A DNA stretch of 64,000 nucleotides, from positions 4,910,084 to 4,974,083 of the forward strand of contig NZ_CP012334.1 in NCBI RefSeq assembly GCF_001704295.1, read 5' to 3'. Source of the DNA: Bordetella sp. H567. Lineage in GTDB: Bacteria > Pseudomonadota > Gammaproteobacteria > Burkholderiales > Burkholderiaceae_B. Of the stretch, positions 1-64,000 are shown one piece after another; the first letter of the stretch is position 1, and every line of letters starts with the position of its first letter. Position numbers and translations under genes: made by a program. Below the pieces are notes generated by a model, which made no database searches, was not told where the DNA came from, and saw nothing but the letters and a program-made list of their open reading frames with translations.

Positions 1-680
1 GATGTGTCATCGTCCAGTTCGCGCATCCACTGCTCGGCGTGCGTCATGGCGATATCCGCCAGGTCGGCGGGATAGGCCGCATCGGCCTTGCCGCGTATCA
101 GTTCACGCGCCCGGCTCACGCCATAAACGCGGGCGTATATCTCCAGGTCGCCCGCCAGGGCAACGACGAATACACCGAGGGGCACCGCGGCGCCGCGCAG
201 GCCGCCAGGCTGACCGCTGCCGTCCCAGGCCTCGAACACATTGCGCAGGATGTGCTGGGCGTTCCCGGACAAGCGCAACATCGCCGCGACCTGGCCGGAT
301 ACCTCGCAATGGACTTCGGCCAGCGGCCGGATCGCCGCCGCCGCGCCGCCGTGTCGCGCCAGCGGCGCGGACCATCCCGGCCGCATGGCCAGCATGGCCT
401 CGCGGCCCAGGACATCGTCGCCCAGCACGTCCGCGAAACCGGACGCATTGGCCGTGCAGCCGGACCAGCGCAGCAAGCCGGCCTCCTGCACGGCGTGGAC
501 CACGTCGTCGCCCAATCCCGCCGCGCGCGCGATATGGCACGCCAGCCGCGCCACGCGCGGAGAGTGATCCGTCGGCTGGCCCATGCTGAGGTCGCCGATA
601 AAAGCCAATGCCCGTATGCCGTCGAACACCGGCACGGGGTTGCCACGCACATGCATCCGCGCACGCTCCGTATCGCCCAT
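1..680 (-). CDS. HD-domain protein (probable HD/LuxR-type regulator), 3' part cut by window edge
   Basis: An uninterrupted minus-strand frame runs from an ATG at 680 to the window edge (226 complete codons). It reads as a plausible protein containing DLSMGQPTDHSPRVARLACH, followed by helical segments and an AWDGSGQPGG stretch. This resembles the HD/HD-GYP-like N-terminal half of Bordetella-type proteins that often end in a LuxR HTH; that end is outside the window. The longer overlapping frames in this stretch have arginine-rich, shadow-like composition. The frame stays open upstream of 680 for some 30 codons but I saw no better ATG. Whether it is a phosphohydrolase or only a sensor cannot be said; the HD metal ligands are not obvious in this part. 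Confidence 0.6.
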   Translation of the reverse strand, partial: MGDTERARMHVRGNPVPVFDGIRALAFIGDLSMGQPTDHSPRVARLACHIARAAGLGDDVVHAVQEAGLLRWSGCTANASGFADVLGDDVLGREAMLAMRPGWSAPLARHGGAAAAIRPLAEVHCEVSGQVAAMLRLSGNAQHILRNVFEAWDGSGQPGGLRGAAVPLGVFVVALAGDLEIYARVYGVSRARELIRGKADAAYPADLADIAMTHAEQWMRELDDDT

Positions 681-802
681 CGCCGCCTGCCGCGCGGGCG
701 GCTTCGGCCGGGGAGGCGCCGGGATCGGATGTTCATCCGATGCCCTTATTCCGCCCCAAGCCCCAAGCTGGCGTCTCCTGAAACCGCACCGAGGATAGCA
801 CC

Positions 803-1582
803 ATGAAAACCCCCTTCAAGAAATACCTGTCCGCCCTGTTCCTGGGCAGCGCCCTGGCCGCCACCGCCGTCCATGCCGCGCCGCCGCCGCAAGACCTGAA
901 AGGCAAGAACATCGTGCTGGTGCATGGGGCCTTCGCCGATGGCTCCAGCTGGAACAAGGTCATTCCGCTGCTGCAGGCGCGCGGCGCGAACGTCGTGGCC
1001 GTGCAGAACCCGCTGACCTCGCTGCGCGACGACGTCGCGGCCACGCGCCGCGCCATCGACGCGCAGCCGGGGCCGGTCATCCTGGTCGGACATTCCTGGG
1101 GCGGACCGGTCATCACGGAAGCGGGCAACGACGACAAGGTCAAGGCCCTGGTCTATGTTGCCGCCTTCGCGCCGGACAACGGCCAGTCGATCGCCGACCT
1201 GACGCAAGGCGCGCCCGCGCCGGCATGGGCCGCCGAACTGCGCAAGGACGCGGGCGGCTTCCTGACCTTGTCCACGGACGGCATCCTGCACCAGTTCGCG
1301 CAGGACCTGCCGCCGGCATCCGCGCGGCTGGTCGCCGCCACCCAGGGCGCCTGGGCGGAAACGGCCATCGCGGACAAGGTCTCGACCGCGGCCTGGCACA
1401 ACAAGCCGTCCGCCTTCGTCGTCACCGACCAGGATCACATGATCGACCCCCGCCTGCAGGCCAGAATGGCGGCGGCCATCGGCGCGACCGTCACCCACGT
1501 GCCCGCCAGCCATGTCGTCATGCTGAGCCAGCCGGCCGCCGTGGCCGCCGCCATTGCCGCCGAGGCGAAAAAGGCCGATTGA
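803..1582 (+). CDS. secreted alpha/beta-fold hydrolase
   Basis: A 259-residue protein. A Sec signal peptide (MKTPFKKYLSALFLG, cleavage expected after VHA near residue 25) points to the periplasm. The alpha/beta hydrolase core follows: oxyanion-side VLVHGAFADGSSW (about 38-50), nucleophile elbow GHSWGG with Ser98, a candidate acid Asp in VVTDQDH (about 207-212) and His237 in PASHVV. The family includes esterases and related hydrolases; the substrate cannot be read from the sequence. Start: ATG with gagg upstream. It is divergent from the HD protein and 109 nt upstream of the CoA-transferase, so it may belong to the same catabolic module, but this is not shown. Confidence 0.8.
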   Translation: MKTPFKKYLSALFLGSALAATAVHAAPPPQDLKGKNIVLVHGAFADGSSWNKVIPLLQARGANVVAVQNPLTSLRDDVAATRRAIDAQPGPVILVGHSWGGPVITEAGNDDKVKALVYVAAFAPDNGQSIADLTQGAPAPAWAAELRKDAGGFLTLSTDGILHQFAQDLPPASARLVAATQGAWAETAIADKVSTAAWHNKPSAFVVTDQDHMIDPRLQARMAAAIGATVTHVPASHVVMLSQPAAVAAAIAAEAKKAD

Positions 1583-1691
1583 GCGTCCTTTCTCGTTTGC
1601 GGAAACCCCCTTTGGCGAATGCGTCATTCCCCCCGCGTCTCCCCCTGCGGCACACTGTCGCTCCCTGAGTGGCTGTGCGCGGGGAGGAGAT

Positions 1692-2885
1692 ATGGCACGA
1701 CAAATACTCGCGGGCATCCGCGTGCTGGAACTGGGGCAGCTGATCGCCGGCCCCTTCGCGGCGAAGACGCTGGCCGACTTCGGCGCCCAGGTCATCAAGA
1801 TCGAACCCCCGATCGTGGGCGACCCGCTGCGCAAATGGCGGATGCTGCACGAAGGCACGTCCGTCTGGTGGGAAGCGCAGTCACGCAACAAGCAGTCGGT
1901 CTGCGTGGACCTGCGCCAGCCGGAAGGCCAGGACATCGTGCGCCTGCTGGCCGCCGAGGCCGACGTGCTGATCGAGAATTTCCGGCCGGGCACCATGGAG
2001 AAATGGGGCCTGTCCTGGGAAACGCTGCACGCCCTGAATCCGCGCCTGATCATGCTGCGCATCTCCGGCTATGGCCAGACCGGCCCGAAGTCCGGTGAAC
2101 CGGGCTTTGCCGCGATCGGCGAAGCCATGGCCGGCCTGCGCTACCTGAACGGCGAGCCGGGCCGCGCGCCGGTGCGCGCCGGGCTGTCGCTGGGCGACAC
2201 CATCGCCGGCCTGCATGGCGCGCTGGGCGTGCTGCTGGCCCTGTACGAGCGCGACGCCCGCGGCGGCACCGGGCAGGTGATCGACGCGGCGCTGTACGAA
2301 AGCATTTTCAACCTGACCGAAAGCCTGTTGCCCGAATATTCCGTATTCGGCGCCGTGCGCGAGCCCGCCGGCGCGGCGCTGCCGGGCATCGCGCCGTCCA
2401 ACGCCTACCCCTGCCAGGACGGCTACGTCCTGATCGCCGGCAACGGCGACGGCATTTATACGCGGCTGATGTCGCGCATCGGCCGCGAAGACCTGGCGCG
2501 CGATCCCGCGCTGGCGCGCAACGACGGCCGCGTCGCCCGCGTGGCGGAAATCGATGCGGCGATCGGCGGGTGGACGCAAACGCGCACCATCGACCAGGTA
2601 CTGGACGGCATGCGCGAAGCCGGCGTGCCCGCAGGGCGCATCTACAGCATCGCCGACATCGCGCAAGACCCGCATTACCGTGCCCGCAAGGCCATCGTGA
2701 CGGTGGAGGCCGCCAGCGGCATCGCCGTGGAAATGCCGGCCGTCTTCCCGCTGCTGTCGGACAATCCGGGCGCGGTGCGCGAGCGCGCGCCCACGCTGGG
2801 CGAGGACACCGAAACGGTATTGCGCGAAGCCGGCGTGGACGAAGAACGCCTGGCCGTGCTGCGAGTCGCGGGCGTTATCGCATAG
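1692..2885 (+). CDS. CaiB/BaiF-family (class III) CoA-transferase
   Basis: 397 residues, the usual length for class III CoA-transferases, which move CoA between carboxylic acids through an aspartyl-CoA thioester. The N-terminus LAGIRVLELGQLIAGPFAA and ENFRPGTMEKWGL (about 95-107) are family hallmarks. Asp169 in LSLGDTIAGLHG is at the position of the catalytic Asp of formyl-CoA transferase. I chose ATG 1692 because ggggaggaga sits just upstream; the open frame extends further 5' but lies over the end of the preceding gene. The Bug receptor downstream suggests uptake and CoA activation of an organic acid (inference). Substrate unknown. Confidence 0.88.
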   Translation: MARQILAGIRVLELGQLIAGPFAAKTLADFGAQVIKIEPPIVGDPLRKWRMLHEGTSVWWEAQSRNKQSVCVDLRQPEGQDIVRLLAAEADVLIENFRPGTMEKWGLSWETLHALNPRLIMLRISGYGQTGPKSGEPGFAAIGEAMAGLRYLNGEPGRAPVRAGLSLGDTIAGLHGALGVLLALYERDARGGTGQVIDAALYESIFNLTESLLPEYSVFGAVREPAGAALPGIAPSNAYPCQDGYVLIAGNGDGIYTRLMSRIGREDLARDPALARNDGRVARVAEIDAAIGGWTQTRTIDQVLDGMREAGVPAGRIYSIADIAQDPHYRARKAIVTVEAASGIAVEMPAVFPLLSDNPGAVRERAPTLGEDTETVLREAGVDEERLAVLRVAGVIA

Positions 2886-2910
2886 CACGGCGATATCGCA
2901 AGCGGGATAC

Positions 2911-3035
2911 CGAACCGCGCATCACGTTTCATCGAACCGGCAACGCAGTACGTGACAACGCACCACCGCTCACCGAACCGGCAACGCAGCACCTGACCAC
3001 GCATCAACGCATTACCGAACCGGCAACGCAGCACT
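2911..3035. repeat. short tandem repeats before a Bug gene
   Basis: Three copies of cgaaccggcaacgcag lie at 2933-2948, 2974-2989 and 3016-3031, giving units of 41 and 42 nt whose remaining bases are less well kept. A degenerate fourth copy (cgaaccgcgc) is at 2911. They fill the 187-nt gap between the CoA-transferase stop and the receptor start. No hairpin with a T-tract is visible. Confidence 0.75.
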
Positions 3036-3072
3036 GCCATCATTTCGCACAACAAAGAACGGAGACATTGAC

Positions 3073-4065
3073 ATGCATGCCCGCTATCTGACCCATCCCC
3101 TGCGCCGCCTGATGGCGGCCGCCGGCCTTTGCGCGCTGGCCGCCGCGCCGCTGGCCGCCGGCGCCGCCTATCCCGACCACCCCATCACGCTGATCGTTTC
3201 GGCCGCGCCGGGCGGCACCACCGACATCGCGGCGCGCCTGATCGCCCAGCCGCTGGCGAAGGCACTGGGGCAAGCGGTCGTCGTGGAAAACAAGCCGGGC
3301 GCCTCCGGCAGCATCGCGGCGCAGGCCGTCAGCCGCGCCGCCCCGGACGGCTACACCCTGCTGCTGCAGTACTCGGGCTACCAGGTCATCACGCCGCTGA
3401 TCACCCCGGGCCTCACCTGGGATCCCATCAAGTCCTTTACGCCCATCGCCAACGTGCTGTCCGCGCCGCAGGTCGTCGTGGTGCGCCCCAGCCTGCCCAT
3501 CAAATCGCTGAAGGAGCTGGTGGACTACGCCAAGGCCCATCCCGGTGAACTGAACTACGCATCGTCGGGCAACGGCTCGCTGCAGCAGGTCGCCACGGAG
3601 CTGCTGAACCAGATGGCGGGCATCAAGACCACGCACATCCCGTACAAGGGCACGGGCCCGGCCATGGCCGACCTGCTGAGCGGCTCGGTCGACATGACCA
3701 TCACCACGCCGCCGCCGCTGCTGGGCCAGATCGCGGCGGGCAAGCTGCGCCCCCTGGCCGTTACCGGCAAGGCGCGCCTGGAATCGCTGCCCAATGTGCC
3801 GACCGCCGCCGAAGCCGGCTATCCCGACCTGATCGTCTCATCCTGGTTCGCGATGTATGCGCCGGCCAATACGCCCAAGGGCGTGGTCGACAAGCTGGCT
3901 GGCGAGATCGACAAGATCATGAAAACGGAGGAATTCCGCAAGAAGGCCGCCGAACAGGGCGCCGAGGCGGAATTCATGGGCCCCGAGCAGCTTGGCAAGT
4001 ACACGCAGGACGAACTGGTGCGCTACAAGGACGTCGTCGAAAAGGCCAACATCAAGGCCAACTGA
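3073..4065 (+). CDS. Bug-family tripartite tricarboxylate transporter receptor
   Basis: A 330-residue periplasmic solute-binding protein. A signal peptide (LRRLMAAAGLCALAAAPLAAG) is followed by the Bug signature: YPDHPITLIVSAAPGG, then TDIAARLIAQPL and VVVENKPGASG. Later family landmarks are IPYKGTGPAMADLLSG (about 193-208) and LESLPNVPTAAEAG. Bug receptors bind carboxylates and related small acids for TctAB-type membrane partners, but no tctA/tctB gene lies in this window. The gene follows the CoA-transferase on the same strand and ends at a strong intrinsic terminator. Ligand unknown. Confidence 0.9.
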   Translation: MHARYLTHPLRRLMAAAGLCALAAAPLAAGAAYPDHPITLIVSAAPGGTTDIAARLIAQPLAKALGQAVVVENKPGASGSIAAQAVSRAAPDGYTLLLQYSGYQVITPLITPGLTWDPIKSFTPIANVLSAPQVVVVRPSLPIKSLKELVDYAKAHPGELNYASSGNGSLQQVATELLNQMAGIKTTHIPYKGTGPAMADLLSGSVDMTITTPPPLLGQIAAGKLRPLAVTGKARLESLPNVPTAAEAGYPDLIVSSWFAMYAPANTPKGVVDKLAGEIDKIMKTEEFRKKAAEQGAEAEFMGPEQLGKYTQDELVRYKDVVEKANIKAN

Positions 4066-4123
4066 TCGCGGCTGGAAGGCCAACGTCAGCCTATGTGACG
4101 ACGGGGCGGCACGCCCCGATGCC

Positions 4124-4156
4124 AGCCCGGGAGGCAACGCCGCCCGGGCTTTTTTT
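4124..4156 (+). terminator. intrinsic terminator after the Bug gene
   Basis: Arms agcccggg (4124-4131) and cccgggct (4143-4150) form an 8-bp GC-rich stem, followed directly by a run of T (4151-4156). It lies 58 nt past the receptor stop, between convergent genes, and closes the CoA-transferase/Bug unit. Confidence 0.85.
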
Positions 4157-4202
4157 CGTTCCGTGCCGTGGCTCCAGCGCGCGGGAACGAGCCGCGCCAG
4201 CC

Positions 4203-5123
4203 CTATCCCTGATGTTCTCCCACGACACTGCGCAGACTATCCAGCGCCATTTCGACGGCCGCGGGCTGGAAGGTTTCCTGCCGCCAATACATCGCCACCG
4301 CGCCGAAGCCGGACAGCCGGATCGGCAGGATGCGCATCACCCTCATGTGCGTGAAGCGCAGCGCCGCGCGGTGCGAAGCCACGCCGATCAGGTCGCTATT
4401 GCTGATCAGGGTCAGGTTGACGGTGACTGAATTCGATTCCACGTGGTCGGCCGGCATGGCCTTGCCCGCGGCCGCCAAGGCGGTATCCAGCGCATTGCGG
4501 ATCGGCGTTCCCTTGGGCCAGACGATCCAGCGATAAGCCATCAAGTCTTCCCAGGTGATGCGGGACAGGCCGAACACCGGATGGCGCGGACGCGCCACCA
4601 TGTGCACCGGCTCGAGGTATAGCGATTCGGACAGGATGGCGGGGTCATGATGCTCCGGCGCGGACCGGCCGACGACGATATCCAGTTCGCCCTGCGCCAG
4701 CTGGGCCAGCAGATGGTCCATGGTGGATTCGACCAGCTTCACGCGCGCCTGCGGCATGCGTTCCAGCAGCCGCATGACCGCCAGCGGCACCGTGTCGGAG
4801 GCCGAGGCGCCGGACGCGCCGATCACCACGCGCCCGCCGCCGCCCTGGCGCAACGCCGCCATATCGCCGCTGGCGCGCTCCAGCTGGGCATCGATGCGCT
4901 GGGCGTGGGCGATCAGGGCCTCGCCATACGGCGTGGGGCGCAAGCCGCGCGCGTGCCGCTCGAACAGCGGCAGGCCGATATCGTCCTCCAGGTCTTTCAG
5001 CCATTTCGACAGGCCGGGCTGCGTGGTGTTCAGCATGGCCGCGGAGTGGCTGATGTTGCGCGTCTGCGCCAGGCTGAGCAGCATCTTCAGGTTGCGCAGG
5101 CGCAGCCGGTAGGTCCAGTCCAT
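4203..5123 (-). CDS. LysR-family transcriptional regulator
   Basis: 306 residues with an N-terminal winged HTH (about 5-64: [20 protein letters not shown] then [17 protein letters not shown]) and a C-terminal effector-binding domain, the normal LysR layout. It is transcribed divergently from the gentisate dioxygenase operon across a 178-nt AT-rich spacer. That is the standard arrangement for a LysR activator of an aromatic catabolic operon, such as mhbR and nagR. I infer it controls the genes at 5302-10242, probably in response to a pathway acid. Inducer unknown. Confidence 0.88.
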
Positions 5124-5301
5124 GGATGTCTCGATGCCGGCGGAACCTGGCCCGGCCGCCGCCGCGCGGGCGATCCGTCAGCCTCGCGGCGGGCCGTCGC
5201 CCGTCAGCCATATGGTTTTAAGTATGGTTAATAAGATAATTTCATTTCTGAAGACATATCGCCGCTCACATAATACGCAAAAACGTCAAGGAGACAAGGC
5301 C
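5124..5301. promoter_or_regulatory. divergent promoter region, LysR / gentisate operon
   Basis: The half next to the operon (about 5212-5290) is clearly AT-rich against its GC-rich surroundings, as expected of LysR-controlled intergenic regions. A cataat hexamer at 5269-5274 with a weak ttctga 17 nt upstream is a possible promoter for the operon. A ribosome binding site, caaggagac, lies at 5287-5295. The exact LysR box is not assigned. Confidence 0.5.
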
Positions 5302-6354
5302 ATGGCAGAAGGAACATCAACCCGCGCCGACCGCGCCGCCTACTACGAGCGCATCGCCCGCAAGAACATGGCGCCGCTGTGGGAATCCCTGCACAACCTG
5401 GTTCCCCGCACGCCGCAGCCGCGCTGCGTCCCGGCCATCTGGCGCTACAACGACGTGCGCGCCGACGTGATGGAAGCCGGCTCGCTGATCACCGCCGAAG
5501 AAGCCGTGCGCCGCGTCCTGATTCTGGAAAACCCCGGCCTGCCGGGCCAGGCCAGCATCACCCAGACGCTGTACGCCGGCCTGCAGCTTATCCTGCCCGG
5601 CGAAATCGCCCCCAGCCATCGCCACACGCAATCGGCGCTGCGCTTCATCGTGGAAGGCGCCGGCGCGTATACCGCGGTCAACGGCGAACGCACCACCATG
5701 CACCCGGGCGACTTCATCATCACCCCCTCGTGGACCTTCCACGACCACGGCAATATCGAAGCGGCCGAAGGCGGCGAACCGGTGGTCTGGCTGGACGGCC
5801 TGGATATTCCGCTGCTGCGCATGCTGGACGCCGGCTTCGCCGAGAACTATCCCGCATCCACGCAGCCGGTGACGCGGCACGAAGGTGACAGCTTCGCCCG
5901 CTTCGGCAACAACATGGCGCCCGTGCGGCACGTGCCCGCGAACGGTAATTCGCCCATCTTCAACTATCCCTATGAACGCAGCCGCGAGGCCCTGGACCAG
6001 CTGTATCGCTTCGGCGAACTGGACGCCTGGGACGGCGTGAAGCTGCGCTATGTAAATCCCGCGACCGGCGGCTATCCCATGCCGACCATGGCGACCTTCA
6101 TGCAGTTCCTGCCCGCCGGCTTCCAGGGCAAGACCTATCGCAGCACGGATTCGACCGTCTATTCGGTGGTGGAAGGCCGCGGCACGGCGCGCGTCGGCGA
6201 CCAGGAATTCCATTTCGGCCCGCGCGATGTGTTCGTCGCGCCGTCGTGGCAGCCGGTGCAGCTGGCCGCCATGGACGACGCGATCCTGTTCAGCTATTCC
6301 GACCGTCCGGTGCAAGCGGCCCTGGGCCTGCTGCGGGAAGAACGGGAAGAGTAG
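5302..6354 (+). CDS. gtdA: gentisate 1,2-dioxygenase
   Basis: A 350-residue bicupin protein, the normal length for gentisate 1,2-dioxygenase, which opens gentisate to maleylpyruvate using Fe(II). The first cupin carries [16 protein letters not shown] with His106 and His108, followed by [10 protein letters not shown] (about 141-150), which supplies the third ligand. A second, degenerate cupin lies near 275-310 ([20 protein letters not shown]). ATG 5302 was chosen for the aaggag seven bases upstream; the frame extends further 5' only through the AT-rich promoter. It is the first gene of the operon, followed by the hydrolase, hydroxylase and isomerase expected of the gentisate route. Confidence 0.9.
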
Positions 6355-6364
6355 GAAAAGGCCC

Positions 6365-6553
6365 ACCCCCGAAGCGCTTCGCGCTTCCCCCTCAAGGGGG
6401 CGACGCCAGAGGACCGGCGGAGCCGGATCCTCGGCGTCCCCGGTCGGGCCAGACCGGTGGATGTTCGCCGCAGTCGCGCTTGAAGGGTCGACGCGAGCGA
6501 GCGGGAGAGCCGGGTCGGCGGCGTTCCGGGTGGGTCCGAGTTTGTTTCATGCG
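6365..6553. repeat. GAAGCGCTTC-type intergenic repeat, degenerate double copy
   Basis: Starts with cccccgaagcgcttcgcgct, then cccctcaagggg and ccggcggagccgg, all small palindromes. A second, more worn unit follows from about 6474 and ends gtttcatgcgac. The same family occurs at 40075-40408 (three copies) and 42803-42905 (inverted). It fills most of the 251-nt gap between the dioxygenase and the hydrolase. Confidence 0.85.
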
Positions 6554-6605
6554 ACGGTGAATCGTCGTCCGTTTTCTGTTCTTTGCCAACAAAGGCTTTT
6601 TGCAA

Positions 6606-7304
6606 ATGCCCTACGTCTTTGCCCCGCCGGCGACTGTCGCCGTGCCCGTCGCCGGAACCGGCGACAGCTTTCCCGTGCGCCGCGTGTACTGCGTGGGCCG
6701 CAACTACGCCGCCCATGCGCGCGAAATGGGCTTCGATCCCGACCGCGAACCGCCGTTCTTCTTCTGCAAGCCGGCCGACGCGGTGATGCCGGTGGCGGAA
6801 GGTGAAACGCTGGACCTGCCCTACCCCACGGAAACGTCCAACTACCATTACGAGATCGAGTTGGTCGCGGCCATCGGCAAGCCCGGTGCGAACATCGCGG
6901 TGGGCGATGCGCTGGGCCATGTGCACAGCTACGCCGTCGGCCTGGACATGACGCGCCGCGACCTGCAGATGAAGATGCGCGAAGCCGGTCGCCCCTGGGA
7001 ACTGGGCAAGGCCTTCGACGACAGTGCGCCCATCGGCCCGCTGCATCCGGTCAGCGCCAAGGGGCATTTCGAGCAAGCCGGCATCTGGTTGAAGGTGAAC
7101 GGCCAGGACAAGCAGCGCAGCGACACCTCCAAGCTGATCTGGTCGGTGGCCGCGACCATCAGCTATCTGTCGCGCTACTTCCGCCTGGAAGCGGGCGATC
7201 TCATCTACACCGGCACGCCGGAAGGCGTGGGGCCGGTGATCAAGGGCGACCTCATGGAAGGCGGGGTCGAGGGACTGGGCACCTTGCGCGCACGGGTGGT
7301 GTAA
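6606..7304 (+). CDS. fumarylacetoacetate hydrolase family protein, probable fumarylpyruvate hydrolase
   Basis: 232 residues, matching the short NagK/FAHD1-type members of the FAH family. CVGRNYAAHAREMG (about 29-42) is the family opening. Metal ligands are visible as Glu83 and Glu85 in YHYEIELVAAIG and Asp114 in VGLDMTRRDLQ. In the gentisate pathway this enzyme splits fumarylpyruvate to fumarate and pyruvate, which fits its place between ring-cleavage dioxygenase and hydroxylase. ATG 6606 was preferred over a TTG two codons upstream. A repeat element separates it from the dioxygenase. Confidence 0.87.
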   Translation: MPYVFAPPATVAVPVAGTGDSFPVRRVYCVGRNYAAHAREMGFDPDREPPFFFCKPADAVMPVAEGETLDLPYPTETSNYHYEIELVAAIGKPGANIAVGDALGHVHSYAVGLDMTRRDLQMKMREAGRPWELGKAFDDSAPIGPLHPVSAKGHFEQAGIWLKVNGQDKQRSDTSKLIWSVAATISYLSRYFRLEAGDLIYTGTPEGVGPVIKGDLMEGGVEGLGTLRARVV

Positions 7305-7307
7305 GCC

Positions 7308-8564
7308 ATGAAAGATACCGACGTCATTATCGTGGGCGCGGGCGTGGGCGGGCTGGTGCTGGCCCTGAGCCTGCACCAGGCCGGCATCGCCTGCCGGGTG
7401 TACGAAGCCGTTCCGGAAATCAAGCCGCTGGGCGTGGGCATCAACCTGCTGCCGCACGCGGCGCGCGAGCTGGACGAACTGGGCTTGCTGCCGACGCTGG
7501 ACAAGCTGGGCGTGCACACCAAGGAATCGATCTTCTTCACGCGCCACGGCCAGTTCATCTACAGCGAACCCGCGGGCAAGGCGGCCGGCTATGCCTGGCC
7601 GCAATACTCCATCCACCGCGGCGACCTGCAGATGGCGCTGCTGGATGCCGTGCGCCAGCGCCTGGGCGCCGAGAGCATCCTGGCCGACCACCGCGCCGTG
7701 CGTGTCGAGCAGGACGCCGACGGCGTCACCGTGCACATGACCGATAGCGCCGGCACGCCGCGTCCGGCCGTGCGCGGCGCCATCGTCGTCGGCTGCGACG
7801 GCATCCACTCGGCACTGCGCAAGCAGCTGTATCCCAACGAAGGCGCGCCGCGCTATTCCGGCGTGAACATGTGGCGCGGCGTCACGCGCTGCAAGCCCTT
7901 CCTGAGCGGCGGCAGCATGGTCCGCGCCGGTTGGCTGTCGATCGGCAAGATGGTGATCTATCCCATCCAAAACAACATCGACGCGGAAGGCAACCAGCTC
8001 GTGAACTGGGTCGCCGAGATCGAATCGGCCGAACCCGCGGTGCGCGACTGGACCCGCCAGGGCCGCCTGGAGGACTTCTTCCCGGCCTTCGCCGACTGGC
8101 ATTTCGACTGGCTGGATGTGGCCGCGCTGATCCAGAACGCCGACTCGGTGCTGGAATACCCCATGGTCGACCAGGACCCGCTGCCTACCTGGACGCAAGG
8201 CCGCATGACCCTGCTGGGCGATGCCGCGCACCCCATGGTGCCGCGCGGCTCCAACGGCGCCGGTCAAGCCATCATCGACGCACGCTTCCTGGCCGGCCAG
8301 CTGAAGAAGCAGGGCCTGGTTCCCGCGGCGCTGCAGGAGTACGACCGAGCCCGCGTCGCCGCCACCACCAAGGTCGTGCTGACCAACCGCAGCAATCCGC
8401 CGGACGCCATCCTGCGCGAAGCCTACGAGCGTTCGCACGACCAGCGCTTCGAACGCATCGAGGACGTCATCAGCCGCGAAGAACTGCAGGCCATTTCCGA
8501 TCGCTACAAGCAAGTGGCCGGCTTCGATCCCGCAACGCTGACATCGCGGCCGTCCTTCCTCTGA
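7308..8564 (+). CDS. FAD-dependent aromatic hydroxylase (PhzS-like flavin monooxygenase)
   Basis: 418 residues with the group A flavoprotein monooxygenase plan: GAGVGG (about 9-14) for the ADP of FAD, RPLGVGIN-like PLGVGINLLPHAAREL (about 43-58), DG motif VGCDGIHSALRKQL and the GD motif LLGDAAHPMVPRGSNGAG. QYSIHRGDLQMALLDAV and LEYPMVDQDPLP look closer to PhzS-like flavin-dependent oxidoreductases than to classical 3-hydroxybenzoate 6-hydroxylases. Only 3 nt separate it from the hydrolase, and gentisate dioxygenase is in the same operon. It therefore probably hydroxylates a hydroxybenzoate or analogue to gentisate (inference). Substrate not provable here. Confidence 0.83.
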   Translation: MKDTDVIIVGAGVGGLVLALSLHQAGIACRVYEAVPEIKPLGVGINLLPHAARELDELGLLPTLDKLGVHTKESIFFTRHGQFIYSEPAGKAAGYAWPQYSIHRGDLQMALLDAVRQRLGAESILADHRAVRVEQDADGVTVHMTDSAGTPRPAVRGAIVVGCDGIHSALRKQLYPNEGAPRYSGVNMWRGVTRCKPFLSGGSMVRAGWLSIGKMVIYPIQNNIDAEGNQLVNWVAEIESAEPAVRDWTRQGRLEDFFPAFADWHFDWLDVAALIQNADSVLEYPMVDQDPLPTWTQGRMTLLGDAAHPMVPRGSNGAGQAIIDARFLAGQLKKQGLVPAALQEYDRARVAATTKVVLTNRSNPPDAILREAYERSHDQRFERIEDVISREELQAISDRYKQVAGFDPATLTSRPSFL

Positions 8565-8620
8565 TCCGGCAGTACCACCCATCGGGCGCGGCGCGAACGC
8601 CGCGTCCGCAAGGAGACAAC

Positions 8621-9586
8621 ATGAAGACCCTGTTACGCGCCCTGGCCGCGCTGGCGCTTGTGATGACGGCATCCGTCAGCCAGGCCGCCTGGCCGGACCG
8701 CCCGATCACGCTGATCGTGCCGTTTACGCCCGCCACCGGCATCGACCTGGTGGCGCGCCAGCTGGCCGCCACCCTGCCCAAGACGCTGGGCCAGTCCGTC
8801 ATCGTGGAAAACCTGGCCGGCGCCAGCGGCAACATCGGCACGGAGAAAGTCGCCCGCGCCGCGCCGGACGGCTACACCTTCCTGGTGACCGTGAACACCT
8901 TCGTCATGAACCAGCCCCTGTACAAGGAAAAGCTGCACTACGACCCCGTGAAGGATTTCGCCCCGGTCAGCCTGACCTCCTGGGGCACGCTGCTGCTGGT
9001 CACGCACCCGTCCAATCCCGTGAGCACGGTGCAGCAGCTCGAAGACGCCGCGCGCAAACAGCCCGGCAAGCTCACCTACGGCACACCCGGCGTCGGCACG
9101 CCGCACCACCTGGCCATGGCGCTGCTGCTGGACCAGACCAAGACGGAAATGCTCCACGTGCCCTACAAGGGAACGGCGGGCGCCGTCACCGATATGCTGG
9201 CCGGCCGTCTGGACTATATGTTCCTGCCAGTGCACGTGGCGCTGCCGCAGATCAAGGCCGGCAAGCTGAAGGTCATCGCCACCGGCAGCCCCAAGCGCAT
9301 TGCGCAGCTGCCCGATGTGCCCACGCTGACCGAATCCGGCCTGCAGGGCGCGGACGTCGACATGTGGTACGGCGTGCTGGCGCCCAAGGGCACGCCGGCG
9401 GCCATCATCGACAGCCTGAACAAGCAGATCGCCGAGGCGCTGAAGGCGCCGTCCACCGCTACCGCGTTCGAAGCCCAGGGCATGGTGCCCGCCACGTCCA
9501 CGCCGGCGGAATTCGGTGACCTGATCGCCCGGGACGCCAAGCGCTGGAGCGATATCGTCACCCGCGCCGGCATCAAGGCGGACTGA
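8621..9586 (+). CDS. Bug-family receptor within the gentisate operon
   Basis: A 321-residue solute-binding protein with signal peptide (MKTLLRALAALALVM, cleavage near SQA-AWP) and the Bug pattern WPDRPITLIVPFTPATGIDL, VIVENLAGASGNIGTEKVAR and VPYKGTAGAVTDMLAG. The usual APGG is here FTPATG, a departure at the ligand-gripping loop. The start is fixed by aaggagac eight bases upstream. Lying between hydroxylase and isomerase in the same operon, it probably binds the aromatic acid or a related substrate of the pathway; the TctAB partner must lie elsewhere. Confidence 0.88.
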   Translation: MKTLLRALAALALVMTASVSQAAWPDRPITLIVPFTPATGIDLVARQLAATLPKTLGQSVIVENLAGASGNIGTEKVARAAPDGYTFLVTVNTFVMNQPLYKEKLHYDPVKDFAPVSLTSWGTLLLVTHPSNPVSTVQQLEDAARKQPGKLTYGTPGVGTPHHLAMALLLDQTKTEMLHVPYKGTAGAVTDMLAGRLDYMFLPVHVALPQIKAGKLKVIATGSPKRIAQLPDVPTLTESGLQGADVDMWYGVLAPKGTPAAIIDSLNKQIAEALKAPSTATAFEAQGMVPATSTPAEFGDLIARDAKRWSDIVTRAGIKAD

Positions 9587-9603
9587 GTCCGGGAACAGCA
9601 TCC

Positions 9604-10242
9604 ATGCAACTCTATAGTTTCTTCAACAGCTCAACCTCTTACCGCGTACGCATTGCCCTGGCCCTGAAGGGCCTGGAGCACGACTACCAGGCCATCAACA
9701 TCCGCACGCTGGAACATCGCGCGCAGGCCTACATGGACAGGAACCCCTCGGGCAGCGTGCCGCTGTTGAGCGATGGCGATATGAACCTGGGGCAGTCGCT
9801 GGCGATCATCGACTATCTGGATGGCATCCATCCGGAACCGCGCCTGATCCCGCGCGACATCCCGCTGCGCGCGCGCGTGCTGGAATTGAGCAGCGTCATC
9901 GCCTGCGACATCCATCCGGTCAACAACCTGCGCATCCTGCGCTACCTGACCGATGTCCTGGGCGTGTCCGCGGAACAGAAGGATGCCTGGTACCGGCATT
10001 GGGTGCAGGATGGCATGCGGGCGGTGGAGGCCCTGCTGGTCCGCCATGGCCACGGCCCCTACTGCTTCGGCGACGCGCCCACGCTGGCCGATGTCTGCCT
10101 GGTGCCGCAGATCGCCAATGCCCAGCGCATGGGCTGCGACATGTCGGCGTACCCGCGCGCCATGGCGGTCTACGCGCATTGCAGCGCGCAGCCGGCCTTC
10201 CAGCGCGCGGAGCCGGCCAGGCAGCCGGACTTCATCAAATAG
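9604..10242 (+). CDS. maiA: maleylacetoacetate / maleylpyruvate isomerase (zeta-class GST)
   Basis: 212 residues with thioredoxin-fold N-terminus and helical C-terminal domain. SSTSYRVRIALALKG (about 9-23) is the zeta-GST glutathione/active-site motif. These enzymes use glutathione to turn maleylpyruvate or maleylacetoacetate into the fumaryl isomer. In this operon maleylpyruvate, the product of gentisate cleavage, is the likely substrate (NagL/MhbI role), completing gentisate to fumarate plus pyruvate. It starts 17 nt after the Bug gene and is last in the operon; a GC-rich hairpin follows. Confidence 0.87.
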   Translation: MQLYSFFNSSTSYRVRIALALKGLEHDYQAINIRTLEHRAQAYMDRNPSGSVPLLSDGDMNLGQSLAIIDYLDGIHPEPRLIPRDIPLRARVLELSSVIACDIHPVNNLRILRYLTDVLGVSAEQKDAWYRHWVQDGMRAVEALLVRHGHGPYCFGDAPTLADVCLVPQIANAQRMGCDMSAYPRAMAVYAHCSAQPAFQRAEPARQPDFIK

Positions 10243-10262
10243 GGCGGCGCGGGGCGCCGCCC
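10242..10262. terminator. GC hairpin between convergent genes
   Basis: gggcggcg (10242-10249) pairs with cgccgccc (10255-10262) around a 5-nt loop immediately after the isomerase stop. There is no T-tract, so it may act as a weak or bidirectional terminator only. Confidence 0.45.
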
Positions 10263-10268
10263 CGTGCT

Positions 10269-11276
10269 TCAGTTCGTGCTGGCGCCCGACACCTGCACGA
10301 TTTCCTTGTACTTGCTCTTTTCGTTGCGCACGAAGTCGGCGAACTGCGTGGGCGACATGGGCTTGACTTCCGAGCCCATGGTCAGCAGGCGCTGGCGCAC
10401 GTCGGGCTGCATCAGCGCCGCGCTGTAGGCCTTGTTCAGCTTGTCGACCACGGCCTGCGGCGTGCCGCCCGTGGTGAATACGCCGAACCACGTGCCCAGG
10501 TCGAAATCCTTGACGCCGGATTGCTCGACCGTCGGCACGTCGGGCAGCAAGGACGACCGTTCCTTCGTGGTCACGGCCAGGGCCTTGACCTTGCCATCCT
10601 TGATCAGCGGCGCGGACGCGGCCAGATTGTCGAACATGAAGTCCGATTGGCCCGACAGCAGCGCCAGCTGCGCCGGAGACGCGCCCTGGTAGGGAATGTG
10701 CTCGATGTTGACGCCAGCGCGCGCCTTCAGCAGCTCGCCCGACAGATGCCCGGCGCTGCCGTTGCCGCCCGAACCGTAGTTCAGCTTGCCGGGGTTGGCC
10801 TTGGCATAGGCGATCAGGTCGCTCAGGCTGTTGATGTTGTTCTTCTTGGCGAAGTCGACGTTCATGACCAGCACGTTCGGCACCGACGCCACGATGGTCA
10901 CCGGCGCGAAGTCCTTGATGGGATCGTAGGGCAGGTTCTTGAACAGCCAGGGATTGATGGCATGCGTCGCCACGGCGCCCATCACCAGGGTATAGCCGTC
11001 CGGCTGCGCCTTGGCCGCCAGGTCGGCGCCGATATTGCCGCCCGCGCCGGCGCGGTTTTCCACGATCACCGGCTGGCCGAGTTCGGCGCGCACCTTCTCG
11101 GCCAGCATGCGGGCGGTGGTGTCCAGCGGTCCGCCGGGCGGATAAGGAACGATGAAGCGCAGCGGCTTGCTTGGATAGCTGGCCGCGGCGTGCGCGACCA
11201 CGGGCGCCACGGCGGCCAGCGCGATGGCGCCGCACGCCAGCACGCGGCCCAGGCGGGCAAACAGATTAGGGGACAT
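10269..11276 (-). CDS. Bug-family tripartite tricarboxylate transporter receptor
   Basis: 335 residues. The signal peptide (LGRVLACGAIALAAVAPVV) leads to SYPSKPLRFIVPYPPGGPLD, PVIVENRAGAGGNIGADLAA and IPYQGASPAQLALLSG, the full Bug signature. ATG 11276 is chosen because ggagga lies just upstream; the open frame continues 5' without a ribosome site. It is third in a minus-strand run after a hydrolase and a quinone-oxidoreductase-like enzyme, so it may serve the same, unidentified, compound. Ligand unknown. Confidence 0.9.
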   Translation of the reverse strand: MSPNLFARLGRVLACGAIALAAVAPVVAHAAASYPSKPLRFIVPYPPGGPLDTTARMLAEKVRAELGQPVIVENRAGAGGNIGADLAAKAQPDGYTLVMGAVATHAINPWLFKNLPYDPIKDFAPVTIVASVPNVLVMNVDFAKKNNINSLSDLIAYAKANPGKLNYGSGGNGSAGHLSGELLKARAGVNIEHIPYQGASPAQLALLSGQSDFMFDNLAASAPLIKDGKVKALAVTTKERSSLLPDVPTVEQSGVKDFDLGTWFGVFTTGGTPQAVVDKLNKAYSAALMQPDVRQRLLTMGSEVKPMSPTQFADFVRNEKSKYKEIVQVSGASTN

Positions 11277-11429
11277 GATCTCCTCCCACGTTTTGAAATA
11301 ACCCGTAGCATAACTGAGAAGATAGGCAAGCCTTTTCCGGAATAAACGGCCGTCCCCGGCCATGGATGACAGCTCGAAAGCGAGCGGCGCTGGGGTATCG
11401 ACACCCCACCATCGCCGGACAGCGACGAC

Positions 11430-12404
11430 TCAATCGCGCACGACCACCATCTTGCCGGCCGCTTCATTGGCTTCCATGATGCGATGCGCTTCATGGATGT
11501 CCTCGAAGCGGAAGACGCGCGAGGGTTTTGCTTGCAGCCGTCCCGCCGCGACATCCCGTGCGATGGCCTGCAATGGCACATCCGATAACGGAAACCCCGG
11601 CGTGCCGAACACGAAGCTGCCGAAGAAAGTCAGGTACACGCCGCTCGCCATTTGCAGCAGGGGATTGAAATCCGCGATCGGCGCCAGGCCGCCCAGCCAG
11701 CCCGCCAGGCAGGCCTTGCCGCCACGCTGCAGCATCGCCAGCGAATCCAGGATGGTGCTGTTGCCCACCAGGTCCAGAACCGCATCCAGTTGCCGGGCTT
11801 CGGCGATGCGCTTGGACAGGTCCGGCCCTTCCAGCTCCACGCGCACGGCGCCCAAGGCCAGCAGCATGTCGAAGCGCTTGGGGTTGCGGGTCGTCGCGAT
11901 CACCCTGGCGCCGGCATTCACCGCCAGCTTCACCGCCGCCTGGCCGAAGGCCGAGGTCGCGCCCCGTATCACCAGGGTTTGTCCGGCCTGCAGGTCCAGG
12001 TTGCGGAACAGGCAGGTCCACGCCGTGGCGTAGGTTTCGGGGATGGCGGCCAGGTCCGCCCAAGGCAGATCGGCATCGATCAAGGCGACGTTCGAGACGG
12101 GCGCTCGTGTGAACTCCGCATAGCTGCCATTGATGGTGCGGCCCAGGCCGCCCATCAATGCCGCCACCTTGGCGCCTACCGGAAACTCGCCGCCGGGGCA
12201 GGACTTCACCACGCCCACGCACTCGATGCCGCTGACGGGCGCGGCTTCGGCCCATTCGCCGCGCCGCATGTGCATTTCGGCGTGGTTGATGCCGAAGGCC
12301 TTGATCTCGATCACCACATGGCCGGCCTTCGGCTCGGGCTCCGGGATGTCCTTGTAGACCAGGCTATCCAGGCCGCCGAATTTTTCCAGCACGATTGCTC
12401 GCAT
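11430..12404 (-). CDS. zinc-less MDR-family NAD(P)H:quinone oxidoreductase-like protein
   Basis: 324 residues of medium-chain dehydrogenase/reductase. The N-terminal GroES-like domain begins MRAIVLEKFGGLDSLVYKD and the Rossmann domain contains TLVIRGATSAFGQAAVKLAV. The zinc ligands of classical alcohol dehydrogenases are not evident, which points to the quinone-reductase/enoyl-reductase branch. ATG 12404 has ggag nine bases upstream; another ATG lies 9 nt earlier at 12413. It sits between a hydrolase and a Bug receptor on the same strand. Substrate unknown. Confidence 0.82.
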   Translation of the reverse strand: MRAIVLEKFGGLDSLVYKDIPEPEPKAGHVVIEIKAFGINHAEMHMRRGEWAEAAPVSGIECVGVVKSCPGGEFPVGAKVAALMGGLGRTINGSYAEFTRAPVSNVALIDADLPWADLAAIPETYATAWTCLFRNLDLQAGQTLVIRGATSAFGQAAVKLAVNAGARVIATTRNPKRFDMLLALGAVRVELEGPDLSKRIAEARQLDAVLDLVGNSTILDSLAMLQRGGKACLAGWLGGLAPIADFNPLLQMASGVYLTFFGSFVFGTPGFPLSDVPLQAIARDVAAGRLQAKPSRVFRFEDIHEAHRIMEANEAAGKMVVVRD

Positions 12405-12500
12405 TTTTTTCATCTCCAGTGATAACTGATCCCGCGACCTGTCCGGCCGCTTGGATGGCAATGAGTATTCGTGAAGGCCGCGTGATGCGGCCCGCGGCCT

Positions 12501-13361
12501 TCACGCCAGGGATCGCAGGAAGGCGCGGATTTCAGCGCCGATCTCGTCGGCATGCGTTTCCAGGGCAAAGTGCCCGGTATCGAAGAACCGCACCGTGGCC
12601 GACGGAATATCGCGCTTGAACGCTTCCGCGCCAGGCGGCAGGAAGAAGGGATCGTTCCTGCCCCACACCGCCAGCAGCGGCGGCTGATGCTGGCGGAAAT
12701 ACGCTTGAAAGTCCGGGTACAGGGCGACGTTGCTCTTGTAGTCGCCGAAGACGTCCAGCTGGATTTCGTCCGCGCCGGGCCGGGACAGGTAATAGTTATC
12801 CAGCCCATACCCATCCGGCGACACGGCCGCAGGATCCGCGACGCCGTGCGTGTACTGCCACCGGGTAGTTTCCGGCGTCAGCAGCGCGCGCAAGGCCTGG
12901 CGGTTTTCGGACGAGGGGTCACGCCAGTACGCCTGGATCGGGTTCCAACCTTCGCTCAGGCCTTCTTCGTACGCATTGCCGTTCTGCGTGATGATGGCGC
13001 GGATGCGCTCGGGGTGCCGCAGCGCCAGGCGAAAACCGGTGGGCGCACCGTAGTCGAACACGTACATCGCGTAGCGATCGAACCCCACGGCTTCGGTGAA
13101 GGCTTCGATGACGTTGGCGAAATTGTCGAAGGTGTAGTCGAACCGCTCGCGCGGCGGCATCTCCGTCTGGCCGAAGCCCGGCAGATCGGGCGCGACGATG
13201 TGGAAGTCCGCGGCCAGCAGGGGGATCAGTTCGCGGAACATATGGCTGGAACTGGGAAATCCGTGCAGCAGCAAGAGCTTCGGCGCGCCCGGCGCGCCTG
13301 CCTCGCGATAGAACACATTCAGGCCACCGGCCTGGACTTGGCGATAGGCAATCTTCGTCAT
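12501..13361 (-). CDS. alpha/beta hydrolase with Asp nucleophile (epoxide hydrolase / dehalogenase-like)
   Basis: 286 residues. LLLLHGFPSSSHMFREL (about 29-45) is the oxyanion strand-turn. The nucleophile elbow is YVFDYGAPTG with Asp103 in place of Ser, as in epoxide hydrolases and haloalkane dehalogenases. A candidate acid lies in WGRNDPFFLP, and His264 in DTGHFALETH completes the triad. No signal peptide, so cytosolic. It is divergent from the CGNR regulator over a 306-nt spacer holding a perfect inverted repeat, so it may be that regulator's target. Substrate unknown. Confidence 0.83.
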   Translation of the reverse strand: MTKIAYRQVQAGGLNVFYREAGAPGAPKLLLLHGFPSSSHMFRELIPLLAADFHIVAPDLPGFGQTEMPPRERFDYTFDNFANVIEAFTEAVGFDRYAMYVFDYGAPTGFRLALRHPERIRAIITQNGNAYEEGLSEGWNPIQAYWRDPSSENRQALRALLTPETTRWQYTHGVADPAAVSPDGYGLDNYYLSRPGADEIQLDVFGDYKSNVALYPDFQAYFRQHQPPLLAVWGRNDPFFLPPGAEAFKRDIPSATVRFFDTGHFALETHADEIGAEIRAFLRSLA

Positions 13362-13667
13362 GGCGTTTTCCTTGGAAGGTGAAAGGCTGGATTCGCCAGG
13401 CCCGGTACCTAATGCCCCAGGTCGGCGCTTATAACTTATCTGGTTATTACAATTAGGTTATATGTCACCACACATTCCCTGCGGAACGCGGGCGCACGAG
13501 TACGCTGAGTCCCGTACTAGATCAGCGGCGTATCCCCACAGTCGACCCGAGCGTCGAGTAACCTTACTGATATCGGTTGCAAGGTTAGCTATGGCGATGC
13601 TAACCTGTCAACAACTTTTTGAAGGGTTACACCATCAGCCGCGATCCGACGCGGCAAGGGACGCCAC
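13362..13667. promoter_or_regulatory. divergent intergenic region, hydrolase / CGNR regulator
   Basis: 306 nt without a gene. The part at 13425-13465 is AT-rich and holds several ggttat/ataacc-like half-sites. The most structured piece is the inverted repeat at 13582-13606. A ribosome site aaggga at 13656-13661 serves the GTG start at 13668. Confidence 0.5.
13582..13606. promoter_or_regulatory. perfect inverted repeat, candidate operator
   Basis: aggttagc (13582-13589) and gctaacct (13599-13606) are perfect 8-bp arms with a 9-nt centre. Related half-sites (aacctta, ggttgcaaggtt) lie just upstream at about 13559-13588. It sits 62 nt before the CGNR gene, a plausible operator for autoregulation or for the divergent hydrolase. 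No T-tract, so not a typical terminator. Confidence 0.5.
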
Positions 13668-14300
13668 GTGCACGATCACCACCACCCGCCCGCCCTATTC
13701 ATCGCCGATTCCATGGCACTCGATTTCCTGAACTCGATCGCCACCCCCACGGATACGCCGGTCGACTGGATAGCCAATGGAGAGGGCCTGCTCGCCTGGC
13801 TGGAACAGGCCGGACTGGTGCCGGCGCCGGAGTTGGCAGCGCTACACGCGCGCGCGATGCCGGGGGAACTGGACGGCGTGGCCGCCCAGGCTCGCGCGCT
13901 GCGGGAATGGTTCAGGGACTTTGTACGCCGGCACATGGGGCGCCCGCTCGGTCCGGACGCCGTGCAGGCCTTGCAGCCCTTGAATCGCCTGCTGGAACGC
14001 GACGAAGGCTACACGCAGGTCGTCACCGCCGGGGAAACCGGGGGCGCGCTTGAACTGCGCGCCATGCGTCGCTGGCGCTCGCCCGAATCGTTGCTCCTGC
14101 CCATCGGCGAAGCGTTGGCGCGATTCGTCGCCACCGAAGACCTCGCGCACGTCAAAGCCTGCGAAGGCGCGCGCTGCACGCTGATGTTCGCGGACCACAC
14201 CCGGGGCCACCGCCGCCGATGGTGCAGCACCGCCGTCTGCGGCAACCGCGCCAAGGTGGCAGCACACCGCCAACGCGCGAAGCAAGCCGGCGCCGCGTAA
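13668..14300 (+). CDS. CGNR zinc-finger (ABATE-domain) regulator
   Basis: 210 residues. The N-terminal ABATE-like region begins with FIADSMALDFLNSIATP, and the C-terminus holds the CGNR zinc finger: Cys165 and Cys170 in CEGARCTLMFADHTRGHRRR, then WCSTAVCGNRAKVAAHRQR. Family members are presumed DNA-binding regulators. The start is GTG 13668 with aaggga upstream. It is divergent from the Asp-nucleophile hydrolase. The target is inferred from position only. Confidence 0.85.
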   Translation: MHDHHHPPALFIADSMALDFLNSIATPTDTPVDWIANGEGLLAWLEQAGLVPAPELAALHARAMPGELDGVAAQARALREWFRDFVRRHMGRPLGPDAVQALQPLNRLLERDEGYTQVVTAGETGGALELRAMRRWRSPESLLLPIGEALARFVATEDLAHVKACEGARCTLMFADHTRGHRRRWCSTAVCGNRAKVAAHRQRAKQAGAA

Positions 14301-14305
14301 CTGGA

Positions 14306-14340
14306 TCAGGGCCTCATGCCTTCGCGGCACCAGGCCCTGA
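14306..14340. terminator. hairpin between convergent genes
   Basis: tcagggcct (14306-14314) pairs with aggccctga (14332-14340) around a loop that itself holds a small ccttcgcgg turn. It sits between the CGNR gene and aapP, which converge here. No T-tract; assigned with reserve. Confidence 0.4.
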
Positions 14341-14349
14341 CGACGGGCC

Positions 14350-15090
14350 CTAATGCAGGATCTGGCTCAGGAAGAGTTTCGTCCGCTCGTTCTTCGGATG
14401 GTCGAAGAACGCGTCCGGTGTGTTTTCCTCGATGATTTCGCCGCGATCCATGAAGATCACGCGATCGGCGACCTTGCGCGCGAAACCCATTTCGTGCGTC
14501 ACGCACAGCATGGTCACGCCGCTTTCCTCGGCCAGCGTGACCATCACGTCCAGCACTTCCTTGACCATTTCCGGGTCCAGCGCCGACGTGGGTTCGTCGA
14601 ACAGCATGATCTTCGGATTCATGCACAGCGAGCGCGCGATCGCCACCCGCTGCTGCTGCCCGCCCGACAACTGTCCGGGAAACTTGTTCGCCTGTTCGGG
14701 GATGCGCACGCGTTCCAGGTACTTCAACGCGGCGGCCTCGGCCTCGGCACGGGGTTTCTTCAGCACCCACATCGGCCCCAGCGTCAGGTTCTCCAGCACG
14801 GTCAGGTGGGGGAACAGGTTGAAATGCTGGAACACCATGCCGACTTCGCGGCGTATGGTCTCGATGTGCTTCAGGTCATTGGTCAGCTCGGTGCCGCTGA
14901 CGACGATGTGACCTTGCTGGTGTTCTTCCAGCCGGTTGATGCAGCGAATCAAGGTCGACTTGCCGGACCCCGATGGGCCGCAGATCACGATGCGCTCGCC
15001 CGTCGCAACGTCCAGGTTGATATTGCGCAGGACGTGGAACTGGCCGTACCACTTGTTCACGTCCTGCATACTGATGATAGCGTCGGCCAT
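14350..15090 (-). CDS. aapP: general L-amino acid ABC importer, ATPase subunit
   Basis: 246 residues, the size of GlnQ/AapP ATPases. Walker [10 protein letters not shown] (38-46), signature [15 protein letters not shown] and Walker B with DEPTSALD are intact. It energises uptake of polar and other amino acids together with the two permeases and binding protein encoded just upstream (aapJQMP order, minus strand). ATG 15090 lies 56 nt after the AapM stop; the open frame extends upstream into aapM but only as shadow. Confidence 0.92.
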
Positions 15091-15146
15091 GCGGGCGCTC
15101 CCTTGCGCTGGCGCCGCCCGGGGCCAGGCCCGGGCGCAGCGCCGTC

Positions 15147-16346
15147 TTATCGTTGATAACCCTTGGCCAGCCGGCGTTCCAGCGCCTGGCTGTACTTGGA
15201 CATCGAAAAGCAGAAGATAAAGTAGATGAATGCGATGAACAGATAGGCCTCGACGCCGAATCCGCGCCATGCGGCGTCGGACAGCGCGGCCTTGGCCGCC
15301 AGCGTCAGGTCGAAGATGCCGATGATGACCACCAGCGATGTGTCCTTGAACAGCGAAATGAAAATGCTGACCAGCGGCGGGATGACGATACGCAAGGCCT
15401 GCGGCAGGATGATCTTGCGCATCTGCTGCCAGTAGGTCAGCCCCAGCGAAGCGGCGCCCTCGTACTGTCCCTTGGGTATGGCCTGCAGGCCGCCGCGCAC
15501 GGTTTCCGCGATGTACGCAGCCGCGAACATGATGATGGCGATCTGCGCGCGCAGCAGCTTGTCGATGGAAAAGCCTTCGGGCAGGAACAGCGGCAGCATC
15601 ACCGACGACATGAACAGCAGGCTGATCAGCGGGACGCCGCGTATCAGCTCGATGTACACCACGCACAGCGCCTTGATCGCCGGCAGCCGCGATCGCCGTC
15701 CCAGCGCCAGCAGCACGCCGATGGGAAACGCGAAGGCAATGCCGAAGGTGGCCAGGATCAGCGTCAGCGGCAGGCCACCCCAGCGTTCGTTTTCCACGTA
15801 GGTCAGGCCGAAGACGCCGCCCCACATCAGCCCCGCGACCACGACCAGGCCGACGGCCCACAGCACCGCCAGGGCCGGGGTCCAGAATCGCCGGATGCCG
15901 CTGCAGATGATGACCGCGATCAGGACGACGGACGCGAGCAGCGGGCGCCACTGTTCATCGTAGGGATAGGTGCCGAACAGGATCAAGCGGTGCTTTTCGC
16001 GGATGAAGGCCCAGCAGGCACCGCCGGAAGCGCGGCATTCCTGCGCCGTCGTCGCCGAGAAATTCGCCTTGACCAGCAGCCATTCCAGCAGCGCGGGAAT
16101 GGCGAGCAGCAGGAACCACGCGATCAGGACGGTCAGCAGGATGTTCAACGGCGACGAGAACAGCCGCGACCGCAGCCATCCCAGCAGGCCGACCTGGCTG
16201 GCCGGCGGCGGCAGGGCGTCCACGGCCGGAGAGGCCGCACCGGCCGGGCCGCCGGGCGCCGGCGGCGGCATGCCCTCGATCGAGGGCACGGACACACCCA
16301 GGGGATTGAGGTCCTCTTGCCGAGGCGGCAGGCCGGACGCGTTCAT
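15147..16346 (-). CDS. aapM: amino-acid ABC importer permease AapM
   Basis: 399 residues, the long form typical of AapM/BztC. A proline-rich cytosolic N-terminus of about 55 residues precedes the first membrane helix ([20 protein letters not shown]). A periplasmic segment with two Cys ([12 protein letters not shown]) follows, then the HisM-type core with EAA-loop [20 protein letters not shown]. Start codon ATG directly abuts the AapQ stop codon, so translation is probably coupled. Partner of AapQ in a heterodimeric channel. Confidence 0.91.
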
Positions 16347-17537
16347 CTAGCGCTCCACCAGCGCGATGCGCCTGTTGTACCAGTTCATCAACACGGAGAT
16401 GGACAGGCTGACGGTCAGGTACGCCCCCATGATGATCAGGATGCCTTCGATCGCCTGCCCGGTCTGGTTCAAGGTGGTATTCACCACCGACACGATGTCG
16501 GGATAGCCGATGGCAACCGCCAGCGAACTGTTCTTGGTCAGGTTCAGGTACTGGCTGGTCATCGGCGGGATGATCACGCGCAGCGCCTGCGGCAACACCA
16601 CCAGCCGCAGCACCAGCCCGCGGCGCAGTCCCAGCGAACCGGCTGCTTCCCACTGGCCGATATTGACCGCCTGGACGCCCGCACGCACGACTTCGGCGAC
16701 GAAGGCCGCCGTATAGCTGACCAGGCCGGCCAGCAGCGCGGCGAATTCCGGAGACAGGGTCATGCCGCCGGAAAAATTGAAGCCGCGCAGCACCGGCACA
16801 TCCAGGGCAAGCGATGCGCCGCTGATCAGCCATCCCAGCAGCGGCAGCGCAATGAGCAGGCCCAGCGCCCAGCGCGCCAGCGGGAAAATGCGGCCCGTGG
16901 CTTCGCGCCGCTTATTGCCCCAGTGCGCCAGCAACAGGGTGGCGGCGATCGCCAGGCCCACCCCGCCCAGCATCCAGTCCAGCGCGTCGCCCTGCAGCGT
17001 CGGCAGCTTCAGCCCGCGATTCGAAATGAACACCCCCGGCAAGGGCTGGTGTGCCTGCCGCGGCCCCGGCATGTTCTCGGTGATCAGCGCGTACCAGAAG
17101 AACAACTGCAGCAATAACGGAATATTGCGCATGACCTCGACGTAGATCGATGCCAGTTTGGCGATCAGCCAGTTGCGCGACAGGCGCCCGATGCCGATCA
17201 GGGTACCCAGCACGGTGGCCAGCACGATGCCGATCACCGCCGCCCGCAGGGTGTTGAGCAGGCCGACGACGATGGCGCGTCCGTAGGTATTGGCAGGCGT
17301 GTAGGGGATGGGGGTCTCGCCGATGGCGAAACCCGCCTCGCGGCCCAGGAAGGCGAAGCCGGTGGAAATATGGCGCGATGACAGATTGTGCAGGGTGTTC
17401 GAGACCAGGAACCACACCACCCAGGCAACGGCCGCGACGGCGATGACCTGGTACACGATGGCCCGCACCCCCGGATCGTTCCAGGACAGCTTGCGCACGG
17501 GCGCCGTCATCGGAGGGGGTTTGGGGGTGGAGCTCAT
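16347..17537 (-). CDS. aapQ: amino-acid ABC importer permease AapQ
   Basis: 396 residues from ATG 17537 (MSSTPKPPP); an earlier in-frame ATG at 17555 is possible and neither has a strong ribosome site. Helices begin at VRAIVYQVIAVAAVAWVVWF. The large periplasmic loop and the C-terminal permease core with EAAGSLGLRRGLVLRLVVLP match AapQ/BztB. It forms the channel with AapM and lies between aapJ and aapM. Confidence 0.9.
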   Translation of the reverse strand: MSSTPKPPPMTAPVRKLSWNDPGVRAIVYQVIAVAAVAWVVWFLVSNTLHNLSSRHISTGFAFLGREAGFAIGETPIPYTPANTYGRAIVVGLLNTLRAAVIGIVLATVLGTLIGIGRLSRNWLIAKLASIYVEVMRNIPLLLQLFFWYALITENMPGPRQAHQPLPGVFISNRGLKLPTLQGDALDWMLGGVGLAIAATLLLAHWGNKRREATGRIFPLARWALGLLIALPLLGWLISGASLALDVPVLRGFNFSGGMTLSPEFAALLAGLVSYTAAFVAEVVRAGVQAVNIGQWEAAGSLGLRRGLVLRLVVLPQALRVIIPPMTSQYLNLTKNSSLAVAIGYPDIVSVVNTTLNQTGQAIEGILIIMGAYLTVSLSISVLMNWYNRRIALVER

Positions 17538-17613
17538 TTCGGCACCATACACCATGCAACACGGCGAGTTGCGGCCGGGCGCCGACCGGCGCCCGCGCCC
17601 GGCTCACGGATGA

Positions 17614-18630
17614 TCAACGGATGGGCCAGCCGTACATCAGGCCGCCCTGCTTCCATTGCGCGTTCAGGCCGCGCGGCAGCTTCATCGGGCTGTCCTGGCC
17701 AAGATTGCGTTCGAAACTCTCACCGTAATTGCCCACCTGCTTGACGATGGTGTACGCCCATTTGTCGTCCACGCCCAGGTTTTTGCCCATGCCCGGGGTG
17801 ACGCCCAGGATGCGCTGCACATTGGGATTGGTGCTTTTCAGCATGGCGTCCAGGTTGTCCGACTTGATGCCGTATTCCTCGGCTTCCAGCATGGCGTTCA
17901 AGGCCCAGCGCACGACGTTGAACCATTGCACGTCATCCTGGCGCACCATGGGGCCGAGCGGCTCCTTGGAGAAATCCTCCGGCAGGATGATGTACTTGTC
18001 CGGATTCTCCAGCGTCGTGCGCGTGGATGCCAGCTGCGACTTGTCGGTGGTGAAGGCGTCGCAGCGACCGGCCGAGAAGGCGCGCACGATCTCGTCGTAC
18101 TTATCGATGACAACGGGCTTGAATTCGATCTTGTTGGAGCGGAACCAGTCCGCCAGGTTCAGTTCGGTGGTGGTGCCGGGCTGCACGCAGACCGTGGCCC
18201 CGTTCAGTTCCTTGGCGCTCTTGAGGCCCAGGTCCTTGGAGACCATCACGCCCTGGCTGTCGTAATAGTTGACCCCGGTACCGACCAGGCCCAGCGTCGT
18301 ATCGCGTGTCAGGGTTTCGGTCGTGTTGCGGGTCAGGACATCGATCTCGCCAGACTGCAGCGCCGTGAAGCGCTGCTGGGTGTTCAACGGCGTGACCTTG
18401 AATTTGCTGGCGTCGTTGAACATGGTCGCCGCGATGGCGCGACACATATCGATGTCCAGTCCCTTCCATTCGCCCTTGCTGTCCGCGGCGGAAAATCCCG
18501 GGACGCCGGTGGAGACCCCGCACTGGACGAAGCCCTTCTTCTTTACGTTGTCGTAGGTCGCGCCGGCGTGTGCGGAGCCGAACAAGGCCAGCAAGGCGGC
18601 GCCGAGCGCGGCCGTTTTCCAGGTCTTCAT
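17614..18630 (-). CDS. aapJ: amino-acid ABC importer periplasmic binding protein
   Basis: 338 residues. Signal peptide MKTWKTAALGAALLALFGSA (cleavage after AHA) followed by the type II periplasmic binding protein fold: VKKKGFVQCGVSTGVPGFSA, WKGLDIDMCRAIAATMF and FTALQSGEIDVLTRNTTETL. This is AapJ/BztA, the receptor for several L-amino acids. ATG 18630 is supported by ggaga upstream; longer readings extend into the promoter. It heads the aapJQMP operon and is divergent from ftsE. Confidence 0.91.
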   Translation of the reverse strand: MKTWKTAALGAALLALFGSAHAGATYDNVKKKGFVQCGVSTGVPGFSAADSKGEWKGLDIDMCRAIAATMFNDASKFKVTPLNTQQRFTALQSGEIDVLTRNTTETLTRDTTLGLVGTGVNYYDSQGVMVSKDLGLKSAKELNGATVCVQPGTTTELNLADWFRSNKIEFKPVVIDKYDEIVRAFSAGRCDAFTTDKSQLASTRTTLENPDKYIILPEDFSKEPLGPMVRQDDVQWFNVVRWALNAMLEAEEYGIKSDNLDAMLKSTNPNVQRILGVTPGMGKNLGVDDKWAYTIVKQVGNYGESFERNLGQDSPMKLPRGLNAQWKQGGLMYGWPIR

Positions 18631-18905
18631 GATGGTCTCCATTACGAAATGGACGAAAGTTCGGGCAACGGCAAGCCAGGAATGCGACCCCGGCCGAAGG
18701 CGCGCGCCCGCCGTGCGCGCATCCCCATACTGCGGCGCATGGTAGCCCCCGGCAAAAACAAGGGACATGGGGGAAATCCCTGCGCACTTCGGCCCCGATT
18801 TAAGGGACGTATCATGCCATAAAATGCTGCCAGCCCGCCCTCGCAGCATGCGCCTGGCGGCGCTCCGTACACGGTACTATTGCGGCTTCATCCGCCCTAT
18901 CCGCC

Positions 18906-19577
18906 ATGATCGAATTCCAGCACGTTTTCAAATCGTATGGACGCGGCCGCAACATCCTGGCCGATATCAACTTCCGCATTACCGCGGGCGAATTCGTCTT
19001 TGTCTCGGGGCCTTCGGGGGCCGGCAAATCCACCCTGCTGAAATTGATCGGCGGCCTGGAACCGCCCAGCCGCGGCTCGATCCAGGTGAACGGGCAGCGG
19101 CTGGACAAACTCCCGCAGCGCGCCCGCCCCTATTTGCGGCGCGCGGTCGGCGTCATCCTGCAGGACACCCACCTGCTCTATGACCGCAATGCCTTCCAGA
19201 ACGTCATGCTGCCGCTGGCCGTCACCGGACAACACTGGGACTCGGCCGCCGCGCGGGCTCGCGCGGCATTGGACAAAGTCGGCCTGTCCGGCAAGGAAAC
19301 CCTGAATCCGATCGAATTGTCCGGCGGCGAACAACAGCGCCTGGCCATCGCGCGCGCCATCGTCAACCGGCCCGCCATCCTGATCGCCGATGAACCGACC
19401 GCCAACCTGGACCACGAGAGCGCCCTGCGCATCATGAACGTGTTCCGCGACTTCAACCGGGTCGGCGTCACGACGCTGATCGCCTCCCACGACCAGGAAT
19501 TGATGGCCCATTACGCCCCACGGGTCCTGCGCATCGAACCGGGCCGCTTCGCCGATCTTTCGGAGGCCACGGCATGA
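18906..19577 (+). CDS. ftsE: cell-division ABC-type ATPase FtsE
   Basis: 223 residues. Walker A GPSGAGKST (35-43), signature ELSGGEQQRLAIARAI and Walker B ILIADEPTANLD are all present. FtsE with FtsX controls periplasmic murein hydrolases and septal ring stability. The stop overlaps the ftsX start (ATGA), which fixes the pair. The 275-nt upstream gap shared with aapJ holds the promoters of both; none was assigned. Confidence 0.94.
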   Translation: MIEFQHVFKSYGRGRNILADINFRITAGEFVFVSGPSGAGKSTLLKLIGGLEPPSRGSIQVNGQRLDKLPQRARPYLRRAVGVILQDTHLLYDRNAFQNVMLPLAVTGQHWDSAAARARAALDKVGLSGKETLNPIELSGGEQQRLAIARAIVNRPAILIADEPTANLDHESALRIMNVFRDFNRVGVTTLIASHDQELMAHYAPRVLRIEPGRFADLSEATA

Positions 19578-20482
19578 CAGCATGGCTGCGGCAACATCGC
19601 TACGCCCTGGGCATCACCCTGCGGCGCATGCTGGCCCAACCGTTTTCCTCGCTGGCCAACCTGCTGGTCATGGCGTTGGCATTGGCCCTGCCGGTGCTGG
19701 GCGCGGCCATCCTGGTATCGGTGCAGCCGGTGGCGCGCCAGCTTTCCGTGACGCCCGAACTGACCGTGTTCATGAAGCTGGACGCACCCGCCGGCGCCGC
19801 GCAGGCGCTGGCCGATCGCATCCGCAAGGACTACAGCGAGCAGGTACGGGAAGTCCGCACGGTAGGCCGTGACGCGGCGCTGGCCGCCCTGCGACGCAAT
19901 CCCACCTGGGCCGCGGCGCTGGCGGTCCTGCCCGGCAATCCCCTGCCCGATGCCGTGGTGGCGACGCTGCGCGACGGCGACGACCTCGCCGGCCGCGCGG
20001 CCCAGCTGGCCCAGGCCTGGAAGGCCCTGGACCAGGTCGAGCAGGTGCAGCTGGACAGCGATTGGGTCCAACGCATGGAAGCGCTGCTGCGGTTCGGCCG
20101 CATCGGGCTGGTATTCCTGGCGGCCTGCGTGGCCGTGGTGGTCCTGGCGACGGTCTTCAATACGGTGCGGATGCAGGCGCTGACGCAGCGCGAAGAGATC
20201 GCCGTGGCACGCCTGGTCGGCGCGACCGAATCCTTCGTCCGCCGCCCATTCCTGTACCTGGGGGCGCTGTCCGGGGCGCTGGCCGCGCTGCTGGGCATAC
20301 TGATCGCGGTATTGGCGCTTTCGCCGCTGAACGAGGCCTTAACGGCCTTGGCCCACAGCTACGGGGCCGATTTCGCCCTGCACCTGCCCGAGGCCCCCTG
20401 GCTGGCCGTGGCGGTAGTGGGCGCCGCCATCCTGGCCGCCTTGTCCGCCCGGTGGTCAGTCACCCGCAGTACCCGCTTTTAA
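19574..20482 (+). CDS. ftsX: cell-division permease-like FtsX
   Basis: 302 residues with FtsX topology: short cytosolic N-terminus, TM1 (ANLLVMALALALPVLGAAIL), a periplasmic domain of about 110 residues that contacts EnvC/amidase activators in other bacteria, and three C-terminal helices (IGLVFLAACVAVVVLATVF, FLYLGALSGALAALLGILIA, APWLAVAVVGAAILAALSA). It overlaps ftsE by 4 nt. A strong hairpin lies at 20650-20685 downstream. Confidence 0.93.
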   Translation: MTAWLRQHRYALGITLRRMLAQPFSSLANLLVMALALALPVLGAAILVSVQPVARQLSVTPELTVFMKLDAPAGAAQALADRIRKDYSEQVREVRTVGRDAALAALRRNPTWAAALAVLPGNPLPDAVVATLRDGDDLAGRAAQLAQAWKALDQVEQVQLDSDWVQRMEALLRFGRIGLVFLAACVAVVVLATVFNTVRMQALTQREEIAVARLVGATESFVRRPFLYLGALSGALAALLGILIAVLALSPLNEALTALAHSYGADFALHLPEAPWLAVAVVGAAILAALSARWSVTRSTRF

Positions 20483-20649
20483 GCCATCTGATCGGGCAAA
20501 TAGACGCGCCGCATCCGTGGAATAGTGCAGTGAAAGCACGGCAGCCGCCGGTTGCTCGTCGTCCCTTCTTGCAGCGGTATCCGCGCTGCCAGCCAGGGGC
20601 GACGTCCGGACGATCGCCCTCGCAAGCGAGCTCCTGTATCCCCCCGTTT

Positions 20650-20685
20650 GTACGCCGGCCCCCGGCCGCCCGGGGGGCCGGGTAC
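20650..20685. other. long GC-rich hairpin downstream of ftsX
   Basis: gtac (20650-20653) plus ccggccccc (20655-20663) pair with ggggggccgg/gtac (20673-20685): 13 bp with one bulged G. No T-tract follows. It could be a transcript 3' end, a factor-dependent stop or an mRNA stabiliser between ftsX and cheD. The rest of the 285-nt gap turns AT-rich after about 20690, where a cheD promoter might lie. Confidence 0.55.
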
Positions 20686-20767
20686 GGTAGAGCAGAAATA
20701 AAGTAGAAGTTTCAGACAAATTTAGTAATATCAATTTTCGACCTCGTTTCAAGAACCTCGACCCACC

Positions 20768-21415
20768 ATGTTGTCTGCCCGTGACGCCCGCGCGACGCGC
20801 CACTATTTTGATAGTGCCTTCAACTATCAGGCAGTCAAAGTGCTGCCCAACGAGTACTACGTCACGGGCGATGACCTGATGATCACCACCGTGCTGGGCT
20901 CCTGTGTGGCGGCGTGCATCCGCGATCCGCAGACCGGCGTGGGTGGCATGAATCACTTCATGCTGCCGGAAGGCGACAGCCAGTCGCCGGCTTCGGCCAC
21001 CATGCGCTATGGCGCCTTCGCGATGGAAGTTCTGATCAACGAGGTCCTGAAGGCGGGCGGCGCGCGCGAGCGGCTGCAGGCCAAGGTATTCGGCGGCGGC
21101 GCGGTGCTGGAAGCGATGCAACAGATGAACATCGGCGAGCGCAACGGCCACTTCGTGCTGAACTACCTGGCGATGGAGAACATCCCCGTGCTGGCCAAGG
21201 ACCTGGGCGACGTGTATGCCCGCCGCATCAGCTTTTTCCCGCGCGACGGCCGTGTGATGGTGCGCAAGATGACCACCAAGGCCCGGGCGACGGAAATCAT
21301 CGCGAAGCGGGAAGTCGCGGTCGTGCAGACGCTGAAGGAAACGACCGCGACCAAGCCCCGCCTGGAGCGCTTCAACATCCCGCCCACCGTGGGCCGCCGC
21401 GCGACCGCCTCTTGA
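20768..21415 (+). CDS. cheD: chemoreceptor glutamine deamidase CheD
   Basis: 215 residues. The CheD catalytic site is visible: Thr41 and Cys46 in [15 protein letters not shown] and His63 in GGMNHFMLP. CheD deamidates glutamines of methyl-accepting chemotaxis receptors and in some bacteria binds CheC. No other chemotaxis or flagellar gene is in the window, so this copy stands apart from any che operon here. No clear ribosome site precedes ATG 20768. It converges on the cluster at 21448-27171. Confidence 0.9.
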
Positions 21416-21447
21416 AGGGACGGCCCGCGTCATTCCGCCGCGCAGGG

Positions 21448-21870
21448 TCAGCTTGATGCGCCCGGCTGCGCCACCGTGCTCCAGTACACCGTAATCGTGG
21501 CATCGTTGAGACCCTGTTCCGGCTGGTAGGTCCCGCCTCCGGAGGGATAGTCCTTCTGGCCGCCGATGTTCACGTACTTGCCGTTGCCCAGCGTCTGGGT
21601 AGGAATCCACCCAAGCTGCATCTGGCCGTTCTGGCTGTCGTACATCTGTACCTGCACACTGCGGGTGTCTCCGCTCTTGGCGCCCTTCACCACGGGATAC
21701 ACGCTGCCCTGGATGCCACCGGGGGGTACTTCGATCTGCTGCGTTTCCTTCCTGTCCAGGACGACCTTGACGGTCCGCTTCCATTTTTCCTCGTTATGGA
21801 CGGAGACATACAAAGGCCTGTTCGCCGGCACGGTGAAATCGCATTCCTTGCCTACGTTACTGTTGCTCAT
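21448..21870 (-). CDS. stand-alone copy of the cluster's shared C-terminal domain
   Basis: 140 residues, no signal peptide, no family I recognise. It is collinear with the C-terminal domain of the two larger proteins upstream: an initial ECDFTVPANRPLYVSVHNEE, basic-hydrophobic RTVKVVLDR, DSQNGQMQLGW near the middle, then KDYPSGGGTYQPEQGLND and a final TITVYW. The alternating pattern suggests an all-beta fold. Start ATG 21870 is preceded by gaggtaagga, a good ribosome site. It has no Ser-Pro linker and so consists of the bare domain. It is last in the minus-strand cluster, 239 nt behind the glycosyltransferase. Confidence 0.75.
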   Translation of the reverse strand: MSNSNVGKECDFTVPANRPLYVSVHNEEKWKRTVKVVLDRKETQQIEVPPGGIQGSVYPVVKGAKSGDTRSVQVQMYDSQNGQMQLGWIPTQTLGNGKYVNIGGQKDYPSGGGTYQPEQGLNDATITVYWSTVAQPGASS

Positions 21871-22109
21871 TTCCTTACCTCTCGGGTGGATGGGATGGCG
21901 GTGCGCCTCGTGATCCGGATGGATACACGCGCATGTCCCGGGACTGCGCCGATGCAATATCGGCGCTGCATCGACGGGATGCCAGACTAACGCCGACCCG
22001 CCAGCCACGGCTGCGCGCCACAGTAATTTCGGCGCACAAAACGTCACCGGGCCGGCGTTGCCTATCCAGGCATGGGGGATGGCCGCCGAGTCTGGCCCAG
22101 GCGGCCGAT

Positions 22110-23201
22110 TCAGGCATGGTCCGTGTGGCACAGGGATGCGCACCAGGCATCGTCGTCCAGCATCGCATCGCCCGCAGGCGGCAGGTGGCCGTCCAGCGTA
22201 GCTTCGTGCGCCATGCGCCGCGCGAAGCACAGGCCCGCGTACCTTTCGTACTGGGCCAGGCTGCGCGCGGTGCCAAGACCGTAGGGTGCGAAATCGACGC
22301 GGTCCGACGGGACGCCGTCCATGCCCAACAGCTGCCGCACGCGCAGCCGCGCGCTGTCGTTCCGCTCGGCCCAGACCAGCGCGACGTCGCCCTTGGCCTT
22401 GGCTTCTTCCGTATGGTCCTGCCAGATGGTCGAACGGCCATCGCACCCATACTGATGCCAGGCAACCAGTCGATGAGGGCAATGGAAATCGTAGCCGTGC
22501 GTATAGGCACGCACGGCGATGGAGATTTCCTCGCCATAGAAGAACAGGCCGGGATCATGCCGCACCTCGCGCGCGAACGCGCCGTCGGCGAAGGCGAAGT
22601 GCGCGCTGTAGAAGGCGACAGGGATGGGGCGCGTATGCTCCGATTCCGCAACATACCTGCCGGAAAGCAGGATGATGCCGTCGTAGTCGAACTTGAAGAA
22701 CGTCAATACCGCGGGCAGCATGACCCGGCTGCCGGGGTCGTCGCGTGAATCGAAAGCCGGCAGGTAAGTGGTCAATACGGGCTTGGGGCTTTCCGTACGC
22801 AGGGATTCCAGCATCTCGATCAATACGGCGTCCCAATGCGGAACGAAGCGATGATGCGAATCCAGCTGCAATGTATAGGCTTCTTCCTGGTAGCGTTGCT
22901 GGATCAGGTTGCGCGCCCAGCAGGCTCCCCGCGATTGCCACTGGGGCACATCGATAAGTTCGATGGCGGCCCCCGCGCGCGCCAGCCGGTGGACGGGATA
23001 TTGGCCGCGCACGTCGCCGCGCGCGCCGGCAAATCCACTGGCGAAGAACGTATCCAGCGTTTCCTCCTGGGCGTGCTGCCAGCACACGACAACGCGCAAG
23101 GCGTCCGGTTGCGCCGCTTGCTCGATCAGGTCCACCAGCGTCGGAATCAGTTGCGGATCGCGATAGCTCGCGATCTGTACGAATATCCGCTTGGCACTCA
23201 T
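22110..23201 (-). CDS. GlcNAc-family glycosyltransferase (Skp1 GnT-like, Pfam GlcNAc family)
   Basis: 363 residues. The opening RIFVQIASYRDPQLIPTLVD, SRGACWARNLIQ (about 90-101), the metal/nucleotide-site LQLDSHHRF (111-119), FYGEEISIAVRAYTHGYDF (about 221-239) and the following CPH...AWH match the family named after Dictyostelium Gnt1. Gnt1 adds GlcNAc to a hydroxyproline of Skp1. Bacterial members are known but mostly uncharacterised. The ATG overlaps the stop of the prolyl hydroxylase (ATGA), so the two are translationally coupled. Inference: it glycosylates hydroxyprolines made by that enzyme. No signal peptide; cytosolic. Confidence 0.85.
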   Translation of the reverse strand: MSAKRIFVQIASYRDPQLIPTLVDLIEQAAQPDALRVVVCWQHAQEETLDTFFASGFAGARGDVRGQYPVHRLARAGAAIELIDVPQWQSRGACWARNLIQQRYQEEAYTLQLDSHHRFVPHWDAVLIEMLESLRTESPKPVLTTYLPAFDSRDDPGSRVMLPAVLTFFKFDYDGIILLSGRYVAESEHTRPIPVAFYSAHFAFADGAFAREVRHDPGLFFYGEEISIAVRAYTHGYDFHCPHRLVAWHQYGCDGRSTIWQDHTEEAKAKGDVALVWAERNDSARLRVRQLLGMDGVPSDRVDFAPYGLGTARSLAQYERYAGLCFARRMAHEATLDGHLPPAGDAMLDDDAWCASLCHTDHA

Positions 23202-23989
23202 GTGAACGTGCCTTGCCTCAGCCATTTGGTGGCCAGCCATTTCTCGCCCGCGATGACCGGCTGGCCGGCATGCAGGGTCTTGCTGTCCCGACGGGGATCT
23301 TCGTAGCTGAAGAACAATGCCTGCCCCCGATGCGCGCCCACGGTGACGCCGATCTCCGGAAAGACGGTGCCACCGCCGCAGGCCGGCTCGTTCAGGTACA
23401 TCAAGACACTGGCCAGACGTTGCCCGCCGCGCTCGAGTATTGCGGGCGTCCCTCGGGCATCCGGCGGGAAGAAATCGAAATGCGGCCGGTATTCCGCCCC
23501 TACGCGGTAATGCAGCACCTGCATTCCTTCCCCGCGCTCCACTGGCCAGTTCACCAGGTTGGCGATGCGCGTCTCGATCCGGCGTACGAGTTCGTTCTCC
23601 CCAGGCTGGAAGAACATCCCGTCGCTGGTCCGCACGTTGTCGAGCACGCTGTCGCCACCGGTCTCGTTATCGACCACGGTGGAATGCCGCAGCTGGGGCC
23701 GCGCCGCGGCGATCAGCGCATCGCACTCTTCGCCGGAAAGGAAATCCGCGAACAGGACGATGCGGGGATCGCGCATGGCGAGCAGCACGCGCACTTCGCG
23801 GTCTCCCGCGTGGATACGCTGGGGGGAATGCGCCAGCGCCGGCTCGGGACAAGCCGGCCACGACAGCGCCCCCGCGTCGACGGCGTAGCCGGCCTCCACG
23901 CGGGCGGCCGCGTCGACACCGGGCGCCAGGGCGGTATCCGCGTCGATCCCCATAGCGTGGTTCTCTCCCTGCATTTCCGTCTCCTTCAT
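23198..23989 (-). CDS. 2-oxoglutarate/Fe(II) dioxygenase of the prolyl 4-hydroxylase family
   Basis: 263 residues. The C-terminal two thirds match prolyl 4-hydroxylase catalytic domains: NVRTSDGMFF (118-127), the HxD pair His170/Asp172 in YRPHFDFF, SVLMYLNEPACGGGTVFPE (about 194-212), His240 in KTLHAGQPV and Lys250 in GEKWLATKWLR for 2-oxoglutarate. The first 65 residues are Ala/Asp-rich and not conserved. ATG 23974 (MQGEN), with aaggag at good spacing, is an equally good start. It overlaps the glycosyltransferase by 4 nt and follows a gene encoding about 59 residues of Ser-Pro repeat, the obvious candidate substrate (inference). Confidence 0.88.
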   Translation of the reverse strand: MKETEMQGENHAMGIDADTALAPGVDAAARVEAGYAVDAGALSWPACPEPALAHSPQRIHAGDREVRVLLAMRDPRIVLFADFLSGEECDALIAAARPQLRHSTVVDNETGGDSVLDNVRTSDGMFFQPGENELVRRIETRIANLVNWPVERGEGMQVLHYRVGAEYRPHFDFFPPDARGTPAILERGGQRLASVLMYLNEPACGGGTVFPEIGVTVGAHRGQALFFSYEDPRRDSKTLHAGQPVIAGEKWLATKWLRQGTFT

Positions 23990-24101
23990 CCGCGCCTCCC
24001 TATCTCCCTGTCACCCGGCCGCAATGCCGATGAGGAACCGCCTCTCCGCCGGCCCCGGCACGGACTCGTGCCGGCGCGTCACGCGCCCCCCGGTTGAAGC
24101 G

Positions 24102-25418
24102 TCAGCCCGCCGAACCCTTGGGTTGCGCCACCGCCCAGGACACCGAGACAGTCACATCGTTGAAGCCCGCTTCCGGCGGATACTGGGTGCCTCCCGTGGC
24201 GTAGTCCTTTTCCGCACCGATATTGACGAATTCGCTTTCACCCACCACCGCCGGCGGGTGCCAGCCCAGCAGCATCTGCCCGGACTTGCTGTCCTGAACC
24301 GAGATGCATATCGTGCTTCGCCCTCCCACTGCTGCGGAGCCTGGGCCCGAAACAAATTCCGTGGCCACTGCGCTGTGGCCCGGCTGGGCTTCGATAGCGT
24401 GAGCGGCCTTATCGATGGAGACGGTGACCGTCCTGGCCCACTTTTCCTGGTTCGTGACCGAAACGGAAAAGTGCGTATTGGCCGGAAGGTTGAAGCAGCA
24501 TTCCCTTCCGGTCCTTAACGAAGGAGAAGGGGCCGGCGACGGCGACGGTGATGGTGATGGCGACGGCGACGGCGACGGCGATGGCGACGGCGACGGCGAT
24601 GGCGACGGCGACGGTGACGACGACGGTGACGGTGACGGTGACGGCGATGGCGATGGCGATGGCGACGGCGATGGCGACGGCGATGGTGACGGCGACGGCG
24701 ATGGCGACGGCGGAGGAGGCGGTGGCGGCGGCACGGGATCCGGTTTGGACATCACTCCGCCGGAAACCGCGTCACCGCTCAATAACGTCGCCGCTTGAAT
24801 GTTCTGCTGGAAGCTCGCCGCCAATTGCAGGAAGGCACTGTTGATCGGGACGGGCCCGCCCACGGCATGGAGCGCCTGGGTGATGTCGTAGGTGATGACA
24901 CTTGCGCCATTGAAAAAGTAGGCAATCTCCTGCCCATACCGTTTCATTGCGGCGTCCATATCCGTGACGAACTGCATCGGCACGCCAGGGAAACTTAGTT
25001 GGGTCGTCGGAACCCAGGCGCTTTGGTTATCGTAGGGCGCCATCAGCACATGTTGGGCACCGGCGAAGAACACGAATGTCCGTTCGCTTCCCGCCAAAAC
25101 AAACGGCGTGATGGCGTTCAACCTTCCAGCCTGCATCCCGCTGGGGTTTACCCAGTCGCCCATGGGACTCGGCCCCTTGGAGACGCGATCCTGGGTCAGG
25201 TCATAGGTGATGTATTGGGTACCTCTGAAAAAATACACATAAGGGCCTGTGCTTTCCGGCGCCCACGCGGCATCGTAATCGCTGGCAAAGCCCACATCCG
25301 CTGTCCCGTGCCAATCATCCGCTATCGAGCGCGGGTAGCCGGGATCCATCGTATTGGTTTGGGCGTCTATCCGTACGTACGACGCGCCCTGGAAAAAATA
25401 GTATTTGGGACCGGACAT
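24102..25418 (-). CDS. hemopexin-like repeat protein with Ser-Pro linker and shared C-terminal domain
   Basis: 438 residues in three parts. Residues 3-212 hold four hemopexin-like blades, each with an aromatic core: KYYFFQGASYVRID, YVYFFRGTQYITYD, TFVFFAGAQHVLM and IAYFFNGASVITYD. Next come a polyproline stretch (PVPPPPPPPP) and about 59 residues of almost pure Ser-Pro. The last 135 residues are the cluster's shared domain (ECCFNLPANTHFSVSVTNQE, DSKSGQMLLGW, IGAEKDYATGG, FNDVTVSVSW). No signal peptide. Hemopexin folds bind haem, proteins or glycans elsewhere; here the ligand is unknown. The linker is the best candidate for the adjacent hydroxylase and glycosyltransferase. Confidence 0.82.
   Translation of the reverse strand: MSGPKYYFFQGASYVRIDAQTNTMDPGYPRSIADDWHGTADVGFASDYDAAWAPESTGPYVYFFRGTQYITYDLTQDRVSKGPSPMGDWVNPSGMQAGRLNAITPFVLAGSERTFVFFAGAQHVLMAPYDNQSAWVPTTQLSFPGVPMQFVTDMDAAMKRYGQEIAYFFNGASVITYDITQALHAVGGPVPINSAFLQLAASFQQNIQAATLLSGDAVSGGVMSKPDPVPPPPPPPPSPSPSPSPSPSPSPSPSPSPSPSPSPSPSSSPSPSPSPSPSPSPSPSPSPSPSPSPSPAPSPSLRTGRECCFNLPANTHFSVSVTNQEKWARTVTVSIDKAAHAIEAQPGHSAVATEFVSGPGSAAVGGRSTICISVQDSKSGQMLLGWHPPAVVGESEFVNIGAEKDYATGGTQYPPEAGFNDVTVSVSWAVAQPKGSAG
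24535..24711. repeat. hexanucleotide GGCGAY array encoding the Ser-Pro linker
   Basis: About 29 near-identical hexamers (ggcgac or ggcgat on the plus strand, with a few ggtgac/ggtgat) and one tgacgacgac interruption near 24614-24624. On the coding (minus) strand each hexamer gives one Ser-Pro pair. Loss or gain of whole hexamers keeps the frame, so the linker can vary in length by slippage. Confidence 0.9.
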
Positions 25419-25510
25419 GGAAATTTCCTATATAGACAGACAAGACCATCCATGACCGGTACCTAACGGAAGCCAGGCTTGGATGACGTAATGGTGCGTC
25501 GTTTACCCGC

Positions 25511-27171
25511 TCAAACCGCCGACCCCTGCGGCTTGCTTGCCGCCCAGGACACGGTGACTTCAACGTCGTTGAAGCGGGTCTCCGGCTGGTAATTGCTGCC
25601 CGAGGGATAGTCTTTCTCTGCACCGATGTGGACGTACTCGCTGTCACCCACGAGTGTCGTCGGACGCCAGCCCAACAACATCTGGCCGTGCTGGCTGTCT
25701 TGCACCTCGATGCAGATCAAGCTCTTTCCCTTCTGGGCAATCTTGAACTCCTTTACCGCGGGGCAATTTCCAAAACCGGAATCGCCGTCGAGTTGATTGA
25801 GATCGACCCGAGAAAGACGCCTTTCTCGGGTTCCACTGCTTACGTGGGACGGGACTGGCGAAGCGGCTTCAATCCAGTCGCCATCATTCTGCACACGCCG
25901 CTGTGCGCGAACCGCGGGGCCACCATAATCTTTTGTTTCGGCGCGTTTACACGCCGAGCCTCGAGCGGGGCACCCGCGGGAACGAACGACATGCGCGAAC
26001 TGCCGGGAATCAGGTCGCACGGGCGGCCGCCAGCCCAACAACATCTCGCCCGACTGGCTGTCCTCGATCTCGATGCATACCTGGCTCTTGCCGCCCTGGG
26101 CGGCGGTTCCTGGGCCGGAGACGAAGTTCTTGGAGCCTGTGCTATGGCCGACCGGCACCGGAATGCTGGTGGGCTTCTGGTCGATATACACCATCACCGT
26201 CCTGGTCCACTTTTCCTCGTTGGTGTATGCAACGGTGAAGTTCGTGTGGGCGGGGATATCGAAGCAGCACTTCTTCCCGGTGGTCAGCGCGGGGGAAGGA
26301 GACGGCGAATGCGACGGCGATGGGGAGGGAGAATGGGATGGCGAGGGGGAATGCGAAGGCGACGGCGAAGGGGAAGCCGACGCCGGCTTGATGTTGGTGA
26401 CCCTCCACCAGGGGTCGCCACCTGCACCGATATTCAACGCCTGCCGCGTGAACACCATGTACATCTCCTTGGCGCCGTCGAGCGGCGCGGAAATTTGCCC
26501 ATGGATGCACAAGAACTCCCCTGTCGCATTGCCGTTGTTAAGGTAAGGCGGCGCCGCGAGGCAACTGGAAAGGCAAATATAAGAGTCTCCGGGATGGGAG
26601 CCACGCCGTACGGATTCGGATTCCCAGGGTTGGCCGGGTCCTCCACGCCAAAGATGTGCCATGTCCAGCTGTCTACATCGTCCGACGGCTTGCCTCCGTA
26701 GGCCTTGGCGTTGGACTCCCTCACGGCTTGAAGGGGTTGCCCCGCCGTGGACTTGGGCGTGACGTTCACGAGTTTGACGACGTCCCCCACCATCACACTG
26801 CCCTTTTTCTTGCCATCCTGAGACTCGAATTTCCAAGTCGCCACCGGACTATCCGTCGTCACCGCGTATTTCGACGTATCGAGGGCGAGGTAGCCGCCGA
26901 CGGCCGGGAGCTCGATACTTCCCTCATAGCCCAGGCCCTGCAGTTCGAATGTATCGCCGTATTGAAGATCGCTTATCTTTGACTCCCGATTCAGCCATGC
27001 AAAATTCCGAAACTCGGACTTGCCCGGACAAGTGGATTTGATTTCGGGTATCCGGCGGAAATGGATTTCCCGGATTCCAGTGCTTCCATGCACACGAGAG
27101 GAAGCCGCTGCTTCCCTCCTGTCGTGGCCATTGTGCGCACGGCGCCATGCCGGGAGCGAGAGCGCGACCAT
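25511..27171 (-). pseudogene. frameshifted, mosaic member of the Ser-Pro/shared-domain family
   Basis: Reading 5' to 3' on the minus strand: from about 27171 to 26590 one frame gives a beta-rich region (DLQYGDTFELQGLGYEGSIE, GGYLALDTSKYAV, WTWHIFGVEDPANP). The sense then continues in another frame from 26587 (DSYICLSSCLAAPPYLNNG), so one base is missing or two are extra near 26590. A Ser-Pro/His linker lies at 26291-26386 and the shared domain starts at 26278 (KKCCFDIPAHTNFTVAYTNE) but stops matching after MLLGWRPP (about 26024). About 260 nt of unrelated sequence with a perfect hairpin follow, then the second half of another copy of the domain (25756-25511). ATG 27171 lacks a ribosome site and is only a candidate. 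A sequencing error at 26590 cannot be excluded. Confidence 0.6.
25807..25830. other. perfect 10-bp hairpin inside the mosaic gene
   Basis: cccgagaaag and ctttctcggg flank an acgc loop. It lies in the stretch of the mosaic gene that matches no family member, and looks like intergenic sequence trapped between two partial genes. Confidence 0.6.
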
Positions 27172-27237
27172 AATCTTTTGTGTCGGCTGATTTACGACAT
27201 CGGCGGGATGCCCGGGGCGCGCCATTCCGGGCCGCGC

Positions 27238-27265
27238 AAAAAAAAACGACGCGCATGGCGCGTCG
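27238..27265 (-). terminator. intrinsic terminator of the indolepyruvate oxidoreductase gene
   Basis: On the minus strand an 8-bp stem cgacgcgc/gcgcgtcg with a 3-nt loop is followed by nine T (A-run at 27238-27246 on the plus strand), 25 nt past the oxidoreductase stop. It separates that gene from the minus-strand cluster at 21448-27171, which therefore needs its own promoter. Confidence 0.9.
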
Positions 27266-27290
27266 CTCGAACAAGGAATTACAGGTAGCG

Positions 27291-30200
27291 CTATGCGGCG
27301 CGGGCGGTGCCTCCCGCACTTCCATGCGTGCCGCCATCCAGGCGCTGCAACAGCTCGGACCGGCGCGCCCGCGCCCTGTCGATCGCGGCGTCCTTGATGT
27401 GGCCGTAGCCGCGGATCTCTTCGGGCAAAGTTGCCAGCGCCACGGCAATATCCAGATTGCCGCGTCCCAAGCGAGGCAATAGCGCCGCGATGGTGTCGCG
27501 GTACTCCGCCACCAGCGCCCTTTCCGTGCGCCGCTCCTTGGTGTACCCGAAAGGATCGAGCGGCGTGCCACGCAGGAAGCGCGCCTTGCTGAGGACGCCG
27601 AAGGCTTTCATCATCCATGGCCCATAAGAACGCTTGACCAGATGGCCCTGGGCATCGTGCCGCGAAAAAGCCGGCGGCGCCAGATGGAAATTGAGCTTCC
27701 AGTCGCCTTCGAATTGTTCGGCGATGCGGCGCAGGAAAACGCCATCGCTGTACAGCCGGGCCACCTCGTATTCGTCCTTGTAGGCCATCAGCTTGAAGTA
27801 GTTGCGCGCGACCGCCTGGGCCAGGCGCGTGGTGCCCGTCGCGGCGAATTCGGCGGTGGCGACCTGCTCCACGAAATCGGCATAGCGCCGCGCGTAGGCC
27901 TTGTTCTGGTAGTCGGCCAGGAAGCGCTCGCGCCGGCCCACCAGCGCGGCCAGATCCGCGGGCCAGCGCCGCGCCGGGCCGGCATCTCCGGCCGCCAGCA
28001 CCGCGCCGCGGCGGATTTCGATGATTTCCGCGCCGGTGTTCACGGCATCGCCCGCATCGGACGCGGCCGGCGCGATCAGTTGCTGGACAGACGCCAGATC
28101 CTGCGCGGCGCGGCGGCCCCAGGCGAAGGCGGCCTTGTTGTTCTCGACCTGCTGGCCGTTCAGTTCGATGGCACGCAACAGCGACTCGCGCCCCAGGGGA
28201 ATCCAGCCTTTCTGATAGGCGTAGCCCATCATCAAGGGGTTGGCGTAGATGGCGTCTCCCAGCAAGCCCACGGCCAGTTCGGCGGCATCGACCGTATCCA
28301 CCTGCCCCGGCATGCAGGCCCCATCGATGTCGCGCTGCAGGCTGTCCGATGGCAGGCGCCAGTCCGGATTGGAAATAAAGGCAGCGGTAGGCGCCACATC
28401 GCTATTGAGCAGCAGGCGCGTGCGTTCGGGCCGCATGCGCGCCAGCGCATCGCGGCTGCTGGCCACCACCAGGTCGCCCGCCAGGACCAGGTCGGCCTCG
28501 CCCATGGCCACGCGGGTGTTCAGCAAATGGCCCGGCGAGCGTGCCAGGATGACGTGCGAATGCACGGCTCCGCCCTTCTGCGCCAGGCCCGCCATATCCA
28601 GCACCGAGCAGCCCTTGCCTTCCAAGTGCGCGGCCATGCCCAGCAGCTGGCCGATCGTGACCACGCCGGTGCCGCCCACGCCCGCGATGAACACGCCGTA
28701 CGGCCTATCCAATGCGGGCCGTTCGGGATCGGACAATGCCGCGTCGATCTCGCCCTGGGCGGCGATGCCCTTGGGCTTGCGCAGCTTGCCGCCTTCCACC
28801 GTCACGAAGCTGGGACAGAAGCCGTTCAGGCAGGAGAAGTCCTTGTTGCAGCTGGACTGGTTGATCGTGCGCTTGCGGCCGAACTCGGTTTCCAGCGGCT
28901 CGACCGACAGGCAGTTGGATTTATCGGAGCAATCGCCGCAGCCTTCGCACACGCGGTCGTTGATGACGACGCGCCGGGCGGGATCCGGATACGCGTTGTG
29001 CTTGCGCCGCCGGCGTTTTTCCGTGGCGCAGGTCTGGTCATAGATCAGGATGGACACGCCCGGATACTCGCGCAGTTCGCGCTGCACGCGATCCAGTTCG
29101 TCGCGATGCAGGACCGGCACGCCGGGCGCCATGCCGTTCATGGTTTTGTATTTCTCGGGCTCGTCCGTGACCACGACGATTTTCTCGATGCCCTCGGCCG
29201 CCAGCTGGCACGTGATCATGGGCACGCTGATGGGCCCGTCCACCGGCTGGCCGCCGGTCATCGCGACGGCATCGTTGAACAGGATCTTGTAGGTGATGGG
29301 CGTCTTGGCGGCAACCGCGGCGCGGATGGCAAGCAGCCCGGAATGATAGTAGGTGCCGTCGCCCAGGTTGGCGAAGACATGTTTTTCGTCCGTGAACGGT
29401 GCATGGCCGACCCAGGGCACGCCCTCGCCGCCCATGTGGGTGTACAGATCCGTGCTGCGGTCCATCCACCGGACCATGTAGTGGCAACCGATCCCGGCCA
29501 TGCCGCGCGAGCCCTCCGGCACGCGCGTGGAGGTATTGTGCGGACAGCCCGAGCAGAACCAGGGCTTGCGTTCCGCCACCACGCGCGGACGCGACAGCGC
29601 GCGCTCGCGCGCGTCGATGAAGGCCAGGCGCGCCTCGATGCCGGCGCGGACGTCGGCCGGCAGGTCGAACTTCAGCAGCCGCGCGCCGATGGCCTTGGCG
29701 ACGATGGCGGGCGAAAACTCGTAGTGGGCGGGCAGCAGCCAATTGCCCTGCGGCACGGCCCATTCGCCGCCGTCCTTGTCGTCGAACTTGCCCACCACGC
29801 GCGGGATTTTCTTGCCGCTGCCTATCCAGCTGAACAGCTCTTCCTTCAGCTGGTATTCCAGCACCTGGCGCTTTTCCTCGACCACCAGGATTTCGTCCAG
29901 GCCTTCGGCGAAGCGCTGCATGCCCGTGGCCTCCAGCGGCCACACCATGCCCACCTTGAACAGCCGCACGCCGATACGACGGCAGGTGTCGTCGTCCAGG
30001 CCCAGGTCGGACAGCGCCTGGCGCGTATCCAGGTATGCCTTGCCGGACGTCATGATGCCGAAGCGCGCGGCTTCCTGCGGCACATGCCAGAGCTCGCGGT
30101 TCAGCCCATTGGCCCGCGCATAGGCCAGCGCCGCGTACAGCTTGAAGTCCAGCAGGCGTGCTTCCTGTTCAAGCGGCGTATCGGGCAGCCGGATGTTCAA

Positions 30201-30929
30201 GCCGTCCGGCGGCATCTGGAAATCGTGCGGCATCACGATGCCGACGCGGTCCGGGTCCACTTCCACCGAGGCCGATACCTCCACGATATCCGTGATGCAT
30301 TTCATGCCGACCCAGACGCCGGCATAGCGGCTCATGGCCCAGCCGTGCAGCCCGTAGTCCAGGACCTCCTGGACGTTGGAGGGAAACAGCACCGGGATCA
30401 GGCAGGCCTTGAGCAGATGGTCGCTTTGATGCGGCAGGGTCGATGACTTCGCGGGGTGGTCGTCGCCCGCCACCACCAGCACGCCGCCGTGGCGGGAAGT
30501 GCCCGCCGCATTGGCATGCTTGAACACGTCCCCGCAGCGGTCCACGCCGGGCCCCTTGCCGTACCACATGCCGAATACGCCGTCGTAGCGCGCGCCGGGA
30601 AACAGATTGACCTGCTGGGAGCCCCATACGGCGGTGGCCGCAAGGTCCTCGTTCACGCCCGGCTGGAACACCACGTGATGCGCCTTCAGGTACTTGGCCG
30701 CCTTCCACATGTTCAGGTCCACGCCGCCCAGGGGCGAACCCCGATAGCCCGAGATGAAGCCCGCCGTATTCAGGCCAGCCCGCACATCGCGCGTGCGCTG
30801 CATCATGGGCAGGCGCACCAGCGCATGGATGCCGCTCATCCAGGCAAGGCCGGTTTCCAGGGAATATTTGTCGTCCAGTTGGACCGAGTCGAGCGCGGCG
30901 CGCTGCGCCGGCGTAAGGGGGGCGTTCAT
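27291..30929 (-). CDS. indolepyruvate ferredoxin oxidoreductase family protein (fused alpha-beta)
   Basis: 1212 residues, the length of fused aerobic-type enzymes that join the thiamine-pyrophosphate IorA part and the gamma-type IorB part. Visible are the N-terminal pyruvate-oxidoreductase-like domain (NTAGFISGYRGSPLGGVD), the TPP-binding region (GIGCHYMVRWMD, MGGEGVPWVGHAPF, GDGTYYHSG), an iron-sulfur segment CEGCGDCSDKSNC with further Cys, and the C-terminal GVGGTGVVTIGQLLGMAAHL domain. It oxidatively decarboxylates aryl- or branched-chain 2-oxo acids from amino-acid breakdown. ATG 30929 has ggaga upstream. Divergent from mutY; ends at a strong terminator. Confidence 0.9.
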   Translation of the reverse strand: MNAPLTPAQRAALDSVQLDDKYSLETGLAWMSGIHALVRLPMMQRTRDVRAGLNTAGFISGYRGSPLGGVDLNMWKAAKYLKAHHVVFQPGVNEDLAATAVWGSQQVNLFPGARYDGVFGMWYGKGPGVDRCGDVFKHANAAGTSRHGGVLVVAGDDHPAKSSTLPHQSDHLLKACLIPVLFPSNVQEVLDYGLHGWAMSRYAGVWVGMKCITDIVEVSASVEVDPDRVGIVMPHDFQMPPDGLNIRLPDTPLEQEARLLDFKLYAALAYARANGLNRELWHVPQEAARFGIMTSGKAYLDTRQALSDLGLDDDTCRRIGVRLFKVGMVWPLEATGMQRFAEGLDEILVVEEKRQVLEYQLKEELFSWIGSGKKIPRVVGKFDDKDGGEWAVPQGNWLLPAHYEFSPAIVAKAIGARLLKFDLPADVRAGIEARLAFIDARERALSRPRVVAERKPWFCSGCPHNTSTRVPEGSRGMAGIGCHYMVRWMDRSTDLYTHMGGEGVPWVGHAPFTDEKHVFANLGDGTYYHSGLLAIRAAVAAKTPITYKILFNDAVAMTGGQPVDGPISVPMITCQLAAEGIEKIVVVTDEPEKYKTMNGMAPGVPVLHRDELDRVQRELREYPGVSILIYDQTCATEKRRRRKHNAYPDPARRVVINDRVCEGCGDCSDKSNCLSVEPLETEFGRKRTINQSSCNKDFSCLNGFCPSFVTVEGGKLRKPKGIAAQGEIDAALSDPERPALDRPYGVFIAGVGGTGVVTIGQLLGMAAHLEGKGCSVLDMAGLAQKGGAVHSHVILARSPGHLLNTRVAMGEADLVLAGDLVVASSRDALARMRPERTRLLLNSDVAPTAAFISNPDWRLPSDSLQRDIDGACMPGQVDTVDAAELAVGLLGDAIYANPLMMGYAYQKGWIPLGRESLLRAIELNGQQVENNKAAFAWGRRAAQDLASVQQLIAPAASDAGDAVNTGAEIIEIRRGAVLAAGDAGPARRWPADLAALVGRRERFLADYQNKAYARRYADFVEQVATAEFAATGTTRLAQAVARNYFKLMAYKDEYEVARLYSDGVFLRRIAEQFEGDWKLNFHLAPPAFSRHDAQGHLVKRSYGPWMMKAFGVLSKARFLRGTPLDPFGYTKERRTERALVAEYRDTIAALLPRLGRGNLDIAVALATLPEEIRGYGHIKDAAIDRARARRSELLQRLDGGTHGSAGGTARAA

Positions 30930-31117
30930 GCAGTCTCCGTTTGTCTTGGATCGCTCGTGCCGGGCGGGCCATCGCCTCTTGTGAAGGCTTGCCGGCCGGC
31001 ATGAACAGTCAACCAGGCTTTTCCATCGTGCCTGTACCGGTCTTTTACTCCTGGCTCGGCCCCTGCGCAATTGGTGTTCCCGAGGGCTTCCCATGCCATG
31101 GATGCCATAATCGCGCC

Positions 31118-32197
31118 ATGGACTTCGCAACCCGAATCGCCGCGTGGCAGCAGCGCCACGGCCGCCACGATCTGCCGTGGCAGAACACCCGCGATCCCTA
31201 CCGCATCTGGCTGTCGGAAATCATGCTGCAACAGACCCAGGTCGGTACAGTCATTCCCTACTACGAGCGCTTTCTGGGCCGCTTTCCGGACCTGCACGCG
31301 CTGGCCGCGGCGGACCAGGAAGCCGTCATGCCCTATTGGGCGGGACTGGGCTACTACGCCCGCGCGCGCAACCTGCATCGATGCGCACAGGTAATCGTAA
31401 GCGACTGGGGCGGCCGCTTCCCCCCCGACGCATCGGCCATCGCGACGCTGCCGGGCATAGGACGATCCACCGCGGCCGCCATCGCCGCCTTCGCCTACGG
31501 CGAGCGATCGCCCATCATGGACGGCAATGTGAAGCGCGTGTTCGCGCGCCATTTCGGCATTGCCGGCGATCCGGCGCGGCGCGAAACCGAGATCCGGCTA
31601 TGGGCACTGGCCGACGCCCAGCTGGCCGACGGGGCCGGGCAGGCGGTCGACATGGCCGCCTATACACAGGGATTGATGGACCTGGGCGCCACGGTATGCG
31701 TGCGCGGCAAGCCGCGCTGCGAGCGTTGCCCGGTCAACGAGACGTGTATCGCCCGGCGCGACGGCCGGCAGGCCGAACTGCCCACGCCCAAGGCGCGCAA
31801 GGCATCGCCGGAGCGGCGCACGGGCATGCTGCTCCTGCAGCACGACGGCAAGCTCCTGCTGGAACGGCGTCCCTCGCCGGGCATCTGGGGCGGCCTGTGG
31901 AGCCTGCCGGAATTCGATGCCGGCCTGGACGCCGCGGCGGCCTGCAAGGCGCTGGGTGCCGCGCCGGGCGCGGTATTCGAACTGGCTGCGTTCTCGCACA
32001 CCTTCACGCACTTTCGGCTGCATGTGCGGCCCTGGTATGTCGTCGTTTCGCAGGCGCCTGCCGCGCTGGAGCGGCCGTGGCGGTGGGTGGATGCCGCCGG
32101 CGCCGCGGACGTTGCCCTGCCCGCGCCGGTGCGCAAGCTGATCGACGGCCTGTTCGCGGCCGGCTTGCCGCAGGACGTGATGGCGCCGGCGGCCTAG
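31118..32197 (+). CDS. mutY: A/G-specific adenine DNA glycosylase
   Basis: 359 residues. The catalytic Glu34 lies in LSEIMLQQTQV. The helix-hairpin-helix is LPGIGRSTAAAIAAF, followed by IMDGNVKRVFARHFGI with the conserved Asp. The 4Fe-4S cluster pattern is CVRGKPRCERCPVNETC. The C-terminal NUDIX-like domain (LLLQHDGKLLLERRPSPGIW, GLWSLPEF) recognises 8-oxoG opposite A. MutY removes the adenine. The stop codon is immediately followed by a short repeat shared with the end of gatB. Convergent with rodA. Confidence 0.94.
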   Translation: MDFATRIAAWQQRHGRHDLPWQNTRDPYRIWLSEIMLQQTQVGTVIPYYERFLGRFPDLHALAAADQEAVMPYWAGLGYYARARNLHRCAQVIVSDWGGRFPPDASAIATLPGIGRSTAAAIAAFAYGERSPIMDGNVKRVFARHFGIAGDPARRETEIRLWALADAQLADGAGQAVDMAAYTQGLMDLGATVCVRGKPRCERCPVNETCIARRDGRQAELPTPKARKASPERRTGMLLLQHDGKLLLERRPSPGIWGGLWSLPEFDAGLDAAAACKALGAAPGAVFELAAFSHTFTHFRLHVRPWYVVVSQAPAALERPWRWVDAAGAADVALPAPVRKLIDGLFAAGLPQDVMAPAA

Positions 32198-32227
32198 AGC
32201 CTGTCAACGCTGGAAGGCGCCTCGCAC
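32197..32227. repeat. stop-codon-associated repeat, copy 1
   Basis: The last base of the mutY stop and the following cctgtcaacgctggaaggcg stretch, continuing cctcgcacc, are nearly identical to 41892-41922 after gatB (differences are single C/T or A/G changes). Both copies start at a TAG stop codon. Confidence 0.7.
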
Positions 32228-32247
32228 CCGCCGCGGCGATGCCGCCG

Positions 32248-33384
32248 CTAGGCCTTGAGGGAACGATGCCTGTTCACGCTCATCAGCATCCCGCAGGCGA
32301 CGCCCACGGTGAGCAGCGCGGTTCCGCCATAACTCATGAACGGCAGCGGCACGCCCACCACGGGCAGGATGCCGGTCACCATGCCGATGTTCACGAATAC
32401 ATAGATGAAGAACATCATGGTCAGTGAGCCGCTCAACAATCGGCCGAATTGCGAGGTCGCCCGCGTGGCGATGGTCAGCCCGCGGGCGATCAGCAACCCA
32501 TACAGCACCAGGATCAACACCCCCCCGTACAGGCCGAATTCCTCCGCGTAGACCGCGAAAATGAAGTCGGTCGTGCGTTCCGGGATGAAGTCCAGATGCG
32601 TCTGGGTTCCCTTCATGTAGCCCTTGCCGTACAGGCCGCCCGATCCCACCGCGATCATGGACTGGATCGTGTGGAAGCCCTTGCCCAATGGGTCCGAGCT
32701 GGGGTCCAGCAAGGTACACACGCGGTGCTTCTGGTAGTCGTGCAGCACCACCCAGTTCACGTCGGGCTGGCACAGCTGCCCTTCGTAGCTGACCAGCGTG
32801 CCCACGCCGATGATGCCGGCCACCACCACCGGAATCAGCAGCTTGAAGGACAGGCCGGCGAAATAGATCACGCAGAATCCGGCGCCAAATACCAACAGCG
32901 CCGTTCCGAGGTCGGGCTGGCGCACGATCAGCAGGAAAGGCACGCCCAGCAGCAATCCGGCGAACAGGAAGTCGCGTATGCGGACCTGGCCTTCATGCCG
33001 CTGGAAGTACCAGGCGAGCATCAACGGCAGCGCGATCTTCATCATTTCGGACGGCTGGATGCGGGTGACGCCCAGGTTCAGCCAGCGCGTGGCGCCCTTG
33101 CTGGTTTCGCCGAACAGCTCCACCGCCACGAGCAGCGCCACGCCCAGCACATAGGCCGGGGGCGCGCACTTCATGAGCGCCTTGGGCGGGATCAGCGCCA
33201 CCACCCACATCGCGAAGAAGGCGATGATGAAATTGCGCGACTGGTCGGCAAAGCGCCAATCGGTGCTGCCCACCGCGGAATGCATGACGGTCAGGCCCAG
33301 GGCGGTCAGCAGCACCAGGATGCACAGCAAGGGCCAATCGAAAGCCGTGACCACGCGCAACAAGATCAATGCCAGGCGCTTCAT
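32248..33384 (-). CDS. rodA: rod-shape SEDS peptidoglycan polymerase RodA
   Basis: 378 residues with about ten membrane helices. SEDS landmarks are present: the early WRFADQSRNFIIAFFAMWVV, RQPDLGTALLVFGAGFCV with the catalytic-type Asp, and the C-terminal GIMPVVGVPLP-like GILPVVGVPLPFMSYGGTAL. RodA polymerises glycan strands for lateral wall growth with the transpeptidase MrdA, whose gene overlaps it by 4 nt upstream. Last gene of mreBCD-mrdA-rodA. Confidence 0.95.
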   Translation of the reverse strand: MKRLALILLRVVTAFDWPLLCILVLLTALGLTVMHSAVGSTDWRFADQSRNFIIAFFAMWVVALIPPKALMKCAPPAYVLGVALLVAVELFGETSKGATRWLNLGVTRIQPSEMMKIALPLMLAWYFQRHEGQVRIRDFLFAGLLLGVPFLLIVRQPDLGTALLVFGAGFCVIYFAGLSFKLLIPVVVAGIIGVGTLVSYEGQLCQPDVNWVVLHDYQKHRVCTLLDPSSDPLGKGFHTIQSMIAVGSGGLYGKGYMKGTQTHLDFIPERTTDFIFAVYAEEFGLYGGVLILVLYGLLIARGLTIATRATSQFGRLLSGSLTMMFFIYVFVNIGMVTGILPVVGVPLPFMSYGGTALLTVGVACGMLMSVNRHRSLKA

Positions 33385-35423
33385 CGGTCGGCCCCCGCCA
33401 CGGCGGCATCGGTCTTGACGGCGACGGGCCGTGGCCGCGGCGGCATGTCCGACTGGTTGACCGCGACATCGCGCCGCCGTGGCGGCGCATCGGGCGCCTT
33501 GCCCGCGATGTTGGGCTGCTTGGGCGGCGCGTCAGGGGCGTTACCCGCGACGTTGGGCTGCCTGGGCGGCGCATCGGGATGGTCTTCGGTAAGCCAGGCG
33601 TCGAATACCTTGCGGGCGATGGGGGCGGCGGAGCTGGCGCCCCAGCCGGCGTTTTCGACGATCAGCGCGACGGCGATGCGCGGATGGTCCACCGGCGCGA
33701 AGCCCATGAACAGCGCATGGTCGCGCAGGCGCTCGTCGATGGCGCTGGCGTGGTAGCGCGCGCCGCGCAGGCTGTAGACCTGCGCCGTACCGGTCTTGCC
33801 GGCGGCCTGGTAGGCCGTGCCCCGGAAGGCCTGCCGCGCCGTTCCCACGCGCACCACATCGGCCATCGCCCCCTTCACCACGTCCAGGTTGGCCTGGTGC
33901 AGCGGGATCTGGTAGTTGGGCGTGGTGGGCGTATCGGTGAACACGCCGGTGCGCGGGTCTTCCACGGCATGGACCAGGTGCGGCCTGCGATACAGCCCGT
34001 TGTCGGCCAGCGTGGAGGTCGCCTGCGCCAGCTGCAGGATGGTGAAGGCGTTGTAGCCCTGCCCCACCGCCACCGACACCGACTCGCCGGCATACCAGCG
34101 CTGCTTGTCCTTGTCCTTGTAGGCGCTGCGCTTCCAGGCCGTGGACGGCAGCACGCCGCGCTTTTCGCCGTCCAGGTCGATGCCGGTGATCTGCCCGAAG
34201 CCGAATTGCTTGGTGAAGTCGTGCAGCGCGTCCACGCCGATTTCCGGGCCGAGCGAAAAGAAGTAGGTGTCCGAGGACACCACCAGGGCCTTGTGCATGT
34301 CGGTGGGGCCGAACACCGCGCCCGCCGCATTGCGGAATTTCTGTCCGCCAAATTCAAAATAGCCCGGGTCGGGAATGCGGTCGGTCGCGCGCCGCTTGCC
34401 CAGTTCCAGGGCCGCCATGGCCACGAAGGGCTTGTACGTCGAGCCGATCGGATAGGTGCCGTAGATGGGCCGGTTGATCAGGGGATGATCCGGCGATTCG
34501 TTCAGCATGCGCCAGTTATCCACGTCGATGCCGTCGACGAACATATTCGGGTCGAACGAAGGCTGCGACACGAAGGCCAGCACTTCACCCGTGTCCGGCT
34601 CCAGGGCGACCAGGGCGCCGCGCTGGTCCCCAAAGGCCTCCTCGGCGACTTTCTGCAGGCGCATATCGATGGACAGCTTGATGTCGGAGCCCGGAATGGG
34701 ATCGATGCGCCGCAGGGTGCGCACGGGCCGGCCGCCCGCCGTCACTTCCACTTCTTCCATGCCGGTACGGCCGTGCAGCTGGGCTTCCCAGCTCTTTTCG
34801 ATGCCCTTCTTGCCGATGACGTCGGTGCCGCGGTAGTTGCCGAGCTGGCCGCTGGCTTCGAGCTCCTCGATATCGCCGTCGGAGATCCGGCCGATATAGC
34901 CGACCACGTGCCCCGCGGACTTGCCCTCCGGATACTCGCGCACCCAGCGCGCGCGCAGCTCCACGCCAGGGAACTGGAAGGCATGCGCGGCGAACCAGGC
35001 GGCTTCGGTCTCGTTCAGGTTGTCGCGCAGGGTGAGCGTCGCGTAGCGGCTGTTCTCCGCGATGCGGCGCTTGAGCCGGCGCTGGTCCGCCGGGCTGATG
35101 TACACCACCGGTGTCAGGGCCTTGAACAGCGCATCGATACCACCCACCTGCGCCGGCACGATCTCCAGGGTATAGGTGCGGTAGTTGCGCGCCAGCACGA
35201 CCCCGTTGCGGTCCAGTATTTCGCCGCGTCGCGGCGGGATGGGGACGACGGCGATGCGATTGCGGTCCGCGCGCTCGGACAAGCCCTCATAGCGCTCCAC
35301 CTGCAGCATCCAGAAGCGGCCCACGAGCAGGCCGAAGCACAGCAGCGCCGCCACGCCGCCCACCCAGGCGCGCAACCTGAAGCGCTGTTTCTGCTGTGCG
35401 CCGGTTTTTTTGAATTCGAACAT
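33381..35423 (-). CDS. mrdA: penicillin-binding protein 2 (rod transpeptidase)
   Basis: 680 residues. One N-terminal helix (AWVGGVAALLCFGLLVGRFW), a dimerisation/pedestal domain (IPPRRGEILDRNGVVLARNY), then the transpeptidase: GSTYKPF with the active-site Ser, SSDTYFFSLG for the second motif and AGKTGTAQ for KTG. It cross-links lateral wall peptidoglycan with RodA. The C-terminal 60 residues form a proline-rich tail with imperfect DAPPRQPNVAG-type repeats. ATG 35423; the open frame upstream is shadow over mreD. Confidence 0.95.
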   Translation of the reverse strand: MFEFKKTGAQQKQRFRLRAWVGGVAALLCFGLLVGRFWMLQVERYEGLSERADRNRIAVVPIPPRRGEILDRNGVVLARNYRTYTLEIVPAQVGGIDALFKALTPVVYISPADQRRLKRRIAENSRYATLTLRDNLNETEAAWFAAHAFQFPGVELRARWVREYPEGKSAGHVVGYIGRISDGDIEELEASGQLGNYRGTDVIGKKGIEKSWEAQLHGRTGMEEVEVTAGGRPVRTLRRIDPIPGSDIKLSIDMRLQKVAEEAFGDQRGALVALEPDTGEVLAFVSQPSFDPNMFVDGIDVDNWRMLNESPDHPLINRPIYGTYPIGSTYKPFVAMAALELGKRRATDRIPDPGYFEFGGQKFRNAAGAVFGPTDMHKALVVSSDTYFFSLGPEIGVDALHDFTKQFGFGQITGIDLDGEKRGVLPSTAWKRSAYKDKDKQRWYAGESVSVAVGQGYNAFTILQLAQATSTLADNGLYRRPHLVHAVEDPRTGVFTDTPTTPNYQIPLHQANLDVVKGAMADVVRVGTARQAFRGTAYQAAGKTGTAQVYSLRGARYHASAIDERLRDHALFMGFAPVDHPRIAVALIVENAGWGASSAAPIARKVFDAWLTEDHPDAPPRQPNVAGNAPDAPPKQPNIAGKAPDAPPRRRDVAVNQSDMPPRPRPVAVKTDAAVAGADR
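33430..33585. repeat. degenerate tandem repeat encoding the PBP2 tail
   Basis: Three to four units of about 45 nt built on gggcggcgc and ttgggctgc encode DAPPRQPN / DAPPKQPN / DAPPRRRD / DMPPRPRP. They lie beyond the conserved transpeptidase domain at the 3' end of mrdA. Confidence 0.65.
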
Positions 35424-35437
35424 ATCTGGAAAAGCGG

Positions 35438-36001
35438 TCAGACCGAGGCCGCATCGGCATCGTCGGCGCCGCGCGTGGGCAGATGCAGCAACCATCCCGC
35501 GACGGGCCAGAGGGCGGCGGTCAGCGCCGTGCCGACTGCCCAATCCCAGCCCGGCCATTTGCCGGCAATCCAGGCCTTGATCAATACGGTCACCAGCCGC
35601 GCCACGAAGAAGATGGGCAGCATGTGCATGGCCTGGCTCCACAGATCGAAGCGCTGCAGGCGGCGATGCAGAACGACGGCGCCATAGGCCACCAGGGCAT
35701 AGGACAGCGCGTTGCCGCCCAGCACCCCGGCGTCATGCACGTCCATCAACAGCCCAAAGACGAAGGCCGTCACCATGCCGATGCGCCGCGGTTCGTGCAC
35801 GCACCAGAACGCGATGACCAGGATCAGGATATCCGGGGCTTCCTCCCACAGCCGCCACGGCAGCAGCGAGATCAGCCAGACCAGGAGCACCGATCCCCAC
35901 ACCATGGCGGCATGCGCCGGACGCGCGACCCGTTCGGGCTCGACCGTCCGCCGCGGGCGCAGCACCGCGCGATGGGATTCACTCCGGTTTATCGGACTCA
36001 C
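35438..36001 (-). CDS. mreD: rod-shape-determining membrane protein MreD
   Basis: 187 residues, mostly hydrophobic: about five helices starting at MVWGSVLLVWLISLLPWRLW and including ILVIAFWCVHEPRRIGMVTA and FGLLMDVHDAGVLGGNALSY, the MreD signature region. It belongs to the elongasome linking MreB/MreC to PBP2/RodA. Its start overlaps the mreC end by 23 nt and it ends 14 nt before mrdA, an operon arrangement. Confidence 0.92.
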   Translation of the reverse strand: MSPINRSESHRAVLRPRRTVEPERVARPAHAAMVWGSVLLVWLISLLPWRLWEEAPDILILVIAFWCVHEPRRIGMVTAFVFGLLMDVHDAGVLGGNALSYALVAYGAVVLHRRLQRFDLWSQAMHMLPIFFVARLVTVLIKAWIAGKWPGWDWAVGTALTAALWPVAGWLLHLPTRGADDADAASV

Positions 36002-36878
36002 TGGAGTCGGCCTCCTGGCGGTTGACTTCGGCGCGCTTGACGTCGACTTGCAGAACGAGGAAATGCCGGTACCGTTCCGGATGGGCCAGCGGCTCGCACA
36101 GGGCTCGGGCGAAGCCGGACGCGGTATCGCGTTCCACCTTCGTCACCTTGGCCACCGGCAACCCGGCCGGGAACAGGCCGCCGACACCGCTGGTGATAAT
36201 AGTATCGCCCTCTTTGATGTCGGCATTGGCGGCAAGATAGCGCACTTCGATTTTTCCCGGCTGGTTGCTGCCGAAGGCGATCAGGCGCAGTCCATTGCGC
36301 AGGATCTGCACCGGGATGGAGACCTGCTCATCGGTCACCAGCGCGGCCTCGGACGTCATGGGCGTGACCCGCACGATCTGCCCCACCACGCCGCCCTCGT
36401 CGATGACGGGCATGCCCGGCGCCAGGCCCTGGCGGCTGCCTTTGTTGAAAACCAGCCGCTGGTTGAAGGCGTTGGGCGGTTCGTAGAGCACTTCAACGAC
36501 CACCGCCTGCTGCGACAGCGTATCCGTCACGCCCAGCAGGCGGCGCAGCTGGGCGTTTTCCGCGGCCATCTGCGCGGCGTGCGTGGCCACTTGCGCCAGC
36601 TCGATGCGCTGGCGCTGCAGGGCTTCGTTTTCGGAACGGACGAGGTTGGCCGCGTTGTACCACTCGCTGACCTGCTGGACCATGTCGCGCGGCAGCAGGA
36701 CGGCGCGTTGAAAGGGGTAAAGCGCGACGGACACGGCCCGGCGCACGGGCTCCAGGACGCGCCACTGCGAATCGCCCACCAATAGCGCCAGCGCCAGAAC
36801 GACCAGGATGGCCAGTTTCGCCTCGGCGGGCAGGCCGTGTCGGAACAGCCGCGGTGTGGTGGCGTTAAGTTGGGGCAT
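35979..36878 (-). CDS. mreC: rod-shape-determining protein MreC
   Basis: 299 residues: short cytosolic N-terminus, one helix (AKLAILVVLALALLVGDSQW), a coiled coil with EWYNAANLVRSENEALQRQR and THAAQMAAENAQLRRLLG, then two beta-barrel domains (QGLAPGMPVIDEGGVVGQIV, YLAANADIKEGDTIITSG). It is the periplasmic scaffold that activates PBP2. 80 nt after mreB on the same strand. Confidence 0.94.
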   Translation of the reverse strand: MPQLNATTPRLFRHGLPAEAKLAILVVLALALLVGDSQWRVLEPVRRAVSVALYPFQRAVLLPRDMVQQVSEWYNAANLVRSENEALQRQRIELAQVATHAAQMAAENAQLRRLLGVTDTLSQQAVVVEVLYEPPNAFNQRLVFNKGSRQGLAPGMPVIDEGGVVGQIVRVTPMTSEAALVTDEQVSIPVQILRNGLRLIAFGSNQPGKIEVRYLAANADIKEGDTIITSGVGGLFPAGLPVAKVTKVERDTASGFARALCEPLAHPERYRHFLVLQVDVKRAEVNRQEADSSESDKPE

Positions 36879-36958
36879 GGATACTCACGGGCTTATGGCC
36901 CGGTGCCGGCCGCCCACCGTCGCCGCTTCGGCAAAGCGGCCGCGGCCAGGCGCATGGA

Positions 36959-38086
<1,128 letters not shown>

Positions 38087-38104
38087 TTAAACCGTGAATG
38101 ATAA

Positions 38105-38133
38105 CTTATAATTTCAAGGGAAATAGGCGGCAA
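38105..38133 (-). promoter_or_regulatory. candidate sigma70 promoter for mreB
   Basis: On the minus strand ttgccg (38133-38128) and tataag (38110-38105) are 17 nt apart, within an AT-rich island, about 100 nt upstream of the mreB start. The same AT-rich stretch carries a tataat on the plus strand (38107-38112) that could serve gatC, but without a good -35 box. Confidence 0.45.
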
Positions 38134-38219
38134 ATCCCGCCTATTCCAGGCTTTGTAACTACTGCTGGCCTGTCATGTAACGCCCGCCCCCGCGGCTCCC
38201 ACATTTTTTACACCTCCCC

Positions 38220-38528
38220 ATGGCGCTAAACGACGAAGACGTGGCCCGCATTGCCCGGCTGGCCAGAATCGAGCTCACCGCGGAACGGCGCGCGCACGCG
38301 CTGCAGGAGCTCAACGGCATGCTGCACATCATCGAGCGCCTGCAGCAGGAAGACACCGAGGGCGTCGAGCCCATGGCGCACCCGCTGTCGGCGATCGAGG
38401 ACGTGGCGCTGCGCCTGCGCGAAGACCGCGTAACGGAATCCGGCTCCGAAGCCGAACGGGCGGCGCTCATGCGCAATGCGCCGCAAGCGCAGGACGGCCT
38501 GTTCCTGGTCCCCAAGGTGCTGGAGTAG
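38220..38528 (+). CDS. gatC: Asp-tRNA(Asn)/Glu-tRNA(Gln) amidotransferase subunit C
   Basis: 102 residues, the normal size. [12 protein letters not shown] (about 11-22), [15 protein letters not shown] and the C-terminal [18 protein letters not shown] match GatC, a clasp subunit that stabilises GatA-GatB. First gene of gatCA, divergent from mreB. The gatA ATG follows 2 nt after the stop. Confidence 0.94.
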
Positions 38529-38530
38529 TC

Positions 38531-40057
38531 ATGAGCAAACCCGCCCTGCATACCCAATTCGCCGATATCGCCGCCCTGCGGCAGGCGCTGGAACAGCGCC
38601 AGGTCAGCGCGGTCGAACTGGCGTCCAGCGCGCTGGACGCCGCCCAGTCGGCCACCGCCCTGAATGCCTTCCTGCAGATCGATGCCGACCTGACGCTGCA
38701 AGAGGCACGCGCCGCGGACGCTGCCCTGGCCGCCGGCACGGCCGGTCCGCTGACCGGTATTCCCATTGCCCACAAGGACGCCTTCGTCACGCGCGGCTGG
38801 CGCACCACGGCCGGCAGTCGCATGCTGGACGGCTATGTCAGCCCCTTCGACGCCACGGTGGTCGAACGCCTGCGGCAGGCAGGCGCCGTGTCCATCGGCA
38901 AGCTCAATTGCGATGAGTTCGCCATGGGCTCCGGCAACGAGAATTCCGCGTTCGGCCCCGTGCGCAACCCCTGGGATACCGCCGCGGTGCCCGGCGGGTC
39001 ATCGGGCGGCTCGGCCGCCGCGGTGGCGGCCCGCCTGGTGGCCGCGGCTACCGGCACCGACACTGGCGGCTCGGTGCGCCAGCCCGCCGCCCTGTGCGGC
39101 GTGACCGGCATCAAGCCTACCTATGGCACCGTCTCGCGCTTCGGCATCGTCGCCTTCGGCTCCAGCCTGGACCAGGCAGGCCCGCTGGCGGCCAGCAGCC
39201 GCGACGCCCTGGCCCTGCTGGACGCCATGGCCGGCTTCGACCCGCGCGACGCCACCAGCGTCGAACGCTGCGGCAAGGACGCCAACGAACCGGGCCGCGT
39301 GCGGCGCGACTTCGACGCCGCCCAGGGCGCCTACGACGCCGCCGGCGGCAAGCCGCTGGCCGGCCTGCGCATCGGCGTCCCGGCGGAATACGTCGGCGCG
39401 GGCCTGTCCGACGAAGTCCGCGCGGCCGTGGAGGCCGCCCTGGCGCAGTTCGAAGCCCTGGGCGCGCGGCGCGTCGACATCTCGCTGCCGCGCACCGAAC
39501 TCGCGATCCCCGCCTACTACGTCATCGCGCCCGCCGAAGCGTCCAGCAACCTGGCGCGCTACGACGGCGTGCGCTACGGCCATCGCACGGCCGAGTACGG
39601 CGACCTGACGGAAATGATCAGCCGCTCCCGCGCGGAAGGCTTCGGCGACGAAGTGCGGCGGCGCATCCTGATCGGCACCTACGTGCTGTCGCACGGCTAT
39701 TACGACGCCTACTACCTGCAGGCACAGCGCCTGCGCCGCCTGATCGCGCAGGACTTCCAGCGCGCCTTGGCGCAGTGCGACGTGATCATGGGGCCGGTGG
39801 CGCCGACGGTGGCCAAGAACATCGGCGAAAACCGCGACGATCCCACCGCCGATTGGCTAGCCGACGTCTACACGCTGGGCGTCAGCCTGGCCGGCCTGCC
39901 CGCCATGTCGGTGCCGTGCGGCTTCGGCACCGGCGCGCATGCCCGCCGGCCCGTCGGCCTGCAGATCATCGGCAACTATTTCGACGAAGGCCGCCTGCTG
40001 GCAATCGCCGACCGCTACCAACACGTGACCGACTGGCATCAGCGCATGCCGGAATAG
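38531..40057 (+). CDS. gatA: Asp-tRNA(Asn)/Glu-tRNA(Gln) amidotransferase subunit A
   Basis: 508 residues of amidase-signature family. The Lys of the Ser-cisSer-Lys triad is in [10 protein letters not shown] (about 76-85). The glycine-serine stretch [15 protein letters not shown] follows, and the nucleophile Ser sits in [13 protein letters not shown]. GatA releases ammonia from glutamine for transamidation of mischarged tRNA on GatB. A triple tandem repeat separates it from gatB. Confidence 0.95.
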
Positions 40058-40074
40058 TCCACCCCGGGAATAAC

Positions 40075-40408
40075 CCACCCCCGAAGCGCTTCGCGCTTCC
40101 CCCTCAAGGGGGCGACGCTGGCGGACCGGCAAAGCCGGATCCGCGGCGTCCCGGATCGGGCAGAGCTGTTTAATGCGATATGAAAACCACCCCCGAAGCG
40201 CTTCGCGCTTCCCCCTCAAGGGGGGCGACGCCGGCGGACCGGCAAAGCCGGATCCGCGGCGTCCCGGATGGGGAAAGAGCTGTTTAATGCGATATAGAAC
40301 ACAACACCGAAGCGCTGGCGCTTTCCCCTCAAAGGGAGCGACGCTGGCGGGCCGGCAAAGCCGGATCTTCGGCGTCCCGGAACGGGATTACCCGTTTCAT
40401 GCGTCGCA
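40075..40408. repeat. GAAGCGCTTC-type intergenic repeat, three tandem copies
   Basis: Units begin near 40076, 40188 and 40300, each about 110 nt: caccccc(g)gaagcgctt at the left, cccctcaagggg, ccggcaaagccgg and gtcccgga in the middle, and gtttaatgcgatat or gtttcatgcg at the right. The third unit is more worn. They occupy nearly all of the 380-nt gap between gatA and gatB. Each unit holds several small palindromes. No gene in this stretch. Confidence 0.9.
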
Positions 40409-40437
40409 GATGGCGCAAAGAGCAATGGACTACTGAC

Positions 40438-41892
40438 ATGAACTGGGAAATCGTCATCGGGCTGGAAACGCACACCCAGCTTTCCACCGACTCGAAGATC
40501 TTTTCGGGCAGCAGCACGCGCTTCGGCGCCGCGCCCAACACGCAGGCCAACGTGGTCGACCTGGCCCTGCCCGGCAGCCTGCCGGTGATGAACCGCGCCG
40601 CCGCCGAACGCGCCATCCGCTTCGGCCTGGCGGTGGGCGGGCAGGTTTCGCCGCGCTCCATCTTCGCGCGCAAGAACTACTTCTACCCCGACCTGCCCAA
40701 GGGCTACCAGATCAGCCAGTACGAAATCCCCGTCGTCGTCGGCGGGTCCCTTTCGTTCTTCGTCGGCGAAACGGCCAAGACCGTGCAGCTGACCCGGGCC
40801 CATCTGGAAGAAGACGCCGGCAAGTCGCTGCACGATGAATTCCACCTGGCCAACGGGGCGCCGGCCAGCGGCATCGACCTGAACCGGGCCGGCACGCCCC
40901 TGCTGGAAATCGTCAGCGAACCGGAAATGCGCTCCGCCGCCGAAGCGGTCGCCTACGCCCGCGCCCTGCACAGCCTGGTCGTCTGGCTGGGCATCTGCGA
41001 CGGCAACATGCAGGAAGGCTCGTTCCGCTGCGACGCCAACGTGTCGGTGCGCCCCATGGGGCAGAAGGAATTCGGCACGCGCACCGAAATCAAGAACGTC
41101 AATTCCTTCCGTTTCCTGGAACGTGCCATCGTGTACGAGGCACGGCGCCAGATCGAGCTGATCGAGGACGGCGGCACCGTGGTGCAGGAAACCCGCCTGT
41201 ACGACGCGGACCGCGACGAAACGCGCAGCATGCGCAGCAAGGAAGACGCGCACGATTACCGCTACTTCCCCGATCCGGATCTGCCCCCGCTGGTGATCTC
41301 GCAAGCATGGGTGGACGAAGTGCGCGCCACCATGCCGGAGCTGCCTGCCGACATTCGGGCGCGCTTCGAGGACCAGTACGGCCTGTCCGCCTACGATGCC
41401 GCCCAGCTGACCACCAGCCGCGACATGGCGGACTACTTCGAAGCCGTTGCCCGCGCCCTGCCGGCGGGCCAGGCCAAGCAGGCCGCCAACTGGATCATGG
41501 GCGAGCTGGCCGCCGCCCTGAACCGTTCCGAAATCGAGGTTGCCGCCTCGCCGGTGCCGGCGCCCGCCCTGGCCGCGCTGATCGCGCGCATCCTGGACGG
41601 CACGATCTCCAACAAGATCGCCCGCGACGTGTTCGCCGGCATGTGGGCCGGGGAGCAGGGCGGCCAGCCCGACGCCATCATCGAAGCACGCGGGCTCAAG
41701 CAGATCAGCGATACAGGCGCCATCGGCGCCATGATCGACGAGGTGCTGGCGGCCAATCCCGCCGTGGTGGAGGAATACCGGGCAGGCAAGCAGAAGGCCT
41801 TCAATTCCCTGGTCGGCCAGATCATGAAGGCTGCCAAGGGCAAGGCCAACCCGCAGCAGGTCAACGAGCTGCTGAAGCAGAAGCTGGGCTAG
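40438..41892 (+). CDS. gatB: Asp-tRNA(Asn)/Glu-tRNA(Gln) amidotransferase subunit B
   Basis: 484 residues. [20 protein letters not shown] at the N-terminus, [19 protein letters not shown] and [15 protein letters not shown] are GatB/GatE signatures; the C-terminal YqeY-like tail ([20 protein letters not shown]) binds tRNA. It phosphorylates and amidates Asp/Glu on mischarged tRNA. It starts at ATG 40438, well after the repeat array, so it may have its own promoter or depend on read-through from gatA. Ends at a terminator shared with convergent pyrE. Confidence 0.95.
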
Positions 41893-41922
41893 GGCCTGCC
41901 AACGCCGGAAGGCGCCTCGCAC
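41892..41922. repeat. stop-codon-associated repeat, copy 2
   Basis: Begins at the gatB TAG stop: gggcctgccaacgccggaag continuing into gcgcctcgcacc. It is the partner of 32197-32227 after mutY and shows the same position relative to the stop codon. Confidence 0.7.
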
Positions 41923-41943
41923 CGGCCGGCGCGAGGCCACGAC

Positions 41944-41970
41944 AAGCCCCGTTCCCGGGGCTTTCGTTCT
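41944..41970 (+). terminator. intrinsic terminator between gatB and pyrE
   Basis: aagcccc (41944-41950) and ggggctt (41957-41963) form a 7-bp stem with a 6-nt loop, followed by the T-rich ttcgttctt. It ends just before the pyrE stop, so it serves gatB. Confidence 0.75.
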
Positions 41971-42651
41971 TCAGCCGGCCACGCCGTATTTCTGGCGATA
42001 CGCCAGCACGGCCTGCCGATGCTCGGCGAATTCCGTCGCGTTCTCCATCAGCTTCAGGATATCGGTCAGCGAAGCGATGCTGACCACCGGAATGCCGTAG
42101 GTGCGTGCGACGTCCTGCACCGCGGAATGCGCGGACAGCGCATCGTCCGGCCCGGCGCGTTCCATGCGGTCCAGCGCGATCAGCACGGCGGCGGGTTCGG
42201 CGCCCGCGGCACGGATGATGTCCACGGATTCGCGCACCGACGTCCCCGCGGTGATCACGTCGTCGATGATGACGACCTTGCCCTTGAGCGGCGCGCCGAC
42301 CAGCGTGCCGCCTTCGCCGTGGTCCTTGGCTTCCTTGCGGTTGTAGGCGAAGGGAATCGCCCGGCCGCCACCGCGCGGATCGGCGGCCAGCGCCATGGCC
42401 GCGGCGGTCGCCAGTGGAATGCCCTTGTAGGCCGGGCCGAAGAGCATGTCGAAGGGCAGCCCGGAATCCAGCAAGGCCCGGGCATAGAAGGCCCCCAGGC
42501 GATTCATGGAAGCACCGTCGCTGAACAGCCCGGCATTGAAGAAATACGGGCTGATGCGCCCCGATTTGACCTTGAAACTTCCGAAACGCAGCACGCCCTG
42601 GTCTAGGGCGAAACGCACGAACTGGACGGAGGGAGCGGCGGAAGCGGTCAT
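41971..42651 (-). CDS. pyrE: orotate phosphoribosyltransferase
   Basis: 226 residues. The PRPP-binding motif is [18 protein letters not shown], with the orotate/phosphate loops [13 protein letters not shown] and [18 protein letters not shown]. PyrE makes OMP in pyrimidine synthesis. ATG 42651 is supported by family length; the frame continues upstream with no ribosome site. The typical divergent partner xth lies on the other side of a repeat copy. Confidence 0.94.
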
Positions 42652-42802
42652 ACGGTCACCGGAAACGGGAAATTCGAGAGAAACCGGAATTATGCCTGCT
42701 CCGTCCGCCGAGCCAGGCCGAGCCCTGCCGGTGCCGGCCGCCGCCAGTCCCAGCACGCGGGTACCCATTTCAGTTATCCATGCCGCCGCCCGCCACCCGC
42801 GT

Positions 42803-42905
42803 CGCATGAAACAGGTGCGGCCCGACGGGGGACGCAGCGGATCCGGCTCCGCCGGTCCGCCAGCGTCGCCCCCTCGAGGGGGAAGCGCGCAGCGCTTCGG
42901 GGGTG
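42803..42905. repeat. GAAGCGCTTC-type intergenic repeat, inverted copy
   Basis: Read on the minus strand it runs from cccccgaagcgctgcgcgct through cccctcgaggggg and ccggcggagccgg to gtttcatgcgac, the same element as at 40075-40408 and 6365-6553 but in the opposite orientation. It lies in the 302-nt gap between pyrE and xth. Confidence 0.88.
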
Positions 42906-42953
42906 GGCTCGATTTCAGGTACGCTAGCGGCCGTCCTCCTATCCCTGGCCAAC

Positions 42954-43736
42954 ATGCTGCGCATCATCTCCGCAAACCTGAACGGCATCCGCTCCGCCGC
43001 GAACAAAGGCTTCTTTCCCTGGGTGGCCAAGCAGAACGCCGACTTCATCTGCCTGCAGGAACTGAAGGCCCAGGCGGCCGACATGACGCTGGAAATGCTC
43101 AACCCGCCGGGGCTGTACGGCTATTTCCACTACGCCGAAAAGAAGGGCTACAGCGGGGTCGGGGTCTACGCCCGCACCCAGCCGCTGCAGGTCATCGAAG
43201 GCCTGGGCGTGCCGGAAATCGACAGCGAAGGCCGCTACCTGGAACTGGTCTACGACCAGCATTCGATCATTTCGGTCTACCTGCCGTCGGGATCCAGCGG
43301 CGAACACCGGCAGACCGCCAAATTCGCCTTCATGGAGCACTTCTACACCCACCTGGCCACGTTGGTGAAATGCGGGCGGCAGGTCGTGCTGTGCGGCGAC
43401 TGGAACATCGCGCACAACGAGATCGACCTGAAGAACTGGAAGGGCAACATGAAGAACAGCGGCTTCCTGCCGGAGGAACGCGCCTGGTTGACCAAGGTTT
43501 TCGCCGACCTGGGCTGGACCGACGTCTATCGACGCCTGCATCCGGAGGCCACCGGCGAAGCCTATACGTGGTGGAGCAACCGCGGGCAGGCCTGGGCCAA
43601 GAACGTCGGCTGGCGGATCGACTACCAGATCGCCACCCCGGAAATCGCCGCCACGGCCAAGGCCGCCGCCATCTACAAGGACGAGCGCTTCAGCGATCAT
43701 GCGCCGCTGATAATCGATTACGACACGGTGTTGTAG
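42954..43736 (+). CDS. xth: exodeoxyribonuclease III
   Basis: 260 residues of the ExoIII/AP endonuclease family: [19 protein letters not shown] with the metal-binding Asn, [11 protein letters not shown] with the catalytic Glu, [13 protein letters not shown] with the Asp-Asn pair, and the final [11 protein letters not shown] with the Asp-His dyad. It cuts abasic sites and degrades 3' ends in base-excision repair. The start chosen is ATG 42954; a longer reading begins inside the repeat element. Confidence 0.93.
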
Positions 43737-43768
43737 GTGGTTAGCCCTTTTGGGCGCTGATGGGATTT

Positions 43769-44756
43769 GGTTTACTGATGCCGTCCGCCGGGGGCGGGGC
43801 CTGTCGGGGCCGGCCCGATCGGGCGGTCGGGCGCGCGGGCGCCCGACACCACATCGCTGACCTCGTCCGCCGGGCGTTCGGTGCCGGTGTTTTTCTTGAT
43901 GGCGTCCGCGCCTCGGCTCCCTTCGGTACCCGCTCGTTCGCCCTCAACGGGCCAGCCCCGACAGGCCCCGCCCCCGACGGACTCCGTTGTGCCTTAATCA
44001 CCGGCCGTTGGGACGGGTTGTGTGCTTGGCACTTCGTGGGTGTGTGCGTTTCGGCAAAGGAACATCTTGCACTGCCCGTCGTTCATGGCCGCCCAGCGCG
44101 GCCATGAACGACTTACGTGATTGCGTCATGCGGCTGTTGCTGGCGTGCGTGGATCGGGGCGAACAAGTGGATTCCAAGATGGGCCAAGATCGTGGATTGC
44201 TATCGGTATCTGTCTCAGCCGATGGAAGGTCTTGCACTGCCCGCCGTTCATGGCCGCCCAGCGCGGCCATGAACGACTTACGCGCTTAGGTCATGCGGTG
44301 GTTGTCGCGTGCGCCGATGGCGGCAATAAGCGGAATCCCGGCATGCCACAACCGCCCACAATATCGACGACACGTCGCGCCACAACGCCCGCTGCATACC
44401 GCAGCCGCGTAGGCGCTTCGGGGCCGCGCTGGGCGGCCTCGAAGCGACGGGCAGTCCAAGATCTTCCATCGCCGAAACGCACAAACCCACGAAGTGCCAA
44501 GCACACAGCTCGTCCCAGCGACACGTGATTAAGGCACAACGGAGTCCGTCGGGGGTGAGGCCTGTCGGGGCTGGCCCGTTGAGGGCGAACGAGCGGGTAC
44601 CGAAGGGAGCCGAGGCGCGGACGCCATCAACAAAAACACCGCACCGAACGCCCGGCGGACGAGGTCAGCGATGTGGTGTCGGGCGCCCGCGCGCCCGACC
44701 GCCCGATCGGGCCGGCCCCGACAGGCCTCGCCCCCGACGGACGGCATTAGCAAACC
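43769..44756. repeat. large imperfect inverted repeat with inner tandem repeat, no credible gene
   Basis: The arms at 43769-44128 and 44400-44756 are near-identical over long stretches in inverted orientation (for example ggcctgtcggggccggcccg on one strand and its complement on the other), with scattered changes and small indels. The left arm's inner end is partly duplicated: cttgcactgcccgtcgttca at 44066 recurs at 44231, 165 nt later. Open frames exist in both arms and encode mirrored versions of the same short peptides, which reflects the DNA repeat rather than two genes. It fills 43737-44812, between xth and a GGDEF-EAL gene. Confidence 0.85.
44066..44281. repeat. direct repeat with internal palindrome
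   Basis: Two 52-nt copies (44066-44117, 44231-44281) begin cttgcactgcccg and contain the hairpin-forming ttcatggccgc/gcggccatgaa; they differ by about one base. A third, diverged and inverted, copy is in the right arm near 44400-44455. Confidence 0.8.
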
Positions 44757-44812
44757 GACCTCCACACACCACGGAACTCCGCACACTGAGAAAGCCCAAT
44801 TCGACAAGCCAC

Positions 44813-46894
44813 CTAAGCGACCCGCAACCCGCGCGGCGCCATCGCCGCTTCGATGAACCCCTCCGCCGACATTGGCCGCCCCAGCAGGAAACCCTGCAGA
44901 GAATCGCAGCCCAGCCGGGTCAAGAACTCCTGCTGTTCGCGGGTTTCCACGCCTTCGGCCACGATCCGCAGGTTCAGCGTCTGCCCCAGTGCGACGATCG
45001 CCGATACGATGGCGGCGTCCTCGGAGTCGCGTTCCAGCTCGCGCACGAAACCGCGATCGATCTTCAGTTCGGTGGCCGGCAGGCGCTTCAGGTACATGAG
45101 GCTGGAATAGCCCGTGCCGAAGTCGTCGATCGAAATCTTCACCCCCATGCCATGCAGCTGGCCCAGAGTGGCCAACGTCGCCTCGACGTCGCGCATCGCC
45201 GTGGTTTCGGTAATTTCCAGCGTCAGGCTGCCCGCCTGCAGCCCGTGCCGCGCCAGGGTGTTGCGCACGACCTGCACCAGGCCCGCGTGATTGAACTGCT
45301 GCAGGGAAAGGTTCACGGCCATGGACCAATCGGTATGGCCAGCCTCGTGCCAACACTTCATCTGGCGACAGGCTTCGTCCAGCACCCATTCGCCGATCTG
45401 GATGATCAGCCCGGTTTTTTCCGCCAGGGGGATGAACGCCGCCGGTTGCACCATGCCGCGCCGCGGATGGTTCCAGCGCACCAGCGCTTCGGCGCCGACC
45501 ACCTCGCCGGAGGCCGCGTGGAACTTCGGCTGATACTCCAGGATGAGCTCGTCGCGGATCAGCGCGTGCCGCAGGTCGCGCAGCAGCTCCACCTGGCCCT
45601 GGACGTCCTGGTTCATCGATGCTTCGAAATAGCAGTAGGTATTGCGCCCCGACGATTTGGCGAAATACATCGCGGCATCGGCGTTGGCCAGCAGCTCGTG
45701 CTGGTCCGTCCCGTTACCCGGATAGACCGCGATGCCTACGCTCGCCGAGACGTGCAGCGGCTGTCCCTCGACCTCGAATTCGTCCTCGATGATGCGGACC
45801 AGCTTGGACGCGATCGTGGCGGCATCGGCCGGTTCCTCGACCTGCGTCACCAGCACGAACTCGTCCCCACCCAGGCGCGCCACCGTATCCTGCCCGCGCA
45901 CATTGACGCGGATGCGGGCCGCCACCTCCATCAGCAGGCGGTCCCCGATGTGGTGGCCATAGGCGTCGTTCACCGCCTTGAAGCCGTCGAGGTCCATGAA
46001 CATCACGGCAAAGCAGGTGCGCTCGCGGGTGGAAGTATGGATGGCCTGCTGCAAGCGGTCTTCCAGCAGCAGGCGGTTGGGCAGCTTGGTCAGGTTGTCG
46101 TGCAGCGCCAGATAAGCCAGTTCCTGGTTGGCGTGCGCCAACGAGGATGCAAGGACGGAGGTGCGGGCCTCCATGCGCAGGTCCAGCACGGAAGTGACCA
46201 GGGCAATGGCGATGACCGCCAGGGTGACGATGATGATGACGATCGCCAGCCAGTTGCTGTCCACGCCGCTGCCCGCGGCGCCGCAAACGCTGCCCAGCGG
46301 AAACTGCGCCGCGGCCATGCCCGTGTAGTGCATGCCGACGATCGCACCGCCCATCACCAACGCGGCGGCGGCGCGCAGCGTACGCGCATGGCGCACGGCG
46401 TGCCGCAGCTTGAACGCGATCCACAACGCGCAGCCCGAAGCACCGATGGCGATCAGCACCGAAAGCGCGAACAGCGCCGGCTGGTACTGGATGCCGGGCG
46501 CCATCCGCAGAGCCGCCATGCCGGTGTAGTGCATGCCCGCCACGCCGACGCCCATCAGCAGGGCACCGGCACTCAGCCTGCGCCAGGGCAGACGCTCCTG
46601 GCAGACCAGCCACAGGGCGAAGACGGCCGAAGCGACGCCGATGAACAGGGACAGAGACGTCAGGCCGACGTCATAGCCCAGGGGGATGGGAAGGCTGAAG
46701 GCCAGCATGCCCACAAAATGCATGGACCAGATGCCTAGCCCGATGGCACACGCGCCGCCGGCCAGCCACCAGCGCGCCGCCGGTCCTCGCGCCGACCCGA
46801 TGCGGCCGGCCATATCCAACGCCGCATAGGCGGCAAGCACCGCGACGGCCAGTGAACACAGCACCAGCGCCACGTTATAGCTGCCGACGTACAT
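44813..46894 (-). CDS. MHYT-GGDEF-EAL protein, cyclic di-GMP synthase/phosphodiesterase
   Basis: 693 residues. An N-terminal seven-helix MHYT sensor carries SMHFVGM, GMHYTGM and a second GMHYTGM, motifs thought to bind a metal and sense O2, CO or NO. A GGDEF domain follows with intact RLGGDEF and an upstream RxxD-like region not clearly seen, then an EAL domain with GAEALVRWNHP, NLSLQQF, DDFGTGYSSL and KIDRGFV. Both catalytic signatures look intact, so it may make and break cyclic di-GMP. It follows the inverted-repeat region and has an AT-rich upstream spacer. Targets unknown. Confidence 0.92.
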   Translation of the reverse strand: MYVGSYNVALVLCSLAVAVLAAYAALDMAGRIGSARGPAARWWLAGGACAIGLGIWSMHFVGMLAFSLPIPLGYDVGLTSLSLFIGVASAVFALWLVCQERLPWRRLSAGALLMGVGVAGMHYTGMAALRMAPGIQYQPALFALSVLIAIGASGCALWIAFKLRHAVRHARTLRAAAALVMGGAIVGMHYTGMAAAQFPLGSVCGAAGSGVDSNWLAIVIIIVTLAVIAIALVTSVLDLRMEARTSVLASSLAHANQELAYLALHDNLTKLPNRLLLEDRLQQAIHTSTRERTCFAVMFMDLDGFKAVNDAYGHHIGDRLLMEVAARIRVNVRGQDTVARLGGDEFVLVTQVEEPADAATIASKLVRIIEDEFEVEGQPLHVSASVGIAVYPGNGTDQHELLANADAAMYFAKSSGRNTYCYFEASMNQDVQGQVELLRDLRHALIRDELILEYQPKFHAASGEVVGAEALVRWNHPRRGMVQPAAFIPLAEKTGLIIQIGEWVLDEACRQMKCWHEAGHTDWSMAVNLSLQQFNHAGLVQVVRNTLARHGLQAGSLTLEITETTAMRDVEATLATLGQLHGMGVKISIDDFGTGYSSLMYLKRLPATELKIDRGFVRELERDSEDAAIVSAIVALGQTLNLRIVAEGVETREQQEFLTRLGCDSLQGFLLGRPMSAEGFIEAAMAPRGLRVA

Positions 46895-47028
46895 ATCCGA
46901 TTCCTTGGAGGTGCGGCTCGTGCCGCCGATCGCGCCCCGCCCGATGGAGCGGCAACCACCCTTTACGGGATATCGGCAAAATTCAAAAATACTTAAGGGC
47001 AGCTTACATATCGGTGCAGGTCACGTCC

Positions 47029-47877
47029 CTATCCGCGCGCCGGCTGGCGGACCACAAGGACGTCGCATGGCGCTTTTTCGATCAAGGCGTCGGCTACGCT
47101 GCCGATGGCGGTACGGGTCAAGCCGGTGGCCCCATGCGTCCCCGTGACCAGCAGCTCGCAATCCACCTGGTCGGCGTAGGCCACGAGTACCCGCTCTGCC
47201 ACGCCCGCCGCGACCTGTATCCGGGGTTTCTCGCCGCCTTGCAGCTCCGGCGTGTTTTCCAGGAACTGCGCTGCCGCTTCCTCGGCGGTGCGCTGGAATC
47301 CCTTCGCGGTCACCTCGTCCTTGCGGTTGCCGGGCAGGTCGAAGGCATGGAACAGCGTCAGCCTTTCCGCCGGCAGCAGGGCCAGGGCGGCGCGCAGGGC
47401 GATGCGCGCGCCCTCGGAAAAGTCGCAGGCCACCAGCGCGTTGCCGTATGGCCGCCAGGCGCGGCGCTTGACCACCAGGACCGGCCTGGACGATTCGCGC
47501 ACCAGCTTTTCGACCGTCGTGCCCAGCAGGATGCGGCCCAGCGTCTCGTCGCGCGCCACGCCCGCGACGATCAGGCCGCAGCCGTTTTCGTCGGCGGCCT
47601 GCCCCAACAGCCGGACGGGATCGCCGCAATGGACCATGACCTCCACCTCGACGTCGACGCCCTCCAGGTCGCGCAGCAGCGCACGGCGCGCACGGGCTTC
47701 CCTTTCCGCGGGCGGCCGCTGCGGCGTCAGCAGCGCACGGATCTGCGATTCGATGACATGCAGGGCGATCACGGACGTACCGAGCTGGCGCGCCAGCAAC
47801 AGCGCGCGATCCAGGGCGCGATCGCCACGCGCGCTCAGGTCCGTGGCAAGCAGGATAGGCCCCGAAAAGCTGTGCAT
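47029..47877 (-). CDS. universal stress protein, two Usp domains
   Basis: 282 residues with two Usp domains in tandem. The first starts GPILLATDLSARGDRALDRA and has GVARDETLGRILLGTTVEKL, the ATP-binding G-2x-G-9x-G-like pattern. The second starts RPYGNALVACDFSEGARIAL and has GTHGATGLTRTAIGSVADAL. Tandem Usps are monomeric equivalents of Usp dimers and bind nucleotide; they respond to starvation, redox or hypoxia. A close paralogue lies 80 nt upstream on the same strand. ATG 47877 is preceded by gggagactatc, a usable ribosome site. Confidence 0.87.
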   Translation of the reverse strand: MHSFSGPILLATDLSARGDRALDRALLLARQLGTSVIALHVIESQIRALLTPQRPPAEREARARRALLRDLEGVDVEVEVMVHCGDPVRLLGQAADENGCGLIVAGVARDETLGRILLGTTVEKLVRESSRPVLVVKRRAWRPYGNALVACDFSEGARIALRAALALLPAERLTLFHAFDLPGNRKDEVTAKGFQRTAEEAAAQFLENTPELQGGEKPRIQVAAGVAERVLVAYADQVDCELLVTGTHGATGLTRTAIGSVADALIEKAPCDVLVVRQPARG

Positions 47878-47957
47878 GATAGTCTCCCGGAATGATTCCC
47901 CGCCCCGTGGTCCATTCTCGTTGGGGCATTGGACCGCCTGGTCCGGCGGCGGCCGCG

Positions 47958-48839
47958 CTACGGCACGGCCTGTCCGCGCACCAGCATCACATCGCTGGGA
48001 AGCGACTCCAGAAGGCGCTCCGCGACACTGCCCACCATCGCGCCCATGATGCCCTTCATGCGCTGAGCGCCCGCCACCACCAGGTCGCACCGGGTGCGGA
48101 AAACGTATTCGGACAGCAGCGTTTCGGGCTCGCCGTACTGGACCGTCGTATCGGCCGGCACGCCCGGCGGCAGTCCGGCGATATCGGCCAGGAAACCGCG
48201 CATTTCATGGTCCAGGTCGTGCTGTAGCGACTCCGGCGCGTGCGCGGCGTCGCCCGGCATGCCCAGCACGGTGTCGCAGGCATGGAAAACGGTCAAGGGC
48301 GTACGCGGCAGGAGCCGCGCCGCCAGGCCCAGCGCATGGCCGGACTCCGGCGAGAAATCGGTTGCCACTACGCCCTTCGGATAGGTACCGTGCGGCCGCG
48401 TTTTCACGACCAGCACCGGCACCGCCACGTGCCGCACCACCTTCCTGACCGTGGAGCCCAGCAGCAATCTGCCCAGGGATTCGTTGCGGCCCACGCCGGT
48501 GACGACCAGCCCGCATCCGCACGCCTGTGCCAGATGCAGAATGTGCTCCGCGGGATCGCCGCTTTCCACGTGGATATCGGTGTCGATGCCGGCGCCATCC
48601 AGGTCCAGGCCCAGGCGATAGCTCGCCCATTCGCGGTGGTCTTCGGTCAAGCGGTGCCAGGACGGCGCGCCACCCGCGGCGGCGGAAGTCCCTGGCTCCA
48701 GCACATGCAGCGCGATCAGGCGCGCGCCCAGCTCCCGCGCGAGCACCACGGCGCGATCCAGGGCGCGGTCGCCCTGCGCGCTGAGATCGGTGGCAACAAG
48801 GACGGGAGCAGCGGCATGCGTGTGCGCGGTCGTCGGCAT
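47958..48839 (-). CDS. universal stress protein, two Usp domains (paralogue)
   Basis: 293 residues with the same architecture as the downstream gene: PVLVATDLSAQGDRALDRAV opens domain 1, with GVGRNESLGRLLLGSTVRKV as nucleotide motif. Domain 2 starts YPKGVVATDFSPESGHAL, with GAQRMKGIMGAMVGSVAERL. The two genes share their openings nearly word for word, so they are tandem duplicates. ATG 48839 follows ggagaccatc. Likely co-transcribed with 47029-47877; stimulus unknown. Confidence 0.87.
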   Translation of the reverse strand: MPTTAHTHAAAPVLVATDLSAQGDRALDRAVVLARELGARLIALHVLEPGTSAAAGGAPSWHRLTEDHREWASYRLGLDLDGAGIDTDIHVESGDPAEHILHLAQACGCGLVVTGVGRNESLGRLLLGSTVRKVVRHVAVPVLVVKTRPHGTYPKGVVATDFSPESGHALGLAARLLPRTPLTVFHACDTVLGMPGDAAHAPESLQHDLDHEMRGFLADIAGLPPGVPADTTVQYGEPETLLSEYVFRTRCDLVVAGAQRMKGIMGAMVGSVAERLLESLPSDVMLVRGQAVP

Positions 48840-48887
48840 GATGGTCTCCGGATTGCCGTAAGGCCATTATCACCCGGCACGGCCGAT

Positions 48888-50081
48888 TTACACCTTATCC
48901 AGCGCCTCGATTTCGCGGCGCCGCAGGTACAGCAGGATAAGGCCAGGCAGCGCGATCACTACCGTCACCACGAAGAACCAGGCCCAACCCATCCTTTCGA
49001 CCAGGACGGGCGTCAAGGGCCCCGCCAGATAGGTACGCCCCACCGCCGCGACGGCCGACAGCAGCGCGTACTGCGTCGCGGAAAATTCCTGGCGGCACAA
49101 GGCCATGACCAGCGCCACGAAGGCCGCCGTACCCAGGCCGCCGCACAGGTTCTCCATGCCGACGGCGCCCACCATCAAGGGCAGGCTGCCGGGCTTGAGC
49201 GCCACCAGCCAGTAGCCCAGGTTGGACACCGCCTGCAGCACGCCGAACAGCATCAGCGAGCGATAGAGCCCGATGCGGGCCATGATGGAGCCGCCGGCCA
49301 GCGCGCCGACGATGGTGGCCGCCAGGCCCAGTACTTTATTGACCGTGCCGACTTCCGTCGGGGTGAAGCCGCCGCCGCGCAACAGGAAGGTGGTGGACAA
49401 GGCGCCCGCGAAGGCATCGCCGAGTTTGTACAGCACGATCAAGGTCAGCAGGCTGATGGCGCCGCGCCGCGAAAAAAATTCCCGCAGCGGGTCCGATACG
49501 GCATGCGCCAGGCTGCGCGGCGCCACCGCCGGGCGATCGGGTTCCGGTGCCCACAGCGTGGCCAGGACGCCCACGGCCATGAGCGCGCCCATCAGCACAT
49601 AGGTATTGCCCCAGCCCAGCCAGCCGTCGGCCAGGATCAGCGCCAGCCCGCCGGACACCAGCATGGCGATGCGGTAGCCCAGCACCTTCACCGCCGCGCC
49701 CGCGCCGCGCTCTTCCTTTTGCAGGACATCGGTGCTGTAGGCGTCGAAGGCGATATCCTGCGTCGCGGAAAAAAACGCCACGATCACCGCCAGCAGCGCC
49801 AGGGGCAGCAGCGCGCTGTCCGGCGACAGCAGCCCCATGCCCGCGATGCCGGCCGCCAGCGCCAACTGGGTGGCCAGCATCCAGCCGCGCCGCCGCCCCA
49901 GCACGGGAACGGCATAACGGTCGATCAGCGGCGCCCACAGGAACTTGAGCGTATAGGCCGTGCCCACCAGGGTCAGGAAACCGATGTCCTGCAGCGATAC
50001 GCCCGCCACGGTGGCCCATGCCTGCAATGTCCCGCTGGTCAGCGCCAGCGGCAGGCCGCTGGAAAAACCCAGGGCCAGCAT
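48888..50081 (-). CDS. ampG: AmpG-type muropeptide MFS permease
   Basis: 397 residues, twelve-helix MFS protein. GFSSGLPLALTSGTLQAW near the N-terminus and WAPLIDRYAVPVLGRRRGW in the first intracellular loop match AmpG, which imports GlcNAc-anhydro-MurNAc peptides for wall recycling and ampC induction. The first ATG (50081) leaves the protein about 18 residues short of E. coli AmpG. The frame stays open upstream to about the metW stop but offers no ATG, GTG or TTG, so the true start may be a rare codon or this shorter form. It follows metW on the same strand. Confidence 0.87.
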   Translation of the reverse strand: MLALGFSSGLPLALTSGTLQAWATVAGVSLQDIGFLTLVGTAYTLKFLWAPLIDRYAVPVLGRRRGWMLATQLALAAGIAGMGLLSPDSALLPLALLAVIVAFFSATQDIAFDAYSTDVLQKEERGAGAAVKVLGYRIAMLVSGGLALILADGWLGWGNTYVLMGALMAVGVLATLWAPEPDRPAVAPRSLAHAVSDPLREFFSRRGAISLLTLIVLYKLGDAFAGALSTTFLLRGGGFTPTEVGTVNKVLGLAATIVGALAGGSIMARIGLYRSLMLFGVLQAVSNLGYWLVALKPGSLPLMVGAVGMENLCGGLGTAAFVALVMALCRQEFSATQYALLSAVAAVGRTYLAGPLTPVLVERMGWAWFFVVTVVIALPGLILLYLRRREIEALDKV

Positions 50082-50165
50082 GGGCGCGACGCGGCGGCTG
50101 GCATAAAGTTGGGCAGCGTATGAAATACGTGGTCTCCGTGACGGGATGGCCGCGGCCGCCAGGCC

Positions 50166-50771
50166 TTAGCCGGCGGCGAAGCGGTAGACCGCCAGGGTGC
50201 TGCGCCATCCCGGCAGCAGCCGCACCTCCCGGTCGTCGTTGAACGTTGCCCGCTGCAGGATGCGCAGGCCCAGCTTGGCGGCCAGGTCCTCGAAATCCCG
50301 CAGCGTGCACAGATGAATGTTGGGCGTGTTGTACCACTCGTACGGCATTTGTCCCGTCACCGGCATGCGTCCGCGCAGGATGGACCAGCCATGCGGCCAG
50401 TAGCCGAAGTTGGGAAAGGACACCACGCCGTAGCGCGCCACGCGGGCCATTTCACGCAGGATGTGTTCGCTGCGATGCATGGACTGCAGCGTCTGCGACA
50501 GCACCACCGTATCGAACTGGCCTTCGTCGAACAGCGCCAGGCCATCTTCCAGGTTCTGCTGGATGACGTCCACTCCCCGGCGCACGCAGGCGATCACGTA
50601 GTTGTCGTCGATTTCAACGCCCGCCCCACGGACCTGGCGTTCGTCGCGCAGCCAGGCCAGCAGTTCGCCGTCGCCGCAGCCCAGGTCCAGTACCCGCGAT
50701 CCGGGCGTGATCCAGCTGGCGATGCGGGCCAGATCGGCCCGCAATTCCGTCGTCGCCGCGGGCGCGTTCAT
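50166..50771 (-). CDS. metW: methionine biosynthesis protein MetW
   Basis: 201 residues, class I methyltransferase fold: [19 protein letters not shown] is the SAM-binding motif I, then [20 protein letters not shown] and [13 protein letters not shown]. MetW acts with MetX; in other proteobacteria the pair is needed for homoserine acylation. It overlaps the metX stop by 4 nt, the common metXW arrangement. Confidence 0.92.
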
Positions 50772-52174
50772 TCGGCCCCCCTGTGCTCAATGGCGCGGGG
50801 CGGCAGCCCCAATTCATGCGCGATGCGATCGTAATAGGCCCGGACGACCGCGTGGTAGCGCGTGTCGTCCAGCAGGAAGGCATCGTGGCCATGCGGGGCG
50901 TCGATTTCCGCATAGGTGACGGGCCGGCCGTTCTTCAGCAGGGCGCGCACGATCTCGCGCGAGCGTTCCGGCGGGAAGCGCCAGTCCGTGCTGAAGGACA
51001 CCAGCAGGAAGCCCGCCCGCGCGGCCGCCAGCGCGCGGGCCAGGTCGCCGCCGTGCGTGCGGGACGGATCGAAGTAATCCAGCGCGCGCGTGATCAGCAG
51101 ATAGGTATTCGCGTCGAAATAGCGGGAGAACTTTTCGCCCTGGTAGCGCAGGTACGACTCCACTTCGAACTCGACGTCGTAGCCGTAGCGGTATTCGCCG
51201 TTGATGCCCGGCGAGCGCTGCGTGCGGCCGAATTTTTCCGCCATGTCGTCCTGCGACAGATAGGTGATGTGGCCGAGCATGCGCGCCACCGCCAGTCCCC
51301 GATGCGGCACGGTGCCGTGCGCGTAGTAGTCGCCGCCGTGAAAGTCCGGGTCGGTGATGATGGCCCGCCGCGCCACCTCGTTGAAGCCGATGTTCTGCGC
51401 CGACAGCCGCGGCGTGCTGGCGATCACGACGCAGTGCGCCACGCGTTCCGGGCAGGCCGTAGCCCAGCCCAGGGCCTGCATCCCGCCCAGCGATCCGCCC
51501 ATGACAGCGGCGAAACGTTCGATACCGAAGTGATCCGCCACCCTGGCCTGGGCGTGCACCCAGTCTTCGACGGTCAGGACCGGGAACGCGGCGCCCCAGG
51601 GCTTGCCGGTATCCGGATTGATGCTGGCCGGTCCCGTGGACCCGAAGCACGACCCCAGGTTGTTGATGCCGATCACGAAGAAGCGGTCGGTATCCACCGG
51701 CTTGCCCGGGCCGACCATGTTGTCCCACCAGCCGATGTCGCCGGGATCGTCGGCCGCGACGCCCGCGACGTGGTGCGAGGCATTCAGCGCGTGGCACACC
51801 AGCACCGCATTGGTGCGCTGGGCGTTGAGCGTACCGTAGGTTTCCACCGCCAGCTCGTAGGACGGCAGGGATAGGCCGCTGGCCAGCGGGAGGGGCTGAT
51901 CGAACTTCAGGAACACCGGGGCCACCACCCCGACGCTACGGGCGGCGGCCGCATGCCGGTTTGCATCGGCAACGGTGCCGGGCGCCGGCGCGCAGGCCGC
52001 GCCGGGACTGGCCGCGAGAGTACCAGGCCCTATGTCCGGGGCCGCGCCCGGATGGCCCGCTTGGGATGGCGATGGAAAGGATTGCGTGCCGGGGGATTGC
52101 GTGCCGGCGGATTGAGAGCCGGCGGATTGCGCGGAAGCCGCCGCGCCGGCGGATTGCTCGATGGTTGCAGTCAT
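50768..52174 (-). CDS. metX: homoserine O-acyltransferase MetX with long N-terminal extension
   Basis: 468 residues. From about residue 80 it is standard Met[36 protein letters not shown] for the oxyanion hole, nucleophile Ser in [14 protein letters not shown], and a catalytic Asp/His near the C-terminus ([12 protein letters not shown]). The first 75 or so residues are Ala/Ser/Pro/Gly-rich, partly built from five-residue [10 protein letters not shown] repeats, and absent from typical homologues. They could be a real tail or an over-long start; no good internal ribosome site was identified. Acylates homoserine in methionine synthesis. Confidence 0.9.
52079..52150. repeat. 15-nt tandem repeat in the metX N-terminal region
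   Basis: Units ggattgcgtgccggg, ggattgcgtgccggc, ggattgagagccggc, then two diverged units, encode [10 protein letters not shown]-like pentapeptides on the minus strand. In-frame expansion or loss would only change tail length. Confidence 0.7.
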
Positions 52175-52442
52175 GCAGACCTCTTTAGCTGGATTTATCA
52201 GGCGCCCGCAAGCGGATCAGGCAAATCGGCGCCAACCGAATGAATGGCAGATTCTAGCATCGGCGCGGGACCCTGCCGGCTACGCACAAGGCCATGCCCG
52301 CGTCGCGGGCTTCTCGGCCCGGAATCGCCGCCGCAATTCCCGTCCGTGTCATCGCTGGGCGCCGTCCACCGCTTATTGCAAGATGCGCCGGCATTCCGCC
52401 ATCCCCCGCCATATCCCTCGCCGCAACGGCAGCGATCCCCCG

Positions 52443-52670
52443 ATGCCAGAGAAGAAGTTGTCCGAACGCGAGGCCGCCTGCCTGCAGTGGGCCGCCGCCG
52501 GCAAGACCAGCCGGGAAACCGCCATGATCCTGGGCGTCAGCGAGCGAACCGTGAACTTCCATTTGCAAAATGCCTGCCGGAAACTGAGCGCCCGCAACCG
52601 GCGCGCGGCGGTCGCCACCGCCCTGACCTGCGGCTTGCTGGCCGCATTCCGCATCGGCGGCAGCCGCTGA
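52443..52670 (+). CDS. small LuxR-type HTH protein
   Basis: 75 residues from ATG 52443. It is essentially one LuxR/GerE helix-turn-helix: LSEREAACLQWAAAGKTSRE, AMILGVSERTVNFHLQNACR, KLSARNRRAAVATALTCGLL. There is no receiver or autoinducer domain. The frame is open upstream, with another ATG at 52383, but the added residues (Arg/His/Pro-rich) look non-coding. It could be a free-standing regulator or the remnant of a longer quorum-type regulator. It is divergent from metX and converges with the putative lipoprotein gene. No target suggested. Confidence 0.65.
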   Translation: MPEKKLSEREAACLQWAAAGKTSRETAMILGVSERTVNFHLQNACRKLSARNRRAAVATALTCGLLAAFRIGGSR

Positions 52671-52676
52671 CTCGCG

Positions 52677-53228
52677 TCAACGAGCGTCGAAACGCACGGA
52701 ACCGACGAATTCGCGTGCCGGGGCCAAGGGCAGGCCTTGCTCCGATCCGGTGGCCACCGCCTCCACCAGCAGGCCGCCCTGGACCCAGACCCGGCCCAGG
52801 GCCCAGACGGGCTGGCCGCCGGCCTGCCCGCGCACTTCGATATCGGTTCCGTACGGCGGCGGCGCCGGCGGCGGCTGGACACGCAGGTTCTGGTACAGCG
52901 CGCGCACGAGCGCGGCCGCCAGGTCGCGCTGCCCGGCGGGATCGCCAGCCAGGGCCTGCGGCAAGGGCGCGTATCCCACCGCGAATACCGCATCGCCCAC
53001 CCGCGCGGACGTCAGGGAAAAGCGCAGCGTCTGGCCTCCCAGGCCGATATCGCGCGTATCGGTCGTGGTGCGGGCAGGAAACGCGGCGCGCGCGGCGCCA
53101 TCGGCGATGAGGACTTCCCGCCAGTTATAGGTGGGCGTGCATGCGCTCACAAGCAGGGCGCAAAGCGCCAGGCAAGCCATGCGGCGGGCAGGCCGGACCG
53201 GCGCGCCAGGGCTGGCGCCGCCAGGCAT
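52677..53228 (-). CDS. putative lipoprotein, unknown function
   Basis: 183 residues from ATG 53228. The n-region PARRMACL precedes a hydrophobic stretch and a lipobox ALLVSAC, so export and lipidation are likely. Alternative starts at 53180, 53273 and 53303 exist, without clear ribosome sites. The mature part (TPTYNWREVLIADGAARAAF, LRFSLTSARVGDAVFAVGYA) resembles a beta-rich single domain; I do not recognise a family. It is convergent with the small HTH gene and divergent from gshA. Confidence 0.68.
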   Translation of the reverse strand: MPGGASPGAPVRPARRMACLALCALLVSACTPTYNWREVLIADGAARAAFPARTTTDTRDIGLGGQTLRFSLTSARVGDAVFAVGYAPLPQALAGDPAGQRDLAAALVRALYQNLRVQPPPAPPPYGTDIEVRGQAGGQPVWALGRVWVQGGLLVEAVATGSEQGLPLAPAREFVGSVRFDAR

Positions 53229-53440
53229 GCCAGTTTCACGTATCGCGTATTGTTCTTGCGTCGCTTTTTCCATGTCGCCGGCCCGCTGGCGTATAACGGT
53301 CATGCGCCATTGTCGCCCATGCCGGGTATGGCATCGGATGCCGCGGCGATTATCCCTGGGCCGCGCGGGTTACTTCGCGCGGCCGGGGACGCAACCCGTA
53401 AAATCGGTTTCCATCAACCTGGACTACAAGAAGCCCCGCC

Positions 53441-55027
53441 GTGACCGATATCTCCGCCCGCCGCCTTGCCCGCCTGGACGCCAACCGGGATCTGCTTACC
53501 CGCACCCTGCGCGGCATAGAAAAAGAGGGCCTGCGGATCGATGCCGGCGGCCAGTTGGCGCGTACCCCGCATCCGGCCGCGCTGGGTTCGGCGCTGACCA
53601 ACGAGCACGTCACCACCGACTATTCCGAGGCCTTGCTGGAGTTGATCACCGGCACGCAGGACAACGTCGCCGGGCTGATCGGCGAACTGGAAGACATCCA
53701 TCGCTTCGTCTATGCCAACCTGGACGGCGAACTCATCTGGAACCAGTCCATGCCCGCCGCGCTGCCGGACGAGGCCCACATTCCCATTGCCTGGTACGGT
53801 ACGTCCAATACCGGCATGCTCAAGCACGTCTACCGGCGCGGCCTGGCCCACCGCTACGGCAAGACCATGCAGTGCATCGCCGGCGTGCACTACAACTTTT
53901 CGCTGGACGATCGCATCTGGAGCCTGCTGGAACAGCCTGGCGCCACCGACCAGGAGCGCCGCTCCGCCGGCTACATCAGCCTGATCCGCAATTTCACGCG
54001 CTATTCCTGGCTGCTGATGTACCTGTTCGGCGCCGCGCCGGCCCTGTCCAAGGACTTCCTGCGCGGCCGCGAACATCCCCTGCAATCGCTGGACGGCGAC
54101 ACGCTGTACCTGCCGCACGCCACCAGCCTGCGCATGGGAGACCTGGGCTACCACAACCCGGCGCAGTCGCAGCTCAAGCCCTGCTACAACGATCTATCCA
54201 CCTTCCTGCAGCGGCTATACGCCGCCGTCACCATGCCATGGCCAGCGTACGAGGCCATCGGCACGCATCGCGACGGCGAATGGATCCAGCTGAACACCAA
54301 CATCCTGCAGATCGAAAACGAGTACTACTCGAGCATCCGCCCGAAACGCGCCACCGGACGCTGCGAACGGCCGATCACCGCGCTGGCCGAACGCGGCGTG
54401 CAATACGTCGAAGTGCGCTGCCTGGACATCGATCCCTTCGAACCGGTGGGCATCGCGGCCCAGACCGCGCGTTTCGTTGATGCCTTCCTGCTGTTCTGCG
54501 CAACCACCGACAGCCCCTACTTCGACGATGCCGGGTTCTGTAGCAACAGCGCCAGCAACTTCAACCGCGTGGTCAACGAAGGCCGCAAGCCGGGCCTGGA
54601 GCTGCTGCGCGAGGGCGCGCCCATCGCGCTGCCGCTGTGGGGCAAGGAACTGCTGGACCGCATCGTCCCCTATGCCGAGCTGCTGGACGCGGCCTACGGC
54701 GGACAGGCATACCGGCAGGCCGTTGCCGCGCAAGCGGGCAAGCTGGACGAACCGCAATCCACGCCCTCGGCGCGGCTGCTGGACGAACTGAAGCGCAACG
54801 GCGCCAGCTTCCTGGAATACACGCTGGCACAAAGCCGCGGCCACGCGCAGTCCCTGCTGGACACGCCCTTGGGCGCGGACAAGGCGGCCTCGTACGCGGA
54901 CAAGGCCCGTGCATCGCTGGCGGAACAGGCGGCCATCGAGGCTGGCGATACGATCGATTTCGAGACCTATGTGTCACGCTACCACCAGGCGCTGAAGCCG
55001 CCCTCCTGTGCCGTTCCGCGCGCATGA
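53441..55027 (+). CDS. gshA: glutamate-cysteine ligase
   Basis: 528 residues, the proteobacterial GshA type. The N-terminus has the family RGIEKEGLRIDAGGQLA, the active-site region TNEHVTTDYSEALLELITG and NQSMPAALPDE. VQYVEVRCLDIDPFEPVGI lies further on. It joins Glu and Cys, the first step of glutathione synthesis; the zeta-GST at 9604 is a glutathione user in the same window. Start is GTG 53441. Confidence 0.93.
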   Translation: MTDISARRLARLDANRDLLTRTLRGIEKEGLRIDAGGQLARTPHPAALGSALTNEHVTTDYSEALLELITGTQDNVAGLIGELEDIHRFVYANLDGELIWNQSMPAALPDEAHIPIAWYGTSNTGMLKHVYRRGLAHRYGKTMQCIAGVHYNFSLDDRIWSLLEQPGATDQERRSAGYISLIRNFTRYSWLLMYLFGAAPALSKDFLRGREHPLQSLDGDTLYLPHATSLRMGDLGYHNPAQSQLKPCYNDLSTFLQRLYAAVTMPWPAYEAIGTHRDGEWIQLNTNILQIENEYYSSIRPKRATGRCERPITALAERGVQYVEVRCLDIDPFEPVGIAAQTARFVDAFLLFCATTDSPYFDDAGFCSNSASNFNRVVNEGRKPGLELLREGAPIALPLWGKELLDRIVPYAELLDAAYGGQAYRQAVAAQAGKLDEPQSTPSARLLDELKRNGASFLEYTLAQSRGHAQSLLDTPLGADKAASYADKARASLAEQAAIEAGDTIDFETYVSRYHQALKPPSCAVPRA

Positions 55028-55160
55028 GCACCAGCCGGCGTACGGCGCGGCAGCGGCGATGCAAGGCGCCACGACGTTGCAACACGACGCCGGTATGATG
55101 TAGCGGACGGTGCCGGACAGCCCCTACCGGCGTGCCGGCATCCTACCCGCGAGGACTTCC

Positions 55161-55712
55161 ATGCATCTTCGGGCCTGCATCGCGTACGTGTGCGTGGCCG
55201 GCCTGGGCGCCGCGATACCGGTGCGGGCCGCCCAGCCCGCCGACCCCTTGCCGGTTTCCTCCGTGGACCTGCGCAGCTATCTGGGCAAATGGTACGAAAT
55301 CGCCCGGCTGCCCCGCTTCTACCAGCGTTATTGCGTCGGCGACAGCATCGCCCTGTATTCCATCCGGGACGAGCATACGATCAACGTCGAAAACAGCTGC
55401 CGCACCAAGGACGGCGATATTCGCACGGCGCATGGCACGGCGCGGCCCGTACCCGGCAGCAATAACGCCAAGCTGGAAGTCACCTTCCTGCCGCCCTTCA
55501 CCGGGGATTACTGGATCCTGGGGCTGGCACCGGATTACAGCTGGTCCGTGGTCGGCTCGCCCGGTCGCAAGTCGCTCTGGATACTCTCGCGCACGCCGCG
55601 GCTGTCGCCCGCCGATCTGGACCAGGCCAGATCGATCGCGCGGACCCAAGGCTATCCGGTCGACAAGCTCATCTATACGCCGCAGAGCGACGCCAAATCA
55701 GGCGCTCAATAG
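55161..55712 (+). CDS. secreted bacterial lipocalin (Blc-like)
   Basis: 183 residues. A signal peptide (MHLRACIAYVCVAGLGAAIP, cleavage near VRA) is followed by the lipocalin GxW motif SYLGKWYEIARLPRFYQ and the second family motif region GDYWILGLAPDYSWSVVGSP with RKSLWILSRTPRL. There is no lipobox Cys at the mature N-terminus, so it appears soluble periplasmic rather than lipidated as E. coli Blc. Such proteins bind fatty acids or lysophospholipids. ATG 55161 has gagg upstream. Confidence 0.87.
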   Translation: MHLRACIAYVCVAGLGAAIPVRAAQPADPLPVSSVDLRSYLGKWYEIARLPRFYQRYCVGDSIALYSIRDEHTINVENSCRTKDGDIRTAHGTARPVPGSNNAKLEVTFLPPFTGDYWILGLAPDYSWSVVGSPGRKSLWILSRTPRLSPADLDQARSIARTQGYPVDKLIYTPQSDAKSGAQ

Positions 55713-55998
55713 GCGCGGTCTAGGCCGTCGGGTGGATCGGCTCCGGGTTAGTCCGGGCCTTCAGGCAATTGTCAACAGACGAGCATGCGCGTGTAATTCC
55801 AGATAGGGATGCCCGCGCACGACAAAACACAACAACACCACAAGAAAACAGCAGGGGGTCTCGGAACGCTGCAGTCCACGCGCGTGGTGCGGCGTTGGCG
55901 CCGCCCGAGCACCGCGAAACAGCGGACGGCAGAGCACGGTTGGGAAGTCGGGTTCCATACAAAACGATGGTCCTCAAGCAGCCAACAGGAGACATGCC

Positions 55999-57120
55999 AT
56001 GCAACGCCAGACTCGTTCACGCCGCAAATTTCTATCGGGGGCCACGGCGGCGGCGGGCGTCGCCGCCCTGGGATTTCCCGCGATCGCCCCCGCGCAAGCG
56101 CCGATCACCTTCCGCTTCCAGAGTACCTGGCCGTCCAAGGACATCTTTCACGAATTCGCCCAGGACTACGCCCGCAAGGTCAACGAAATGGCGGGCGGCC
56201 AGTTGCGCATCGAAGTCCTGCCGGCCGGGGCGGTCGTCAAGGCCTTCGACCTGCTGGACGCGGTATCCGCCGGGACGCTGGATGGTGGCCATGGTGTGGT
56301 CGCCTATTGGTACGGAAAGAACACCGCCGTCGCGCTGTGGGGATCGGGCCCGGCCTTCGGCATGGACGCCAACATGCTGCTCGCCTGGCATGAATACGGC
56401 GGCGGCAAGGACCTGCTGGAGGAAATCCAGAAGGCCATGGGCGTGAACGTGGTGTCGCTGATGTACGGGCCGATGCCGACGCAGCCCTTCGGCTGGTTCA
56501 AGAAGCCAATAACCCGGGTGGAGGAAATGAAAGGGATCAAGTTCCGCACTGTCGGGCTGGCCATCGACATGTACACGGCCATGGGCGCGGCGGTGAACGC
56601 CCTGCCCGGCGGCGAAATCGTCCCGGCGCTCGATCGCGGGCTGCTGGACGGCGCCGAGTTCAACAACGCATCGTCCGACCTGGCGTTGGGCTTTGCCGAC
56701 GTTTCCAAGGTGTGCATGCTGCAAAGCTTCCACCAGAGCGCCGAGCAGTTCGAGATCCTGTTCAACAAGGACAAGTACAACACCCTGCCCGATCACCTGA
56801 AGCATCTGCTGCGCTACGCGGCGCAGGCGTCCAGCGCCGACATGTCGTGGAAAGCCGCGAACCGCTATTCCCAGGACTATCTGGTTCTGCAGAACGAGCG
56901 CAAGGTCAAGTTCTACAAAACACCGGACGCGATCCTGCAGCAGCAGCTGAAGATCTGGGATGAGATGATCGAGCGGCGCTCCGCGGAAAACCCCTTGTTC
57001 AAGAAGGTGCTGGATTCGCAAAGGGCCTTTGCCCAGCGCGCCGGCAAATGGCAGGGCGATACGCAGGTGAATTTCCGCATGGCCTACAACCACTACTTCG
57101 CAGCGCCCTCCAAGGCGTGA
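55999..57120 (+). CDS. TRAP transporter substrate-binding protein, DctP family, Tat signal
   Basis: 373 residues. The N-terminus TRSRRKFLSGATAAAGVAAL is a twin-arginine signal with cleavage near AQA (about 34). The DctP-type fold follows: ITFRFQSTWPSKDIFHEFAQ, AGGQLRIEVLPAGAVVKAFD, GIKFRTVGLAIDMYTAMGAA and GLLDGAEFNNASSD. It delivers an organic anion to the DctQM permease encoded next. The 286 nt upstream contain no other gene I can support. Ligand unknown; the subtype resembles those for 2-oxo or aromatic/hydroxy acids but this is not decisive. Confidence 0.9.
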   Translation: MQRQTRSRRKFLSGATAAAGVAALGFPAIAPAQAPITFRFQSTWPSKDIFHEFAQDYARKVNEMAGGQLRIEVLPAGAVVKAFDLLDAVSAGTLDGGHGVVAYWYGKNTAVALWGSGPAFGMDANMLLAWHEYGGGKDLLEEIQKAMGVNVVSLMYGPMPTQPFGWFKKPITRVEEMKGIKFRTVGLAIDMYTAMGAAVNALPGGEIVPALDRGLLDGAEFNNASSDLALGFADVSKVCMLQSFHQSAEQFEILFNKDKYNTLPDHLKHLLRYAAQASSADMSWKAANRYSQDYLVLQNERKVKFYKTPDAILQQQLKIWDEMIERRSAENPLFKKVLDSQRAFAQRAGKWQGDTQVNFRMAYNHYFAAPSKA

Positions 57121-57178
57121 CCGGATGCGCCACGGGTTCATTGCGCCATGACATGACCGCAGGAGGCTTGCCTTTCCC

Positions 57179-57802
57179 ATGATGGCCTTCATCCGTTTCG
57201 TCGACCGGCTGTCGACCGCCGTGGGAAAGGCGTTTGCCTGGCTCATCGTGGCGCTGACCGTGCACGTCTGCTGGGAAGTAATGGCGCGCTACCTGTTCCA
57301 TCGTCCCAGCGCGTGGGCCTTCGATATGCAGGTGATGTACTACGGCGTCATGTTCATGATGTCGGGCGCCTACACGCTGGCGAAGAACGGCCATGTGCGC
57401 GGGGACATCCTCTACGGCTTTCTGCGCCCGCGCGTTCAGGCGGGACTGGACCTGGCACTGTACATCGTGTTCTTCGTGCCGGGCGTCACCGCGCTGGTGT
57501 GGGCTGGCTGGTACTACGCAGGCGAATCCATCGCTATCCGCGAGCATTCGTCGCTGATGGCCAATGGCCCGCCGATCTACCCCTTCAAGGTCTTCATCCC
57601 CATCGCCGGCGCCTTCCTGCTGCTGCAAGGCATCGCGGAGATCTGCCGCTGCGTGCTGTGCCTGCGCCACGGCGCCTGGCCGCGCCGCGCCGACGATGTC
57701 GAGGAAGTCGACGTCGACAAGCTGAAGGAAATGGTGCAGGTCAAGGACGAAGACATCGCCGAACTGGACCGCTACGCCACCGGGCAGGGAAACCGCTCAT
57801 GA
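57179..57802 (+). CDS. TRAP transporter small permease DctQ
   Basis: 207 residues with four membrane helices: AFAWLIVALTVHVCWEVMARY, MQVMYYGVMFMMSGAYTLAK, ALYIVFFVPGVTALVWAGWY and VFIPIAGAFLLLQGIAEICR, the DctQ pattern. A charged tail of about 40 residues follows. The start is ATG 57179 or the adjacent 57182. The stop overlaps the DctM start by 4 nt (ATGA). Confidence 0.9.
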   Translation: MMAFIRFVDRLSTAVGKAFAWLIVALTVHVCWEVMARYLFHRPSAWAFDMQVMYYGVMFMMSGAYTLAKNGHVRGDILYGFLRPRVQAGLDLALYIVFFVPGVTALVWAGWYYAGESIAIREHSSLMANGPPIYPFKVFIPIAGAFLLLQGIAEICRCVLCLRHGAWPRRADDVEEVDVDKLKEMVQVKDEDIAELDRYATGQGNRS

Positions 57803-59844
57803 AGACCAACAGGGCGCTCTGGTTCGGCTATTCCTGCATCGGCATCATCGTGGCGATGATCGCCTTCCTGACGCCATGGGGCAGCCTGACGTCGGCGCAT
57901 ATCGGCCTGCTGATGCTGGCCCTGATCGTCGTCGCGATCATGCTGGGGTTTCCCACGGCGTTCACGCTGATGGGCATGGGCGTGCTGTTCACGTTCTTTT
58001 CCTACTCCATGCAAGGCGACGGCTTCACGCTGCGCGCGGTAAAGCAGACGCTGGATCTGATGGTGCAGCGGGCCTATGCCACCATGACCAACGAGTCGCT
58101 GATTTCCATTCCGCTGTTCGTGTTCATGGGTTACCTGGTCGAGCGGGCCAACCTGATCGAAAAGCTGTTCCGCTCCATGCACCTGGCGCTGGCCCGCCTG
58201 CCCGGTGCGCTGGCGGTGGCCACGCTGGTCACCTGCGCGATCTTCGCCACGGCGACCGGGATCGTCGGCGCGGTGGTGACCCTGATGGGGCTGCTGGCGA
58301 TGCCGGCCATGCTGAAGGCCGGATACAGCGTCAGGCTGACGGCCGGTTCCATCACCGCCGGCGGCTGCCTGGGCATCCTGATCCCACCCTCCGTGATGTT
58401 GATCGTCTACGGCGCGACCACGGGCGTGTCGGTGGTGCAGCTGTACGCGGGCGCCCTCTTTCCCGGCATCATGCTAGCGGGGCTTTATATCGTGTACGTG
58501 ATCCTGGTGTCCGCGCTTAAGCCCGCCCTGGCGCCCCCGCTGCCCGTCGACGAACGTCGCATTCCCCTGCCGGAGGACGCCGCGCGGGTAGCGCGGGCGC
58601 AGCCCGGCAATGCGATGGCCGGCTTGCTGACCGCGCTGTTCCAGCCGCGCGCGGGATCGGCCGCCGCCTCGCGGCTTTTCCTGTGGACCCATCTGGCGGT
58701 GGCCTTGGCCCCGCTGGCGCTGTTCGCGATCGTCATGGGCACCGTGCACCAGATGGTAACGACACCCGCGGCCATCTATGACATCCCGGAGGAACTGCGG
58801 CTGGGATCGGCCGAAGGGACGACCGATGCAGGCAGCCTGGCCGAGCCCGGCGGGTTGGCGGAACCGCCCGGCGCGGGTGGCTTGGCAGAACCTCCCGTGG
58901 CATTGGCCGACCCTTCCGCAACATTGGCCGAGCCGCCAGTCGCATCAGCACAGTCACCAACGGCGGATGGACTTGCTGAACCGCCGGCGGTGGGCAAACC
59001 GGACCAGGGTGCGGGTGCCGCCCATGCCGCACCGCCTGGCCGCGCCCCGGCGCAGACGGCCGGCGCGCCATCCGGCGATGCCGAGCGCCTGGCGGCACCT
59101 GGGGGCTATTGGATCGGATTCGCCATATGCGCCGCGATCGTCGCCGGCTTTTATCTGACGTTGAACTGGCAGCGCCTGCTGCTCTTCCGCCTGCTGATGG
59201 AATCGTTCTTCCCCCTGGCCATCATGATCGCCGCGGTGCTGGGCTCGATCACCTTCGGCCTGGCCACGCCCAGCGAAGCCGCCGCGATGGGCGCGCTGGG
59301 CGGCGCCCTGCTTGCCCTGGCCTATCGTCGGCTGAACATGCCGATGCTGAAGGAATCGGTCTACCTGACCGCCAAAACCACCGCCATGGTGTGCTGGCTG
59401 TTCGTCGGCTCGTCGATATTCTCGGCCGCCTTCGCCCTGCTGGGCGGCCAGGCCATCGTCGAGTCCTGGGTGCTGTCGCTGGGCCTGGGCAAGCTGCAAT
59501 TCCTGCTCCTGGCGCAGGTCATTATTTTCCTGCTGGGCTGGCCGCTGGAATGGACGGAGATCATCGTGATCTTCATGCCCATCTTCGTTCCGCTGCTGAC
59601 GGCGTTCGACATCGACCCCCTGTTCTTCGGCCTGCTGGTCGCGCTGAACCTGCAGACCGCCTTCCTGTCGCCGCCGGTCGCGATGTCGGCCTTCTACCTG
59701 AAGGGCGTGGCGCCACGGCACGTCACCCTGAACCAGATATTCCTTGGCATGATGCCGTTCATGGGCATACAGATCCTTGCCATCCTGTTGCTGTACGCCT
59801 TCCCGGGCATCGGCCTGTGGCTGCCCAAACTGCTGTACGACTGA
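57799..59844 (+). CDS. TRAP transporter large permease DctM with a proline-rich insert
   Basis: 681 residues, against about 430 for ordinary DctM. The N-terminal half has DctM features (MLGFPTAFTLMGMGVLFTFF, GATTGVSVVQLYAGALFPGI, GCLGILIPPSVMLIVYGATT). Between two membrane segments, about residues 325-435, is a soluble low-complexity insert with LAEPPVALADPS-type repeats. The transporter core then resumes (ATPSEAAAMGALGGALLALA, LGWPLEWTEIIVIFMPIFVP, LSPPVAMSAFYLKGVAPRHV). It drives Na+-coupled uptake with DctQ and DctP. Overlaps dctQ by 4 nt. Confidence 0.9.
   Translation: MKTNRALWFGYSCIGIIVAMIAFLTPWGSLTSAHIGLLMLALIVVAIMLGFPTAFTLMGMGVLFTFFSYSMQGDGFTLRAVKQTLDLMVQRAYATMTNESLISIPLFVFMGYLVERANLIEKLFRSMHLALARLPGALAVATLVTCAIFATATGIVGAVVTLMGLLAMPAMLKAGYSVRLTAGSITAGGCLGILIPPSVMLIVYGATTGVSVVQLYAGALFPGIMLAGLYIVYVILVSALKPALAPPLPVDERRIPLPEDAARVARAQPGNAMAGLLTALFQPRAGSAAASRLFLWTHLAVALAPLALFAIVMGTVHQMVTTPAAIYDIPEELRLGSAEGTTDAGSLAEPGGLAEPPGAGGLAEPPVALADPSATLAEPPVASAQSPTADGLAEPPAVGKPDQGAGAAHAAPPGRAPAQTAGAPSGDAERLAAPGGYWIGFAICAAIVAGFYLTLNWQRLLLFRLLMESFFPLAIMIAAVLGSITFGLATPSEAAAMGALGGALLALAYRRLNMPMLKESVYLTAKTTAMVCWLFVGSSIFSAAFALLGGQAIVESWVLSLGLGKLQFLLLAQVIIFLLGWPLEWTEIIVIFMPIFVPLLTAFDIDPLFFGLLVALNLQTAFLSPPVAMSAFYLKGVAPRHVTLNQIFLGMMPFMGIQILAILLLYAFPGIGLWLPKLLYD
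58803..59100. repeat. low-complexity LAEPP repeat region in dctM
   Basis: Imperfect repeats of roughly 18-36 nt on ttggcggaaccgcc / ttggccgagccgcc encode GLAEPPGAGG, GLAEPPVA, TLAEPPVA and GLAEPPAV, followed by an Ala/Pro/Gly-rich run. In-frame length change would alter only the cytosolic or periplasmic loop. Confidence 0.6.
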
Positions 59845-59857
59845 AGCGGAGATGCAC

Positions 59858-60259
59858 ATGAAGCCGTATCCCACGAAGCTGTATCGCGCCATCGGCACCG
59901 TCATCGCGGCGCTTGCATTGCCGGTGCTGTTCTCGGCAACGGCCAACGCCCATCACGGCTGGTCCTGGGCCGACACGGACCAGATCAAGCTGACCGGCGT
60001 GGTAAAGAAAGTCGTGATCGCGCCGCCTCATCCCTACCTGGACGTGCAAACAGCCAACGACGGATTGTGGCGCGTCGAGCTGGGCAATCCCACGCAAACA
60101 CGGGAGTCCGGTTTCGACGAGCGGTCCGCCAAGGTCGACCAAACCATCATCGCGGTCGGCAACCGGGCCAAGGATCACGCCGAAAAGCGCATGAAGGCCG
60201 TGCAGGTCTCCGTCGGCGGCAAGACCTATGACATCTATCCCGAACGGATCCAGCGATGA
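59858..60259 (+). CDS. DUF6152-type exported protein
   Basis: 133 residues. Signal peptide (AIGTVIAALALPVLFSATA, cleavage after ANA), then AHHGWSWADTDQIKLTGVVK and PPHPYLDVQTANDGLWRVEL, the pattern of the DUF6152 family of small periplasmic proteins of unknown function. ATG 59858 is favoured over 59852 by the ggag six bases upstream. It follows dctM by 13 nt and overlaps the next gene by 4 nt, so it belongs to the TRAP transcript. Confidence 0.78.
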   Translation: MKPYPTKLYRAIGTVIAALALPVLFSATANAHHGWSWADTDQIKLTGVVKKVVIAPPHPYLDVQTANDGLWRVELGNPTQTRESGFDERSAKVDQTIIAVGNRAKDHAEKRMKAVQVSVGGKTYDIYPERIQR

Positions 60260-60735
60260 ATCTGGACGCCTTCGTGCAGTGGGTGGCCGGGTTGCCGCCC
60301 GCTGTATTCCTGCGCAACTCGTCCATTGGCTATCTGCTGGTCAATGCCGCGCATATCGCGGCGCTGGGCATACTGGTGGGTTCGATCACGGCGCTGGACC
60401 TGCGTCTGCTATGGTCGCGCGGCACGGTGCCGCTGCGTGAGTTCGGCCCTTATCTTTCGAACCTGGCAGCAGTCGCCTTGGGCTTCGCGGTCATCACCGG
60501 CCTGCTGCTCTTCTCGGTGAAGGCCGATGAGTACGTCCGCAACTGGGCCTTCCTGGTCAAGGTGGTGGTGGTCGGACTGGGGATCGTGAACGCCGTGTGG
60601 CTGCATGCGGGGCCGCACTGGCGGCGCGCGCTGCGGGAACCGCAGATCCCGCGCGCGCTGCGCATGCATGCGGCAGCGTCCCTGCTGTTCTGGCTGAGCG
60701 CCATCGTCGCGGGACGCTGGATCGGCTTTCTGTAG
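60256..60735 (+). CDS. small integral membrane protein (DUF6644-like)
   Basis: 159 residues with about four helices: SSIGYLLVNAAHIAALGILV, LSNLAAVALGFAVITGLLLF, WAFLVKVVVVGLGIVNAVWL and the C-terminal AAASLLFWLSAIVAGRWIGF. His residues near helix ends are compatible with a haem or metal role, but this is speculation. It overlaps the DUF6152 gene by 4 nt and converges on leuB with a 6-nt gap. Function unknown; linked to the TRAP operon only by position. Confidence 0.75.
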   Translation: MNLDAFVQWVAGLPPAVFLRNSSIGYLLVNAAHIAALGILVGSITALDLRLLWSRGTVPLREFGPYLSNLAAVALGFAVITGLLLFSVKADEYVRNWAFLVKVVVVGLGIVNAVWLHAGPHWRRALREPQIPRALRMHAAASLLFWLSAIVAGRWIGFL

Positions 60736-60741
60736 GGCCAG

Positions 60742-61818
60742 TCAACGGCTTTTCTTGACGGCCATCGCCACCGCGTCGCCCATCTCTTCCGTACCGACGC
60801 GCTGGCAGCCCGGCTGCATGATGTCCGGCGTGCGGTAGCCCTCCGCCAGCACCGCGCGCACGGCGGCTTCCACGCGGTCGGCATTGGCGGTCTGGTTGAA
60901 GGTGTAGCGCAGCATCATCGCCATGGACAGGATGGAGGCGATCGGATTGGCCAGGTTCTTGCCGGCGATGTCTGGCGCCGTGCCGTGCACCGGCTCGTAC
61001 AGGCCCTTCTGCCCGTAACTGAGCGACGCGGAGGGCAGCATGCCGATGGAGCCGGTCAACATGGCGGCGGCGTCCGACAGGATGTCGCCGAAGATATTGC
61101 CCGTGACCATCACATCGAACTGCTTGGGGTTGCGCATCAGCATCATCGCCGCGGCGTCGACGAACAAGTGCGTCAGCTCCACGTCGGGATATTCCTTGCC
61201 CACGTTCGTCACGACCTCGCGCCAAAGCTGCCCGACTTCCAGCACATTGGCCTTTTCCACGGAGCAGACCTTGCGGCGGCGGCCGCGCGCCGCCTTGAAC
61301 GCCACATGCGCGATGCGCTCGACTTCGGATTCGCTGTAGCGCATGGTGTTGTAGCCTTCGCGCTCGCCTTTTTCGTTCACGCGGATGCCGCGCGGTTCGC
61401 CGAAATAGGCATCGCCGTTCAGCTCGCGCATGATCAGCAGGTCCAGGCCCTCGATGACTTCCGGCTTCAGCGTGGACGCGTCGATCAATTCGGGAAACAG
61501 GAACACGGGACGGAAGTTGGCGAAGATCTCCAGTTCCTTGCGCAAGCGCAGCAGGCTGGCCCCCGGCCGCATCGCGTAAGGGATGGCCTCGTCGCCGGGG
61601 ATGCCGGCCGCGCCGAACAGGATGGCGTCGGCCTTGCGCGCGATCTCGGAGGTCGCGGCCGGCAGCGGATCGCCGGCGGCCTCGACACCCGCGCCGCCGA
61701 TGGCGGCTTCGACCAGTTCCAGGTTCGCGCTGGAACCCAGCACGGCATGCAACACCTTGACCGCCTGGGCGGTGACTTCCTTGCCGATGCCGTCGCCCGG
61801 CATGACTGCGATTTTCAT
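60742..61818 (-). CDS. leuB: 3-isopropylmalate dehydrogenase
   Basis: 358 residues, normal LeuB length. [20 protein letters not shown] opens it; [19 protein letters not shown], the substrate Arg region and the metal-binding [20 protein letters not shown] are present, with [18 protein letters not shown] near the end. It makes 2-oxoisocaproate in leucine synthesis. Last of leuCDB on the minus strand, 39 nt after leuD. Confidence 0.95.
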
Positions 61819-61857
61819 GGGTTTTCCTTCCGTTCCGTATTCAGGGATAAAGCGGGG

Positions 61858-62460
61858 CTAGGCGGCGGACGCATCGTGCTGCTGCTCAAAAGCGGCAATG
61901 CGGTCGCCCAGCGTCAGGGTGTAGTCCAGCTCGTCCATGCCTTCCAGCAGGCACTGCTTGGAAAAGGCATCGACCTGGAATGCGTGCGTACCGCCGTCCG
62001 GCACGGTCACGGTCTGCGACGCCAGGTCCACCGCGATGCGCACGCCCGGCTTGGCTTGCACCGCCTGCAGCAGCGACGCGACGGTGTCATCGGGCAGCAC
62101 GATGGGCAGCAGGCCGTTCTTCAGCGAATTCGAGAAAAAGATATCGCCGAAGCTGGGCGCGATGACGGCGCGCACGCCATAGTCGTACAAGGCCCACACC
62201 GCGTGCTCGCGCGACGAGCCGCAACCGAAATTGCGCTGCGCCACCACGATGCGCGCCGGCCGGTACGGCGGCTGGTTCAGGATGAAATCGGGGATCTCCG
62301 AACCGTCCTTGGCGAAGCGCAAGTCACGAAACAGGTAGGCGCCGAAGTCGTCGGTGCGGGGTTTTTGCAGATAGCGCGCCGGCACGATCTGGTCGGTATC
62401 GACATTGGACCGCGGGATGGGCAGCGCCACGGCATCGAGTCGTTGGAAGGCTTCCATCAT
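61858..62460 (-). CDS. leuD: 3-isopropylmalate dehydratase small subunit
   Basis: 200 residues. PIPRSNVDTDQIVPARYLQK and the swivel-domain FGCGSSREHAVWALYDYGVR are LeuD signatures. It forms the LeuCD isomerase. The start is one of two adjacent ATGs (62460 or 62457); the first overlaps the leuC stop by one base, so coupling is likely. Confidence 0.94.
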   Translation of the reverse strand: MMEAFQRLDAVALPIPRSNVDTDQIVPARYLQKPRTDDFGAYLFRDLRFAKDGSEIPDFILNQPPYRPARIVVAQRNFGCGSSREHAVWALYDYGVRAVIAPSFGDIFFSNSLKNGLLPIVLPDDTVASLLQAVQAKPGVRIAVDLASQTVTVPDGGTHAFQVDAFSKQCLLEGMDELDYTLTLGDRIAAFEQQHDASAA

Positions 62461-63884
62461 CAGCTCCTGTCCAGCAGCGGACGCGGGTCGGCCAAGTGGC
62501 CGGTCACGGCCGCCGCGGCCGCCATGGCGGGACTCATCAGGTGGGTACGCGAACCCGGCCCTTGCCGCCCCACGAAATTGCGGTTGGATGTCGAGGCACA
62601 GCGTTGGCCCGGCGCGACCGTATCGCCGTTGGTCGCCAGGCACATCGAACAGCCCGCGTAGCGCCATTCGAAACCGGCGTCGCGGAACACGCGGTCCAGC
62701 CCTTCCTGTTCCGCCTGCAGCTTGACCTGCTGCGAGCCGGGCACGACCCAGGCCTGCACCCCAGGCGCCACGCGCTTGCCGCGAGCCACCGCGGCAGCCT
62801 GGCGCAGGTCCTCGATGCGGCCGTTGGTGCACGAGCCGATGAACACGCGGTCCACGGTCACGTCGGTCAACGGCATGCCGGGCTTCAATCCCATGTAGTC
62901 CAGCGTGCGGGCCATCGCGGCCCGCCGGCCCGCGTCCTTGGCGGCATCCGGATCCGGCACGCGGCCGGAGATGGGCAAGGCATCTTCCGGGCTGTTGCCC
63001 CAGGTCACCATGGGCTGCAAGGCCGAGCCGTCCAGCACCACTTCGCGATCGAAGCGCGCGCCCGGGTCGGTGGGCAGCGTGCGCCACTGCGCCATCGCCT
63101 GGTCCCATGCCGCGCCGGCCGGCGCGTAGGGCCGCCCGTGCAGCCACGCGAAGGTCGTATCGTCCGGCGCCACCATGCCGGCGCGCGCGCCCGCCTCGAT
63201 GGACATATTGCAGACCGTCATGCGGCCTTCCATGGATAGCGCGGTAATCGCCGGGCCGGCATATTCGATGACGTGGCCGGTGGCGCCCGCCGCACCGATC
63301 TGGGCGATGATGCCCAGGATGATGTCCTTGGCGGCCACGCCCGGTTGCAGGCGCCCTTGCACCACCACGCGCATCGTGGGCGGCTTGCGCTGCCAGATCG
63401 ACTGCGTGGCCAGCACGTGGGCCACTTCCGAGGCGCCGATGCCGAAGGCGAATGCGCCCATGGCGCCGTGCGTGGCGGTGTGGCTGTCGCCGCAGACGAT
63501 CAGCATGCCCGGCAGGCTCAGTCCCTGTTCCGGCCCGACCACGTGGATGATGCCTTGGCGCGGATCGTCCAGCCCGAAGAACTGCATGCCGGCGTCCTTC
63601 GCGTCCTGCCGCAGGGCGTCGGCCATGGCGCGTTTTTCGGGGTCGGCGATGGTTGAAAGCTCGCGCGTATCGGTGGGTACGTAGTGGTCCGGCGTGGCGA
63701 AGCTGCGCTGCGGGCTGCGCACCTTCAGGCCGCGTTGCCGCAGCATCGCGAAAGCGGGCGCCGAGCCGTCCTGGACCAGATGGCGATCGACGTAGAGCAG
63801 GCTGGTGCCGTCGTCACGCTGCAGGATCTGGTGCCGGGACCAGATCCTGTCGAACAGCGTGCGAGGCGCGGAGGCAGAGGACAT
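62460..63884 (-). CDS. leuC: 3-isopropylmalate dehydratase large subunit
   Basis: 474 residues of the aconitase superfamily. The 4Fe-4S cysteines are in [14 protein letters not shown] and [30 protein letters not shown] is the N-terminal hallmark. It starts 37 nt after the stop of a Bug-family gene on the same strand, so a leuCDB promoter may lie in or before that gene. Pairs with LeuD. Confidence 0.95.
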
Positions 63885-63921
63885 AAATGGCAGCTGATAA
63901 AGGTTGATGGAACCGGCGCGA

Positions 63922-64000
63922 TCAATCGAGCTTGGCGCCGGACAGTTCCACGATGGGCTTGTAGCGCTGGATTTCCTCGTTGATGAAGGTCGTGAAATCG
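63922..64000 (-). CDS. Bug-family receptor, C-terminal end only (runs off window)
   Basis: The last 25 codons read [18 protein letters not shown] then SGAKLD and stop, the standard end of Bug tripartite tricarboxylate receptors. The remainder lies beyond the right edge. Its close spacing to leuC suggests the receptor precedes leuCDB. Confidence 0.72.

What the first reader, a model, noticed from the sequence alone, without database searches (positions are those of the whole stretch)
21448..27171. Candidate bacterial hydroxyproline O-GlcNAc system with its own Ser-Pro substrates
Seen: a prolyl 4-hydroxylase-family enzyme (23198-23989, His170/Asp172/His240/Lys250 in place) overlaps by ATGA a glycosyltransferase of the Skp1-GnT (GlcNAc) family (22110-23201). 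They sit between genes for proteins with Ser-Pro linkers of about 59 and 30 residues. Known: in Dictyostelium a prolyl 4-hydroxylase and Gnt1, founder of this transferase family, act in succession on one Skp1 proline; plants hydroxylate and glycosylate Ser-Pro repeats of arabinogalactan proteins. Inference: the two enzymes hydroxylate and then glycosylate the Ser-Pro linkers encoded beside them. I know of no described bacterial system of this kind.
Basis: partly seen in the sequence, partly recalled or inferred. Interest (0 to 1): 0.92.

Follow-up and report, generated by a model that had tools for sequence, protein, structure and literature searches.

The report
Bacterial proline-rich protein sugar-tagging gene cassette
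A small block of bacterial genes pairs a likely proline-hydroxylating enzyme with a likely sugar-adding enzyme beside genes for proteins with long serine-proline stretches, and similar pairings, some fused into one protein, recur in distant bacteria, so bacteria may decorate proline-rich proteins much as plants and amoebae do.

Summary
P4H (23198-23989) and a GT60-family transferase (22110-23201) overlap by ATGA. Both Ser-Pro genes lie upstream, the 30-residue one is broken, and the downstream gene carries the shared C-terminal domain (a LecB-type lectin fold) without a linker. The 5.9 kb block is an insertion, absent from three same-genus genomes.

Of 67 GT60 loci, 18 hold a P4H: 11 in the same polypeptide, five of these with a hydroxyproline-arabinosyltransferase domain as well. 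Burkholderia dolosa has the same cassette, including a PA-IIL lectin with a Ser/Thr-Pro linker. In T6SS clusters carrying close GT60 relatives, 14 of 15 VgrGs have Ser/Thr-Pro-rich tails, against 0 of 28 (other subtypes) in GT60-negative genomes. The transferase model most resembles polypeptide GalNAc-transferases.

Against a strict hydroxyproline route: 6 of 20 GT60-T6SS genomes give no P4H match, 10 of 18 P4H loci show no convincing Ser/Thr-Pro protein, and no chemistry is shown. Most likely: hydroxylation, then sugar addition, on neighbouring Ser-Pro linkers; serine as the acceptor stays open.

The parts
21448..21870 (-). 140-aa stand-alone copy of the PA-IIL-like C-terminal domain, no linker
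   Evidence: (ATG at 21870), alignment (40% identity to the 24102-25418 domain)
22110..23201 (-). GT60-type glycosyltransferase (PF11397); D114-S-H116 motif; model closest to polypeptide GalNAc-transferases
23198..23989 (-). prolyl 4-hydroxylase family 2OG-Fe(II) oxygenase; H170, D172, H240, K250
24102..25418 (-). hemopexin repeats + Ser-Pro linker + PA-IIL-like lectin domain; candidate substrate
24534..24710 (-). 59-residue Ser/Pro linker; its 17 departures from TCG/CCG are all at third codon positions
25511..27171 (-). broken second Ser-Pro lectin gene: N-domain, Ser-Pro/His linker (26291-26380) with PA-IIL-like domain, and a second domain piece lie in different frames or are interrupted
21397..27334 (.). 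inserted block: the flanks lie about 166 bp apart in the closest same-genus genome examined

Best explanation
The block is a modification cassette for proline-rich linkers, acting in the cytosol. P4H hydroxylates prolines in the Ser-Pro linkers of the lectin-like proteins encoded beside it (24102-25418, before its decay 25511-27171, and probably the (SP)50 protein elsewhere in the genome). The translationally coupled GT60 transferase then adds an alpha-linked HexNAc, probably GlcNAc, to the hydroxyprolines. The product would be a protein whose hemopexin and lectin ends are held apart by a stiff, glycosylated, protease-resistant rod. Shown: the genes, their overlap, the folds, the recurrent P4H-GT60 linkage and the recurrent Ser/Thr-Pro neighbours. 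Inferred: enzyme activity, location, sugar, acceptor residue, order of steps and role.
For: P4H and GT60 overlap by ATGA and lie in one inserted block. P4H domain in 18 of 67 GT60 loci (11 in the same ORF, 7 as separate genes), 0 of 20 random own-genome regions; two P4Hs per 5.53 Mb would predict about 0.7%. Five gammaproteobacterial proteins fuse PF23452 hydroxyproline O-arabinosyltransferase + PF11397 + PF13640; 3 of 3 alphaproteobacterial 2006-2452 aa proteins scanned carry several PF11397 stretches plus PF13640. B. dolosa L086 has a PA-IIL lectin with [ST]P linker + P4H + GT60 and no match to the T6SS markers; its GT is the nearest row to the window GT by tree path, on an unresolved fork. 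Each of the 5 HPAT-GT60-P4H loci has a small Ser/Thr-Pro-rich ORF beside the fusion gene or one gene away. Tyr167 of the P4H aligns with the Cr-P4H tyrosine that contacts proline in the (Ser-Pro)5 complex 3GZE (alignment; Tyr140 and the complex in PMC9676403, passages seen). Gnt1, a GT60 member, needs hydroxylated Skp1 proline (PMC6939170, passages seen). PA-IIL-type proteins in two genomes without a GT60 match lack [ST]P runs: G285 (two proteins) and G098 (one, Gly-rich linker).
Against: The window GT sits in a 26-row clade with the 22 T6SS-linked GT60 rows of the tree, whose loci have no P4H match (21 of 21 loci); 6 of 20 such genomes give no P4H match and one only a weak one. Ten of the 18 P4H-GT60 loci show no convincing Ser/Thr-Pro protein, among them all 5 multi-GT60 loci (L108, L109, L112-L114). 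No HPAT match in the window genome. The (SP)50 protein at L075 has no P4H or GT match in the 17 kb held. One of the window's Ser-Pro genes is broken. No biochemical evidence.
Confidence: 0.5

Rival explanations
1. Same substrates, different chemistry: GT60 puts HexNAc directly on serine (or threonine) of Ser/Thr-Pro stretches, mucin-style; P4H hydroxylates prolines of the same linkers independently or to set their shape.
Against: P4H-GT60 fusions and the added HPAT domain point to hydroxyproline; the ATGA overlap suggests one pathway.
Confidence: 0.3
2. P4H and GT60 act on another protein (for example a housekeeping factor, as a Pseudomonas prolyl hydroxylase acts on EF-Tu) and the Ser-Pro neighbours are coincidental linkers.
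For: EF-Tu is the described target of the Pseudomonas enzyme PPHD (PMC4543633, passages seen). P4H relatives fetched from other genomes of the family lie beside other genes and, apart from G542, with no GT60 match in the DNA shown. Ten of 18 P4H-GT60 loci show no convincing Ser/Thr-Pro protein.
Against: The cassette is an insertion carrying enzymes and Ser-Pro proteins together; the same trio recurs in B. dolosa; 0 of 30 control loci (547 kb) have an [ST]P ORF by the strict rule against 20 of 67 GT60 loci, three of the 20 looking like chance.
Confidence: 0.1
3. The transferase works on a glycan or lipid rather than on a protein.
For: Foldseek also lists polysaccharide and wall-polymer transferases such as GlfT2 and TarS; one distant GT60/P4H pair (L057) lies in what I read, from ORF starts, as a polysaccharide-export locus.
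Confidence: 0.04
4. The block is decaying and no longer works.
For: The 25511-27171 gene is broken; the block is absent from three same-genus genomes.
Against: P4H, GT and the 24102-25418 gene are open throughout, with conserved residues kept and only synonymous variation inside the chosen Ser/Pro run.
Confidence: 0.06

Closest known systems
Skp1 prolyl hydroxylation / GlcNAc pathway (PhyA and Gnt1, GT60) of Dictyostelium and Toxoplasma
   Same: Prolyl hydroxylase plus GT60 transferase; Gnt1 depends on hydroxyproline (PMC6939170, passages)
   Different: Bacterial; candidate substrates are repetitive Ser-Pro linkers, not one Skp1 proline; genes adjacent; Skp1 and the later pathway enzymes were not looked for
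Plant/algal hydroxyproline-rich glycoproteins (P4H, HPAT/GT95)
   Same: Ser-Pro rich targets; algal P4H binds (Ser-Pro)5 (PMC9676403, passages); HPAT domain present in related bacterial fusions
   Different: No HPAT match in the window genome; no ER/Golgi; GT60 instead of arabinosyl or galactosyl transferases
Polypeptide GalNAc-transferases (GT27, mucin type)
   Same: Nearest solved folds of the GT model; DxH-type motif (that ppGalNAc-Ts have it is recalled)
   Different: 11-14% identity in ranks 1-29; separate Pfam family; no second domain over its cut-off in the window GT
LecB/PA-IIL and Burkholderia Bcl lectins
   Same: C-terminal domain fold; same Pfam family above cut-off in L075 and B. 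dolosa
   Different: Window domain of 24102-25418 scores below the cut-off; joined by a Ser-Pro linker to hemopexin repeats

Membership tests
GT60 / Skp1-GnT family (PF11397) | profile score over the curated cut-off | tested here: met
   262.6 bits against 21; profile positions 2-351 of 352
GT60 / Skp1-GnT family (PF11397) | conserved metal-site motif | tested here: met
   D114 and H116 invariant in 24 sequences; that this is the metal site is recalled
GT60 / Skp1-GnT family (PF11397) | UDP-GlcNAc : hydroxyproline-polypeptide activity | not testable with these tools
   no enzymology
Prolyl 4-hydroxylase (collagen/algal type) | HxD...H iron triad and 2OG-binding Lys | tested here: met
   H170, D172, H240, K250 invariant in 9 sequences; solved P4Hs at E down to 3.7e-42
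Prolyl 4-hydroxylase (collagen/algal type) | 4-hydroxylation of peptidyl proline | not testable with these tools
   no enzymology
Skp1 modification pathway | Skp1 substrate and later transferases (PgtA, AgtA) | not tested
   not searched for
Plant hydroxyproline-rich glycoprotein system | hydroxyproline O-arabinosyltransferase | tested here: not met
   PF23452: no match at E <= 0.001 in the window genome
LecB/PA-IIL lectin | LecB fold | tested here: met
   model pLDDT 80.7; the 25 Foldseek hits at E <= 0.001 are PA-IIL, CV-IIL, RS-IIL, BC2L/BclA lectins and thrombocorticin, best 5.7e-7
LecB/PA-IIL lectin | curated family score | tested here: inconclusive
   17.4 bits for 24102-25418, 23.3 for the broken gene's piece, 23.9 for L075, cut-off 21
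LecB/PA-IIL lectin | two-calcium sugar site | not tested
   C-terminal loop is low confidence in the model (residues 115-117 under 50)

The most novel reading that the evidence does not exclude
Bacteria of several phyla run dedicated cassettes that make hydroxyproline-rich or mucin-like glycoproteins: GT60 alone or with P4H and HPAT, each next to its own Ser/Thr-Pro-rich client (lectin linkers, Tat-type exported tails, repeat tails of adhesin-like proteins, VgrG tails of a T6SS subtype). The eukaryotic Skp1 and plant HRGP pathways would then be branches of an older bacterial toolkit, and a T6SS spike would be a glycoprotein.
Probability: 0.45. Interest if true: 0.95.

Novelty: new variant of a known kind. 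Interest (0 to 1): 0.86.

Why it matters
In the passages I saw, prolyl hydroxylation followed by glycosylation is described for eukaryotes, and the one bacterial prolyl hydroxylase target named is EF-Tu. Cassettes that carry enzymes and candidate clients together give directly testable substrates, would give a role to part of the bacterial P4H and PF11397 proteins, and could supply simple enzymes for glycosylating Ser-Pro peptides in bacteria. The T6SS branch, if real, would add glycosylation to VgrG biology.

Tried and rejected
Rejected: that a P4H neighbour is a constant companion of GT60 (0 of 21 T6SS-type loci; 18 of 67 loci in all); that the downstream gene is a Ser-Pro protein. A first genome-contig scan with the single GT sequence found nothing; the alignment query found 65 loci. 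A PDB sequence search with the GT found nothing up to E 10. Composition differs mildly (block 62.6% GC, rest of the window 66.5%). The promoter scan found none; terminator-like sites 6 against 4.7 expected. The looser Ser/Thr-Pro rule gave 17 of 45 non-T6SS GT60 loci against 6 of 30 controls, with chance reading frames in both. VgrG controls are other VgrG subtypes (28-38% identity; 37-46%, where 1 of 23 passed the tail threshold), so GT60 and T6SS subtype are not separated; every VgrG of 59% or more in the capped list lies in a genome with a GT60 (7 genomes; G885 checked). One such VgrG (L239) was missed by the script; its Pro-rich end was seen. Random-region controls come from the window genome only (20 regions), plus ten P4H loci. 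One search failed in the script and was redone. Papers: searches in CC-licensed PMC text showed, in titles and abstract starts, none on bacterial P4H-GT60 pairs or VgrG glycosylation; longer lists were cut (15 of 92 papers shown, 12 of 21, 8 of 33), and subscription papers and preprints are not held. No call names the organism; the same-order genome G074 holds the locus also found as Neisseriaceae bacterium TC5R-5.
Full report
What is there. The genes of the block are on the minus strand. In transcription order: a broken gene (25511-27171) with an N-terminal domain, a 30-residue Ser-Pro/His linker and PA-IIL-like domain pieces in different frames; an intact gene (24102-25418) with hemopexin repeats (PF00045, 49.1 bits), a 59-residue Ser/Pro linker and a PA-IIL-like domain; P4H (23198-23989); GT (22110-23201), overlapping P4H by ATGA; and a small stand-alone PA-IIL-like protein (21448-21870).

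The linker looks selected as protein. In 59 codons all 17 departures from TCG/CCG are third-position changes; at equal chance per position that is 8e-9, but the stretch was chosen as an unbroken Ser/Pro run, so the figure overstates the case. The (SP)50 linker of L075, chosen the same way, mixes three Pro codons. In B. dolosa the 51-residue linker uses two Ser, four Thr and three Pro codons, so it is not a plain DNA repeat.

An insertion. In G098, G495 and G496, same genus, the cheD and oxidoreductase genes are neighbours. Against G098, homology stops at about window 21396 and resumes at about 27335, with about 166 bp between in G098. Three of the five other same-genus genomes found were examined this way. 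I infer that the block came as a unit.

Relatives of the transferase. PF11397 matches 12 of 399 order-level genomes, own included (10 over cut-off); the window GT matches 16 of 268 family genomes, own included. A scan of named genomes gave 65 loci (L139 and L140 hold only fragments); with the two best family relatives (L038, L039) I examined 67. P4H domains by my own profile occur in 18 of 67: in the same ORF as GT60 in 11 (L108, L109, L112, L113, L114, L117, L122, L125, L128, L131, L135) and as separate genes in 7 (L086, L101, L115, L119, L127, L130, L136; L101 and L130 several kb away). I gave 9 of the 11 to Pfam, and all 9 show both PF11397 and PF13640 (L109 and L114 not scanned). Five of them are HPAT + GT60 + P4H: four pass the HPAT cut-off, and the fifth (L122, cut by the end of the stretch held) passes in the whole-genome search, where one more genome (G676, L103) has a separate HPAT gene; 6 of 13 genomes searched match. 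No P4H domain was found in 20 random window-genome regions. The 0.7% expectation and the 2e-23 tail probability use the window genome's two P4Hs and ignore relatedness among loci; five or so distinct arrangements is a fairer count.

The same cassette in Burkholderia dolosa. L086 holds a PA-IIL lectin (64.0 bits) with a Ser/Thr-Pro linker, a second PA-IIL protein (50.0 bits), a hybrid sensor kinase, P4H and, 39 bp on, GT60. P4H matches the window's at 45.7% and GT at 55.3%; none of the T6SS markers matches there. It is the only P4H found in that genome, and its GT is the nearest row to the window GT by path in the tree, though the fork joining them is unresolved.

Ser/Thr-Pro clients. By the strict rule (7 or more [ST]P in 40 residues) 20 of 67 GT60 loci have such an ORF: L086, 9 of 21 T6SS-type loci and 10 of 45 others, against 0 of 30 control loci (547 kb); three of the 20 (L110, L118, L138) look like chance. 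By the looser rule the numbers are 17 of 45 non-T6SS loci against 6 of 30 controls. The ones I find convincing outside T6SS and L086 lie within about 2.2 kb of a GT60 or fusion gene: L096, L103, L117, L122, L125, L127, L128, L129, L131, L135. Several begin with a twin-arginine-like stretch and an A-x-A-like site before the Ser/Thr-Pro tail (the Tat reading is mine). Of the 18 P4H loci, 8 have a convincing one (L086, L117, L122, L125, L127, L128, L131, L135) and 10 do not; L130 has a small Pro-rich ORF that passes neither rule.

T6SS branch. All 21 other loci among L076-L095, L038 and L039 carry TssA, TssF, TssG and GT60 matches, none a P4H match; an SCPU-like gene matches in 20, and in the 21st (L094) with another query (the names TssA/F/G, SCPU, Rhs and VgrG are my recalled readings). 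Fourteen of 15 VgrGs found in their DNA have Ser/Thr-Pro-rich tails, the 15th just misses; 0 of 28 in genomes of one genus without a GT60 match. In Burkholderiaceae, 6 of 6 VgrGs of the GT60 subtype against 1 of 23 others pass; four of the six repeat loci. Of 20 of these genomes searched for P4H, 13 give a strong match (in B. dolosa the L086 gene), one a weak one and 6 none. This is the main evidence that this transferase clade can work without hydroxyproline.

Reading. The simplest account is an enzyme pair made for proline-rich segments. The fusions with HPAT and P4H argue for hydroxyproline as an acceptor in this family; the T6SS branch and the ppGalNAc-T-like fold argue for Ser/Thr. In the window and B. 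dolosa, where P4H is coupled, I favour hydroxylation then glycosylation of the linkers at 0.5, with direct serine glycosylation at 0.3. That the enzymes act on the linkers at all I put near 0.8.

Known work. Gnt1 of GT60 and its need for hydroxylated Skp1 (PMC6939170, passages), HPAT as GT95 (PMC8012813, passages) and the Pseudomonas EF-Tu hydroxylase (PMC4543633, passages) are the nearest described systems I saw. Seven searches of the held papers showed no title or abstract start on a bacterial P4H-GT60 system. The one GT60 passage shown of PMC3797821 deals with algae and Dictyostelium.

Noticed in passing
window 25919-25950 and 27164-27195: A 32-nt repeat, 84% identical, shared by the start region of the broken gene and the stretch that interrupts its domain; a duplication followed by loss would explain it.
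   Followed up: partly
L038, L039 and L076-L095 except L086: T6SS clusters with TssA, an SCPU-like protein and a GT60, and VgrGs with long Ser/Thr-Pro tails.
   Followed up: yes
L108, L109, L112, L113, L114: Very long proteins with 3-4 GT60 domains and P4H; three scanned by Pfam also match AhpC-TSA, over its cut-off in one (L112).
   Followed up: partly
L103 10042-10521; L125 7415-7744; L131 5745-6065: Small proteins with a twin-arginine-like start and Ser/Thr-Pro-rich tails near GT60 genes.
   Followed up: partly
L103 genome (G676), C206:283-1104: A separate HPAT-family gene in a bacterium that also has GT60 and a Ser/Thr-Pro tail protein, with no P4H match.
   Followed up: no
L057 5893-9904: A distant GT60 and a P4H about 2 kb apart in what looks like a polysaccharide-export locus.
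   Followed up: no
L231 5256-5882: PA-IIL-like protein in sibling genome G098 with a Gly-rich linker and no Ser-Pro run.
   Followed up: partly
G000:C1:1109284-1110021 (L060): A second P4H in the window genome, 48% identical, away from the block.
   Followed up: partly
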